Positions 1 to 46,592 of a stretch of DNA of 46,592 nt are shown here, one piece after another. Source of the DNA: an uncultured Clostridia bacterium (GTDB lineage Bacteria > Bacillota > Clostridia > Christensenellales > Borkfalkiaceae); contig CALZDP010000009.1 of assembly GCA_945638575.1 (NCBI GenBank), forward strand, positions 1 through 46,592, read 5' to 3'. Position 1 is the first letter of the stretch, and each line of letters begins with the position of its first letter. A program made the position numbers and the translations under genes. The notes under the pieces are model-generated. The model was not told where the DNA came from and did not search any database. It saw only the letters and a program-made list of their open reading frames with translations.

Positions 1-547
1 CATCTAAATCTGCGTTTGCACATATCCTTCCTGAAAATTCATCACTGATCAGTTGTGCTAAGTTATATTTATAGGGTTTGAAATCCACATAGTCAAAAAA
101 TCCTTGGAATTCCGGATGGCTATAAAGTAAACCGCAATATATCATTTTGCGATTCTTTGACAATTGATAAAACGCATTCACTTCGTCATAAAACAAGGTG
201 GATGCTTTATGGCTATCGTTGACGGGATTGTTTAATTCTTCGACCTGAAGTTTATCATCCTTAAGCAACTTGTGGTAAGGACGCTTGGGGAACATCAGAG
301 GAGAAAGATAGAGAGTGTCTATCACTTTCTGTTGCAGAGCATCCCCGATATGTGGTTTGATGTGCTTCATATCGTGATGAACGACATTGTGTCCGCATAG
401 AAACTCCGCACCTGCCACGAAGGCACAAAACTCCGACACGGAGGGAGAATGAAAAACAGTTTTATCACCTCTGACCGCGCCTATGTCAAGTATTTTGTTT
501 TCATGAACACTTATTTCTGTGTCGAAGAATACTATGCTTTTTGCCAT
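1..547 (-). CDS. DnaQ-like 3'-5' exonuclease domain protein, probable RecQ-type helicase N-terminus (partial)
   Basis: A frame starting at ATG 547-545 stays open for 182 codons and runs off the left edge, so only the N-terminus is seen. Residues 7-11 (FFDTE) give the DxE motif of DEDD exonucleases, and about residues 60-70 (GHNVVHHDM) give the ExoII-type motif. A later segment (PYHKLLKDD, then NNPVNDSHKA and FYDEV) fits the third exonuclease motif. From memory, this arrangement occurs at the start of long RecQ-family ATP-dependent helicases of Firmicutes; no helicase motif lies inside the window, so that part is inference. It begins 22 bp after the stop of the upstream gene and probably shares an operon with it and the XRE gene. 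Its role could be DNA repair or defence. Confidence 0.7.
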   Translation of the reverse strand, partial: MAKSIVFFDTEISVHENKILDIGAVRGDKTVFHSPSVSEFCAFVAGAEFLCGHNVVHHDMKHIKPHIGDALQQKVIDTLYLSPLMFPKRPYHKLLKDDKLQVEELNNPVNDSHKASTLFYDEVNAFYQLSKNRKMIYCGLLYSHPEFQGFFDYVDFKPYKYNLAQLISDEFSGRICANADLD

Positions 548-569
548 ATTGGCCTCCAGATTGTTCTTA

Positions 570-1505
570 TCAAATAATTCTTACAATTGCGTGCAAGTTA
601 TCTATTATAAATTTTTGCGCCTCAATATTGTAAAGTGCAATGCTATACTCACCGTTGCTACTGCTTCTGCGCTCAACGCTAATACCCATTTCGCTACCAA
701 TATCGCTTGGCAATTTATAGTTCTTTGCATCAAGCGAAACCACTTTCAGAATTCCAACGCTCAACAACCACTCTGTAATATCCGTCGCCTTTAATTTCGC
801 TGCACTCGTGCTTGTCTTTAACGCATTTATTCTGTCAGTAATCTGACTTATCATCAAAGGTGTTTCGGAGAATTCAAATTTTGCAAGCTCTGCCTGAGTG
901 ATTTCAAATGGCTCGGAAGGTTTGCGCCTAACCGATGTATCCGAATATGATACGTAAGTTTTAGAGAATTCAATAATTTCCGAAAGATGATTTCTTATGA
1001 AGCGTTGAGCATTCACATCGCAACGAACATAATATTTTGCCCGACCGTTCTCTTTCATTACCTCATCTGTGGTAATACCGAGATTAATTCCTTTTTGTGT
1101 AGGGCGTTTTGTCATCTTATTATCGCTCGTTGCAATTCTCGTCAAATAGCCCTCGTGCAAGAGCCAATTGTTTATCTCGGTTGCGGTAAATTTGTGTGTT
1201 GATCTTAATGCATCGTTTACTCGCTTTGCAAAAGTGCTTATGCCCACTCTCAATGCAGAGCATTCGATTCTTGCGAGAACATCGGGCGTGACGATCCACT
1301 CGTTAGTCTTATACATTTCTGCCAATGCAGACGGATTTTCAATAATTTTAGATAAGATATCCGCTACATATAAAAAGCATTTTGATAGTCTTGGGTTGAG
1401 AGCAACCTCGCCGTCGGGGATAAGTGTGCCGTCAGTAGGATCAATACCAATGGCTAATTTATCAATAAATGATTTTGCGTAAGCAATCTTTTCTATTTCT
1501 GTCAT
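570..1505 (-). CDS. Protein with a tandem winged-helix-like domain, function unknown
   Basis: The protein is 311 aa from the chosen start, ATG 1505-1503, which has an AAGAGAGA-like ribosome site; an upstream in-frame ATG at 1547 overlaps the XRE gene and lacks a site. Two halves resemble each other. One block runs from TATEINNWLLHEGYL to NAQRFIRNHLSEII, and the C-terminal block from KATDITEWLLSVGIL to EAQKFIIDNLHAIV. Both share the 'T-I-WLL--G-L … lysine-rich … A-(Q/R)FI--(N/H)L' pattern, which looks like a nucleic-acid-binding winged helix and resembles C-terminal modules of some helicases from memory. It is soluble with no signal peptide. It lies between a repressor and an exonuclease/helicase gene, so a DNA-metabolism or defence partner is plausible. 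The function is not known to me. Confidence 0.7.
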   Translation of the reverse strand: MTEIEKIAYAKSFIDKLAIGIDPTDGTLIPDGEVALNPRLSKCFLYVADILSKIIENPSALAEMYKTNEWIVTPDVLARIECSALRVGISTFAKRVNDALRSTHKFTATEINNWLLHEGYLTRIATSDNKMTKRPTQKGINLGITTDEVMKENGRAKYYVRCDVNAQRFIRNHLSEIIEFSKTYVSYSDTSVRRKPSEPFEITQAELAKFEFSETPLMISQITDRINALKTSTSAAKLKATDITEWLLSVGILKVVSLDAKNYKLPSDIGSEMGISVERRSSSNGEYSIALYNIEAQKFIIDNLHAIVRII

Positions 1506-1518
1506 GAGGAAATCTCTC

Positions 1519-1728
1519 TTAATTCTCAATATCAGTGATTTCAACAATATCGCTGATATCGCATTTTAAAGCAGTGCAAATACGAACAAGGGTTTCTGTT
1601 GAAACATTTTCATCTTTGTTGAGCTTAGTTAATGTTCCACGACTAATTCCGGCTTGCTCAAGCAAATCCTTCTTTTTCATTTTTCGATCTATTAAAAGCT
1701 TCCATAGTTTGTTGTAACAAATAGCCAT
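1519..1728 (-). CDS. Small XRE/Cro-type helix-turn-helix repressor
   Basis: This is a 69-aa single-domain HTH protein of the YozG-like type common in Firmicutes. The recognition region (KKKDLLEQAGISRGTLTKLNK) is followed by NVSTETLVRICTALKCDISDIVE, the usual ending of Cro/C1 HTH_3-like domains. The start at ATG 1728 has a GAGGTG ribosome site. It heads an apparent minus-strand operon with the tandem-domain protein and the exonuclease, and has its own promoter at 1760-1788. Such proteins usually repress their own operon. The identification is firm at family level; the operator and the regulated set are inferred. Confidence 0.85.
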   Translation of the reverse strand: MAICYNKLWKLLIDRKMKKKDLLEQAGISRGTLTKLNKDENVSTETLVRICTALKCDISDIVEITDIEN

Positions 1729-1759
1729 GTTGCACCTCGAAATATAAATCTTTTATACC

Positions 1760-1788
1760 ATTATACATCATCGCATAAATAATTACAA
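1760..1788 (-). promoter_or_regulatory. Promoter of the XRE operon
   Basis: On the minus strand, TTGTAA (1788-1783) is followed after 17 bp by TATAAT (1765-1760). It points at the XRE gene start at 1728. Confidence 0.6.
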
Positions 1789-1896
1789 GAGATTTTGCTA
1801 TTTTGTTTTGAATTTTTGATTGATTTGTGGTCAAAAAGTCTATTTCCGTGTGAATAATTCCTAAACAATTGATATTTTAGTCCCGTATAAAAGAGA

Positions 1897-1930
1897 TAAT
1901 CCATCACAGACTATTGCCCATGATGGATTT
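1897..1930. repeat. Hairpin repeat A, copy 1 (downstream of the DUF6809-like gene)
   Basis: AATCCATCA pairs with TGATGGATT around a loop of roughly 14 nt. The element lies just after the stop of the minus-strand gene at 1939 and could act as its terminator, though the T tract is weak on that strand. It closely matches the element at 2294-2326 (shared AATCCATCACAGACT and CCATGAT). Confidence 0.55.
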
Positions 1931-1938
1931 CCTTGATT

Positions 1939-2205
1939 TCACTTAATTAAGGTTTCTATCGCTATCTGCATTCCTAACTTGAAGGCATACTCGAAGATGG
2001 CTGCTTCAGCGAGGCTCATGTACTCACTCCAGCAATCGTGGAACTTCTCAAATGTTTCCTTTTGCTCGTCTGTGAAGCTCTTTTCCAAGTTCTCATGATG
2101 TCTTGCCATATAGCCGAGCAGTTCCTTCATCTCCTTGGAGTTTGTTCGGCTGTCCTCTTGCGGTATTATGTTTCCGTGCCATAGTTCTTTTATTGGGTTG
2201 TTCAT
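1939..2205 (-). CDS. Small DUF6809-like protein
   Basis: An 88-aa acidic, mostly helical protein beginning MNNPIKELWHGNI. The start at ATG 2205 has a perfect AGGAGG 8 nt upstream; an in-frame GTG at 2214 overlaps that ribosome site and is less likely. The pattern of a short N-terminal 'ELWHGNI-P' segment, then a coiled helix around EEQKETFEKF-like sequence, then a C-terminal FKLGMQIAIE segment matches what I recall of DUF6809, a small family of unknown function common in Clostridia. There are no membrane segments. It is flanked on both sides by near-identical hairpins, suggesting a small cassette. Confidence 0.65.
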   Translation of the reverse strand: MNNPIKELWHGNIIPQEDSRTNSKEMKELLGYMARHHENLEKSFTDEQKETFEKFHDCWSEYMSLAEAAIFEYAFKLGMQIAIETLIK

Positions 2206-2293
2206 GTGTTGCACCTCCTGTTAGTACAACACACTACCACAGAAAGAGAGAAAAGTCCAGTAAACAAACTGTTAACTCTCGCCACAACGAAAA

Positions 2294-2326
2294 AATCCAT
2301 CACAGACTCTCGTCCATGATAGATTT
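2294..2326. repeat. Hairpin repeat A, copy 2 (upstream of the DUF6809-like gene)
   Basis: An imperfect hairpin, AATCCATCA … TGATAGATT, followed by a T-rich run on the plus strand. It shares AATCCATCACAGACT and CCATGAT with copy 1 at 1897-1930, in the same orientation about 400 bp away. The rest of 2215-2537 holds only this element and the tyrS promoter. Confidence 0.5.
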
Positions 2327-2469
2327 TTCTTATCTTGCCAAAATTCCTTGTATAATGTTTTTAATTTCCGCAGCCGCCGTTTACGCATTGTTTTTGCTTT
2401 TCGGTATTTAAAAATTTGCGTTTTTTATAGTCCTTTTACCGTCGCAAACCGAAAAACCCGAAAAGTTGC

Positions 2470-2498
2470 TTTACAAAAGGCATTTTCAATGGTAAAAT
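2470..2498 (+). promoter_or_regulatory. tyrS promoter
   Basis: TTTACA (2470-2475), a 17-bp spacer, and TATAAT-like TAAAAT (2493-2498), 39 bp before the tyrS start. No T-box leader (no GGTGGNACCGCG-type antiterminator) is visible between it and the gene. Confidence 0.6.
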
Positions 2499-2537
2499 AT
2501 CACTAAAATAAACATTTTTTTATTAAAGAGGCTATTT

Positions 2538-3737
2538 ATGAGCGTTATAGATACTTTAAAAGCACGCGGTTTTTTAAAACAGACCGTCAACGGTGAAGAA
2601 CTTGAAAAACTTCTTGACAGTAAAAAAGTAACATTCTACGTCGGTTTCGACCCTACGGCGGACTCTCTTCATATCGGGCATTATATTCCCATAATGGCAA
2701 TGGCGCATATGCAAAAGGCAGGGCATAGACCTATCTGTCTTTTCGGCGGCGGCACCGCTATGGTCGGAGACCCTACGGGAAGAACGGATATGCGTTCCAT
2801 GCTTTCTAAAGAGCAAATCGCTTCCAACATCGAACATTTTAAGGCGCAAATGTCCCGCTTTTTGGACTTTGATGGGGAAAACTCAGCCATCATGGTTAAC
2901 AATGCCGATTGGCTTTTAAACCTTAATTACGTAGATTTTTTGCGCGATATCGGCGTATGCTTTTCGGTAAACCGTATGCTTACCGCGGAATGTTTTAAAC
3001 AGCGCTTGGAACGTGGCTTAAGTTTTTTGGAATTCAATTACATGCTTATGCAGGGCTACGATTTTTACAGGCTTTACGAAGATTACGGTTGCGTTTTGCA
3101 ACTCGGCGGAGACGACCAGTGGTCTAATATGCTTGCCGGCGAAGATTTGATAAGAAGAAAAACCGGCAAGGAAGCCTATGCCATGACTTGTACGCTGCTG
3201 CTTACAAGCGAAGGTAAAAAGATGGGCAAAACCGCAAAAGGCGCTCTTTGGCTTGACGAAAATAAAACAACCCCTTACGAATTCTATCAATATTTCAGAA
3301 ACGTCGAGGACGCTAAAGTGGAAGAATGTATGAAACTTCTTACCTTTATGGATCTTGACGAAATCGCCGAACTTACCAAATATAAGGACGAAAGAATCAA
3401 CGTTGCCAAAGAAAGGCTTGCCTACGAGGTAACCAAACTTGTTCACGGCGTTGAAAAGGCCGACGAAGCCAGAAAACAAGCACAGGGCGCTTTCGGCGGA
3501 AACCAAGCCGATATGCCTACCGTCGAAGTCGAAAAGACCGACTTTATCCCCGACATAATGGTGTCTGCCGGTATTACCAAATCTAAAGGCGAGGCAAGGA
3601 CTTTGATTTCCGGGGGCGGTGTTTCCGTAAACGACCAAAAAGTTACGGGTTTAACCTTAGACAAGGCGGTTTTAGATAAAGGCGAATTTATCCTTCATAA
3701 GGGCAAAAAGGTTCACGTAAAAGTTATCTTAAAATAA
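2538..3737 (+). CDS. tyrS: Tyrosyl-tRNA synthetase
   Basis: Charges tRNA-Tyr with tyrosine in the cytosol. The class I signature HIGH is at residues 45-48 within [13 protein letters not shown], and the KMSKS-equivalent loop reads KMGKT at 228-232, the usual TyrS variant (K-x-GKT). The tyrosine-site region ([14 protein letters not shown], then QLGGDDQW) is intact. The last 65 residues or so form an S4-type RNA-binding domain ([19 protein letters not shown]). At 399 aa it has the normal TyrS length. It starts at ATG 2538 after a weak GAGG. A dispersed repeat begins right at its stop codon. Confidence 0.97.
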
Positions 3738-3760
3738 AAGTCGGTCTATAGGTCGATTAT
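3736..3760 (+). repeat. Dispersed repeat D, copy 1 (type A)
   Basis: Begins in the tyrS stop codon. It reads AAAAGTCGGTCTATAGG then TCGATTAT, one mismatch from the type A consensus, and is followed by the extended tail TCGATGTTTTTT. Confidence 0.85.
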
Positions 3761-3837
3761 TCGATGTTTTTTATCTGCTTAACAGAATATAAATCATCGG
3801 CGAAAGACTAAAAAATCACAATAAACACGGGTAAAAC

Positions 3838-4449
3838 ATGGAAAGTTTCCTTTCGGTTGAAAATAATACCGCCATAGAAACGGTAATAGAACGTTCGCGT
3901 TTTATTACCCATGTTTTTTATGCGGAAACGGAAAGCGTTGCAAGGGGGTATCTTGACGGAATACGCAAAAAGTATTCCGACGCTACCCATAATTGCTACG
4001 CATACGTAACCGATTTCGGCAGGGTAACCAAGTCTTCAGACGACGGCGAACCTTCCGGTACCGCAGGCGTTCCCATTTTAGAAGTCTTAAAAAATAAAAA
4101 ACTTGTTAACCTTTTGGTTGTGGTAACAAGGTATTTCGGCGGTATAAAATTGGGTGCGGGGGGCTTGGTGCGCGCATATTCCGGATCTGCGGCAGACGGC
4201 GTTATGTCGGCGAAAATCAAAGAGTTTTTTATTTGCGACATTTTCACCGCCGAAGTAAAATATGACGAACTAAACCTTTTTAAAAAGGAAATTTTACCCC
4301 TTTGCTTTTTAGTTTTAAACACCGAGTACGGCGAGAGTATAAAACTTACCTTTGCCGTTAAAAAGTCGGGCTATAAGCCGTTTATCGACGGTTTTAATAA
4401 AGTTTTTTACAATAAAACTTTTCAAAAAACAGGGGAAAGTTATTACTAA
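3838..4449 (+). CDS. yigZ: YigZ/IMPACT family protein
   Basis: A 203-aa cytosolic protein of the UPF0029/IMPACT family. The N-terminal domain carries the hallmark run from RSRFITHVFYAET through DATHNCYAYV and DDGEPSGTAGVPIL to VVVTRYFGGIKLGAGGLVRAYS. The C-terminal ferredoxin-fold half (about residues 137-203) is more diverged, as usual. The biochemical role in bacteria is not settled; eukaryotic IMPACT modulates translation control. It is joined directly to recX (stop TAA then ATG with no gap), so the two are translationally linked. Confidence 0.92.
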   Translation: MESFLSVENNTAIETVIERSRFITHVFYAETESVARGYLDGIRKKYSDATHNCYAYVTDFGRVTKSSDDGEPSGTAGVPILEVLKNKKLVNLLVVVTRYFGGIKLGAGGLVRAYSGSAADGVMSAKIKEFFICDIFTAEVKYDELNLFKKEILPLCFLVLNTEYGESIKLTFAVKKSGYKPFIDGFNKVFYNKTFQKTGESYY

Positions 4450-5070
4450 ATGAAGCAAATTACCGATATATTACCCCAAAAAAACGATAAAAAGCGCGCT
4501 AATCTGTATATAGACGGAGTGTTTTATTCGGGGGTGGAAAAAATAGTTTTACTTACCGAAAATCTTCACGTCGGCGATTTTGTCGACGAAAAGAAACTTT
4601 CCGAAATAATCGAGGAATCGGAATATACTTCAGCATTTTCAAAAGCGTCTAACTACATTTTAAAAGGCAGTCATACCGTAAAACAGGTTGCGGGATATCT
4701 TGTTAAAAAGGGTTACGGCGGAAAAATCGCCGCTAAGGTCATAGATAAATTGCAAGTTTACGGCTATCTTGACGACGGTCAGTTTGCGGATAGTTACGTT
4801 GAAATTAAAAGCGCCAAACACGGCAAACGACTGTTGGCGGCAGAACTTAGGCAAAAAGGGATAAAAGAAGAATACGTCGAATCTGCTCTTTTAAAAGTGG
4901 AAAACGAAGACGAAACCGCTTTGTCAATCGCTAAAAAATACCTAAAAAACAAACCGTTGGACATAAAAACCAAGCAAAAATGTTTTCGTTACGTGATGTC
5001 AAAAGGGTTTTCTTACGAAAGCGCAAAATACGCCGTAGATAAACTTTTTACCGACGATATCGACTTTTAA
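4450..5070 (+). CDS. recX: RecX regulator of RecA
   Basis: A 206-aa protein made of repeated three-helix units, the RecX architecture. Recognisable blocks are ASNYILKGSHTVKQVAGYLVKKGY, LQVYGYLDDGQFADSYVE and AAELRQKGIKEEYVESAL, in which the 'YLDD-FA--Y' motif is diagnostic. RecX binds RecA filaments and limits recombinase activity. The gene starts immediately after the yigZ stop; birA follows 22 bp downstream, so yigZ-recX-birA reads as one transcript ending at the terminator at 5832. No recA is present in the window. Confidence 0.92.
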   Translation: MKQITDILPQKNDKKRANLYIDGVFYSGVEKIVLLTENLHVGDFVDEKKLSEIIEESEYTSAFSKASNYILKGSHTVKQVAGYLVKKGYGGKIAAKVIDKLQVYGYLDDGQFADSYVEIKSAKHGKRLLAAELRQKGIKEEYVESALLKVENEDETALSIAKKYLKNKPLDIKTKQKCFRYVMSKGFSYESAKYAVDKLFTDDIDF

Positions 5071-5092
5071 TTGCGCTTAAAAAATTTTAAAA

Positions 5093-5794
5093 ATGAAGAT
5101 AATTTATTTAAACAAAACCAAGTCGACCGAAGATTATATAAAGCGCCGTCTTAAAAAACAGCAAAAACTTCGCGAGGATCTTTTTGTCATAGCCAAAACC
5201 CAAACGGGGGGCAAAGGCACCAAGGGCAGAAGTTTTTCTTCCTTAGAAGGCGGTCTTTATCTTTCCTTTTTGCACTTTCATAACGGTTTGCCTTGTAAGG
5301 AAGGTTTCAATATAAATAAAGCGATTTCGGTAGCGGTGGTAAAAACCCTTGTCGGCTTCGGCATAAATGCGGGCATAAAATGGCCGAACGATATTTATGT
5401 TTCCGGTAAAAAAATTTGCGGTATGCTTATAACAAACTCTTTTGTCGGCGACTATATCGACTATACCGTAACCGGCATAGGCATAAACGTAAACAACGAT
5501 TTACCCGAAGAATTATCTGAAATCGCAACTTCCGTAAAACAGATTTTAGGACGGGAAGCCGACTTAAAAAGCCTGACAGCAACCCTTATATATAACCTTT
5601 TAAATCCGGAAAAAGTCGACCTATACGCCCGTTATTCCGTGGTTTTGGGTAAAACCGTCAAAGTAATGCCCATAGGTAAAGAACCTTATTTTGCCGTTGC
5701 AAAAGAGATTTTGCCCGACGGCAGGCTTCTACTTTGTAACGGCGCAGTTTTAACCGCCGAAGAAGTTTCTTTGCGGTTAAGCGACATTAAGTAG
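5093..5794 (+). CDS. birA: Biotin--[acetyl-CoA-carboxylase] ligase (monofunctional BirA)
   Basis: Attaches biotin to carboxylase carrier domains through biotinyl-AMP. The catalytic core is clear: AKTQTGGKGTKGRSFSS stands for the GRGRxGRxW loop, IKWPNDIYVSGKKICGMLI carries the catalytic KWPND lysine, and TGIGINVNND follows. At 233 aa it consists of catalytic domain plus small C-terminal SH3-like domain and lacks the N-terminal winged helix, so it should not act as a bio-operon repressor. In the GRGRxGRxW loop the final Trp is replaced by Phe (GRSF). Start ATG 5093 has no good ribosome site and probably relies on coupling to recX. Confidence 0.93.
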   Translation: MKIIYLNKTKSTEDYIKRRLKKQQKLREDLFVIAKTQTGGKGTKGRSFSSLEGGLYLSFLHFHNGLPCKEGFNINKAISVAVVKTLVGFGINAGIKWPNDIYVSGKKICGMLITNSFVGDYIDYTVTGIGINVNNDLPEELSEIATSVKQILGREADLKSLTATLIYNLLNPEKVDLYARYSVVLGKTVKVMPIGKEPYFAVAKEILPDGRLLLCNGAVLTAEEVSLRLSDIK

Positions 5795-5831
5795 CGATGC
5801 TCTGCCGACGATAAAACGGTGATTCGGAAAA

Positions 5832-5877
5832 CCCCCTTTTACGCTTGATTTTCAGGCAAAAAAGGGGCTTTTATTTT
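5832..5877 (+). terminator. Rho-independent terminator after birA
   Basis: CCCCTTTT (5833-5840) pairs with AAAAGGGG (5860-5867), followed by CTTTTATTTT. Confidence 0.8.
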
Positions 5878-6003
5878 ACAAAAAACAAAAATCCGCAGCG
5901 CTTAATCTCTGCTAATATCCGACAAAAAGTCAAAATACCGCAATACAAGTTAAATAAATTAGGGTAAATAATAAAAAAATATAAAAAAGTTATCGGGAAA
6001 CTA

Positions 6004-6032
6004 TTGAAAAATTTTTAAAATTACTGTATAAT
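6004..6032 (+). promoter_or_regulatory. Promoter of the EF-G paralogue gene
   Basis: TTGAAA (6004-6009), 17-bp spacer, TATAAT (6027-6032). The transcript would have a leader of about 120 nt. The remainder of the 5795-6159 gap shows nothing else beyond the birA terminator. Confidence 0.75.
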
Positions 6033-6159
6033 GGGAAAGGTACAGTCGGATATTTTGAAAAACAGCGCGCTTTAACGGCGTTTGGCCGATAAAACGCATA
6101 ATTTCGGTTGTATATCGCAAAAAAAGAAAAAAATATTATAGATAGGATGGAACTAATTT

Positions 6160-8220
6160 ATGGGAATTTCTACTTCCAACATCAGAAACATTGCTTTAAT
6201 CGGACATGCCGGTGAAGGTAAAACCACGTTAGCCGAAGCGATTTTGTATAATTGCAAAGCCATAGACCGTCAAGGTAGAGTTGACGACGGAAACACTTGC
6301 TGCGACTTCGATCCCGAAGAAATCGCAAGAAAGACTTCTATATCACTTGCCTGTGCGTACGGCGAATACAAAGGATACAAATTCAACCTTTTGGATGTAC
6401 CGGGATTTTTTGATTTTGAAGGTGAAATGATTCAGGCGCTTACCGTAGCCGACGGCGCAATCGTTGTAACAGGCGCATCCGGCTCCATGACCGTAGGTAC
6501 CGAACTCGCCCTCGATTACTGCATCAAAAACAATATTCCTACCATGATTTTCGTAAGCGGTCTCGATAAAGAAAATACGAACTTCGACGGTACGGTTGAA
6601 GCCATTCGCGCAAAATACCCCAACCTTATCGCGCCTATGTTTATTCCTTACAAGGAATCCGACAAGTTCGCAGGCTGGGTTGACGTTGCAGTCGGCAAGT
6701 TATTCGATTTACAAGGTAACGATAAAGGCGCCGTTCCCGCCTCTTTAAGTTCCGCATACGAAAACACTTTTGCAGAACTTGCGGAAGTTGCTGCCGGTAA
6801 CGATGAAGAACTTATGGAAAAGTTCTTTGAAGAAGGAACCCTTTCCGCCGAAGACGTATTAAAGGGGGTTAAACTGGGCGTAAAAACCTGTTCTTGTATC
6901 CCCGTACTCGGTGGCGCAGGCGCTTCCAACAAGGGCGTATTCAACTTAATGGATAAAATTATCGCAATTTTGCCTTCTCCCGAAGAAGCAGCCGAAAAGG
7001 TTATGTTAAAGGGCGATGACGTCGTTTCCGTTAAGTGCGACAAAAACGGTAAGGTTATTCTTCACGTATTCAAGACCATCGTCGACCCCTTCGTCGGCAG
7101 GCTCAATATGTTTAAAGTTATGAGCGGTACGCTTAATTCCGGATTGGTTTTAAACGACGTTAACAAAGAAAACGACGAAAAGATAAGTTCCATATATTAT
7201 ATTAAAGGTAAAAAGCAGGAAGCGACTTCTACCATCGTTGCAGGCGACATCGGCGCTTTGGCTAAACTTGGCGACGTAACCACCGGCGATACCCTTTCGG
7301 AAGATCCTTCCGTTAAATTCCCCCCGATCGTTACACCCGATCCCGTATATTCCATGGCGGTATTTGCCGCGAAAAAGGGCGACGAAGATAAAGTATTCGG
7401 CGGTTTAAGCAAACTTAAAGACGAAGATATTTCCTTCACGGTTACCAAGAATGCCGAAACCAACGAAATGTTGTTGTCCGGCGTAGGCGAAACTCAACTT
7501 TCCATTCTTTGCAAAAAGTTAAAGAGCAAATTCGGTTGCGAAGCGGTATTAAAAGAACCCCGTATCGCTTATCGTGAAACGGTAAGAAAGACTGCCGAAG
7601 CCGAAGGTAAACATAAAAAGCAGTCCGGCGGCGCAGGTCAGTTCGGCGATTGCTGGGTAAGGTTTGAACCGGGTGCGGAAGACGGCGTTTACGAATTCGT
7701 CGACGCAGTTGTCGGCGGTGCTGTTCCCAGACAGTTTATCCCTGCGGTAGACAAGGGTTTAAGGGAAGCAATTAAGGAAGGTGTTTTGGCAGGCTATCCT
7801 ATGGTTAACCTTAAATGTACGCTTTTCGACGGTAAGTATCACCCAGTTGACTCTAAGGAAATCGCTTTCGTTACCGCGGCAAAACTTGCTTATGCCGAAG
7901 GTATCGCAAAGGCAAGCCCCGTTATTTTGGAACCCATTATGCACCTTGAAGTAACCGTTCCCGATTCCTTCATGGGCGACATCATGGGCGATATGAACAA
8001 ACGTCGCGGAAGAATCCTCGGCACCGACCAAGTCGAAGGCAAGGCTATCGTTTCCGCAGAAGCGCCTCAGTCCGAACTTTCCAAATATGCAACCGACCTT
8101 CGTTCCATGACGCAAGGCAGGGGCAGATTTAAATCGGAATTCGTTCGTTATGAAGAAGTTCCGCCTATGGCACAAGATAAGATTATCAAAGAAGCCAAGG
8201 AAAGAGCGGCTAAAGAATAA
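6160..8220 (+). CDS. Elongation factor G-like GTPase (EF-G2 type)
   Basis: A 686-aa translational GTPase with all EF-G domains: P-loop GHAGEGKTT (residues 15-23), G3 DVPGFFDF, domain IV region (KQSGGAGQFGDCWVRFEP) and a C-terminal domain V (MGDIMGDMNKRRGRILGT). The switch I region (CDFDPEEIARKTSIS) is the form seen in the secondary EF-G-like proteins rather than in canonical EF-G (which has the RGITI motif). The G4 motif, normally NKxD, reads SGLD (133-136), so guanine recognition is altered. The role of this paralogue is uncertain; ribosome-associated translocation or recycling functions have been proposed for relatives. It is transcribed alone from its own promoter and ends at a strong terminator. 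Confidence 0.9.
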   Translation: MGISTSNIRNIALIGHAGEGKTTLAEAILYNCKAIDRQGRVDDGNTCCDFDPEEIARKTSISLACAYGEYKGYKFNLLDVPGFFDFEGEMIQALTVADGAIVVTGASGSMTVGTELALDYCIKNNIPTMIFVSGLDKENTNFDGTVEAIRAKYPNLIAPMFIPYKESDKFAGWVDVAVGKLFDLQGNDKGAVPASLSSAYENTFAELAEVAAGNDEELMEKFFEEGTLSAEDVLKGVKLGVKTCSCIPVLGGAGASNKGVFNLMDKIIAILPSPEEAAEKVMLKGDDVVSVKCDKNGKVILHVFKTIVDPFVGRLNMFKVMSGTLNSGLVLNDVNKENDEKISSIYYIKGKKQEATSTIVAGDIGALAKLGDVTTGDTLSEDPSVKFPPIVTPDPVYSMAVFAAKKGDEDKVFGGLSKLKDEDISFTVTKNAETNEMLLSGVGETQLSILCKKLKSKFGCEAVLKEPRIAYRETVRKTAEAEGKHKKQSGGAGQFGDCWVRFEPGAEDGVYEFVDAVVGGAVPRQFIPAVDKGLREAIKEGVLAGYPMVNLKCTLFDGKYHPVDSKEIAFVTAAKLAYAEGIAKASPVILEPIMHLEVTVPDSFMGDIMGDMNKRRGRILGTDQVEGKAIVSAEAPQSELSKYATDLRSMTQGRGRFKSEFVRYEEVPPMAQDKIIKEAKERAAKE

Positions 8221-8231
8221 TTTCAAAATAA

Positions 8232-8267
8232 AAGCGCACGCATATGTTTTGTGTGCGCTTGATTTTT
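8232..8267 (+). terminator. Rho-independent terminator after the EF-G paralogue
   Basis: AAGCGCAC (8232-8239) pairs with GTGCGCTT (8253-8260), then GATTTTT. Confidence 0.8.
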
Positions 8268-8279
8268 GTAAAACCTTGA

Positions 8280-8304
8280 ATAATCGACCTATAGACCAAC
8301 TTAT
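8280..8304 (-). repeat. Dispersed repeat D, copy 2 (type A)
   Basis: Minus orientation: ATAATCGACCTATAGAC then CAACTTAT. It differs from type A at a few left-arm bases. It lies between the EF-G terminator and the kinase gene. Confidence 0.75.
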
Positions 8305-8316
8305 TTTTGAAAAATT

Positions 8317-9243
8317 ATGATATTGACAATCTGTCCGAATCCTTGTATAGATTACACTATAGAAGTAGATACGTTAAACGTCGGCAGGCTTAACCGCATT
8401 GAAAATAAAATAGAACAGTTTGCCGGCAAAGCCTGTAATACCGCAATAGGTATAGCAAGACTGAACCGTTCGGTAACCGCCAGCGGATTTTTGTTTGAAA
8501 AAGGCGCAAGGGGTTTTATAAATTACCTTGAAAAGGAAAACGTAAGGTGCAACTTTGTTTTAAACAAAGGCGGTCTTCGCGTAAACATAAAGATAATAGA
8601 CTCAAAGTCGATGCTTACGGAACTTAACGACAGCGGTCAGCAAGTTTCCGTTTCCAAGCAAAAAGAACTTTTGGATATGGTTTCAGACCTATCGAAGTTT
8701 GCTTCGGTAACCGTTATATCGGGGTCCCTGCCTAAGGGGGTAGACCCCTCCTATTACGGCGATTTGGTAAAGGCTTCACACGGCAAAGTAATCGCCGACT
8801 GCGAAACGGATAAACTGCGTTCTGCGGTGTCGGCAGGGGTATATATGGTAAAACCCAACCTGTACGAACTTGAAACTTTCAACGGCGAAAGTTACAAATC
8901 GTATACGGATATGTTAAAGGGTTGTTACAAACTTATAGATTTGGGCGTAAAAAAAGTTTTGCTTTCCATAGGTATTCGCGGTGCGATTTTAACGGACGGC
9001 AAAACAAGTTTATACTGCCGAAGCGAAAACGTTGCGGTAAACTCCACCGTGGGCGCAGGCGATTCCATGATAGCCGCGGCTTCGGTGTGTTTAGAAGACG
9101 GGCTTTCCGATGAAGAAATTTTACGTTCCGCCGTTGCCGCGGGAACGGCTTCCGTAATAACTTCGGGTACAAGTCTTTTCACAAAGGAAAAGTACAATGA
9201 AATCTATAAAAAATTAAAAGTTACAAAAATGCAAATGCTGTAA
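8317..9243 (+). CDS. PfkB-family sugar-phosphate kinase, 1-phosphofructokinase/tagatose-6-phosphate kinase type
   Basis: A 308-aa ribokinase-fold kinase. The N-terminus ILTICPNPCIDYTIEVD and the run FAGKACNTAIGIARL match the FruK/LacC group (usually 'LNPAID-T' and 'GGKGINVARVL'). The C-terminal PfkB signature contains the catalytic Asp in VGAGDSM (Asp249), and SGSLPKGVDPSYY is the middle signature. It would phosphorylate a hexose phosphate such as fructose 1-phosphate with ATP in the cytosol. No PTS transporter or DeoR regulator is next to it, so the substrate cannot be fixed. In the substrate loop GGKG is replaced by AGKA, which makes it a diverged member. Confidence 0.85.
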   Translation: MILTICPNPCIDYTIEVDTLNVGRLNRIENKIEQFAGKACNTAIGIARLNRSVTASGFLFEKGARGFINYLEKENVRCNFVLNKGGLRVNIKIIDSKSMLTELNDSGQQVSVSKQKELLDMVSDLSKFASVTVISGSLPKGVDPSYYGDLVKASHGKVIADCETDKLRSAVSAGVYMVKPNLYELETFNGESYKSYTDMLKGCYKLIDLGVKKVLLSIGIRGAILTDGKTSLYCRSENVAVNSTVGAGDSMIAAASVCLEDGLSDEEILRSAVAAGTASVITSGTSLFTKEKYNEIYKKLKVTKMQML

Positions 9244-9266
9244 CCGAAATCTTTAATGTAAATTTT

Positions 9267-9298
9267 AAAACCTTTCGCTTTTTGCGGAAGGTTTTTTA
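9267..9298. terminator. Bidirectional terminator between the kinase and the orphan gene
   Basis: AAAACCTTTCGC and GCGGAAGGTTTT form the stem, with A and T tracts on both sides. It serves two convergent genes ending at 9243 and 9302. Confidence 0.8.
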
Positions 9299-9301
9299 TA
9301 A

Positions 9302-10210
9302 TTAAAAGGGATAACTTTCAAGCGATATGTCTGTTATTTTTCTGTTTTCCAAAGCGAACTTAACGTATTTTACCTTTCCGCTTCCGATGACTGAAAAAGT
9401 GTCTTTAAACTCTTTGTAAAAAGGGGGTAAGCAAAAATCTATTTTTCCGAAAAATTCTTTGACGGCGGTGTAATCGTTTACAAGGTTATCACCTAAAAAG
9501 TGCCGATAATCGACCCCGAGGCGCACTTCTTCTAAAAAAGCAAGGGGGATGATCTCTTTGGGCATCACCCCGTAAGGGTATCGGGATTGAAAGGATATAT
9601 TCCTTAAATTTACCTTTCCGTCGTAGTTATATTGTCTTGTTTCGGCGTGCCTTCCTATGCCGTTATGTATTTTTGTAACCGAAAGTATTTCGCCTATGGT
9701 AAACTCGTCGCAAAGGTCGGTAAATTCAACTTTCAAACTGGGTACCGAAAATATCACCACAAAGTGCATTTTTCCTTTTAAATCGGCTAAAAAAAGGCTT
9801 CCGCCTACCGGATAAACTTCTATATCGGTGGGCGCAAAAGGCACTTCAAGCCTGACTTCCTCATTAAAACCGCGGCAATTTAAAAAAATAGCCCCGTCTG
9901 AGTAAACGGTAATAAAATACTCGATGTTATCTATAACCACGGTTTTTTCCGCAATCTTGTTATAACGTAAATTTCTTTTGGGTTTTGGTACGGGATAGCA
10001 CAAAATGTCGCCGTATAGGTCGGTTATCTCTACATATTGGCAAAATTCACGCTTATGGGAATACATACAGGTTTCAAAATCTTTTCCCATAAAAAAGGTT
10101 AAAGTTTCCTCTTTATCAACTGTTAATCTAAGTAGGTTTCGGGAAACCGTAACACTTTTATTACCGCTGCAAAGCAGACAATTTTTTAAAGAGTACACAA
10201 ACATATTCAT
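9302..10210 (-). CDS. Hypothetical protein, β-rich
   Basis: I do not recognise this 302-aa protein. It has no signal peptide or membrane segment, is rich in alternating hydrophobic/polar β-like stretches (for example IDNIEYFITVYSDGAIFLNC and VYPVGGSLFLADLKGKMHFV) and holds several cysteines near the N-terminus (NCLLCSGN). The β-strand periodicity suggests a propeller or sandwich fold, but this is only an impression. Start: ATG at 10210 or 10204. The promoter TTGACG-16-TATTAA at 10214-10241 would start transcription near 10207, so the message may be nearly leaderless, with ATG 10204 as the true start. It is convergent with the kinase gene. Confidence 0.65.
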   Translation of the reverse strand: MNMFVYSLKNCLLCSGNKSVTVSRNLLRLTVDKEETLTFFMGKDFETCMYSHKREFCQYVEITDLYGDILCYPVPKPKRNLRYNKIAEKTVVIDNIEYFITVYSDGAIFLNCRGFNEEVRLEVPFAPTDIEVYPVGGSLFLADLKGKMHFVVIFSVPSLKVEFTDLCDEFTIGEILSVTKIHNGIGRHAETRQYNYDGKVNLRNISFQSRYPYGVMPKEIIPLAFLEEVRLGVDYRHFLGDNLVNDYTAVKEFFGKIDFCLPPFYKEFKDTFSVIGSGKVKYVKFALENRKITDISLESYPF

Positions 10211-10213
10211 ATT

Positions 10214-10241
10214 TTAATATATTGCGAAGTTTCAACGTCAA
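10214..10241 (-). promoter_or_regulatory. Promoter of the orphan gene, very close to its start codon
   Basis: On the minus strand, TTGACG (10241-10236), 16-bp spacer, TATTAA (10219-10214). The expected start point (about 10207) lies within a few bases of the candidate ATGs at 10210 and 10204, and no ribosome site is visible. Confidence 0.5.
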
Positions 10242-10323
10242 TGCCAAAAACCTTTAACTTTGATGTTTGAAAGTATTTTTTTCTGTCAACAATATAATCA
10301 GTTTTTAAAAAAGGAGCGATTAT

Positions 10324-10944
10324 ATGAAAGGATTTACAAAAAGCGAAACCGAGTTGTTGCTGAGCGAAGTCATAAAGGCAGGTGAAACGGGCCGTCCGTT
10401 AAGTACGGTTTTTCAGGAAGTCGCAGTAAAATTCGGGCGTGCAAAGGGTAGCGTAAGGAACTATTATTACAGCCTTATAAAAAACGAGGACAAAAAGACG
10501 GAAATGGAACAGTACGTCAAAGGGGTAAACAAACTGTCGGCTAACCGCGCTCAAAGTTTTACCAAAGAGGACGAAGATTTTTTGCTTACTTCTATACAGC
10601 AAGGCAAAAAAGAAGGTAAGTCCGTAAGGCGCATTATTATGGAAATATCCAACGGCAATGACAAACTTGCTTTAAGATATCAAAACAAGTACCGCAATTA
10701 TCTTAAAAAAGGAAAGGCAAAATTCGACAGTATTCCCGTTCGTGCCGAAGACTTCAGATATTTTACCAAACTCTCGCGTGAGATTGACGGATTGGTGGAA
10801 AAAATAAAAGACAAGTATGCTAACGAGTGCGTAAAGTTAAAAAAGGAAAACGAAGAACTTTCACGGGAACTTAAAGCCTTAAAGCGTCAATACTTCAGCA
10901 CCAACGTTGCGCCCTATTTTTTAGATAAAAAGCACACCAACTGA
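10324..10944 (+). CDS. Double Myb/SANT-like DNA-binding protein with C-terminal coiled coil
   Basis: A 206-aa protein with two related helical domains, residues about 3-50 (FTKSETELLLSEVIKAG … SVRNYYYSL) and about 79-129 (FTKEDEDFLLTSIQQGKK … YQNKYRNYL). Both show the 'FT--E---LL' start and an aromatic-rich third helix typical of Myb/SANT-like domains. A long charged coiled coil (about 145-195) follows. The layout recalls RsfA-type prespore regulators, which have one Myb-like domain and a coiled coil; since yabP-yabQ follow, a sporulation-linked regulator is a reasonable inference. The start has a good AAGGAG site 7 nt upstream. Confidence 0.7.
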   Translation: MKGFTKSETELLLSEVIKAGETGRPLSTVFQEVAVKFGRAKGSVRNYYYSLIKNEDKKTEMEQYVKGVNKLSANRAQSFTKEDEDFLLTSIQQGKKEGKSVRRIIMEISNGNDKLALRYQNKYRNYLKKGKAKFDSIPVRAEDFRYFTKLSREIDGLVEKIKDKYANECVKLKKENEELSRELKALKRQYFSTNVAPYFLDKKHTN

Positions 10945-11000
10945 TGGGCAAAAATCATAAACCGCCAAAAAATCAAATAATATAATACAAAGGTGTAAAA

Positions 11001-11249
11001 ATGAGCGAACATCAACTTGTATTATTTAAAAACGGGCTTAGCGGCGTAAGCGTGGCGGAAGTAACTTCCTTTTCGGATAAAGAAATCCGCCTTAATTTAT
11101 GCGACGAAAGAAAACTTACCGTTAACGGCGATGACTTAAAGATAGTTAACTTTTCAAAGGCGACGGGCGAACTTTCCGTTGTCGGTAAAATAACCGGGGT
11201 AAGTTACCGCGAAAAGGGCGAAAAGATTTTAAAAAGGCTGTTTAAGTAA
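11001..11249 (+). CDS. yabP: Spore protein YabP
   Basis: An 82-aa member of the YabP/YqfC family. The features are an N-terminal HQLVLFKNGLSGVSVAEV strand pair ('-L-l-n---l-v-GV--V'), SFSDKEIRLNLCDERKLTV, then GDDLKIVNFSKATGELSVVGKI, the family's 'G--L-I--l----G-l-v-G-I' signature. In Bacillus, YabP is required for spore coat/cortex assembly with YabQ. The order yabP-yabQ-divIC is the same as in Bacillus and supports the call. Start ATG 11001 has an AAAGGTG site. Its stop codon overlaps the yabQ start (TAATG). Confidence 0.85.
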   Translation: MSEHQLVLFKNGLSGVSVAEVTSFSDKEIRLNLCDERKLTVNGDDLKIVNFSKATGELSVVGKITGVSYREKGEKILKRLFK

Positions 11250-11794
11250 TGTTCGTAACCAAAGGTCAGCCTCAAAACCTAATTATTCTGTTTGGCTTCG
11301 GACTTTTAGGCGGTTTTATTATGGATTTACTTACGCCTAACAAAGACTGTAAAAAGGTCGTAATAAAAACGCTGAGCACTGCGGTTTATTTTACAGGCTG
11401 TTTTATTATCTGCTTTTTGGTAAGATTTTACAAAAACATGGGGAATATAAGACTGTATATGCCCCTTGTTTTTCTTTTGGGTATGTTTATAAGCCATAAA
11501 TTTTTTCATAAAACACTTGCAATTTTGCATAGCAAAGTGTATAATGTAGTTAGAAAAGTTTGTGTTTTGGCAAAAAATACACTAAAAAAAGCCTTGCCAA
11601 GGAGAAAAAATGCCGGCAGAAAAGTTAAAAAAGTTAATAGTTTCGTCGGTCGTAACGGCAGTTCTGCTTCTGTTTATACTGTTGAGTATTATGGTGTATC
11701 AGATGATCGCCCTGAAAAACGTTCAAAAGAGAATCGACGGTCTAAACGAACAAATCGCCGCTTTGGAAGCGGAAAAAGCGGAAACGCAAGATGA
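11249..11794 (+). CDS. yabQ: Spore cortex protein YabQ
   Basis: A 181-aa integral membrane protein. Hydrophobic segments lie at about residues 9-27 (LIILFGFGLLGGFIMDLL), 40-60 (TAVYFTGCFIICFLVRFY) and 72-90 (LYMPLVFLLGMFISHKFF), followed by a basic tail. YabQ sits in the outer forespore membrane and is needed for cortex formation. The last 62 codons (11610-11794) are read in another frame as the start of divIC, an unusually long overlap. The tail in this frame is low-complexity and very rich in Lys/Arg (RSKENRRSKRTNRRFGSGK), so it may be a by-product of reading through divIC or a genuine extension. Confidence 0.82.
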   Translation: MFVTKGQPQNLIILFGFGLLGGFIMDLLTPNKDCKKVVIKTLSTAVYFTGCFIICFLVRFYKNMGNIRLYMPLVFLLGMFISHKFFHKTLAILHSKVYNVVRKVCVLAKNTLKKALPRRKNAGRKVKKVNSFVGRNGSSASVYTVEYYGVSDDRPEKRSKENRRSKRTNRRFGSGKSGNAR

Positions 11795-11873
11795 AATCGA
11801 ACTTTGGCTTTCCGATTGGAAGATCGAAGAAAGACAGCGTGAACTCGGTTGGGTGTACGAAAAGGATAAATAA
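11610..11873 (+). CDS. divIC: Septum formation initiator DivIC/FtsB
   Basis: An 87-aa bitopic membrane protein: a short basic N-terminus, one membrane helix (about residues 9-33, IVSSVVTAVLLLFILLSIMV), then a coiled coil (NVQKRIDGLNEQIAALEAEKAE) and a C-terminal WKIEERQRELGWVYEKD segment with the family's 'E--ARE-L-(M/W)V' ending. It works in the divisome with FtsL and DivIB. It has a perfect AAGGAG four bases before ATG 11610, inside yabQ, so independent translation initiation is likely. Its stop overlaps the ppx start (TAATG). Confidence 0.88.
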   Translation: MPAEKLKKLIVSSVVTAVLLLFILLSIMVYQMIALKNVQKRIDGLNEQIAALEAEKAETQDEIELWLSDWKIEERQRELGWVYEKDK

Positions 11874-12739
11874 TGAAATATTCCGTAATAGATATCGGTT
11901 CCAATTCCGTCCGTTTAGCAGTTTTTGCGGACGGAAGTATTATTTTTAGGGATAAAGTTACCTCGATGCTCGGCGAAGGTTTGGTAAAATACGGCAAAAT
12001 TTTGCCTCATTCCGCAGTAAATACACAAGAAGCGATAAAATCATTTATACAGTATTCGATAAATCTAAGCGTTAATAAGGAAAATATTTTCGCTTTTGCT
12101 ACCGCGGCGGTACGCCAAAGCAGTAACGGTCGGGATTTTGTTCAAAAAATATTTGACGATACGGGCATTTGCGTCGACGTTTTGTCCGAGGACGCCGAAT
12201 GTAAACTTGCCGCTCTTGGCGCGCTCGGGCGTAGTGACGGCGCGGTTTTAGACGTAGGCGGTGCTTCAAGCGAACTTATAGTGCAGTCAAAGGGTGAAAT
12301 CACCTATGAAAAAAGTCTTGACGAAGGCGCGGTAAAACTTACCGAAAGATTTTGCGAAGACCAAGCCGAACTTTTTAAATACGTCGATAAAAAGGTTCGC
12401 GAATACGGCGAAGTCAAAATACCATTTCTTACGGCTATAGGCGGTACGGCAACCGCTTTAGGACATGTTTTAAGCGGTGATAAAGAGTATTCCGTGGAAA
12501 AAAATCACGGCAGATTTGTGCCGATAACCGACCTATACGCTAACTTATCTAAAATTAAGGGTTATTCCTTAGAGCAAAGAAGTCGGATTTTTAACTTAGA
12601 AAAATCCCGCGCAAAGACAATTTATAGCGGCGGAATTTTAATATATTACGTACTAAAGTATTTCGGCCTTAAAGGTTACACCGTCAGTGAAAGCGACAAC
12701 TTGCAAGGTTACTACCTTTATAAAACGGGAGAAAAATGA
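11873..12739 (+). CDS. Ppx/GppA-family phosphatase
   Basis: A 288-aa ASKHA-fold enzyme. YSVIDIGSNSVRLAVF is the phosphate-1 loop, FATAAVRQSSNGRDF and DAECKLAALGAL are the central blocks, VLDVGGASSELIV is phosphate-2, and AIGGTATALG closes the core. The reaction is hydrolysis of exopolyphosphate or of pppGpp to ppGpp. It is the short form, lacking the C-terminal HD-like domain of E. coli Ppx/GppA (about 500 aa). Start and stop overlap with divIC (TAATG) and the M50 gene (ATGA), so the whole yabP-to-M50 run is one tightly coupled operon. Confidence 0.9.
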   Translation: MKYSVIDIGSNSVRLAVFADGSIIFRDKVTSMLGEGLVKYGKILPHSAVNTQEAIKSFIQYSINLSVNKENIFAFATAAVRQSSNGRDFVQKIFDDTGICVDVLSEDAECKLAALGALGRSDGAVLDVGGASSELIVQSKGEITYEKSLDEGAVKLTERFCEDQAELFKYVDKKVREYGEVKIPFLTAIGGTATALGHVLSGDKEYSVEKNHGRFVPITDLYANLSKIKGYSLEQRSRIFNLEKSRAKTIYSGGILIYYVLKYFGLKGYTVSESDNLQGYYLYKTGEK

Positions 12740-13806
12740 AACAAAAGTTTAAATTTTTTATCGGCATATTTTTGTCGATAGCGGTATCGGTACTTGCCGT
12801 TATTGCGGCAATTTACGCTTGCAAAAACAGTGATAACAGATATTATATGATAGCAATTTATGTCGTTATCGGGCTTATAGGCGGATATTTTATCCATAAC
12901 GCATTGCACGAAACAGGGCATGCCTTAGGCGCTAAATCTTACGGAGCGATCGTTTTCGGTATCTCGGTAAGCGGTCTTGTTTTTGAAAAAGGCAAAAAAC
13001 CGCGCATAGATTTAAAAAGCGGTGTTGCCGGTTGGACGGCTTTCGTACCTAAATCGCCGAAAAGTTCATTACGGGTTTTAGGTAATTCCCTTATCGGCGG
13101 ATTTTTCGGAAGTTTCATTTCCTTGGTTTTAGGCGTTGCCTTTTATGTAACCGGACTTTTGACGGGTAATTATCCCTTAATTGCGGTTTTTGGAATTTAT
13201 ACCGCCGTAAACGTATATATGATTTCTTTAAATTTCTTTTCGGATAAATCGGGTACGGACGGCGCGATGTTTTCCAAAAACAAAAGCGACCTTTCTAAAG
13301 AGTTCGGCGATAGACTTTTACTTTTGGAATATCAATCCCATATGTTAAACGGAAAGTCCGCAAAAGATATCGATTATCTTATCAACAAACGTTTGATTAA
13401 AGAAAACTTTTATACCGTTTTCGACGTGCAAAAGTGTTTGCAAACGGGCGATATAATCGGCGCCGAAGCCTTTATCCATTCTGCGCTTTACGGTCGAGAA
13501 AAGGAATATAACGGGCGTATAGACCTACTTTTGGAAGATTTGTTTGTAAATATTTTAAAGGACAACCAAAAAAGAGTGCAGGCTTTGGCTGAAAGGTTAG
13601 AAGGCTATCTTTTAGAACCTAACTCTCCGCAAGCCATGCGTACCGCTATTTTTTACAGAAGATACACCAAAGACGACCTTTGGGCGGACAGCCTCGAAAA
13701 AACCTATTTTAAGACTTTAAACGAGCATCCTTTAACGGGTTTAGCCCAAACTGAGCGTGAAATTTACCTGAGATTTGCCCCTGCCGAAAAGGATTTTCGC
13801 TTATAA
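12736..13806 (+). CDS. M50-like membrane metalloprotease
   Basis: A 356-aa membrane protein with a zinc motif HETGH (His58-Glu59-His62) inside a hydrophobic helix (YFIHNALHETGHALGA), the mark of M50/site-2 proteases. Helices are at about 6-27, 36-55, 115-140 and 148-170. A later FSDKSGTDGAMF segment may provide the third zinc ligand (normally NxxPxxxLDG). The roughly 180 C-terminal residues are soluble and helical, without a PDZ domain. Candidate substrates would be membrane-bound regulators; the coupling to sporulation and division genes (4-bp ATGA overlap with ppx) hints at a role in that process, but the substrate is unknown. Confidence 0.75.
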   Translation: MKQKFKFFIGIFLSIAVSVLAVIAAIYACKNSDNRYYMIAIYVVIGLIGGYFIHNALHETGHALGAKSYGAIVFGISVSGLVFEKGKKPRIDLKSGVAGWTAFVPKSPKSSLRVLGNSLIGGFFGSFISLVLGVAFYVTGLLTGNYPLIAVFGIYTAVNVYMISLNFFSDKSGTDGAMFSKNKSDLSKEFGDRLLLLEYQSHMLNGKSAKDIDYLINKRLIKENFYTVFDVQKCLQTGDIIGAEAFIHSALYGREKEYNGRIDLLLEDLFVNILKDNQKRVQALAERLEGYLLEPNSPQAMRTAIFYRRYTKDDLWADSLEKTYFKTLNEHPLTGLAQTEREIYLRFAPAEKDFRL

Positions 13807-13851
13807 TTCATTTTAAAACAACGCGGTAACCGAAAATTTTATAAAATATCG

Positions 13852-13881
13852 AAAGTGTAACCTATTTGTTACACTTTTTTT
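13852..13881 (+). terminator. Terminator of the yabP-M50 operon
   Basis: AAAGTGTAAC (13852-13861) pairs perfectly with GTTACACTTT (13868-13877), then a T run. Confidence 0.88.
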
Positions 13882-13902
13882 GTTAAAAAATTTGAAAAAC
13901 AC

Positions 13903-13931
13903 TTTACTTATATAATAAATTTATATATAAT
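13903..13931 (+). promoter_or_regulatory. gyrB promoter
   Basis: TTTACT (13903-13908), 17-bp spacer, TATAAT (13926-13931), leaving a leader of about 155 nt before gyrB. Confidence 0.6.
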
Positions 13932-13957
13932 ATAACAAACACGCACGCACACGCGAT

Positions 13958-13969
13958 GCGCACGTGCGC
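13958..13969. promoter_or_regulatory. GC-rich perfect palindrome in the gyrB leader
   Basis: GCGCACGTGCGC is a perfect 12-bp palindrome within a CG/CA-alternating stretch (13939-13977), in otherwise very AT-rich DNA about 20 bp after the predicted transcription start. It could be an operator or an RNA hairpin base; the function is unknown. Confidence 0.45.
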
Positions 13970-14084
13970 TGCGACACAATTTATTTATAGGGGCGTTTTT
14001 CAAAAAAATTGCTCGGTAATAAATTTAATCAAACAATAGGCAAACAAAACCAAAAACAATAAACGAAAACCTAAAAAATCGTAA

Positions 14085-16010
<1,926 letters not shown>

Positions 16011-16028
16011 GGATAGGAGGAAAATTTT

Positions 16029-18584
16029 ATGGTAAAAAAACAATCCAGTCCGGAACTTACTTCGGAGTTCAAAAAAACCCTTGAACAAACCAAGGTCATA
16101 AACGTAGAAGTGGATAACGAAATGAAGCGTTCTTTTATCGCTTACGCTATGGCGGTAAACGTTTCCCGTGCTATTCCCGACGTCAGGGACGGTTTAAAAC
16201 CGGTTCACAGAAGAATTCTTTATTCCATGAACGAAATCGGCTTAACGCCGGATAAAGCCTACAAAAAGTGCGCTACCATCGTCGGCGACGTTTTAGGTAA
16301 GTATCACCCCCACGGCGACAATTCGGTTTACGACGCCCTTGTAAGGCTTGCACAAAACTTTTCTATAAACCTACCTTTAGTCGACGGCCACGGCAACTTC
16401 GGTTCGGTCGACGGCGACCCCCCGGCGGCTTACCGTTACACCGAAGCCAGAATGAGCAAACTTGCTTTGGAAATGCTTCGCGACATCGATAAGGAAACTG
16501 TTGATTTCTACCCCAACTTCGACGACACCCGTATGCAGCCCACGGTACTTCCGGCAAGGATACCCAATCTTCTCGTAAACGGCGCGGACGGTATTGCCGT
16601 CGGTATGGCGACAAATATTCCTCCGCATAACCTTACCGAAGTAATCAACGGCGTTATCGCCCTTATGGACAACCCCGAAATATCCATAGACGAACTTATG
16701 GAATATATTCCGGCGCCCGATTACCCTACAGGCGCATTGCTTTTGGGCAGGGCGGGTATAAAACAGGCATACTTAACGGGTAAAGGCAGTTATATTCTTC
16801 GTTCCAAATGCGAAATCGAAGAGTTAAATAACGGACGTACAAGAATTATCGTTTCCGAAATTCCTTATCAGGTAAACAAGCAAAAACTTATCGAAACCAT
16901 AGCGGATATGGTTAAAAATAAGAAACTTGACGGCATTTCAAACATAAACGACGAATCCGACCGTCAAGGTATGCGTATCGTTATCGACGTTAAAAAGGAC
17001 GCTAACGCACAGGTTGTGCTTAACACCCTATATAAACGCACTTCCCTTCAAACCAGCGACGGCATCACCATGCTCGCTTTGGTTGACGGCGAGCCTAAGG
17101 TGTTAAACCTGAAGCAGATTTTGGAAGAATACGTTAAGCATCAGGTTACCGTTACCGAAAGAAAAACCCGTTTCGATCTTAACAAGACCAAGGAAAGAGA
17201 ACATATCGTCAAAGGTTTGGTTATTGCTTTAACCAATATCGACGAAGTAATCGAAATCATCAAAAAATCAAAAGACAGGTTCGAAGCGGCCGCCAACTTA
17301 ATGGTAAACTTCGAACTTTCCGATAAACAAGCCAATGCCATTTTGGAAATGCGTTTGCAAAGGCTTACTTCTTTGGAAGTGGAAAAGTTGAAGGAAGAAC
17401 TTATCGAACTCGACAATACTATTGCCGACTTGACCGATATACTTCAAAAACCCGAAAGAGTTCGCGCAATAGTTAAAGAGGATTTGACTGCGGTAAGAGA
17501 TAAATATCCCACTCCTCGCCGTACAGAACTTTCTTACGACCCGTCCAGCATAGAAGACGCCGACCTTATCGCGCGTGAAGACGTGGTAATTTCCTTAACT
17601 CACGGCGGATATATCAAACGTTTGCCGGTTGCCGAATACCGTTCGCAACGTCGCGGCGGCCGGGGGGTTACGGCGCACAAGCCTAAGGAAGAAGATTTTG
17701 TCGAAAAGATGTTCGTTTGCTCAACGCACGACAGACTGTTGTTCTTTACAAACTTCGGCAAAGTGTATTCCGCAGTTGCGTTTACCATTCCCGAAGCCCA
17801 AAGAACTGCACGCGGAAGAGCGCTTATTAACCTATTGCAACTTTCCGACGGCGAAAGGGTTACTTCCGTTATCGCCGGTAACGAGGGCGAAGAAGGTTAC
17901 ATCGCTATGGCAACCAAAATGGGCTTGATTAAAAAGACGGCTTTGAAAGAATTCGACAACATCAGAAAGACAGGTAAGATTGCCGTTAGTTTGAACGAGG
18001 GCGACCAACTTATTTCCGTTGACTTTACCGACGGCACTAACGAAATCATCGTTGCTTCCCATAACGGTAAGTGCATAAGGTTTGCCGAATCCGACGTTCG
18101 TGCGACCGGTCGCGACACCCAAGGCGTAAAGGCTATGGAACTCGATGATGACGACTTTGTCGTAGATATGGTAATTTTAAAAGAAGGTTACGATATTTTA
18201 ACCATTTCCGACAACGGCTTCGGTAAACGCAGCGACGTCGAAGATTACCGTCTGCAAACCCGTGGCGGTAAAGGCATCAAAGCCGGTAATTTTAACGAAA
18301 AAACAGGCAAACTTGCCAACTTAAAACAGGTTAGCGACGCCGAAGATATAATGATTATCACCGATACGGGCACCATAATCCGCATCCACGCTGACGAGAT
18401 TTCCAAAATCGGCAGAGATACTAAAGGCGTAATCATTATGCGTACCGACGACAACGCCCAAGTTGCTACTATTTCGGTTACACCGAGAGACGATGAAGAA
18501 GACGAACTCGAATCCGAGGGCGAAGGCGGAGTTACAGGCGAAACCGAAGTTTCAGCCGAAGCGCCGACCGATATCCAAGAATAA
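16029..18584 (+). CDS. gyrA: DNA gyrase subunit A
   Basis: The 851-aa breakage-reunion subunit. The catalytic tyrosine is Tyr137 in AAYRYTEAR. The supercoiling-specific GyrA box QRRGGRG is at 540-546, followed by the six-bladed C-terminal DNA-wrapping repeats and an acidic tail (DDEEDELESEGEGG). The quinolone-region helix reads HPHGDNSVYD: the residue matching E. coli Ser83 is Asn98, while the Asp87 equivalent (Asp102) is kept. Start ATG 16029 has a strong GGAGG site. It forms a two-gene operon with gyrB. Confidence 0.97.
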   Translation: MVKKQSSPELTSEFKKTLEQTKVINVEVDNEMKRSFIAYAMAVNVSRAIPDVRDGLKPVHRRILYSMNEIGLTPDKAYKKCATIVGDVLGKYHPHGDNSVYDALVRLAQNFSINLPLVDGHGNFGSVDGDPPAAYRYTEARMSKLALEMLRDIDKETVDFYPNFDDTRMQPTVLPARIPNLLVNGADGIAVGMATNIPPHNLTEVINGVIALMDNPEISIDELMEYIPAPDYPTGALLLGRAGIKQAYLTGKGSYILRSKCEIEELNNGRTRIIVSEIPYQVNKQKLIETIADMVKNKKLDGISNINDESDRQGMRIVIDVKKDANAQVVLNTLYKRTSLQTSDGITMLALVDGEPKVLNLKQILEEYVKHQVTVTERKTRFDLNKTKEREHIVKGLVIALTNIDEVIEIIKKSKDRFEAAANLMVNFELSDKQANAILEMRLQRLTSLEVEKLKEELIELDNTIADLTDILQKPERVRAIVKEDLTAVRDKYPTPRRTELSYDPSSIEDADLIAREDVVISLTHGGYIKRLPVAEYRSQRRGGRGVTAHKPKEEDFVEKMFVCSTHDRLLFFTNFGKVYSAVAFTIPEAQRTARGRALINLLQLSDGERVTSVIAGNEGEEGYIAMATKMGLIKKTALKEFDNIRKTGKIAVSLNEGDQLISVDFTDGTNEIIVASHNGKCIRFAESDVRATGRDTQGVKAMELDDDDFVVDMVILKEGYDILTISDNGFGKRSDVEDYRLQTRGGKGIKAGNFNEKTGKLANLKQVSDAEDIMIITDTGTIIRIHADEISKIGRDTKGVIIMRTDDNAQVATISVTPRDDEEDELESEGEGGVTGETEVSAEAPTDIQE

Positions 18585-18700
18585 TTTAATATAGGGTTCA
18601 TTATTGCGGCCGACCTTTAAAAGGCTTAATCTTAAAATATTAAACGATAAAATCTTTTCGGTAAAAGAGTTGACCGATAAGTAACCTATTTGCAAGTAAT

Positions 18701-18731
18701 AAAAAACGGCAGGTTAATACCTGTCGTTTTT
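18701..18731 (+). terminator. Terminator after gyrBA
   Basis: AAAACGGCAGGT (18703-18714) pairs with ACCTGTCGTTTT (18719-18730), followed by T residues. Confidence 0.85.
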
Positions 18732-18734
18732 ACC

Positions 18735-19152
18735 CTTTAAAGCATAAAAAAATTTTTAATATTTTTATACTATTTACTTTATAAATGGCGTAATTTTTGT
18801 TACAATATAATAAATATAACCGATAAAAAGTCGCTGTTTATCATATTTAACGCAAGTAAATATCGGCTAAGGATAGGTAAAATTATTTTAAATATCCCGT
18901 TCGGCACGACGGTATAACGGTGGGCGATCGATAAATTAACGCCGTAAAGCGAACGCTGCGCGGTTTGGGTTTTAGCGGTATCGGGCTTTTCGGATAAACG
19001 AAATTAAATAAGTTATATAAAATATCCCTATTAAAACATCAAACCTTTCGTAAAATTTTGTCGCATACCAAAAGACATAATTAAAATCGATGTTTATCGT
19101 CGCAAAAATTATATAACGGTGCAAATATTGTTTGGTTTTTTGCCCTTTTATA
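18735..19152. other. Long AT-rich intergenic stretch with no recognised gene
   Basis: No open frame with a ribosome site, tRNA or known riboswitch pattern is seen on either strand. It is mostly AT-rich, with a GC-richer island at about 18895-18985. It belongs to the 709-bp gap between gyrA and the M13 peptidase, unusually long for this gene-dense region, so a small RNA cannot be excluded. Confidence 0.4.
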
Positions 19153-19216
19153 AAACAGTTTATACGGCAAATAAGCGGTTTCTGTTTTTGGCGGTATTGC
19201 CGTTTAAAACTGTAAA
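19153..19216. repeat. Imperfect inverted repeat upstream of the M13 peptidase
   Basis: The left arm AAACAGTTTATACGGCAA (19154-19171) is matched by the right arm TTGCCGTTTAAAACTG (19198-19213), with a loop of about 26 nt. It abuts copy 3 of the dispersed repeat. It could be an RNA stem or the terminal repeats of a small relic element. Confidence 0.45.
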
Positions 19217-19238
19217 AGTCCGCCTATAAGCCCGTTAA
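19214..19238 (+). repeat. Dispersed repeat D, copy 3 (type B)
   Basis: AAAAGTCCGCCTATAAG then CCCGTTAA, followed by CGGCTTTTTTAT. The tail together with AGCCCGTTAACGGCT could fold into a weak terminator-like hairpin. Confidence 0.85.
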
Positions 19239-19293
19239 CGGCTTTTTTATACAATTATCACATAAAATAAATTAAATTATAAGGAGAATATTT

Positions 19294-21201
19294 ATGGAAA
19301 ACAAGGTAAGAGTACAAGACGATCTTTATTTGTTCGTCAACAAAGAATGGCTTGATAAGGCGGAAATCCCCGGTGATAAACCCGCCTGCGGAGGATTTAA
19401 CGAACTTGCTACCGGCGTAGAAGATCTTTTAATCGGCGACCTTAACAAAATGGCAAAGGGCAGACGGCAGACGCCTAACGAAAACGTACAAAAAGCGGTT
19501 GACCTTTTTGTGCTTGCCAAAAACGTAAAAAAGCGTAACAAAGAAGGTATAAAACCGATACTTAAAAATCTTGACAAACTCAACAAATTAAACAAAGTTT
19601 CCGACCTTAATCGCAAATTTAAGGATTTTTTGACGGCAGGTTTACCCCTTCCCGTTTCGATTGGCGTAAACGAGGATATGAAAAACACCTTAAACCATTG
19701 TTTGATTCTTTCCGGTCCCGAAACCTTCCTTCCCGACACTACTTATTATAAGGAAGAAATGAAACCGCAACACGACGCGCTTATCGGCGTATGGTCGCAA
19801 ATGGTGGAAAAACTGCTTTCCTATACCGATTATTCCAAAGAAGAAGGGGCAAAAATTCTTGCCGAAGCCTTAAAGTTCGACGAAATCATCGCAGGATTGG
19901 TAAAAAGCAGCGAAGAATGGTCGGAATACGTCAAAATGTACAACCCTACTTCTTTAAAAAGAACGGCAACCTTGCTTAAACCCTTAAAATTAAAGAAACT
20001 TTTAACCGACCTTTACGGCGAAAACATTCCCGAAGAAATTATCGTTGCCGATCCGCGGTTTTTAAAAGGCTTCAAAGGGCTACTTAACGAAGAAAATTTC
20101 AGTCTGTATAAAAGTTGGGCAATAGTTAATCTTTTGATTTCGGCAAGTCCTTTACTTAGCGAAGAAATCCGTGAAGTAGGCTCGGAATATTCAAAGATTT
20201 TGTCGGGACTTCAGTCTTTACCCACCATCGAAAAGCAGGCGTACAGGCTTGCGACCGGGCATTTTGCCGAACCTATCGGGCTGTATTACGGCAAGACCTA
20301 TTTTGGCGAAACCGCAAAAAAAGACGTAACCGAAATGGTTGAAGAGATTATTTCAACCTATAAAGACCGTATTCAAAAAAACGACTTTTTGTCCGAAGAA
20401 ACCAAACAAAAAGCGATTTTAAAACTTGATAAAATAGTAATAAAAATGGGTTATCCCGATAAATGCGACCAACTTTACGATAAACTAATAGTTTCAAAAA
20501 AAGCCTCGTTGTATAACGTAATTATGCAGTTAAAAGCACAAGTTATCAAGGATAACCTTGAAAAATTAACCCTTCCCGTGGACCGCAGTAAATGGGTAAT
20601 GGCCGGGCACGTGGTGAACGCGTGTTATAATCCGTTTACAAACGATATAACCTTCCCTGCCGCCATTTTGCAAAAACCTTTCTATTCCTTAAAGCAATCG
20701 AGAAGTGAAAATTTAGGCGGTATCGGCGCGGTTATCGGGCATGAAATTTCCCACGCATTCGATAACAACGGCGCAAAATGCGATGAAAACGGCAACCTTA
20801 ACAACTGGTGGACAAAAGAGGACGAAAAACGCTTTAACCAAAAAACCAAAGAAATGATTAAAGAGTTTAGCGGTATAGAACTTCCTTGGGGCAAAGTTAA
20901 CGCAAAATTTATTGTCAGCGAAAACATAGCGGATAACGGCGGAATGGCTGTTACGTTGGAAATAATGTCCAAAATGAAGGACGCCGACTACGAAAGTTAC
21001 TTCTATAATTGGGCAAGGGTTTGGTGTCAAAAACAGCGTGAAGAATACGCAAAACTTTTGCTTCAAGTTGACGTTCACGCGCCGGCTGTTCTTCGTGCAA
21101 ATATGCAACCGAGAAACTTTAACGAGTGGTACAAAACCTTTAACGTACAAAAGACGGACAAAATGTATATAGCCCCCCAAAAGCGCGTGGTTATTTGGTA
21201 A
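19294..21201 (+). CDS. pepO: M13 family metallopeptidase (PepO/neprilysin-like)
   Basis: A 635-aa zinc endopeptidase. The zinc motif HEISH is at 483-487 (VIGHEISHAFD), with the third ligand in ENIADN (Glu543, Asp547). The upstream NACYNP, NDITFPAAILQ and PFY blocks and the terminal segment VLRANMQPRNFNEWYKTF … IAPQKRVVIW are the M13 hallmarks. It lacks a signal peptide and membrane anchor, so it is an intracellular oligopeptidase of the lactococcal PepO type rather than a surface neprilysin. The start has AAGGAG 8 nt upstream. It is transcribed alone. Confidence 0.95.
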   Translation: MENKVRVQDDLYLFVNKEWLDKAEIPGDKPACGGFNELATGVEDLLIGDLNKMAKGRRQTPNENVQKAVDLFVLAKNVKKRNKEGIKPILKNLDKLNKLNKVSDLNRKFKDFLTAGLPLPVSIGVNEDMKNTLNHCLILSGPETFLPDTTYYKEEMKPQHDALIGVWSQMVEKLLSYTDYSKEEGAKILAEALKFDEIIAGLVKSSEEWSEYVKMYNPTSLKRTATLLKPLKLKKLLTDLYGENIPEEIIVADPRFLKGFKGLLNEENFSLYKSWAIVNLLISASPLLSEEIREVGSEYSKILSGLQSLPTIEKQAYRLATGHFAEPIGLYYGKTYFGETAKKDVTEMVEEIISTYKDRIQKNDFLSEETKQKAILKLDKIVIKMGYPDKCDQLYDKLIVSKKASLYNVIMQLKAQVIKDNLEKLTLPVDRSKWVMAGHVVNACYNPFTNDITFPAAILQKPFYSLKQSRSENLGGIGAVIGHEISHAFDNNGAKCDENGNLNNWWTKEDEKRFNQKTKEMIKEFSGIELPWGKVNAKFIVSENIADNGGMAVTLEIMSKMKDADYESYFYNWARVWCQKQREEYAKLLLQVDVHAPAVLRANMQPRNFNEWYKTFNVQKTDKMYIAPQKRVVIW

Positions 21202-21211
21202 GCAAATCATA

Positions 21212-21236
21212 AAAAGTCTGCCTATAAGCCCGTTAA
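21212..21236 (+). repeat. Dispersed repeat D, copy 4 (type B)
   Basis: AAAAGTCTGCCTATAAG then CCCGTTAA, 10 bp after the pepO stop; one mismatch from type B. Confidence 0.85.
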
Positions 21237-21359
21237 CGCGGCAAAGCCGATTCAATTAAGAATTAAGAATTGCGGTCGGTTGAAAGTATTTATATTATAA
21301 ACGCTGACGCAATCTCAAACTTATACAGAATACTACCGGGTATCGAACTATCAACGGAC

Positions 21360-21410
21360 GTCGCCCCTGTGTAAGGGGAGATGTCACAAAGTGACAGTGG
21401 GGTTGTGCCT
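21360..21410. repeat. Double-hairpin intergenic repeat of the common Firmicutes type
   Basis: CCCC (21364-21367) … GGGG (21375-21378), then TGTCAC-AAA-GTGACA (21382-21396), then GTGGGGTTGT. From memory, very similar 'CCCCTGTGTAAGGGGAG … GGGGTTGT' elements are scattered between genes in many gut Clostridia. A single copy is seen here. Confidence 0.65.
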
Positions 21411-21473
21411 TTGAAGTGCGTTTCAGTTTAAGTTTCGGCAACCGTTAAATTCCACATTCCCAAAAGGTGATAT

Positions 21474-22970
21474 ATGCGTAAAATTTTATCTTTGATTGTT
21501 TGTTTCTTTATCCTGTTTTCCTTTGCGTCTTGTACGCCGATAGGCGGTGAAAATTCCGGTACGAATAACGGAAATGTAAGCGCAAATTTGGTCAACATGG
21601 ACTTTTATGCCTTTAACGATTTGCATGGCAATTTATTGGACAGCAATGACCGTACGGGCGGTATAGGAGTTTCCAAAACGAGTTCCTTTTTAAAAAGTTA
21701 CAAAAGTATGAACGAAAACACTTTTGTTTTATCTACCGGCGATATGTGGCAAGGCTCGTCCGAAGCCAACAACACAAAAGGTAAAATCGTAACCGACTGG
21801 ATGAATTTAAACGAATTCGACGCCATGACGGTAGGCAATCACGAATTTGACTGGGGTATAGACGCTATAAAAGAAAATTCCGCTTTGGCGGACTTTCCCA
21901 TTCTCGGCATAAACGTTTACGAAAAATCGACTAACGCTCGTTCGGAGGTCTTTCAAACTTCCGTTCTTATCGAAGCAGAGGATTTTTCCGTCGGCATAAT
22001 AGGCGCTATAGGGGATTGTTACAGTTCTATTTCTTCAAGCAAGGTAACCGATTACTACTTTAAAACGGGGGACGAATTGACTGCGCTTGTAAAAGCGGAA
22101 TCCGAAAAGTTAAAAGACAACGGCGCAGACTTTATAGTATATTCCATACACGACGGCTATGAAAACAGCATTAACGACAATACGCCACCCACTTTAAACG
22201 CTTCCGATCTCGATTATTTTTACGATGTAAGTTTATCAGACGGTTACGTTGACGTGGTATTTGAAGCCCATACTCACCAAAGTTACGTTTATAAAGACGA
22301 GTACGGCGTATATCATTTGCAGGCGTCGTCAAACAATCGCGCCATAGCCCACGTCGATGCCGATTACAATAAAAAAACGGGCAAGGTAACCGTTAATAAA
22401 GCGGAACTTACCAAAACCGATTCATTGATTTTATTGAAAGACGAAGAAACCGAAAAACTTTTCGATAAATATTCGGAAGAAATCGGCGCCGTTTACGAAG
22501 TTTTAGGCACAAATTACCGTACAAGGTATTCCGAAGATTTGGAAGATTTAACGGCAAATTTGTATTTGGAAGCAGGATTAAAAGAATGGGGCGATTATCC
22601 CATCTTTTTGGGCGGTGGGTTTTTACGCACGCGCAGTCCTTACAATTTAAAATCGGGCGACGTCTGTTATAAAGATTTACAGTCCCTTTTCCCCTTCGAT
22701 AACGATATAGTTTTATGCTCGGTTTCGGGATATTATCTGAACAAACAGTTCGTATCGACTTCCAATAACGATTATCATTGCAGTTATTCCGCATACGGAA
22801 GTGAAAACAAAAACTCCATAAAAAACGACGAAATTTATTATATAGTTGTCGATAGTTATACTTCCGACTATGCGCCGAACCATTTGACCGTTGTCAAGCG
22901 TTATTCTAAAGAGGGGGTTTACGCAAGGGATTTGCTTGCCGACTATATAAAAGCGGGCGGTCTTTCCTAA
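21474..22970 (+). CDS. Lipoprotein 5'-nucleotidase/cyclic phosphodiesterase (metallophosphatase)
   Basis: A 498-aa surface lipoprotein. It has a signal peptide with lipobox ending SFASC (Cys20). The calcineurin-like catalytic domain carries FYAFNDLHGNLL, STGDMWQGS, VGNHEFDWG and EAHTHQ, the five metal-binding blocks of the 5'-nucleotidase/UshA group. The C-terminal 5'-nucleotidase domain (about 350-498) includes GGGFLRTRSPYNLKSGDVCYKDLQSLFPFDND. It would dephosphorylate extracellular nucleotides for salvage. Start ATG 21474 has an AAAGGTGAT site. No nucleoside transporter is adjacent. Confidence 0.93.
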   Translation: MRKILSLIVCFFILFSFASCTPIGGENSGTNNGNVSANLVNMDFYAFNDLHGNLLDSNDRTGGIGVSKTSSFLKSYKSMNENTFVLSTGDMWQGSSEANNTKGKIVTDWMNLNEFDAMTVGNHEFDWGIDAIKENSALADFPILGINVYEKSTNARSEVFQTSVLIEAEDFSVGIIGAIGDCYSSISSSKVTDYYFKTGDELTALVKAESEKLKDNGADFIVYSIHDGYENSINDNTPPTLNASDLDYFYDVSLSDGYVDVVFEAHTHQSYVYKDEYGVYHLQASSNNRAIAHVDADYNKKTGKVTVNKAELTKTDSLILLKDEETEKLFDKYSEEIGAVYEVLGTNYRTRYSEDLEDLTANLYLEAGLKEWGDYPIFLGGGFLRTRSPYNLKSGDVCYKDLQSLFPFDNDIVLCSVSGYYLNKQFVSTSNNDYHCSYSAYGSENKNSIKNDEIYYIVVDSYTSDYAPNHLTVVKRYSKEGVYARDLLADYIKAGGLS

Positions 22971-22993
22971 AATAAAAGTTTCAAAAATGTGTA

Positions 22994-23015
22994 ATAACGG
23001 GCTTATAGGCCTTCT
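22994..23015 (-). repeat. Dispersed repeat D, copy 5 (type B, shortened)
   Basis: Minus orientation: ATAACGGGCTTATAGGC then CTTCT; the left arm is degenerate. Confidence 0.75.
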
Positions 23016-23148
23016 AATCATATTTTTATCTTTTTATAAGTCAAAAAATTTACTGCGGATTATTTAAACGGTAAATCGTTTTCACCCTTTAAAACAGACG
23101 ATAAAATATTTACAACGGGATTTTTAGCCTTACGTTTATTAAAATATC

Positions 23149-23183
23149 AAAAAGCGTTTACCGTTTACGGCAAGCGCTTTTAA
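23149..23183 (+). terminator. Terminator-like nested hairpin upstream of trxA
   Basis: AAAAGCG … CGCTTTT encloses an inner CCGT-TT-ACGG hairpin. It could end transcription coming from the 5'-nucleotidase side. Confidence 0.5.
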
Positions 23184-23199
23184 AAAACTTTGTACTTTT

Positions 23200-23212
23200 G
23201 TGACAAGGTCAC
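23200..23212. promoter_or_regulatory. Crp/Fnr-like operator on the trxA promoter
   Basis: GTGAC-AAG-GTCAC is a perfect inverted repeat. Its centre (23206) lies about 41 bp before the start point predicted from the -10 at 23235, the classical position for a class II Crp/Fnr activator. A Crp/Fnr gene is encoded 2.5 kb downstream. Confidence 0.55.
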
Positions 23213-23240
23213 TGAACTTTTATTTTAAAACCTTTATAAT
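23212..23240 (+). promoter_or_regulatory. Promoter of the thioredoxin-rhodanese operon
   Basis: CTGAAC (23212-23217), 17-bp spacer, TATAAT (23235-23240). The poor -35 with a perfect -10 fits an activator-dependent promoter. Confidence 0.6.
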
Positions 23241-23272
23241 AAGACCATAATTAAGTTAAGGAGGACTTGAAA

Positions 23273-23581
23273 ATGTCTGAAATAAAAATTAACAATACTA
23301 ATTTTGAAGCGGAAGTTATGAATTCCGACAAACCCGTTTTACTGGATTTTTACGCCGATTGGTGTGCGCCCTGCCGTATGCTTTCCCCGATAGTTTCCGA
23401 AATCGCGTCCGAGCGTTCGGATATAAAAGTCGGCAAAATAAACGTTGACGAAGAATCCGCCCTTGCCGCGAAATTCCGCGTTATGAGTATTCCTATGTTA
23501 GTTGTAATAAAAGACGGCAAGGTATATAAGCAGTCCGTCGGTTACAAACCCAAGGAAGAAGTGCTTTCTTTATTAAAATAA
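23273..23581 (+). CDS. trxA: Thioredoxin
   Basis: A 102-aa thioredoxin with the active site WCAPC (Trp30-Cys31-Ala-Pro-Cys34) and the cis-Pro loop SIPMLVVIKDGK, just under the usual 105 aa. The motif is CAPC rather than the common CGPC, which should shift its redox potential. ATG 23273 is preferred over an in-frame TTG at 23267, because AAGGAGG ends 8 nt before this ATG. It is the first gene of an operon with a rhodanese and a CoA-disulfide-reductase-like protein; it probably delivers or receives thiol electrons there. Confidence 0.93.
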   Translation: MSEIKINNTNFEAEVMNSDKPVLLDFYADWCAPCRMLSPIVSEIASERSDIKVGKINVDEESALAAKFRVMSIPMLVVIKDGKVYKQSVGYKPKEEVLSLLK

Positions 23582-23602
23582 TAGGTATATAAAAAAATAG
23601 GT

Positions 23603-23920
23603 ATGGGATTTTTTGATTTTTTCCGCACAAACATCAACGACGGCATTAAAAAGTATGAAAACACTCCCGGCGCGGTACTTTTGGACGTTCGCACGCCCGA
23701 AGAATACGGCGATTATCACATAAAGGGCAGTGTAAATCTTCCGCTTGATAAAATTTCCGACGTAGACAGTTTGATAAAAGACAAAACCACACCGCTTTTC
23801 GTATACTGTTATAGCGGTATGCGCAGCGGAAAGGCGGTATCCTACTTAAAAAAGGTGGGTTACAAAAATGCTTCCGATATCGGCGGCATCCGAAATTATC
23901 GCATTAAGGAGGCAGACTAA
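23603..23920 (+). CDS. Single-domain rhodanese-like sulfurtransferase
   Basis: A 105-aa rhodanese domain: VLLDVRTPEEYGDYHIKGSVNLPL holds the CH2A region, and the catalytic cysteine is in the loop YCYSGMRSGKA. The six-residue active-site loop CYSGMR is typical for thiosulfate/persulfide sulfurtransferases. An N-terminal MGFFDFF segment is mildly hydrophobic, but not a signal peptide. The stop is directly abutted by the next gene's ATG, so the two are translationally coupled. It likely moves persulfide sulfur for the neighbouring reductase. Confidence 0.88.
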   Translation: MGFFDFFRTNINDGIKKYENTPGAVLLDVRTPEEYGDYHIKGSVNLPLDKISDVDSLIKDKTTPLFVYCYSGMRSGKAVSYLKKVGYKNASDIGGIRNYRIKEAD

Positions 23921-25609
23921 ATGAAAGTTGTAATAATCGGCGGAGTGGCAGGCGGTGCAACCTGCGCCGCAAGGATTCGCAGATTAGACGAAACCGCGGA
24001 CATAACCATTTTCGAGCGTTCGGGTTTTATCTCTTACGCCAACTGCGGACTTCCTTATTACATCGGCGGAACCATTAAGGAAGAAAGCGCGTTAACCTTG
24101 CAAACGCCGAAAAGTTTTTTCAATCGTTTCCGCATCAACGTAAAAGTTAATCACGAGGCAATAAAAATCGACGCGCAAAATAAAAGGGTAACGGTTAAAA
24201 ATCTCGTAAGCGGTGAAGTCTTTACGGAAACTTACGATAAACTTTTACTTGCTACCGGCGCGAAACCGCTGATTCCCGACTTTGAAGGCATAAACAGCGA
24301 TAAAATTTTCACCTTGCGCACAGTTGAAGATACTTTAAATATCAAAAAATATATAAATACCGCTTCTCCTAAATCGGCGGTTGTTGTGGGCGGCGGTTTT
24401 ATCGGTATCGAAGTAGCCGAAAACCTTTCAAAACTTGGCATTAAAGTTACTATGGTAGAGGCTTCAAACCAACTTCTTGCGCCGTTTGACAGCGACATGG
24501 CGTCCTTTATCCACGCCGAAGTAAGAAAAAAGGGCGTAAACCTTCTTTTAAACACCTTTGTTAAGGGGTTTAGCGAAAATAACGGTATTACAGTTAAATT
24601 TAAAGACGGAACTGCTTTATCCGCGGATATAGCGGTAATAAATATTGGCGTTGTTCCGGAAACTTCTCTTGCCAAAGATTTAGGTCTTAAACTCGGTATA
24701 AAAGGAAGTATCGTTGTCAATGATAAAATGGAAACTTCCATTCCCGATATTTATGCGGTCGGCGACGCCGTTCAGATACAAAATTACGTTACTAAAGCGG
24801 ACGCCCTTATATCTTTGGCAGGTCCTGCAAACAAGCAGGGAAGAATCGCCGCCGACAATATTTTAGGCGGCGCCAAACGTTACAAAGGCGGTTTGGGCAG
24901 TTCGGTTATAAAGGTTTTCGACATTACTGCCGCCGCTACGGGCATAAATGAAAAAACCGCCAAATCCATGGGTATAAACTATGATAAAGTCATCATTTCA
25001 CCCATGAGCCATGCGGGATATTACCCCGGCGGTAAAATTATGACTTTAAAAGTTTTGTTTGAAAAGGAAACTTATAAACTTCTCGGTGCGCAGATAGCAG
25101 GGTACGACGGCGTAGATAAACGTATAGACGTAATCGCAACCGCTATTTACGCAGGACTAAAAGGGGATGAACTTACCGAACTCGACTTAAGTTACGCACC
25201 GCCGTATTCTTCCGCCAAAGATCCCGTCAATATGGCAGGCTACGTTATAGAAAATATTAAAAACGGCGTGGTACGGCAGTGGCATTTGGAAGATATGAAA
25301 GACCTTTTGGCTAATGATGGCGTAACTTTATTGGATACCCGTACGGATGCCGAATTTTTACAAGGACATATCGACGGCTTTGTTCATATCCCCGTGGACA
25401 GCCTTCGCGACAGGTTGGACGAACTTGATATCGCTAAGCCGGTATACGTAATCTGTCAAAGCGGATTAAGAAGTTATATCGCAAGCAGAATTTTGCAAGG
25501 CAACGGGTTTACCTCTTTCAATTTTGCAGGCGGATATAGGTTTTACGATTCGGTAACAAACGATAAAGCCCTAAATATGCGTTCCGCCCCTTGCGGAATG
25601 GATCAATAA
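23921..25609 (+). CDS. CoA-disulfide reductase-rhodanese fusion (CDR-RHD)
   Basis: A 562-aa FAD/NAD(P)H enzyme of the single-cysteine family: GGVAGGATCAARIRR (FAD site), redox Cys42 in SYANCGLPYYIGG, VVVGGGFIGIEVAENL (NAD(P)H site), and PDIYAVGDA closing the FAD fold. The dimerisation domain runs to about residue 450. The C-terminal rhodanese domain (about 465-555: LLDTRTDAEFLQGHID, active Cys512 in ICQSGLRS) makes it the CDR-RHD type, which reduces CoA disulfides/persulfides and polysulfide. AAGGAGG precedes ATG 23921. With trxA and the small rhodanese it forms a thiol/sulfane-sulfur module. Confidence 0.92.
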   Translation: MKVVIIGGVAGGATCAARIRRLDETADITIFERSGFISYANCGLPYYIGGTIKEESALTLQTPKSFFNRFRINVKVNHEAIKIDAQNKRVTVKNLVSGEVFTETYDKLLLATGAKPLIPDFEGINSDKIFTLRTVEDTLNIKKYINTASPKSAVVVGGGFIGIEVAENLSKLGIKVTMVEASNQLLAPFDSDMASFIHAEVRKKGVNLLLNTFVKGFSENNGITVKFKDGTALSADIAVINIGVVPETSLAKDLGLKLGIKGSIVVNDKMETSIPDIYAVGDAVQIQNYVTKADALISLAGPANKQGRIAADNILGGAKRYKGGLGSSVIKVFDITAAATGINEKTAKSMGINYDKVIISPMSHAGYYPGGKIMTLKVLFEKETYKLLGAQIAGYDGVDKRIDVIATAIYAGLKGDELTELDLSYAPPYSSAKDPVNMAGYVIENIKNGVVRQWHLEDMKDLLANDGVTLLDTRTDAEFLQGHIDGFVHIPVDSLRDRLDELDIAKPVYVICQSGLRSYIASRILQGNGFTSFNFAGGYRFYDSVTNDKALNMRSAPCGMDQ

Positions 25610-25652
25610 AAAACAGGCGTTGAGTAATTTAAAGCTCAATGCCTGTTTTTTT
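25608..25652. terminator. Bidirectional terminator between the CDR-RHD and Crp/Fnr genes
   Basis: A 16-bp stem, AAAAACAGGCGTTGAG (25609-25624) with CTCAATGCCTGTTTTT (25635-25650), one G-T pair, with A and T tracts on either side. It serves both convergent transcripts. Confidence 0.9.
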
Positions 25653-25661
25653 AACGGCTGT

Positions 25662-26321
25662 TTAAATTTCGGCGATTTTTCGCAAGCCCTTTTTGTCTAT
25701 AATTTGGATTTTCCCCCGTGAAAGGGTAATAAATTTTTCGTTTACAAAGTATTTTAACATTCTTGTTACTACTTCACGCGGACTGCCAAGGTGGTTGCCT
25801 ATGACCTCGTGGGTAATTATCAGGGTGTCGCTTTCTTCAACGCCCGATTCGGTAATTAAAAATTCAGCCAGCCTTTTATCAAAACTTTTCCACATAATTT
25901 GATCCATAAGCCACATTACGTCGGAAAACCTGCTTGCCATTATTTCGTTTGTGTAGTTGCTAAGCGGTGCCGACGCTTCCATAATTTTTTTGTAAACTTC
26001 GGACGGGATAACTAAAACCTCGCTGTCTTTTTCGGCGGAAACCGTTATGTCAAATTGTAAGTTATTCAGCATACAGGAAGCCGAAAACAAACAAGTATCC
26101 CTTTCAAAAAGGCGGTATAGGGTGATTTCTCTGCCGTCATAAGAGGAAGTGTACGCGCGAAGTTGCCCAAAAAGTACGATTATTAGCCCCGTACAGTCGT
26201 TGTTACCGTTATGCAAAAGTTCCCCTTTACCGAATTTTCGTGTAAAGGCGGCGTTTAAAAGTTCTTCACGCTCGACGGCGTTTAGTTTTTTTAATATCGG
26301 TAGGTAATCTAAATAATTCAT
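25662..26321 (-). CDS. Crp/Fnr-family transcription regulator
   Basis: A 219-aa regulator: an N-terminal cyclic-nucleotide-binding-like β-roll (about 20-115; GELLHNGNNDCTGLIIVLFGQLRAY), a dimerisation helix, and a C-terminal winged helix (HEVIGNHLGSPREVVTRMLKYF, then LSRGKIQIIDKKGLRKI). No N-terminal cysteine cluster is seen, so it is not an Fe-S oxygen sensor of the classic FNR type; the ligand is unknown. ATG 26321 is chosen over 26339, as GGAG lies 8 nt before it. It is divergent from the DUF134 gene, with shared palindromes between them, and likely controls that gene, itself and possibly the trxA operon. Confidence 0.88.
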   Translation of the reverse strand: MNYLDYLPILKKLNAVEREELLNAAFTRKFGKGELLHNGNNDCTGLIIVLFGQLRAYTSSYDGREITLYRLFERDTCLFSASCMLNNLQFDITVSAEKDSEVLVIPSEVYKKIMEASAPLSNYTNEIMASRFSDVMWLMDQIMWKSFDKRLAEFLITESGVEESDTLIITHEVIGNHLGSPREVVTRMLKYFVNEKFITLSRGKIQIIDKKGLRKIAEI

Positions 26322-26357
26322 ATAAAATTCTCCGATCATATAAAACTCTACGACGTT

Positions 26358-26386
26358 AGTTTATCACTTTTTTTGTTATAAGTCAA
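26358..26386 (-). promoter_or_regulatory. Promoter of the Crp/Fnr gene
   Basis: On the minus strand, TTGACT (26386-26381), 17-bp spacer, TAAACT (26363-26358). Its -35 is one arm of the palindrome at 26382-26399, suggesting autoregulation. Confidence 0.6.
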
Positions 26387-26408
26387 TAAAGTTATTGACA
26401 TATGTCAA
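26382..26408. promoter_or_regulatory. Two overlapping Crp/Fnr-like palindromes in the divergent promoter region
   Basis: GTCAATAA-AG-TTATTGAC (26382-26399) and the perfect TTGACATATGTCAA (26395-26408) share one TTGAC arm. The second is the Fnr-type layout TTGAC-N4-GTCAA. The first is centred about 40 bp upstream of the predicted start of the DUF134 gene; the second covers that gene's -35. They may mediate activation and repression by the adjacent regulator. Confidence 0.6.
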
Positions 26409-26423
26409 AAACAAGACTATAAT
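26395..26423 (+). promoter_or_regulatory. Promoter of the DUF134-NifX gene
   Basis: Consensus TTGACA (26395-26400), 17-bp spacer, consensus TATAAT (26418-26423). The -35 is embedded in the palindrome TTGACATATGTCAA. Confidence 0.75.
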
Positions 26424-26461
26424 ATCGATAAGAAAATAAATTTAAGTCAGCAGGTGATTAT

Positions 26462-27232
26462 ATGCCAAGACCGACAAAATACCGTAGAGTGTGCAATTAC
26501 CCTACAGTTTACGGCTTTTCGCCCATAGGCGGTGCGTTAGGCAAGCCTGTTACTTTAACGGTAGACGAATTTGAAACGATACGCCTTATCGATAAAGAGG
26601 GTTTAAGTCAGGAAAACTGCGCAGTCCAACTCGGCGTGGCAAGAACTACCGCTCAAAAAATATATGAAACCGCCAGAAACAAGATAGCAAACGCCTTAGT
26701 TAACGGTTGTGCGCTAAAAATCGAAGGCGGACAGTACCGTTTGTGCCGCGGAAGTTCGGACTTGTGTTATAACAACAACTGTATAAAACGCAAAATTCAA
26801 TCAGAGTGTAAACAAAAAGGAGAAAATATTATGAGAATAGCAGTAACTTACGAAAACGGAAAGGTTTTTCAGCATTTCGGAAGGACCGAGCAGTTTAAAC
26901 TTTACGATGTACAAGACGGCAAAATCGTCGCAACTAAGGTTATCGGAACTAACGGTTCCGGACACGGCGCACTTGCCGGCGTACTTTCTGCCGCAAACGT
27001 AGACGTGCTTATTTGCGGAGGTATCGGCGGCGGCGCTCAAATGGCTTTGAGCGAAAGCGGAATAAAACTTTACGGCGGTGCAAGCGGTAACGCAGACCAA
27101 GCGGTAGCGGACTTTTTAAGCGGAAACTTAAACTTCGATGAAAACGTACATTGCGACCACCACGACCATGAACACGGCGAAAATCATACTTGCGGCGACC
27201 ACGGTTGCGGAGAAGGACATTGTCATCACTAA
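26462..27232 (+). CDS. DUF134 HTH domain fused to a NifX/NifB-type dinitrogenase-cofactor domain
   Basis: A 256-aa two-domain protein. Residues 1-100 are DUF134, with an HTH (RRVCNYPTVYGFSPIG, then EFETIRLIDKEGLSQENCA and VARTTAQKIYETARNKI). Residues 124-230 form the dinitrogenase iron-molybdenum cofactor fold (MRIAVTYENGKVFQHFGR … FKLYD … GHGALAGVL … DVLICGGIGGGAQ … GNADQAVADFL). A His/Cys-rich tail (HCDHHDHEHGENHTCG) probably binds metal. No nitrogenase is in the window; such proteins occur widely in non-fixing anaerobes. An internal AAGGAG (26817-26822) precedes Met124 (ATG 26831) by 8 nt, so the second domain may also be made alone. Confidence 0.85.
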   Translation: MPRPTKYRRVCNYPTVYGFSPIGGALGKPVTLTVDEFETIRLIDKEGLSQENCAVQLGVARTTAQKIYETARNKIANALVNGCALKIEGGQYRLCRGSSDLCYNNNCIKRKIQSECKQKGENIMRIAVTYENGKVFQHFGRTEQFKLYDVQDGKIVATKVIGTNGSGHGALAGVLSAANVDVLICGGIGGGAQMALSESGIKLYGGASGNADQAVADFLSGNLNFDENVHCDHHDHEHGENHTCGDHGCGEGHCHH

Positions 27233-27233
27233 A

Positions 27234-27268
27234 AAAATCTTCCGTCATAAATTTGACGGAAGATTTTT
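27234..27268 (+). terminator. Terminator after the DUF134-NifX gene
   Basis: A perfect 14-bp stem, AAAATCTTCCGTCA (27234-27247) with TGACGGAAGATTTT (27254-27267), ending in T residues. Confidence 0.92.
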
Positions 27269-27274
27269 AAAATA

Positions 27275-27299
27275 AAAAGTCTGCCTATAAGCCCGTTAT
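27275..27299 (+). repeat. Dispersed repeat D, copy 6 (type B)
   Basis: AAAAGTCTGCCTATAAG then CCCGTTAT, with the extended tail TCGTTGTTTTTA. From here to the tRNA terminator (27300-27650) I see no gene or structure. Confidence 0.85.
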
Positions 27300-27650
27300 T
27301 CGTTGTTTTTAGTCGTTTTTTACAAACTTAACGTAAGGCTTAAATTTGCATAAATAGGACTTTTGTTTTAAAAAAAATCGCATAGTTTGGAAGGCGTTGA
27401 AGTAAAAAAATTTAAGCGCCTTGACAATCGGATAAAACGGAAGTATAATAACTTACACGGCGTCAGCGGTCTTATAACCGATAAGTTTAAAATATAAGGC
27501 AGCCTATTAAGTTTATTGATAAAGATAGGTTGGACGTATTAAAACTTAAAAAATATAGGCAGAATAAGGATACGGTTAAGTTCAATTTGTTTTTTGCATC
27601 GGTATGGCAGAATTATAGTTTTTTATGGCGTATAATAGCAAATTGAATAC

Positions 27651-27682
27651 AAAAAAGCCGTCGCATTTTAAACTGCGACGGC
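27651..27682 (-). terminator. Terminator of the tRNA-Gln transcript
   Basis: Minus strand: GCCGTCGCA with TGCGACGGC (27657-27665 / 27674-27682), followed by CTTTTTT right after the tRNA. Confidence 0.88.
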
Positions 27683-27685
27683 ATT

Positions 27686-27760
27686 TGGCTGGGGATGAGA
27701 GATTCGAACTCCCGGATGACGGAGTCAGAGTCCGTAGCCTTACCGCTTGGCGAATCCCCA
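27686..27760 (-). tRNA. tRNA-Gln (anticodon CUG)
   Basis: A 75-nt gene including an encoded CCA. The acceptor TGGGGAT pairs with ATCCCCA, the discriminator base is G, the anticodon stem ACGGA/TCCGT has loop CTCTGAC giving anticodon CTG, and the T loop GTTCGAATC is canonical. It stands alone, with its own promoter and terminator. Confidence 0.95.
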
Positions 27761-27779
27761 ATATTTAATTGCAAAGATA

Positions 27780-27808
27780 ATGATAGCAAATTTTTATAAA
27801 AAAAACAA
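27780..27808 (-). promoter_or_regulatory. tRNA-Gln promoter
   Basis: On the minus strand, TTGTTT (27808-27803), 17-bp spacer, TATCAT (27785-27780), 20 bp before the mature 5' end. Confidence 0.55.
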
Positions 27809-28009
27809 GTGTTTTGATAAACATTTTGTATTTTAAAGCAATTTTTTTAAATGCAGATTGCCGTAAACCTACCGATTGCAGATACCTTATATTTTATCGG
27901 CAAACGCCATATTTATTTGGTAGGAAATTTATTCCATTAAAAAAGCGGTTAGGTACGCCAAACGCATTATAGCGGAATTTAACTGAAAAAGATATTAAGG
28001 CGGTAAAGT

Positions 28010-28750
28010 ATGGTAAACGAGAACTTTGCAAGCAGTATAAAAAATAATACCGAAAGCATAGGTTTTTTAAACCTTTATTTTGCCAAAGTTCAATCTTTTA
28101 ACGATAATTTGTACCCGATAGACAGACAAAAAGAGATAGATTCGGTAAATAATCCCAATTTAAAAGCGCAAAAGCAGACTTCGTGGAAGTTATTAGAGTT
28201 CGCCGTAAAAGACATTTTTAATAAAAAAACGGAAGATTTTACTTTTAAATGCGAAAACGGAAAGTGGCAGACGGACGGATTCTATTTTTCAATTTCTCAC
28301 ACAAAAAAACTTGTTTGTTTAGCCCTATCCGACGCCCCCGTCGGGGTTGATATCGAGAATATAACGGATTTTGCAAGCAGGGTTGAAAATAGGAAGGGTT
28401 TTTTTGAAAAAATAGCCGCTAAAAAAGAACTGGAAATAATTAAAAGTCCGTCTATAGGTCGGTTATTGCAACTTTGGACGGGTAAAGAAAGTAATTTTAA
28501 ACGTAACAATCAAAAGGTGTTTTTACCCCGAAGTACCGAAGTCGACGTTAACGAAACCTTTTATGCTTTTTTAGCGGAAGATGGCGAAGGTTTCAAAGTT
28601 TCCGCTTTGTACGGTTTTGGCGCTTTGGATAATTGTTTACAATGTAGCGCCGAAGGCTATTTGACGGCGATATGTTCAAAGTTTAAAGATTGCAAAATTT
28701 ACGGCTTAGACCTTGTAAACAATAAAAAAGTCCGTCTATGTAAACAATAA
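28010..28750 (+). CDS. 4'-phosphopantetheinyl transferase (Sfp/Gsp type)
   Basis: A 246-aa enzyme that would load the CoA-derived phosphopantetheine arm on carrier proteins. Motifs: FYFSISHTKKLVCLAL and the metal site GVDIE (112-116), then WTGKESNFK with Trp156, Lys159, Glu160, the W-KE-x3-K signature. Codons 145-152 are copy 7 of the dispersed repeat in frame (KSPSIGRL), right before the conserved Trp. At the 3' end a perfect 25-bp tandem duplication (28715-28739 and 28740-28764) has replaced an earlier TAG inside repeat copy 8 and adds CKQ. No ribosome site of note precedes ATG 28010. No NRPS/PKS or ACP genes are nearby. Confidence 0.88.
   Translation: MVNENFASSIKNNTESIGFLNLYFAKVQSFNDNLYPIDRQKEIDSVNNPNLKAQKQTSWKLLEFAVKDIFNKKTEDFTFKCENGKWQTDGFYFSISHTKKLVCLALSDAPVGVDIENITDFASRVENRKGFFEKIAAKKELEIIKSPSIGRLLQLWTGKESNFKRNNQKVFLPRSTEVDVNETFYAFLAEDGEGFKVSALYGFGALDNCLQCSAEGYLTAICSKFKDCKIYGLDLVNNKKVRLCKQ
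28442..28466 (+). repeat. Dispersed repeat D, copy 7 (type A), inside the phosphopantetheinyl transferase gene
   Basis: AAAAGTCCGTCTATAGG then TCGGTTAT, differing from copy 8 at one of 25 bases. It starts on a codon boundary and encodes KSPSIGRL. Confidence 0.9.
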
Positions 28751-28764
28751 AAAAGTCCGTCTAT
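28715..28764 (+). repeat. Perfect 25-bp tandem duplication at the end of the phosphopantetheinyl transferase gene
   Basis: Two identical units start with GTAAACAATAAAAAAG and end with TCCGTCTAT. Each unit ends within the left part of repeat D. Confidence 0.95.
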
Positions 28765-28775
28765 AGGTCGATTAT
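28751..28775 (+). repeat. Dispersed repeat D, copy 8 (type A)
   Basis: AAAAGTCCGTCTATAGG then TCGATTAT, directly after the TAA stop, with the tail CGATATTTTTTA. A truncated copy (about 28727-28739) precedes it through the tandem duplication. Confidence 0.9.
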
Positions 28776-28812
28776 CGATATTTTTTAAGCAGTTAAAATA
28801 ACGTTACTTATT

Positions 28813-28856
28813 GTTTAACGCCGTGTTTAAAATAAACACGGCGTTAAACTTTTTTT
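28813..28856 (+). terminator. Strong terminator after the phosphopantetheinyl transferase gene
   Basis: A perfect 17-bp stem, GTTTAACGCCGTGTTTA (28813-28829) with TAAACACGGCGTTAAAC (28833-28849), 3-nt loop, then T7. The rest of the 28751-29149 gap contains only repeat copies 8 and 9. Confidence 0.95.
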
Positions 28857-29017
28857 GATTTATAAAAAATGCGAACGGATAAATTTTGTAATAGCGACAG
28901 TTATCGTAATAGTAAAATTATTGCGATTTAGAAAGACTAAGGGCAGTTAATTTTAGGTGTGAAGCATTGCTAAATTAAAAAAATAATATTGGTTACGTTT
29001 TTTCAAAAAATGCCGAA

Positions 29018-29038
29018 AACAGGCTTATAGACCAAGAT
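29018..29038 (-). repeat. Dispersed repeat D, copy 9 (degenerate)
   Basis: Minus orientation: AACAGGCTTATAGAC then CAAG; a mixed, decayed copy. Confidence 0.6.
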
Positions 29039-29149
29039 ATTAAAATTTTACGCCGTAAAAATAAAGCAACAACGCATAAACCCAAAAGCCTGTATTCCGT
29101 TTAACAAAAAGCGGTAATTACCTTTTTATTTAATATCAAATTTCAAAAG

Positions 29150-29710
29150 TCAAGCAGTTAAAACGGGGATAATAAGGTCAAAGTAATAGCAAGAAATCTT
29201 TTCGGGGGATTCTTTGCAATCACGGCTGAGCCACCATAAAGTAAGTTCGGTCAAAGTGGTAATCAAATGGTTTACAAGTAAATCTTCGGGAAACTTAGTG
29301 CATTTATAGGTTTTAAAAACGTAGTCGTAAACCAATTCGTTTAGGTGCTTATTAAGGTCTTTGATGAAAATTTCCTTACTTTCCGATTGCAGTACGCCTT
29401 TTAATTTATCTTTGTCTTCGTAAAAGTGGTAAAAAAGGTGAATAACGATATGTTTAAAGTCGTTTGTGTTAGAAAAGTTGTGATAGGTTTCAGGCTCTAA
29501 TTCAGGGCAAAACACGTGCGAAAATATATCCGTACAAATCAGGTGAAGAAGTTCTTCCTTAGTTTTAAAATGTTCGTAAAAGGTAGACCTGCCGACGTTT
29601 GCTTGGTCTAAAATATCCTGTACGGTGATTTTGGAATAACTTTTTTTTTGCATAAGGGCATAAAAGGCTTCCATAATAGCCTGTTGGGTTTTTTGTTGTC
29701 GTCTGTCCAT
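29150..29710 (-). CDS. TetR-family repressor
   Basis: A 186-aa regulator. The N-terminal TetR HTH is clear: QQAIMEAFYALMQKKSYSKITVQDILDQANVGRSTFYEHFKTKEELL (residues about 8-53, read in parts), with a helical ligand-binding C-terminal domain of the TetR_C type. It is divergent from the ABC transporter operon, and the 177-bp space between them carries both promoters and three inverted repeats, so it probably represses the transporter and itself. The ligand is unknown. The start at ATG 29710 has an AGAGGTG site. Confidence 0.9.
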   Translation of the reverse strand: MDRRQQKTQQAIMEAFYALMQKKSYSKITVQDILDQANVGRSTFYEHFKTKEELLHLICTDIFSHVFCPELEPETYHNFSNTNDFKHIVIHLFYHFYEDKDKLKGVLQSESKEIFIKDLNKHLNELVYDYVFKTYKCTKFPEDLLVNHLITTLTELTLWWLSRDCKESPEKISCYYFDLIIPVLTA

Positions 29711-29748
29711 AAATACACCTCTATCCGCTAACGGACAATCTATTCGAT

Positions 29749-29764
29749 AACATTATACAATGTT
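29749..29764. promoter_or_regulatory. Inverted repeat on the tetR promoter
   Basis: AACATT-ATAC-AATGTT, a perfect 6-bp-arm repeat covering the -10 of the tetR promoter (TTTACA 29780-29775, 17 bp, TATAAT 29757-29752 on the minus strand). It is followed by TGTTCGGTA, which recurs at 29853. Confidence 0.55.
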
Positions 29765-29780
29765 CGGTATCTTTTGTAAA
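29752..29780 (-). promoter_or_regulatory. tetR promoter
   Basis: On the minus strand, TTTACA (29780-29775), 17-bp spacer, consensus TATAAT (29757-29752). Confidence 0.7.
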
Positions 29781-29801
29781 GAGTCTTTTTAAAATTATTT
29801 A

Positions 29802-29830
29802 TTGACATATATATGAGTCTGTGTTATAAT
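29802..29830 (+). promoter_or_regulatory. Promoter of the ABC transporter operon
   Basis: Consensus TTGACA (29802-29807), 17-bp spacer, consensus TATAAT (29825-29830): an intrinsically strong promoter, as expected for repressor control. Confidence 0.85.
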
Positions 29831-29868
29831 ACAAAACAAATAGGTTTGTTTTGTTCGGTAATGAACAA
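29831..29868. promoter_or_regulatory. TetR-type operator at the transporter start site
   Basis: A perfect inverted repeat, ACAAAACAAA (29831-29840), spacer TAGG, TTTGTTTTGT (29845-29854), starts directly after the -10. It overlaps a second one, TTGTTC-N6-GAACAA (29851-29868). Binding here would block the polymerase. Confidence 0.65.
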
Positions 29869-29887
29869 AATTTAAAGTTTATTTGAT

Positions 29888-30784
29888 ATGGTGATAAGAT
29901 ATTCAAGCGGTAAAATTTCCGTAAAATGTTCAAAAAACAGTCGCATTTTGGTGGACGACGTAAATTTTGATATCGACGACGGCGAAACCTTTGCGCTTAT
30001 AGGAAAAACCGGTTCCGGCAAGACCATGATAGCGTTGTCCATAATGAATCTTTTGCCGGAGGACGCGGTACAAACGGGCGGTAAGTTTGATTTTTGCGGG
30101 CGTTTTTTGACGGGGGAATCTTTACAAGAACTTCTCGGTAACGAGATAGTTTATATACCGCAAAGCGGTGGCGATTACCTTAACCCGACGCGGACGGTAA
30201 AAAAACAACTTGCGGACTCTTTAAAAAGGCTTGGTTTTAAAGGGAAAGATATTAAAAACCGCGCCATAGAAAACCTTGGTAAGGCAGGACTTAGCGAGCC
30301 TGAAAAGGTTATGGAACTTTACCCGTTTGAACTTTCCGGCGGAATGGCGCAAAGGGTAACGATAGCGCTTGCGCTATGTTCTAACGCCAAACTTCTTATT
30401 TGCGACGAGGCTACCAACGGGCTAAACCATGAAGCGACCAAAGAGTTTATTTTTGAAATCAACAGGCTGTTTCCGAAGGCTTCCAAACTTGTGATAACCC
30501 ACGATATAAGCGTTGCAAAATCCTGCGACAAAATAGGGGTTTTGTGCGAAGGAAAACTTTTGGAAAGGGGGGATGCACAGTCGGTTTTAGTTAGTCCGAA
30601 GCACCCTTACACCAAATCTTTAATAAATTCTCTTGTAAAAAACGGCATGGAATGGCTTCCGATTTTGCGTAACGACAAGTGCGATTGCCCCTTTTATTCG
30701 CGTTGCCCGTCCGCAAGCGAGCGTTGTCTTTCGGAAGTTCCGGAAAAAACCGACGGCGTGTCAATGTACAGGTGCGTGCTATGA
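29888..30784 (+). CDS. ABC transporter ATPase, OppD/NikD type
   Basis: A 298-aa ATP-binding subunit of a peptide/nickel-class importer. Walker A is GKTGSGKT (39-46), the Q-loop IPQSGGDYLNP, the signature LSGGMAQR, Walker B LLICDEAT, and the H-loop LVITHDIS. The C-terminal extension HPYTKSL … CPFYSRCPSASERC with clustered cysteines is the oligo_HPY module of Opp/Dpp/Nik ATPases. It is the first gene of a five-gene transporter operon under TetR; its stop overlaps the next start (ATGA). No ribosome site is evident before ATG 29888. Confidence 0.9.
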   Translation: MVIRYSSGKISVKCSKNSRILVDDVNFDIDDGETFALIGKTGSGKTMIALSIMNLLPEDAVQTGGKFDFCGRFLTGESLQELLGNEIVYIPQSGGDYLNPTRTVKKQLADSLKRLGFKGKDIKNRAIENLGKAGLSEPEKVMELYPFELSGGMAQRVTIALALCSNAKLLICDEATNGLNHEATKEFIFEINRLFPKASKLVITHDISVAKSCDKIGVLCEGKLLERGDAQSVLVSPKHPYTKSLINSLVKNGMEWLPILRNDKCDCPFYSRCPSASERCLSEVPEKTDGVSMYRCVL

Positions 30785-31452
30785 TAAGCGTAAAATCGGT
30801 TAGTAAGTCTTTCGGCGACAAAAAGGTTTTAAAAGATCTGTCCTTACAAATAAACGACGGCGAGATAGTCGGCCTTTACGGGGAAAGCGGATGCGGAAAG
30901 TCCACCCTTGCAAAAATTATGTGCGGTGTGGAAGTCGCCGACGGCGGTGAACTTTTTATAGACGGCGTTTTGGTGCTTTCTGCGAAAAAGTACGACAGAA
31001 AGGCGGGTAAACTTATACAAATGGTTTATCAACAGCCATTTTCCGCTCTCGATCCTTCCCAAAAAGTCGGTTCTGCGTTGTATGAGATTGTGAAGTACAA
31101 CCGTTTGGCAAAAAGCCGGGCGGATATAAAAAAAATTGCATATAAGGTTGCAGTTATGATGGGCATAGAAAGAATTTTAAATCAACTGCCATCTGAAATT
31201 TCCGGCGGAGAGGCGCAACGGGTAAATTTGGCAATGAGCCTTATGCTCAGCCCCAAACTTTTGATTTTGGACGAAGCGACTTCCATGCTCGACCTTTCCA
31301 CGCAGGCGGAAGTGCTTGCAAAAGTTAAGCAAATAGTTGAAACCGACCGTATCGCGGTATTATTTATAAGCCACGACAAGGAACTTGTAAATTATTTTTG
31401 CGATAGGGTGTATTCATATGAAAATTATAATGTGAAGGAGATACATTTATGA
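30781..31452 (+). CDS. ABC transporter ATPase, OppF/NikE type
   Basis: A 223-aa partner ATPase: Walker A GESGCGKS (34-41), signature ISGGEAQR, Walker B LLILDEAT, H-loop LFISHDKE. It starts at ATG 30781, sharing ATGA with the upstream stop. A longer in-frame start at 30679 would lie inside the upstream gene and has no family counterpart. It lacks the long C-terminal HPY extension and is therefore a short form. Together with the previous gene it makes the ATPase heterodimer. Confidence 0.9.
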   Translation: MISVKSVSKSFGDKKVLKDLSLQINDGEIVGLYGESGCGKSTLAKIMCGVEVADGGELFIDGVLVLSAKKYDRKAGKLIQMVYQQPFSALDPSQKVGSALYEIVKYNRLAKSRADIKKIAYKVAVMMGIERILNQLPSEISGGEAQRVNLAMSLMLSPKLLILDEATSMLDLSTQAEVLAKVKQIVETDRIAVLFISHDKELVNYFCDRVYSYENYNVKEIHL

Positions 31453-33080
31453 AAAAACATACTGTTATTGCGCTGATTTTAGCGTTAGCGGTTATATTTT
31501 CGCTTACAGCGTGCAACGTCGAACTAAAAAAAGAGAAAGCAGTCTATATCGGCACTACCGCCGTTATCGAAAAAGCGGTGCGTGGCGAATACAATTACGA
31601 CATGTTTGCCTCGGGGAATTCCGAAATCCCTTTGGTGTGGCAGGACGGTGCGGACCATGAATACAAACCGCTTCTTGCAAGTTACCAAACGGTCGGCAAT
31701 AAAACGTGGACTTACACCGTACAACAGGGGATGACCTGGTCGGACGGAAAGCCGGTTACGGCGGAAGATATTTTGTTTACCTTAAACTACGACGACGCTA
31801 ACGGCGAAGCGGTGTTTAACGACAAAACCGCAACAGACGGAAAGGTTACCGAAAAAAAGTACGAGGGTTACGCCTTGTCCGCGGACAAAAAATCCATTTC
31901 CCTTACCTTAGTAACCGAAAACGCGCGTGAACTTTCAAATATGACTTCATTCAGAATAATGCCTAAGCACGTTTACGAAGGCAAAAATGAGATTACAGAC
32001 GCCGACGGACGTGTGGTTTGCGGACCTTTTGTTTTGGAAAGTTTCAATAAAGAAGCCGGCGTTTTGACTTATAAAGTTAATCCTTATTATCCCCAAAAAC
32101 CGAAGATTGAAAAGTTGGTTTACAGGATTTTCGGCAACGAAGATTTAATGTATATGGCGCTTAAAAATGGTGATATCGACACCGTTTGGGCGTATTCGCA
32201 AAGCGTTAACGCCAACTATTACGATGTTTTAAAAGAGGTAGACGGTCTTGATTTTATTCAAACCCCTGCAGTCGGCGTGCGCGCGGTTGTTATGTTTAAT
32301 ACTTCGATTGCTCCGTTTAACGACGGCAATTTGCGTAAAGCCGTAAGTTACGCATTAGATTACGAAGCCTTTAAAAACACTTTCGGCAGTGCAGGCGTTT
32401 CGGTTGCAAACCGCGGATTTGTTCCGGCTTCCGTTTCGGGGGCGAAGCAAACCGAAAAACTGAAAAAAGACTATGCTACGGCGGCGGAATATCTTAAAAA
32501 GTCCGGATACGTCAAGGCAAACGGCGGCAAATATTATAAAAAAGATGGGGCGGAACTTGAATTTGCGCTTACGGTGCGTTCTTCAAACGCTACTCACCTT
32601 AGGTATGCCGAACTTGTAAAAAATAACCTTGAGGACTTTGGTATAAAAGTTAACCTTGATGCAGTGGACAGCAACACCTTTAACGTCAAAACAAGCAATA
32701 AATTTTCTTCCGATAACGGCGTCGGCGTATCACATCAAGCGGCAATTAACGGATTTACCGAGGCAGGCATGGGTATGAAAGACGGTTTTGCAAGTATTTA
32801 CGTAGATAAATCCCACCCCGTTCAAGGCGGTTGTCAGGTTGACGACGAAGTATTCTTGGGCATTTTAGAAAATATGCGTAAGGCAAAAACAAAAGAGGAA
32901 TATAACGCGGCCGCAGGAAGTTTGCAGGACTATTATGCGGACAATGTACCCCTTATCGCACTTTACTGGGATAATTTGAATTACGTACATTCTTCCAAAT
33001 TAAGCGGTTTAAAGACTGACGCGGTGTTTGGCATAAACAACGTCGTAAGTTGGTTGAACGCAGATATTTCGGAACGCTAA
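31449..33080 (+). CDS. Extracellular solute-binding lipoprotein, family 5 (peptide/nickel class)
   Basis: A 543-aa lipoprotein with lipobox SLTAC (Cys22). The SBP_bac_5 layout is clear: TWTYTVQQGMTWSDGKPVTAEDILFTL (start of domain I), NLRKAVSYALDYEAF (hinge region), and a C-terminal LYWDNLNYVHSSKLSGLKTD segment. It would capture oligopeptide, dipeptide or a nickel-histidine-type complex for the transporter. The substrate cannot be read from sequence; the His-rich neighbour and hypB genes downstream make nickel a possible cargo. It overlaps the preceding gene by 4 bp (ATGA). Confidence 0.9.
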   Translation: MKKHTVIALILALAVIFSLTACNVELKKEKAVYIGTTAVIEKAVRGEYNYDMFASGNSEIPLVWQDGADHEYKPLLASYQTVGNKTWTYTVQQGMTWSDGKPVTAEDILFTLNYDDANGEAVFNDKTATDGKVTEKKYEGYALSADKKSISLTLVTENARELSNMTSFRIMPKHVYEGKNEITDADGRVVCGPFVLESFNKEAGVLTYKVNPYYPQKPKIEKLVYRIFGNEDLMYMALKNGDIDTVWAYSQSVNANYYDVLKEVDGLDFIQTPAVGVRAVVMFNTSIAPFNDGNLRKAVSYALDYEAFKNTFGSAGVSVANRGFVPASVSGAKQTEKLKKDYATAAEYLKKSGYVKANGGKYYKKDGAELEFALTVRSSNATHLRYAELVKNNLEDFGIKVNLDAVDSNTFNVKTSNKFSSDNGVGVSHQAAINGFTEAGMGMKDGFASIYVDKSHPVQGGCQVDDEVFLGILENMRKAKTKEEYNAAAGSLQDYYADNVPLIALYWDNLNYVHSSKLSGLKTDAVFGINNVVSWLNADISER

Positions 33081-33098
33081 AATATTTTAAACTTAGCG

Positions 33099-33123
33099 AT
33101 AACAGGCTTATAGGCGGACTTTT
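33099..33123 (-). repeat. Dispersed repeat D, copy 10 (type B)
   Basis: Minus orientation: ATAACAGGCTTATAGGC then GGACTTTT; one mismatch from type B. It lies between the binding protein and permease genes. Confidence 0.88.
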
Positions 33124-33232
33124 ACTGTAAATTTGCCGTTGTATAGGCGTTAGCCGTCTATCCCAAGTTTCTTGTCGGTGCTTTTTAAACAAAAAAGCGC
33201 GCGCCTCGTCGGGTTTAAGTAAAATATGTGCG

Positions 33233-33257
33233 ATAACGGGCTTATAGGCGGATTTTT
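33233..33257 (-). repeat. Dispersed repeat D, copy 11 (type B)
   Basis: Minus orientation: ATAACGGGCTTATAGGC then GGATTTTT. It is 134 bp from copy 10 in the same orientation and the same intergenic gap. Confidence 0.88.
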
Positions 33258-33342
33258 GACTGAAAGCAATCACTAACTTAAAGCAATATCCGTAAGATTA
33301 ACGGTAAAAAACGGCGTAATGCGCAGAGAGAGGGTGAAAGAT

Positions 33343-34314
33343 ATGAAAAAATACCTAAACAACTTAATAACCTGCGTTATCTGTTTTATTTTTATAGTCA
33401 TACTGAATTTTGCTTTGCCGAGGCTTATGAGCGGTGATCCCGTTGCCTATTTAACGGGCGTGGATGAGGAATCTATGAGCGTAGTGCAATATGAGTATTA
33501 TCGCAACGCCCTTCATTTAAACGACAATATCTTCGTACAGTTTGGGTACTATATTAAAAGTCTGTTTGACGGCAGTTTGGGGTATTCCTACCGAATGGAA
33601 GCAACGGTTTCTTCACTTATACTTTCAAGGATAGGCGCAACCTTGCAAATATCACTTGTCGCCGTGGTGGTTTCCTGCGGAATAGCCCTTGTGTGGGGTT
33701 TGTCGGCAGGTAGTAAAAAAGGAACTTTCGATAAAATTTCAACCACAGCCAACGTAATTATAAACACGTTGCCCTCCTTTACCGTCGGAATGTTGCTAAT
33801 AATTCTGTTTTGTTTCGGGGTTAAAATCTTCCCTTATTCGGGATTAAATTCGCCGAATATAGAAAAGGGAACGGCGGAATATTTTTTTGACAGGATTTAT
33901 CATTTAATTTTGCCTGTAACTACGTTGACCGTGACGTTTTTACCGTCAAGGTATTTAATTGTGCGTAACACGGCGCGCGCCGTTTTAAATGAAAAATATC
34001 TTCTTTTCGCCCGTCAAAGGGGGCTTGGACGGCGGAAAATCAAATACGGGTATATTCTCGGAAACGTTGCGCAACCCTTTATAGCAATGGTTGGAATGAG
34101 CGTCGGCGCAAGTATCGGCGGTTCGGTGGTTGTGGAAAATCTTTTTTCCATACAGGGGATGGGAACCCTTCTTACCGACGCCGTCTATGCGCTTGACTAT
34201 CCGCTTATGCAAGGGGTTTTGTTCGTAACGGCGTTTATTGCGGTTATATCGATAATAATTACGGACGTAATATGTATTTTGACCGATCCTAAGTTAAGGA
34301 GGGCGCGCCTATGA
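33343..34314 (+). CDS. ABC transporter permease, OppB/DppB/NikB type
   Basis: A 323-aa permease with six membrane helices. Segments near the start (NLITCVICFIFIVILNFAL) and the signature block VRNTARAVLNEKYLLFARQRGLGRRKI, the 'EAA' cytoplasmic loop that docks the ATPase, are clear. ATG 33343 is chosen because AGAGGG lies 8 nt upstream; an in-frame ATG at 33319 has no site. It is separated from the binding-protein gene by 262 bp containing two dispersed repeats but no terminator. Confidence 0.88.
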   Translation: MKKYLNNLITCVICFIFIVILNFALPRLMSGDPVAYLTGVDEESMSVVQYEYYRNALHLNDNIFVQFGYYIKSLFDGSLGYSYRMEATVSSLILSRIGATLQISLVAVVVSCGIALVWGLSAGSKKGTFDKISTTANVIINTLPSFTVGMLLIILFCFGVKIFPYSGLNSPNIEKGTAEYFFDRIYHLILPVTTLTVTFLPSRYLIVRNTARAVLNEKYLLFARQRGLGRRKIKYGYILGNVAQPFIAMVGMSVGASIGGSVVVENLFSIQGMGTLLTDAVYALDYPLMQGVLFVTAFIAVISIIITDVICILTDPKLRRARL

Positions 34315-35105
34315 TAAAGTCCCGTTTAGTTGCCCTTATCTTAGGTTGCACGATTTTGGCGTTATTTGTTTTTATGTCGGTCTGTCCTAAGGTGTTTACC
34401 CCGTACGCCCCCAAACAGACTTTTGAATTGTGGCTTAAGCCGTCGGCTTCGCATATTTTGGGAACAAACGACGTCGGTTACGATATTTTTACGGAAATAG
34501 TTTACGGCACCTCGCAAACATTTTTTATAGGTATAAGTTCAAGTTTGCTTGCCCTAATACTCGGCGCTCTAATCGGCGTTTTATCCGCCCAAAACGGCTT
34601 TATCGGACAAATCTTCAGCGGACTTATTAACCTGTTTGTAATGTTGCCCAAACTTGTCTGTTTGATAGTTTTGGCGGCGTTTGCTGGAAACGGCTATCTA
34701 AACAGAATACTTTTGATTGCCCTTTTCGGCTGGGTGGAAACGGCAAGGGAAATTCGTGCCAAAACCATAAAAATCAAGAGTTCTTCTTATATAGAAAACT
34801 GCAAAATACACGGCTTCGGAAAAATCCATATCGCGGTTTTCCATATACTTCCGAACCTATTTGATTTGCTGTTTGCAAGGTTTCTTAACGGCGTAAACGG
34901 CTCGGTAATGACGGAATCCGCCCTAAGTTTTTTGGGAATAGGCGACCTATATAACCCCACTTGGGGCACAATGATAAATTTGGCGTTCAGGCGCGGTGCG
35001 TTTATAAGGGGGGCTTACAATTATTTGCTTATGCCGGCGGTGTGCATATCCTTGCTGGTTTTGGCATTTTACCTTATCGGATTAGCGCTTAAAAAGGAGA
35101 ATTAA
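34311..35105 (+). CDS. ABC transporter permease, OppC/DppC/NikC type
   Basis: A 264-aa permease partner. An N-terminal anchor helix (LVALILGCTILALFVFMSV) is followed by the SASHILGTNDVGYDIFTEIVYGTSQTF motif typical of OppC ('HPLGTDDLGRDVFSRI-YG'), five further helices, and the EAA loop around RAKTIKIKSSSYIENCKIHG. It overlaps the preceding permease by 4 bp (ATGA) and is followed 1 bp later by the His-rich TPR gene. Confidence 0.88.
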   Translation: MIKSRLVALILGCTILALFVFMSVCPKVFTPYAPKQTFELWLKPSASHILGTNDVGYDIFTEIVYGTSQTFFIGISSSLLALILGALIGVLSAQNGFIGQIFSGLINLFVMLPKLVCLIVLAAFAGNGYLNRILLIALFGWVETAREIRAKTIKIKSSSYIENCKIHGFGKIHIAVFHILPNLFDLLFARFLNGVNGSVMTESALSFLGIGDLYNPTWGTMINLAFRRGAFIRGAYNYLLMPAVCISLLVLAFYLIGLALKKEN

Positions 35106-35106
35106 A

Positions 35107-36057
35107 ATGAAAAAACCACGCAAAAAAGGACCTTGTAAGGGGAATTTGCCGAAAGGCGCAGGGCTTAACGCTAACGCCGTAGAACCTAACGATAACGGCG
35201 CTAATAAAAAAGATGTTTGTTCAATGAAAAACGATACCCATTCCCACGGGAAACCGCACGTACACGGCAAGTTGTTTTCGGATATACATTCCTGTATAGA
35301 AAAGGAATGGCTTTATATGGATATAACCGTTCCCGACGACGAAAGAACGCTTTCGGCAAAAGAAAGTTCAGACGGTACTTACGAAAAAGTCATGGACTAC
35401 GTCGACGCCCTTTGTTTTCAGTTAAGATACCGCGAGGCTTTGGCTTGTTGCGAAAGTTTGTACAAAACCTATCCTAACGTTTACAGGCTTGAAAGACGGC
35501 TTGGCGTACTATATTTTAAGTTACTTAAATTTGACGAAAGTCAAAAATTTTTGACAAAGTGTCTTTTCGATACCGATGAAGAATTACAACTGACTTATAT
35601 TTTGGCTGTAGTCTGTTACTATAAAGAAGATTATCAAAGGGCAAAGAGTTTGCTAAGTAGGTGCGCCGTACTTTCCGCCGACGACGGTGAAATGTACGTT
35701 GCGGTGCTGTATTGGTTTTTATGCTGTTCGGTAAGACTTAACCATTCTTTTGACGAACTGAAAAACTTGGCAAAAAATTACAATTTTGATTGCGGTCATC
35801 ACTTGGGTTATGACGGAGCGGTGCGGTTTGCGCTTGATATGTTAAGCGAAGCAAAGGCGGAATCTTTTTGTGACAAGGATACAGCGCTTAACCGTTGCTG
35901 TTTAAATTACGGTTTAAGCGTTATCTTCGAAAGAAAGGACAAAGAAAAATGCCGTAAGTATTTAAGCAAATCTTTGGAGGATAAAGATTTATTCGGGGCG
36001 TATTCGTATATTGCGGGGTACAACGATTTTAACCGCAAAAATCAGCGTAATCCTTAA
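35107..36057 (+). CDS. TPR-like protein with a His-rich N-terminus
   Basis: A 316-aa soluble protein. The N-terminal 60 residues are basic then histidine-rich (DTHSHGKPHVHGKLFSDIHSC: five histidines in about 16 residues plus a Cys), a likely divalent-metal ligand. Residues about 85-300 form helical pairs of the tetratricopeptide kind (EALACCESLYKTYPN, ESQKFLTKCLF, RAKSLLSRCAVLS) and end in KCRKYLSKSL. The gene begins 1 bp after the permease stop with AAGGAG upstream, so it is the last gene of the transporter operon. A role in metal handling or in delivering cargo is inference; I know no named homologue. Confidence 0.65.
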   Translation: MKKPRKKGPCKGNLPKGAGLNANAVEPNDNGANKKDVCSMKNDTHSHGKPHVHGKLFSDIHSCIEKEWLYMDITVPDDERTLSAKESSDGTYEKVMDYVDALCFQLRYREALACCESLYKTYPNVYRLERRLGVLYFKLLKFDESQKFLTKCLFDTDEELQLTYILAVVCYYKEDYQRAKSLLSRCAVLSADDGEMYVAVLYWFLCCSVRLNHSFDELKNLAKNYNFDCGHHLGYDGAVRFALDMLSEAKAESFCDKDTALNRCCLNYGLSVIFERKDKEKCRKYLSKSLEDKDLFGAYSYIAGYNDFNRKNQRNP

Positions 36058-36157
36058 TAAAGCGCTAAATATTTTATAAGACGTTTAAACTTTTATGGAA
36101 TATCGAATATAAGATATCAAAGAATTTATAACTTGCGCTTTACTATCGGCTTTGTTG

Positions 36158-36186
36158 TTGACAAAAAATTATAATTGGTTTATTAT
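36158..36186 (+). promoter_or_regulatory. hypB1 promoter giving a leaderless start
   Basis: Consensus TTGACA (36158-36163), 17-bp spacer, TATTAT (36181-36186). The expected start point, about 7 bp on, is the A of ATG 36193, and no ribosome site precedes that ATG. Confidence 0.6.
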
Positions 36187-36192
36187 CTAACT

Positions 36193-36864
36193 ATGGACGA
36201 ATTTAAAATTGTTGAAATAAAGGAAGACATTCTTTCAAGAAATAACGAACAGGCTAAAGATATCCGCCGTGAAATGCGGGAAAAAAAGATATTCTTTTTA
36301 AACGTTATGTCCTCGCCGGGGAGCGGTAAAACCACCCTTATCACCGAAATCATCAACGGCTTGAAAAATGATTATAAGATAGGTATTATCGAAGCCGACT
36401 TAGATTCCGCGGTCGACGCCGAAACCATTGCAAAGACGGGTGTAAAAGTTGTGCAAATTCATACTTTGGGCGCCTGCCATATTACCTGTCAAATGTCTTA
36501 CGAAAGCCTTTCAGCGCTCGGTACGGACGGTCTTGACGTGGTCATTTTGGAAAATATCGGCAACCTTGTTTGCCCTGCGGAATTCGATACCGGCGCAAAT
36601 AAAAATTTGGTTTTGTTGTCCGTTCCCGAAGGCGACGATAAACCGCTTAAATATCCGCTTATGTTTGAAGTCGCGTCCGTTGTCGCCATTACCAAAACCG
36701 ACGTCGGAAAAATTTTCGACTTTTCGCCCGAGCGTGCGGTTGAAAACATACATAAACGCAACCCCGACGTTCCCGTGTTTATAACTTCCGCAAAATTAAA
36801 GCAGGGCGTAGACGAAGTCGTAAATTACCTTCGTTGCGAAATAGAAAAGGTTAAACGCGGTTAA
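36193..36864 (+). CDS. hypB: HypB-like nickel-insertion GTPase (paralogue 1)
   Basis: A 223-aa SIMIBI GTPase of the HypB/UreG group. P-loop SSPGSGKTT (41-48), HTLGACHITCQMS with the dimer-interface Cys/His pair, and ENIGNLVCPAEFDTG, the HypB metal-site block, then SVPEGDDKPLKYP. The guanine motif TKTD (cf. NKxD) is near the end. It lacks the N-terminal CxxCGC or His-rich nickel-storage segment. HypB hands Ni2+ from HypA to nickel-enzyme precursors at the expense of GTP. ATG 36193 is the start; an in-frame TTG at 36175 would overlap the -10. It is terminated before the next operon. Confidence 0.88.
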   Translation: MDEFKIVEIKEDILSRNNEQAKDIRREMREKKIFFLNVMSSPGSGKTTLITEIINGLKNDYKIGIIEADLDSAVDAETIAKTGVKVVQIHTLGACHITCQMSYESLSALGTDGLDVVILENIGNLVCPAEFDTGANKNLVLLSVPEGDDKPLKYPLMFEVASVVAITKTDVGKIFDFSPERAVENIHKRNPDVPVFITSAKLKQGVDEVVNYLRCEIEKVKRG

Positions 36865-36903
36865 CTTAATTGACTTTTGATAAAATTTGTTGAATTTAAA
36901 TGG

Positions 36904-36936
36904 ATGCGTACCCGAGCGGTGCGCATTTTCCTTTTT
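36904..36936 (+). terminator. Terminator after hypB1
   Basis: ATGCGTACC (36904-36912) pairs with GGTGCGCAT (36918-36926), then TTTCCTTTTT. Confidence 0.8.
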
Positions 36937-36988
36937 AAAGGGCTTTTGCGAGGGGAAGCGTAGATAGATTGACGGTGCAATAAAGCAT

Positions 36989-37012
36989 ATAATCGGGCTC
37001 TACAGACTTAAA
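36989..37012 (-). repeat. Dispersed repeat D, copy 12 (degenerate)
   Basis: Minus orientation: ATAATCGGGCTCTACAG then ACTTAAA; several mismatches, next to copy 13. Confidence 0.5.
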
Positions 37013-37020
37013 AAACGTCG

Positions 37021-37045
37021 ATAATCGACCTATAGGCGGACTTTT
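37021..37045 (-). repeat. Dispersed repeat D, copy 13 (A/B hybrid)
   Basis: Minus orientation: ATAATCGACCTATAGGC then GGACTTTT. Its left arm (in repeat orientation) is type B and its right arm type A, with a perfect GACCTATAGG(C/T) core. Nothing else is seen in 36937-37253. Confidence 0.88.
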
Positions 37046-37253
37046 ATGGCGTTTAACGATAAAAAAGAATATGACTTTGGGGTAATTGTTTTATATAAAT
37101 TCCCCGACATACGGCAATTATCTATTCAAAACTTTAAATTCACAATCGGTAAACAAATTTTCGGCTGTTAGTTGCAAAATTAAAAAACGTCGGTAAAAAT
37201 GTTGTCGAAAAAAGAAATATTGTCGAAAATTGAAAAATTTTTGAATTGCTCTA

Positions 37254-37282
37254 TTTACATTTTTGTTTTATAATAGTATAAT
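37254..37282 (+). promoter_or_regulatory. Promoter of the isomerase-like/hypBA operon
   Basis: TTTACA (37254-37259), 17-bp spacer, consensus TATAAT (37277-37282), 40 bp before the start codon, with AAGGAG in front of the ATG. Confidence 0.75.
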
Positions 37283-37321
37283 ATAAAAAAATAGCGATTT
37301 TCTGCTATAAGGAGAGTATTT

Positions 37322-38704
37322 ATGAATAAGGACGTTAGAATTTGCATTATCGGCGGAGGCCCTGCCGGTACCAGCGCTGCAATGTATCTTGAAAAAAACG
37401 GATACGACAACTATGTTATTTACGAAAAGACCAACCGTGTAGGCGGTAAAGCATTTTCGCCTATGATGAAATGTAAAACTGCCGACGGAAAGTGGGAAGA
37501 CAGAACCATTGAAATGGGCGCCGTTATGGGTTGCGATACCTACTTTGCCGTTCAGGAATGTGAAGAATTCGGCGGAACCACCCACCATGACGGTCCTCCG
37601 ATGGGACGTCGTTTTATGATGACCGACGGCACGCCCCAAAAGTCTTCTAAAATTGCTCTTTTGAAAAAGTTTATAAAAATGAAGAAGTTAAACAGACTTC
37701 TCGCCAAAAAATATTACGGCTACGACGTAAACGGACACCGCGGTGTTGCTCAAGGCAGATACGAAGGACCTTGCCCGTCGCCTAAAATGAAACTTCAGCA
37801 TATCGAAGGCGAAAACCCCAACTTAAAAGATCTTTCGATGCCTTTCTCGGAATTCCTTAAAATGAACAAGTGCGAAGACGCTACTTTGGTTTGGAAAGGA
37901 CCTTTCACGTCTTTTGGGTACGGTTACTTTGATGAAATTCCCGCGGCGTATGTTTTGAAGTATCTTGACGCATTCACCGTTCAGCAATTCCTTTCAACAG
38001 GTAAACTTTGGACGTGGCGCGGCGGTACGCAGTCCATTTGGGAAGGGGTAAACAATCACCTTAAACACCCTGCGCTTCTTAATTCCGAAGTTACGGGTAT
38101 CGAACGTAAAGAGGGCAAAGTTTACGTTACCGTAAACGGCAATACCGAAGTTTTCGATAAACTTATAATCTGCACACCGCTCGAAATGTTCTTAAAATAC
38201 GGCGATCCGCGTGAGGAAGAAAAGGAATTGTTCTCTAAGATCGTACATAAAGAATACTTCACGATGGCTGTAAGAACGGAAGAAGGCAACTGCCCCGATA
38301 TTTCTTACTACTTCTTTGAAAACATGACAAACGAAACGCGCGGACACCTTATGGTATTCTATCACCGTTGGCCGCAGACGGAAATCACCGAGCAACCTTT
38401 AGTTACCTTCACGTTAAGGAACCACGAAGGTATGGAAGACGTGCCGTTTGAGCAAGCGCGCGACACCACTCTTGCCGACATGACAAAGTGCGGTTTGCCC
38501 GTTGAAAAGACCGAACGTATAGACGACTGGTATTACTTCCCCCACGTAAGTTCAAAAGACTATGCGGACGGTTGGTACGACAAGGTCGAAGCAATGCAAG
38601 GAAAAGACAATACTTACTACGCAGGCGAAGTTATGGCTTTCGGCGATATGGAAGAAACCGTCGAATACAGCCGTGATCTTATCCGTCGTTTCTTTAATAA
38701 ATAA
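37322..38704 (+). CDS. FAD-dependent fatty-acid double-bond isomerase-like protein (PAI family)
   Basis: A 460-aa flavoprotein of the amine-oxidase fold. The FAD site is IIGGGPAGTSAAMYLE (Gly11, 13, 16), then YEKTNRVGGK and EMGAVMG. From memory its length and many blocks match the polyunsaturated fatty acid isomerase of Cutibacterium acnes (PAI, forming trans-10,cis-12 CLA): FGYGYFDEIPAAYVLKYLD, LWTWRGGTQSIWE, the YHRWP segment and WYYFPHVSSKDYADGWYDK, MQGKDNTYYAGE. So it may isomerise a polyunsaturated fatty acid; another role in redox or hydration of lipids is possible. It starts an operon with hypB2, a big Fe-S flavoenzyme and hypA. There are no membrane helices. Confidence 0.72.
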   Translation: MNKDVRICIIGGGPAGTSAAMYLEKNGYDNYVIYEKTNRVGGKAFSPMMKCKTADGKWEDRTIEMGAVMGCDTYFAVQECEEFGGTTHHDGPPMGRRFMMTDGTPQKSSKIALLKKFIKMKKLNRLLAKKYYGYDVNGHRGVAQGRYEGPCPSPKMKLQHIEGENPNLKDLSMPFSEFLKMNKCEDATLVWKGPFTSFGYGYFDEIPAAYVLKYLDAFTVQQFLSTGKLWTWRGGTQSIWEGVNNHLKHPALLNSEVTGIERKEGKVYVTVNGNTEVFDKLIICTPLEMFLKYGDPREEEKELFSKIVHKEYFTMAVRTEEGNCPDISYYFFENMTNETRGHLMVFYHRWPQTEITEQPLVTFTLRNHEGMEDVPFEQARDTTLADMTKCGLPVEKTERIDDWYYFPHVSSKDYADGWYDKVEAMQGKDNTYYAGEVMAFGDMEETVEYSRDLIRRFFNK

Positions 38705-38718
38705 TCGGTATTAAATCT

Positions 38719-38757
38719 GCCTTTGCCGAAGCGCTTTTCGGGTGTTTCGGCAAAGGC
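38719..38757 (+). other. Perfect 12-bp hairpin between the isomerase-like gene and hypB2
   Basis: GCCTTTGCCGAA (38719-38730) with TTCGGCAAAGGC (38746-38757), 15-nt loop. No T tract follows at once, so a partial terminator or an mRNA-stabilising/processing site that sets differential expression is likelier than full termination. Confidence 0.6.
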
Positions 38758-38798
38758 GTCGATTAAATAATTTTTATCTTCTATTCTTTAAGGCGATC

Positions 38799-39464
38799 AT
38801 GGGAAAAGTTAGAACAATACTGTTACAAAAAGGGGTTTTTGACGACAACGATTTGCAAGCCCGAAAGTTAAGAGATTATCTTAAAAGCAAGGGTACGTTT
38901 TTAATAAACGTTATGTCCTCGCCGGGGGCAGGCAAAACGACCACCCTTGTTTCGCTTATCAACAGGCTTAAAGGTTTTATGAATATCGCCGTAATGGAAG
39001 CGGATATCGATTACGATATCGACGCCGTTCGCGTTGCGGACAAAACGGGCTGTCCGTCTATTCAACTTCACACCGGCGGTATGTGCCATTTGGACGCCGA
39101 AATGACGAAACAGGGAATAGACGGTTTGGGAAGTTTCCCCGACCTTATATTTCTCGAAAACGTAGGCAATCTCGTTTGCCCTGCGGAATTCGATACCGGC
39201 GCGCATCTGGACGCAGTTATACTTTCGGTGCCGGAAGGGGACGACAAGCCTTTAAAATACCCGTTGGTTTTCCAAAAGGCAAGCATTGTCATAATAAACA
39301 AGATTGACGCCTTAGACTATTTTACATTCGACGCGGAAAAGTGTAAGCGCAATATTTTGGAAAACAATCCCAACGCTCGAATATTTACCGTTTCCGCAAA
39401 AACGGGCGAGGGAATGGAAGAACTTACAAATTACATTAAAAAAACAATAAAGGAGTGGCACTGA
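38799..39464 (+). CDS. hypB: HypB-like nickel-insertion GTPase (paralogue 2)
   Basis: A 221-aa paralogue of the gene at 36193. P-loop SSPGAGKTT (41-48), HTGGMCHLDAEM with the Cys-His metal pair, ENVGNLVCPAEFDTGAH, SVPEGDDKPLKYP, and NKID as the guanine motif. This copy keeps the canonical NKxD that paralogue 1 has as TKTD. Start ATG 38799 follows an AAGG; an upstream in-frame ATG (38742) lies in the hairpin. It ends in TGATG, overlapping the next start. It has no His-rich N-terminus. Its function would be Ni2+ delivery in concert with the hypA gene downstream. Confidence 0.9.
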   Translation: MGKVRTILLQKGVFDDNDLQARKLRDYLKSKGTFLINVMSSPGAGKTTTLVSLINRLKGFMNIAVMEADIDYDIDAVRVADKTGCPSIQLHTGGMCHLDAEMTKQGIDGLGSFPDLIFLENVGNLVCPAEFDTGAHLDAVILSVPEGDDKPLKYPLVFQKASIVIINKIDALDYFTFDAEKCKRNILENNPNARIFTVSAKTGEGMEELTNYIKKTIKEWH

Positions 39465-42316
39465 TGCCCAAGCAGAACGATAAAATAATCAGTAAATATC
39501 AAGGCGAACAAAATCCGGATAAGCGCTATATAAAACTCGGTAAAAAAATCACCGACGTAGTAGTGCATAAAATTGCCGGCGTTACATCGGACGATCCCGA
39601 ATACTGGGGGCTTAAAGAGGTTTTAACGCCTGAAATGTGCGACGTTGCCAACAAAATGAAACTTCGCAAATTTTACACGTTTGAACAACTTTTAAAAATG
39701 AATAAGGACGTAGAGCCTGCTGCTTTGCAAAAGTTACTTGACGAAATGTCCTATATCGGTATTTTGGAATACGATTACGGCGATAATTACGACCACTACG
39801 GCGAACTTAAAGACAAGCCCCGTATAAAAAGATACCGCTTGCCTTTCTTCGTGCCCGGTTCTGCCGAACTTTTCAATTCATCGGTAGACCGTATTGCCAA
39901 AAATCCTGCGGTCGCTTCTTTCTTTGAAAGAATGACCTTTATTCCGCTTGCAGGTATTACCCAAATGGTTCCGCCGGGAGGCGACGGCATCGGTATGCAC
40001 GTTATCCCCGTCGAAAAGGCAATAAACGCTGAAAATCAGTCGGTGGACTTAGAACATATTTCCTATTGGCTTAAAAAATACGAAGGGCATATTTCCGCAG
40101 GTATTTGTTCCTGCCGTGCTTCGCGCGCAATACTCGGCGACGGCTGTACCGACGACGTTGACGATTGGTGTATCCAACTCGGCGATATGGCGGACTACAC
40201 CGTGGAAACCGGCCGTGCTCACTACATAACCAAAGAACGCGCTTTGGAAATTTTGGAACTTGCCGAGAAGAACGGTTACGTTCACCAAATAACCAACATC
40301 GACGGCGAAAACAAGATTTTCGATATCTGCAACTGCAACGTAAAAGTTTGCAACGCTTTAAGGACGGCGCTTTTATTCAACACGCCCAATATGGAACGCA
40401 GCGCTTATACTGCCAAAGTTACCAAAGAAAACTGCGTTGCTTGCGGTAAATGCGTTGAAGTTTGTCCTGCCGGCGCAGTAAAATTAGGTCAAAAACTCTG
40501 CCATAAAGACGGCAGTGAAGTAAAATATCCCCACGCACCCCTGCCCGACAACAATATTTGGGGCGAATACGCTTGGGATGAAGAATACCGCGACACCGCG
40601 CGTTTGTCTAACACTTACGAAAGCGGAAGCGCGCCTTGTAAGGCGGCTTGCCCTGCGCACGTTCCCGTTCAGGCATACCTTAAACTTGCCCACGAGGGTA
40701 AGTATAGGGAAGCCCTTGCAATGATTAAGACGGAAAACCCCTTCCCGGCGGTTTGCGGAAGGGTATGCAATAAGCGTTGCGAACTCGCTTGTACCCGCGG
40801 CGACATCGACGCGCCCGTTTCCATAGACGCGGTTAAAAAATTCGTTGCCGACCTCGAAATCAAGTCGGATAACCGCTATATCCCCGAAAAGGTCGTTCAG
40901 TCGGTTTACGGCAAGTTCGATGAAAAGATTGCTATTATCGGCGGAGGCCCTGCAGGGCTTTCGGCGGCCTATTATCTGGCGCAGATGGGTTACAAGCCCA
41001 CCGTGTTTGAAAAGAACCCCGTTGCCGGCGGTATGTTGACCTACGGTATTCCTTCATACAAACTCGAAAAGGACGTAATCGCTTCCGAAATAGAGGTTAT
41101 GAAGGAATTGGGCGTTGAAATCAAATGCGGAGTGGAAGTAGGCAAAGATACCACTATCGCCAAACTTAAAGAAGAGGGCTATAAGGCTTTTTATATAGCA
41201 ATCGGCTGTCAGGGCGGAAGACGTCCGGGCGTTGACAACGACACCGCAAAAGGCTGTGAAATTGCCGTTGAATACCTTCGTAACAGTTATGAAAACAGAG
41301 AATCCTTTACGGGCAACGTGGTAGTTGTGGGCGGCGGTAACGTTGCTATCGACTGCGCGCGCAACGCGCATAGATTAGGCGCTCAAAGCGTCAGTATGTA
41401 CTGCCTTGAAAATAGAGAAAGTATGCCTGCAAGCGTTCAGGAAATCAAAGAAGCCGAAGAAGAAAACGTTTCGGTCAATCCTTCTTGGGGACCTAAAGAA
41501 GTTAAGGTTAACCAAAATGGCGAAGTTTGCGGTATAGTCTTTAAAAAATGCACAAGAACCATTGACCCCGAAACCAAAAAATTCTCGCCCTTATACGATG
41601 AAAATGAAACTATCGAAGTCAGCGCAGACAAGATTGTTTTCGCTATCGGTCAGGCAGTGGAATGGGGCAAACTTTTAGAAGGTACCAAAGTTACGTTGCG
41701 CGGAGGTAATTACCCCGTTGCGGACGCCTTTACCTATCAAACAGTCGATCCCGACGTGTTTGTCGGCGGAGACGTATTTACAGGTCCTCGGTTTGTAATC
41801 GACGCTATCGCACAGGGACATGAGGCGGCTGAAAGTTTACACCGCCACGTTCGTCCCAACGCTCATATGACTATCGGCAGAGACAGAAGATATTACGCTA
41901 CTTTGGATAAAGAGGACGTAACCTATCCTTCTTACGACAAGACTCCCAGACAGACAGAAAAGGATGACGACACAATTGACAGTAAGACTTCCTTCCGCGA
42001 CGCACACGGTACCCTTACTTCCGAACAGGTTAAGGCGGAAACGGGCAGGTGCTTATCCTGCGGTGCTTCTTACGTCGATCCCAACAAGTGTATCGGTTGC
42101 GGTCTTTGCACCACAAGATGCGAATTCGACGCTATCCACCTTGTACGCGATCATCCGGAATGTACCAATATGCGCGCCGCAGAACAGAAGGTTACCGGTT
42201 TACTCGGCTATGCGGTCAAACGTGCGTTTAAGATTGTCGGACACTTAGGTTCCGAAGAAGCCAAGATGCTTAAACTTAAACGTAAGGCATTCAAAAAAGC
42301 CCAAAAAAGTAAATAA
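39464..42316 (+). CDS. Large Fe-S/FAD oxidoreductase, NfnB/GltD-like C-terminal half
   Basis: A 950-aa modular soluble enzyme. The N-terminal 1-315 domain includes CSCRASRAILGDGC and ICNCNVKVCNALR. A [4Fe-4S] ferredoxin motif follows at Cys324-327-330-334. The GltD/NfnB part (about 380-855) has Cys-rich AACPAHVPVQAYLKLA and CGRVCNKRCELACTRG, FAD site GGGPAG (493-498) and NAD(P)H site GGGNVA (623-628). A C-terminal ferredoxin motif is at Cys876-879-882-886, after Cys863/866. This is the layout of NAD(P)H-dependent electron-transfer proteins. The acceptor is unknown. Start ATG 39464 has AAGGAG 8 nt upstream and overlaps the hypB2 stop; hypA follows with a TAATG overlap. Confidence 0.88.
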   Translation: MPKQNDKIISKYQGEQNPDKRYIKLGKKITDVVVHKIAGVTSDDPEYWGLKEVLTPEMCDVANKMKLRKFYTFEQLLKMNKDVEPAALQKLLDEMSYIGILEYDYGDNYDHYGELKDKPRIKRYRLPFFVPGSAELFNSSVDRIAKNPAVASFFERMTFIPLAGITQMVPPGGDGIGMHVIPVEKAINAENQSVDLEHISYWLKKYEGHISAGICSCRASRAILGDGCTDDVDDWCIQLGDMADYTVETGRAHYITKERALEILELAEKNGYVHQITNIDGENKIFDICNCNVKVCNALRTALLFNTPNMERSAYTAKVTKENCVACGKCVEVCPAGAVKLGQKLCHKDGSEVKYPHAPLPDNNIWGEYAWDEEYRDTARLSNTYESGSAPCKAACPAHVPVQAYLKLAHEGKYREALAMIKTENPFPAVCGRVCNKRCELACTRGDIDAPVSIDAVKKFVADLEIKSDNRYIPEKVVQSVYGKFDEKIAIIGGGPAGLSAAYYLAQMGYKPTVFEKNPVAGGMLTYGIPSYKLEKDVIASEIEVMKELGVEIKCGVEVGKDTTIAKLKEEGYKAFYIAIGCQGGRRPGVDNDTAKGCEIAVEYLRNSYENRESFTGNVVVVGGGNVAIDCARNAHRLGAQSVSMYCLENRESMPASVQEIKEAEEENVSVNPSWGPKEVKVNQNGEVCGIVFKKCTRTIDPETKKFSPLYDENETIEVSADKIVFAIGQAVEWGKLLEGTKVTLRGGNYPVADAFTYQTVDPDVFVGGDVFTGPRFVIDAIAQGHEAAESLHRHVRPNAHMTIGRDRRYYATLDKEDVTYPSYDKTPRQTEKDDDTIDSKTSFRDAHGTLTSEQVKAETGRCLSCGASYVDPNKCIGCGLCTTRCEFDAIHLVRDHPECTNMRAAEQKVTGLLGYAVKRAFKIVGHLGSEEAKMLKLKRKAFKKAQKSK

Positions 42317-42660
42317 TGCACGAACTCGGAATTGTTAAGCACGTCGTCGATCAGGTAGAAAAAGCCGCCGAAGAAAACAAAGTTAACAAGGTTTTAAAAC
42401 TTACCCTTGAAGTAGGCGAAGTTTCTTCTATCGTGCCTGACTACTTTAAAGACTGCTTTGAATGGTACAAAAAAAAGACTAAGTATATGCAGGATACCTT
42501 GCTTGATTTGGTTATTATCGAAGGCATTTCTTACTGCACTAACTGTAAAACCACTTATAAAACGGTTGAACACGCTAAGATTTGCCCAAGTTGCGGAAGC
42601 AAAGAAACTTACCTTGTTACGGGTAACCAAATGACAATTAAAGATATGCTTGTAGAATAA
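42316..42660 (+). CDS. hypA: Nickel metallochaperone HypA
   Basis: A 114-aa HypA/HybF protein. The nickel site is the N-terminal MHE (residues 1-3), and the zinc site is the two CxxC pairs Cys74/Cys77 and Cys90/Cys93. It delivers nickel to a client enzyme with HypB. Its start overlaps the oxidoreductase stop (TAATG) and has no ribosome site of its own, so its translation depends on the upstream gene. No hydrogenase, urease or HypCDEF genes are visible in the window. Confidence 0.95.
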   Translation: MHELGIVKHVVDQVEKAAEENKVNKVLKLTLEVGEVSSIVPDYFKDCFEWYKKKTKYMQDTLLDLVIIEGISYCTNCKTTYKTVEHAKICPSCGSKETYLVTGNQMTIKDMLVE

Positions 42661-42677
42661 ACTTAAAAAAACTTTAA

Positions 42678-42716
42678 AAGCGGAAGGCATTTTTGCCTTC
42701 CGCTTCTTGTCTTTTT
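42678..42716 (+). terminator. Terminator of the hypA operon
   Basis: AAGCGGAAGGCA (42678-42689) pairs perfectly with TGCCTTCCGCTT (42694-42705), followed by CTTGTCTTTTT. Confidence 0.9.
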
Positions 42717-42789
42717 ATGGCTTTAAAAATATTAAAAACAGGCGAAACATTGATGTTTTTTTACGTTACAGACAACAAAAAAACATCGA

Positions 42790-42814
42790 TTAACGGGCTT
42801 ATAGCCCCACTTTT
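42790..42814 (-). repeat. Dispersed repeat D, copy 14 (type B)
   Basis: Minus orientation: TTAACGGGCTTATAGCC then CCACTTTT, in the gap between two convergent genes, with the extended tail (AAAAAAACATCGA on the plus strand). Confidence 0.82.
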
Positions 42815-42854
42815 TGCGGTAATGTTTGCCGTTTTTTAAATGAAAATAATTTGA

Positions 42855-45422
42855 TTAAAGTTTTGTTGCATTTTTACCGTCATAGCAATATAAATTACCG
42901 TCGCCGAGCGCATTATACGGATAATCGTTGGTGTAGGATATTGCAGTTTGGATAAAGTAAATTTTGTTGTTTACGCCTATCATGCCGTCGGCGCATTTAT
43001 CGCTTATCTTGGTATTGCTACCGTTTGCAATATTATACCTATAAAGGCCGATATTACCGCTTTTTGTCGAATAATAGATATATCCGTTACTTACCGTCAT
43101 GTTGTTTATGTTAACGTTAGAAACCAAAACGGTATCGACTTTTGTTTCAAGGTTATAAGAATTTAACGTATTATCTTCTATGTTATAGTAATACATTATT
43201 TTTCCGTCAACCGTCATATAGTTTGAACGAAGTCCAAGCGACTTACCCTCCGAAGTCGTTAGGTTGTAGCAGTAAACGTATTTTTTGCCGATGGTCGGGT
43301 TTATGGTAAAATAGATATTGTCGTTTACCTTTTCAAAACTTGCAACCCAAAGATTTTTATCGCCGTAAATCTCGGTGGGGTTTTCACCGTTTAAACCCAT
43401 CTTCATAATGTGGTTATTGTATGCCGAACCTACTTTGACATAATATATCGTATCGCCGTCAAAAATTAAATTATCGCAACGTGAAGAGGAAATTTTTACC
43501 GATTCGTTTGTAAGTAGATCCATCTTCCAAAGCGCGTAATTTGTCAGCACGTATGTGCTGTAATACATTGCGCCATTATAAAAGTATACGTTTGAAACGC
43601 TGTTTGCCAAAACCTTGTATTTGGCTTTTGTCGTAGGGTTATACTTATACAAACAACCGCTATCCAAAGGGTTAACGTAATAAATTTCGCCGTTATATTC
43701 CGTTAATTTTGCGTAGCCCGTTGGGCTTACAACGCTTTCTTTTATCACAAAATTTGCCATTATATCGGTTTCTTCGTTAGTAGACAAATTATAGGAATAT
43801 ATGTGCTTGTCGCTGAGTTTGTAATAGTAAAGGTCGTTCCCGTTACTTGACAGCGAAGAATACCCGTTGTTTTCGGCAGAAATAAGTTTACTTCCCGACA
43901 TATCGCTGTCTGAATCTTTTAATGCGCTGACGTAATATATTCCGTCGCCGAAAAGTGTGCTTGTTAATTTGTCGTTATTGACGTAGTAGATATAACTTCC
44001 GACCTTCGTAAGATATTTACCGCTGTCGGTCGTCAGTTTTATGCAGTTACCGCTTGAAATAACGTATTTTCTTATGGCGCTTGCGACCCCGATACCGAGT
44101 TTTGTTTTTGTGGAATTAAAGTACAAAACGCCGTTGTCTAATATGATATCGCTTACCTTTTCGTCGTAAATAAGATCTCCGTTTTCCCGTTCCTTGTCAT
44201 TTACCGAAATCGAATATAGTTTGTCGCCGTCGCTTGCGTTGGAATAATAGATTTTTCCGTTATAGTAAGTTAAATATTCGGCTTTATTTTTAACTAATCT
44301 TGTTGCGGTTTCATCGCTTCCGTCAAGTTTCATTTTATAGATTCCGTTATCGGAAGTCTTAATTAAATTGTTTACTGCATAGTAAATATAAGTGCCGTCG
44401 GTGGCTAAATATTCCCCCTTTGTTTCAATTAAATTGCTCGCAGTAACCCCGTTATAACTTTTTATTACCTTTGAAAACATACCGGAACTATAGTAGTACA
44501 AAGTGCTTTCGTTAACCAAAAAGTATTCCGCTTTATCGTTGTTAACTTTGGTTAGGTTACCGTCATAACTATACAAAGTGTTTCCGTCTAAGTTGTTTTG
44601 AAAGTAAAGTTTGTTGTTATATACTATCGAGTACAACTTTTCTTCCGTAGACTTGATATTCAATTTTGCGCTTATTGTAAAGGTATTGTAATTATCGTTG
44701 GTTATGGTAAACAAAACGGTATATTCGCCGACTGCGGTTACGGAATCAACCTCTTCGCCGTTATAGGTGATTTTTGTAATTGAATCGGCGGGAATATTGC
44801 CGACAGGTTGTAACGAATGTGAAAGCCCGTCGTACTCAACCGTTGCGTCTGCCATGCTGATGCCCGTTATCGTTGCCTTGTTTATTTGCCACGCGCAGTT
44901 TTTAACTGCCGGCGCATTGTGGTTAACCGTGTCGTAATCGAGTTGCGCGCTTGCCGTATAATTACCTGCGTCGGCGGCTTTGTTATTTATGTATTTTTTG
45001 ACGCTAACGCCGTCCGGCAGGTTTTCAATGGTTACAGACTTTTCGGTAGCGTCGTAGGTGAAGGGCTCGGCGTAATTCCACGTAACAGAGGATGTGTCGT
45101 AATTAAGTTTGTTTATGGTAAGGGTTGCGTTTAAACTTAAACTTTCGTAACCGTCGCAGGTTACGACCGCAGTTGCCTTATAAACGCCGGAATTTATCCC
45201 TTTATTTTCCGTGTAGGAAACGTTTGCATTTTCCGGCAGATTGCCTTTTACGTTGATTTGATGTTCATAGCCGTCGTAATCAACCGTTTGGTCGGTAAAA
45301 GTTATGTTTTCAAATTTTTTCAGTTGGCTTTCTTCGTCTTTATCGCAAGCAAACAAAAGGGAAAGCGAGGTCGCTAAAATCAGTATTGCCAAAATTGCTA
45401 TACGATTTTTGATATATTTCAT
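42855..45422 (-). CDS. Surface lipoprotein with MBG-like repeats and DUF5050-like propeller repeats
   Basis: An 855-aa lipoprotein. The signal peptide ends in a lipobox, LLFAC (Cys26). Residues about 40-285 hold three immunoglobulin-like MBG/'YDG' repeats (VDYDGYEHQI … SGVYKATAVV; FTYDATEKSV … AGNYTASAQL; VEYDGLSHSL … GEYTVLFTI). From about 290 on, many 'DG--IYY--' blades of the kind seen in DUF5050/prolow-density-receptor-like propellers follow (TYIYYAVNNL, GKIYYSNASDG, GVLYFNST, DTIYYVKVG, GKIMYYYN). It is probably an extracellular binding or adhesion protein of unknown ligand. AAGGAG precedes ATG 45422. It lies downstream of the XRE gene. Confidence 0.8.
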   Translation of the reverse strand: MKYIKNRIAILAILILATSLSLLFACDKDEESQLKKFENITFTDQTVDYDGYEHQINVKGNLPENANVSYTENKGINSGVYKATAVVTCDGYESLSLNATLTINKLNYDTSSVTWNYAEPFTYDATEKSVTIENLPDGVSVKKYINNKAADAGNYTASAQLDYDTVNHNAPAVKNCAWQINKATITGISMADATVEYDGLSHSLQPVGNIPADSITKITYNGEEVDSVTAVGEYTVLFTITNDNYNTFTISAKLNIKSTEEKLYSIVYNNKLYFQNNLDGNTLYSYDGNLTKVNNDKAEYFLVNESTLYYYSSGMFSKVIKSYNGVTASNLIETKGEYLATDGTYIYYAVNNLIKTSDNGIYKMKLDGSDETATRLVKNKAEYLTYYNGKIYYSNASDGDKLYSISVNDKERENGDLIYDEKVSDIILDNGVLYFNSTKTKLGIGVASAIRKYVISSGNCIKLTTDSGKYLTKVGSYIYYVNNDKLTSTLFGDGIYYVSALKDSDSDMSGSKLISAENNGYSSLSSNGNDLYYYKLSDKHIYSYNLSTNEETDIMANFVIKESVVSPTGYAKLTEYNGEIYYVNPLDSGCLYKYNPTTKAKYKVLANSVSNVYFYNGAMYYSTYVLTNYALWKMDLLTNESVKISSSRCDNLIFDGDTIYYVKVGSAYNNHIMKMGLNGENPTEIYGDKNLWVASFEKVNDNIYFTINPTIGKKYVYCYNLTTSEGKSLGLRSNYMTVDGKIMYYYNIEDNTLNSYNLETKVDTVLVSNVNINNMTVSNGYIYYSTKSGNIGLYRYNIANGSNTKISDKCADGMIGVNNKIYFIQTAISYTNDYPYNALGDGNLYCYDGKNATKL

Positions 45423-45489
45423 AAATTCTCCTTGTAAAGTTAAAGTATTTATATTGATATGCAGTTTGAATTTGAAGGGTTTCGGTTTA

Positions 45490-46392
45490 TTAACACAGTT
45501 CGGTTAGTTCCGGATGTTTGATGCTTTTTTTAAGTGCAAACGGGTAGACGAATAAACTTAACGGCATACAAATTACCAACGCCAACAAAACCGCGCCCAA
45601 ACCGATTAAAAATCCGAGTATGGCAAACAGTATTTTCATAACTATAAGGAAGGCAAGTCCGTCTAAATCAAAGGAAAATATTATACCCGGAAATTTAACA
45701 AATCCCCATGAAGCGATTGCCATAAAGGTATCCCCGATAAAGTTGTTATTAAGAAAAATACAGGATGAAAAAGCAAACGTAAGTATCGGTAAAACTATCG
45801 CAACGGCAATTAAATAGCCTTTGTCCTTATTTGACGACGCTATAATTACGCATATTATAAGTATGGCTACCGCAAAAACAGCGCTCCAAATGTAAGACTT
45901 TTTTCTTTGCGACGCGCTGTGTTCTATCTGGGCTTTTCTTGCTTCTTCCTTTTTCATATTATCGCATTTGCGACAAATAAAACGGCTGGACTTTGTCCTG
46001 CCTGAATAGTATTCTTCGCTGACTATGTCTTCGCTTTCGTATATGGGCTTTTTGCAACAAGCGCATATCGTCAAAACTTGCTTAGGGGGGTTGTCCTGTA
46101 TTTCTTTTACGGTTTGGCTTGCCGTTTCTTCCGCAACCTTTTTTGCAATTTCATTTACGGATTTTTCGTCAATGCCTTTTTCGTTTTTATCATTATCGAC
46201 GCCGTCGTTTAATAATTCGTCAATTGTAATGCCGAAGATTCTTGACATATCTTTTATAGTGTCTATCGAAGGTTCGACGTCGCCTTTCTCCCATCTTGAA
46301 ACCGCTTGAGGCGTAACTAATAATAAATCCGCAAGTTCCTTTTGTGTTAAGCCTTTTTCTTTTCTGTATTTTTGAATCTGTTGTGATATCAT
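45490..46392 (-). CDS. XRE-type HTH protein with zinc ribbon and membrane segments
   Basis: A 300-aa membrane-linked regulator. The N-terminal XRE HTH (residues about 5-60: LTQKELADLLLVTPQAVSRWEKGDVEPS) is typical of the Firmicutes XRE-plus-membrane family. A charged linker follows, then Cys pairs (CACCKKPI … FICRKC) forming a zinc-ribbon-like element, then hydrophobic segments at about 168-185, 195-215, 225-250 and 255-285. ATG 46392 is chosen: AGGAGG lies 5 nt upstream. An in-frame ATG at 46455 would lengthen it by 21 residues, without a good site. Two direct repeats upstream look like operator sites. It may sense a membrane signal; the target is unknown. Confidence 0.8.
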   Translation of the reverse strand: MISQQIQKYRKEKGLTQKELADLLLVTPQAVSRWEKGDVEPSIDTIKDMSRIFGITIDELLNDGVDNDKNEKGIDEKSVNEIAKKVAEETASQTVKEIQDNPPKQVLTICACCKKPIYESEDIVSEEYYSGRTKSSRFICRKCDNMKKEEARKAQIEHSASQRKKSYIWSAVFAVAILIICVIIASSNKDKGYLIAVAIVLPILTFAFSSCIFLNNNFIGDTFMAIASWGFVKFPGIIFSFDLDGLAFLIVMKILFAILGFLIGLGAVLLALVICMPLSLFVYPFALKKSIKHPELTELC

Positions 46393-46461
46393 CTGTGCCT
46401 CCTGAATATCGCCGTTTAACGATTCTATTATAACACAAGTGCAACAAAATCTCATCTAAAA

Positions 46462-46500
46462 TTGCTAAACAGTTTGTTGATTTGCTAAACAATTTGTTGT
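46462..46500. promoter_or_regulatory. Two direct repeats upstream of the XRE gene, operator-like
   Basis: TTGCTAAACAGTTTGTTGA (46462-46480) and TTGCTAAACAATTTGTTGT (46482-46500), period 20 bp, each containing a near-palindrome AACAATTTGTT. They lie upstream of the minus-strand start at 46392, beyond a TATAAT at about 46430, and may be autoregulatory sites. Confidence 0.5.
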
Positions 46501-46592
46501 ATTTTGCAAAATATTGTGTTAACTTACAGTTATATAATAAAAATAATCTTATAAAAATCCCTACAAGGGGTGAATTGCTTTAAAAAAAGCAG

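Follow-up and report, generated by a model that had tools for sequence, protein, structure and literature searches.

Rickettsia palindromic elements (RPEs) are repeats that are translated within proteins, where they are insertions that add residues. BIME/REP repeats and curved DNA with phased A-tracts form another kind of dispersed element, which is helically phased and enriched near gene 3' ends.

The DNA uptake sequences known as USSs have a core and A/T tracts, occur in hundreds of copies of which many are coding, originate by point mutation, and form dialects (PMC1626085, PMC7811141). An orthologue-gap test like the one used below showed that USSs are not insertions (PMC1626085). Further systems act at the level of the whole chromosome. 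The Noc sites of Bacillus subtilis are largely absent from the terminus (PMC4331003), and the SlmA-binding sites (SBSs) of E. coli are more abundant origin-proximally (PMC4117426).

The window considered here is a stretch of 46,592 nucleotides from an uncultured Clostridia bacterium. It holds 19 profile-detected copies of a short element, one of which is translated within a 4'-phosphopantetheinyl transferase (PPTase) (Table 1). The element looks like a chromosome-organising signal that has been undescribed so far. When the literature was searched for its core, none of the ten matches listed, of 19, was a paper on a bacterial genome.

Table 1. Element copies and associated features in the window.
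Feature	Position	Strand	Basis
Sfp-type 4'-phosphopantetheinyl transferase gene, 246 aa	28010..28750	+	PF01648, Sfp 1QR0, model
Element copy in PPTase, AAAAGTCCGTCTATAGGTCGGTTATTG, residues 145-152 KSPSIGRL	28442..28468	+	sequence + profile
Extended element at PPTase copy, outer A/T tracts -10..-5 and +31..+35	28432..28477	+	family profile
Element copy 3' of PPTase ("copy 8" of the sequence-only reading)	28751..28777	+	sequence + profile
25-bp tandem duplication, left half of next element copy	28714..28764	+	repeat comparison
Intrinsic terminator-like hairpin 3' of PPTase gene, separate from element	28813..28849	+	hairpin
Element copy, overlaps gene 3' end	3736..3762	+	profile
Element copy, phase 1 within gene 3838-4449; kept in place in G002	4361..4387	+	profile, alignment
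Element copy, in gene 5093-5794, stop-less variant; kept in place in G002	5611..5637	+	profile, alignment
Element copy, intergenic	8278..8304	-	profile
Element copy, antisense in gene 9302-10210; conserved in G002	10003..10029	+	profile, alignment
Element copy, antisense in gene 11873-12739; conserved in G002	12522..12548	-	profile, alignment
Element copy, in gene 12736-13806; G002 without copy there	12864..12890	-	profile, alignment
Element copy, antisense in gene 12736-13806; conserved in G002	13506..13532	-	profile, alignment
Element copy, intergenic	19214..19240	+	profile
Element copy, 10 bp past gene 3' end	21212..21238	+	profile
Element copy, intergenic, weak score	22992..23018	-	profile
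Element copy, 42 bp past gene 3' end	27275..27301	+	profile
Element copy, weak score, between PPTase and TetR genes	29014..29040	-	profile
Element copy, intergenic	33097..33123	-	profile
Element copy, intergenic	33231..33257	-	profile
Element copy, intergenic	37019..37045	-	profile
Element copy, between convergent genes	42788..42814	-	profile

The copy in the phosphopantetheinyl transferase

The product of the host gene matches PF01648 with 35.3 bits (cut-off 25) and Sfp (1QR0) with E=4e-4. It keeps the family invariants H97, G112, D114, W156, K159, E160, and K164, which represent the H, G-D, W-x-x-K-E, and K positions. By these features, which are those of the ACPS family, the predicted protein is evidently a genuine Sfp-type PPTase.

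A sequence-only reading of the window had paired AAAAGTCCGTCTATAGGTCGGTTAT (28442-28466) with 28751-28775, where 24 of 25 bases are equal and one is mismatched, and had called coincidence unlikely. This is borne out. The 21-bp core, allowing at most 3 mismatches, has 5 matches in the window against 0.00 expected from dinucleotide shuffles, and the pattern AGTCNGYCTATARGYCSRTTA has 86 matches in the genome (45+41) against 0 for the reversed control. The profile score of the PPTase copy is 37.9, compared with less than 16 in the Markov control. The pairing itself is real, but the copy at 28751 is one of 19 in the window.

The same reading correctly placed the start at the first base of a codon (432 bases, or 144 codons, from the start of the frame at 28010) and the peptide KSPSIGRL, encoded by 24 bases, just before WTGKE, with three residues between them. 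The structure model (pLDDT 82) agrees with a position in the loop beside the catalytic helix. Residues 144-148 form a loop, helix 149-165 bears W156, K159, and E160, and the copy covers the loop together with the first helix turn.

The alignment with Sfp (1QR0) is gap-free across the copy segment and gives no net gain in length. Likewise, the loop is not longer than in orthologues of the family. None of the orthologues found carries the element, including those of four congeners (G002, G003, G004, and G006). Because the alignment is gapless and no orthologue has the repeat, the copy probably arose in place and recently, and is probably younger than the other in-gene copies. As far as these alignments reach, it is lineage-specific and sits in a variable loop. 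The repeat had been proposed to enter the enzyme or to be born within it; entry is contradicted by the gapless Sfp alignment, and birth in place is favoured.

A perfect 25-bp tandem duplication joins the gene to the next copy, and its right edge falls on CTAT, in the middle of the element. The duplication takes the place of the TAG stop in that next copy, so that the PPTase gains CKQ at its C-terminus. Without the duplication, the frame would end at the TAG within that copy (KKVRL, then stop).

Two observations concern other genes of the window. The frames at 36175-36864 and 38742-39464 are diverged paralogues, 2.6 kb apart, that share 52 nt at 87%; both have a NVMSSPGSGKTT-like nucleotide-binding start and are possibly HypB-like duplicates. 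The gene at 26462-27232 fuses DUF134 to a Nitro_FeMo-Co (NifB/NifX-type) domain, and relatives are found on large gut-bacterial plasmids at <60% identity.

Architecture and range of the element

The consensus of the element is AAAAGTCnGYCTATARGYCSRTTATCG, and the element spans roughly 36-45 bp. Five A/T tracts lie at about -7, 2, 13, 23, and 33, at a spacing of ~10 bp; in the extended profile the tract period is 10.0-10.25 in G000 (the window's genome), G002, and G004. The same profile reveals no homology in the flanks beyond the motif. Each outer tract is either an A run or a T run, with linked positions, which suggests that DNA shape, and not only sequence, is under selection.

Copies were found with an iterated profile in draft metagenome-assembled genomes (MAGs), with home-made gene calls. 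At a score of at least 18, there are 219 matches in 743 kb of G000, a coverage of ~45% of its 1.67 Mb (0.30 copies/kb), and 511 matches in 1.42 Mb of G002 (0.36 copies/kb). The Markov control gave no match at a score of 16 or more. There are about 500 copies per chromosome of one sequence-specific, helically phased DNA element. Close pairs (<500 bp) account for 9-10% of copies, compared with 21% expected. The short motif is strongly over-represented in the genome, as uptake sequences are. No viral contig had a match to the element.

The strands are balanced in G000 (109+/110-), and the element is therefore a DNA signal rather than an RNA signal. An RNA hairpin was rejected, as covariation is local to each half, folding energy is modestly below that of shuffles, and there is no strand bias. 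The balanced strands also speak against an FtsK/KOPS-like polarity signal. An intrinsic terminator was likewise rejected, since copies have no orientation bias and the terminator of the PPTase gene is a separate hairpin. A search for a palindromic site gave only a quasi-dyad, with no covariation between stem partners. In G004, several dialect copies are near-palindromic (loci L242, L249, and L251), for instance AAAAATTGCGCGATAAGTCGATTATCGCGCAATTTT on its contig C24, and these copies could double as terminators.

The core is abundant in three genera of the family (g1, g2, and g14) and at background level in the 15 others. Dialects occur in G004 and G006; G004 has no exact match to the core, yet it carries its dialect at 0.28 copies/kb. 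Those bearers that public records name are uncultured Clostridia, the majority of them from the guts of ruminants and other herbivores. A lone pattern match lies at 2880-2900 of CALUPD010000039.1, in a MAG labelled Bacteroidales, and represents contamination or chance.

Copies within genes and across the chromosome

The sequence-only reading had spoken of an intergenic repeat. This description does not fit, as 99 of 222 copies in G000 lie wholly within predicted genes, a slightly low count because the simple gene caller missed the PPTase. Another 22 overlap the 3' end of a gene, and the remaining 101 fall between genes. Since the intergenic share of the sequence is 16%, copies are ~3-fold enriched outside genes, and many are found 0-30 bp from gene 3' ends.

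The genome-wide check for other in-frame copies that the reading had proposed does find them. Among the 41 sense in-gene copies, 30 are read in the KSxYKPxI frame (phase 1) and 7 in the KSPxIxxL frame of the PPTase (phase 0), and 45 of the 58 antisense copies are read in the DNGLIGxL frame. Because stop-free frames dominate and phase 0 is rarer than phase 1 (7 versus 30), being in frame is not special for the PPTase copy. What stands out is how the family as a whole is distributed: it is kept in place, has dialects, and is missing from the terminus.

Evidence for the origin of in-gene copies can be provided by their orthologues. In comparisons of G000 with 793 kb of G002, 49 of 53 alignments had no gap at the copy or close to it. 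When almost all of G002 was included, an in-gene copy was found at the aligned place in 58 of 84 cases, in proteins ~70% identical. The alignments thus identify these copies as in-place sequence, born by substitution, and not as insertions. Where residues within copies are identical, the codon is shared in 423 of 520 cases (81%), compared with 49% expected from the same amino acids elsewhere; the pooled count avoids selecting on conservation. Because codons at identical residues are kept to this extent, the copies are, on this comparison, constrained at the DNA level.

Copies are almost missing from one domain of the chromosome, 150-200 kb in size. In G000, the first 150 kb of contig C2 has 3 copies where 54.6 are expected (P about 5e-20). 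In G002, C10 together with C1:0-100 kb and C5:0-60 kb has 3 copies where 81 are expected (P about 6e-31); C10 and C1:0-100 kb are collinear with the G000 domain by synteny, and the adjacency of C5:0-60 kb is deduced. The domain limits were picked after the data had been seen; this makes the P values look stronger than they are, but the size of the effect, roughly 20-fold, is not inflated by it. Inside both domains gene strands converge and GC skew goes from + to -. Because of this convergence we infer that the motif-poor domain is the replication terminus, which is placed by strand and skew in draft MAGs rather than mapped. The genes parB and dnaA, by contrast, are surrounded by DNA rich in the motif, and gene strands diverge close to parB.

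A third species can serve as an independent check. In G006, tig, a marker of the terminus, is carried by a contig of 161,884 bp (C18) with 0 of the 41 exact matches of that genome, which has a probability of about 0.02 under uniformity. The comEC block is motif-free in G000 and G002 and carries copies in G006; because of this one block, the absence appears to follow position and not gene content. The terminus domain includes the conserved housekeeping genes tig, clpP, clpX, ftsY, and dnaK, and part of the depletion could therefore reflect constraint. Matched classes argue otherwise, as the depletion persists across the orthologue-identity classes compared.

Of the 8-mers in the genome, those most depleted at the terminus are nearly all fragments of the motif. 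A matS-like counter-motif of the terminus was rejected, as a comparison of k-mers turned up nothing convincing, only words that are A/T-rich or resemble codons. Smaller motif-free stretches exist outside the terminus, at G000 C1:0-30 kb and 70-110 kb, and these are densely coding on a single strand.

Possible roles and comparison with known systems

The best model for the element, to which we give a probability of about one half, is that its copies are binding sites of a putative chromosome-organising or nucleoid-occlusion-like factor. At each copy, a DNA-binding factor that acts chromosome-wide would bind and bend the DNA. The factor would mark, compact, or segregate the whole nucleoid except the terminus, as Noc- and SlmA-type sites do. 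Selection for enough sites per region would then create copies and keep them wherever the protein sequence permits. Sites of such a factor are consistent with the balance of strands, the constraint on DNA, the signature of shape, and the exclusion from the terminus. From conserved sites, we infer sites that are bound by a nucleoid factor. A bolder form of the model is slightly less probable: the element may be a new class of chromosome-marking element, whose ~500 helically phased, dialect-forming sites are maintained by selection both within genes and between them, avoid the terminus domain, and are recognized by a novel DNA-binding factor. No Noc, MinC, or type IV pili were found in this lineage.

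Membership in the Noc or SlmA families is not claimed from these sequences. A search for a second ParB-family gene (Noc) found one PF02195 gene each in G000, G002, G004, and G006, and Noc proper is ruled out, as only one ParB is present. None of the tested members of the family yielded MinC. This absence is uninformative because it is common to motif-bearing and motif-free genera.

Alternatively, the element may be a DNA uptake sequence, used for self-recognition in natural transformation and spread by biased uptake and recombination. This is unlikely, although the parallels are many. The anatomy of a core with flanking A/T tracts is the same, there are hundreds of copies with many in genes, copies are born by substitution rather than insertion, relatives have dialects, close pairs are few, and viral contigs lack the element; the mode of evolution is accounted for equally well. 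Almost every family genome tested has ComEC, but motif-free genera have it to the same extent. The platform protein of type IV pili, type II secretion, and Tad systems (PF00482) was found in 0 of 17 family genomes tested, and for the T2SSE ATPase (PF00437) genus g1 has marginal P-loop matches only. Terminus exclusion is left unexplained, and we know of no report of it for uptake sequences. In most genomes of g1, ComEC is a short open frame of about 500 aa.

Somewhat less likely still is a curved-DNA element of a topoisomerase or nucleoid protein, such as BIME-like gyrase sites or HU/IHF-type bends, that would control supercoiling near gene ends. Helically phased tracts, ~3-fold enrichment outside genes, and the many copies 0-30 bp from gene 3' ends would suit this role, but the core is sequence-specific far beyond the needs of bending, and 45% of copies are in genes and conserved there. 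Two HU paralogues occur in G000, G002, and G006, where the strong form is most abundant, and one in the others of the genus, yet G004 and G005 combine many copies with a single HU gene. HU dosage as a cause was rejected, as it does not track the dialect genomes. The second HU-family gene gives a weak hint of a binding partner. It is very improbable that the element is a small mobile repeat of the MITE/RPE kind, with insertions both between genes and inside them, which was the earlier reading. It would explain one coherent family and the local tandem half-duplication at the end of the PPTase gene, but mobile insertion is contradicted by the gapless orthologue alignments (49/53). There are hardly any gaps at in-gene copies and none in the Sfp alignment, the flanks lack homology, and places are common to species whose proteins are ~70% identical; neither terminus exclusion nor dialect drift fits. 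For the PPTase segment alone, chance resemblance can appeal to the orthologues that lack it. With 0.00 matches expected even at 3 mismatches and a score far above the control, its probability is close to nil. The sequence-only reading had named shared residues in distant orthologues as the mark of chance similarity; the orthologues found do not have these residues, and chance is not indicated.

If the copies are indeed chromosome-organising sites, an uncultured clade of gut Clostridia would be writing a terminus-avoiding positional code into its genome and thereby shaping protein loops. The dialects, the motif-free sister genera, and the conservation of positions would then offer a natural test of how such sites are gained and lost. 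The element also explains the recurrent odd peptides KSPxIxxL, KSxYKPxI, and DNGLIGxL in the proteomes of its bearers.

Among the known systems, RPEs are similar in being translated within proteins, but the element adds no length. It differs from BIME/REP sequences in that it is not palindromic, is often in genes, and is sequence-constrained. The USSs of Pasteurellaceae and the DUSs of Neisseriaceae share with it a core with A/T tracts, hundreds of copies, many of them coding, point-mutation origin, and dialects. They differ in sequence, in the terminus exclusion of the element, and in that no DNA-uptake pilus genes were found in its genus, so that the contrast is one of a shared mode of evolution without the uptake pilus. 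Compared with Noc and SlmA sites, the element has ~500 copies rather than tens (about 70 Noc sites), is longer, and has a phased A/T architecture with only a quasi-dyad, and no Noc-type second ParB was found alongside it. Like them, it consists of dispersed sequence-specific sites that cover most of the chromosome and are scarce at the terminus.
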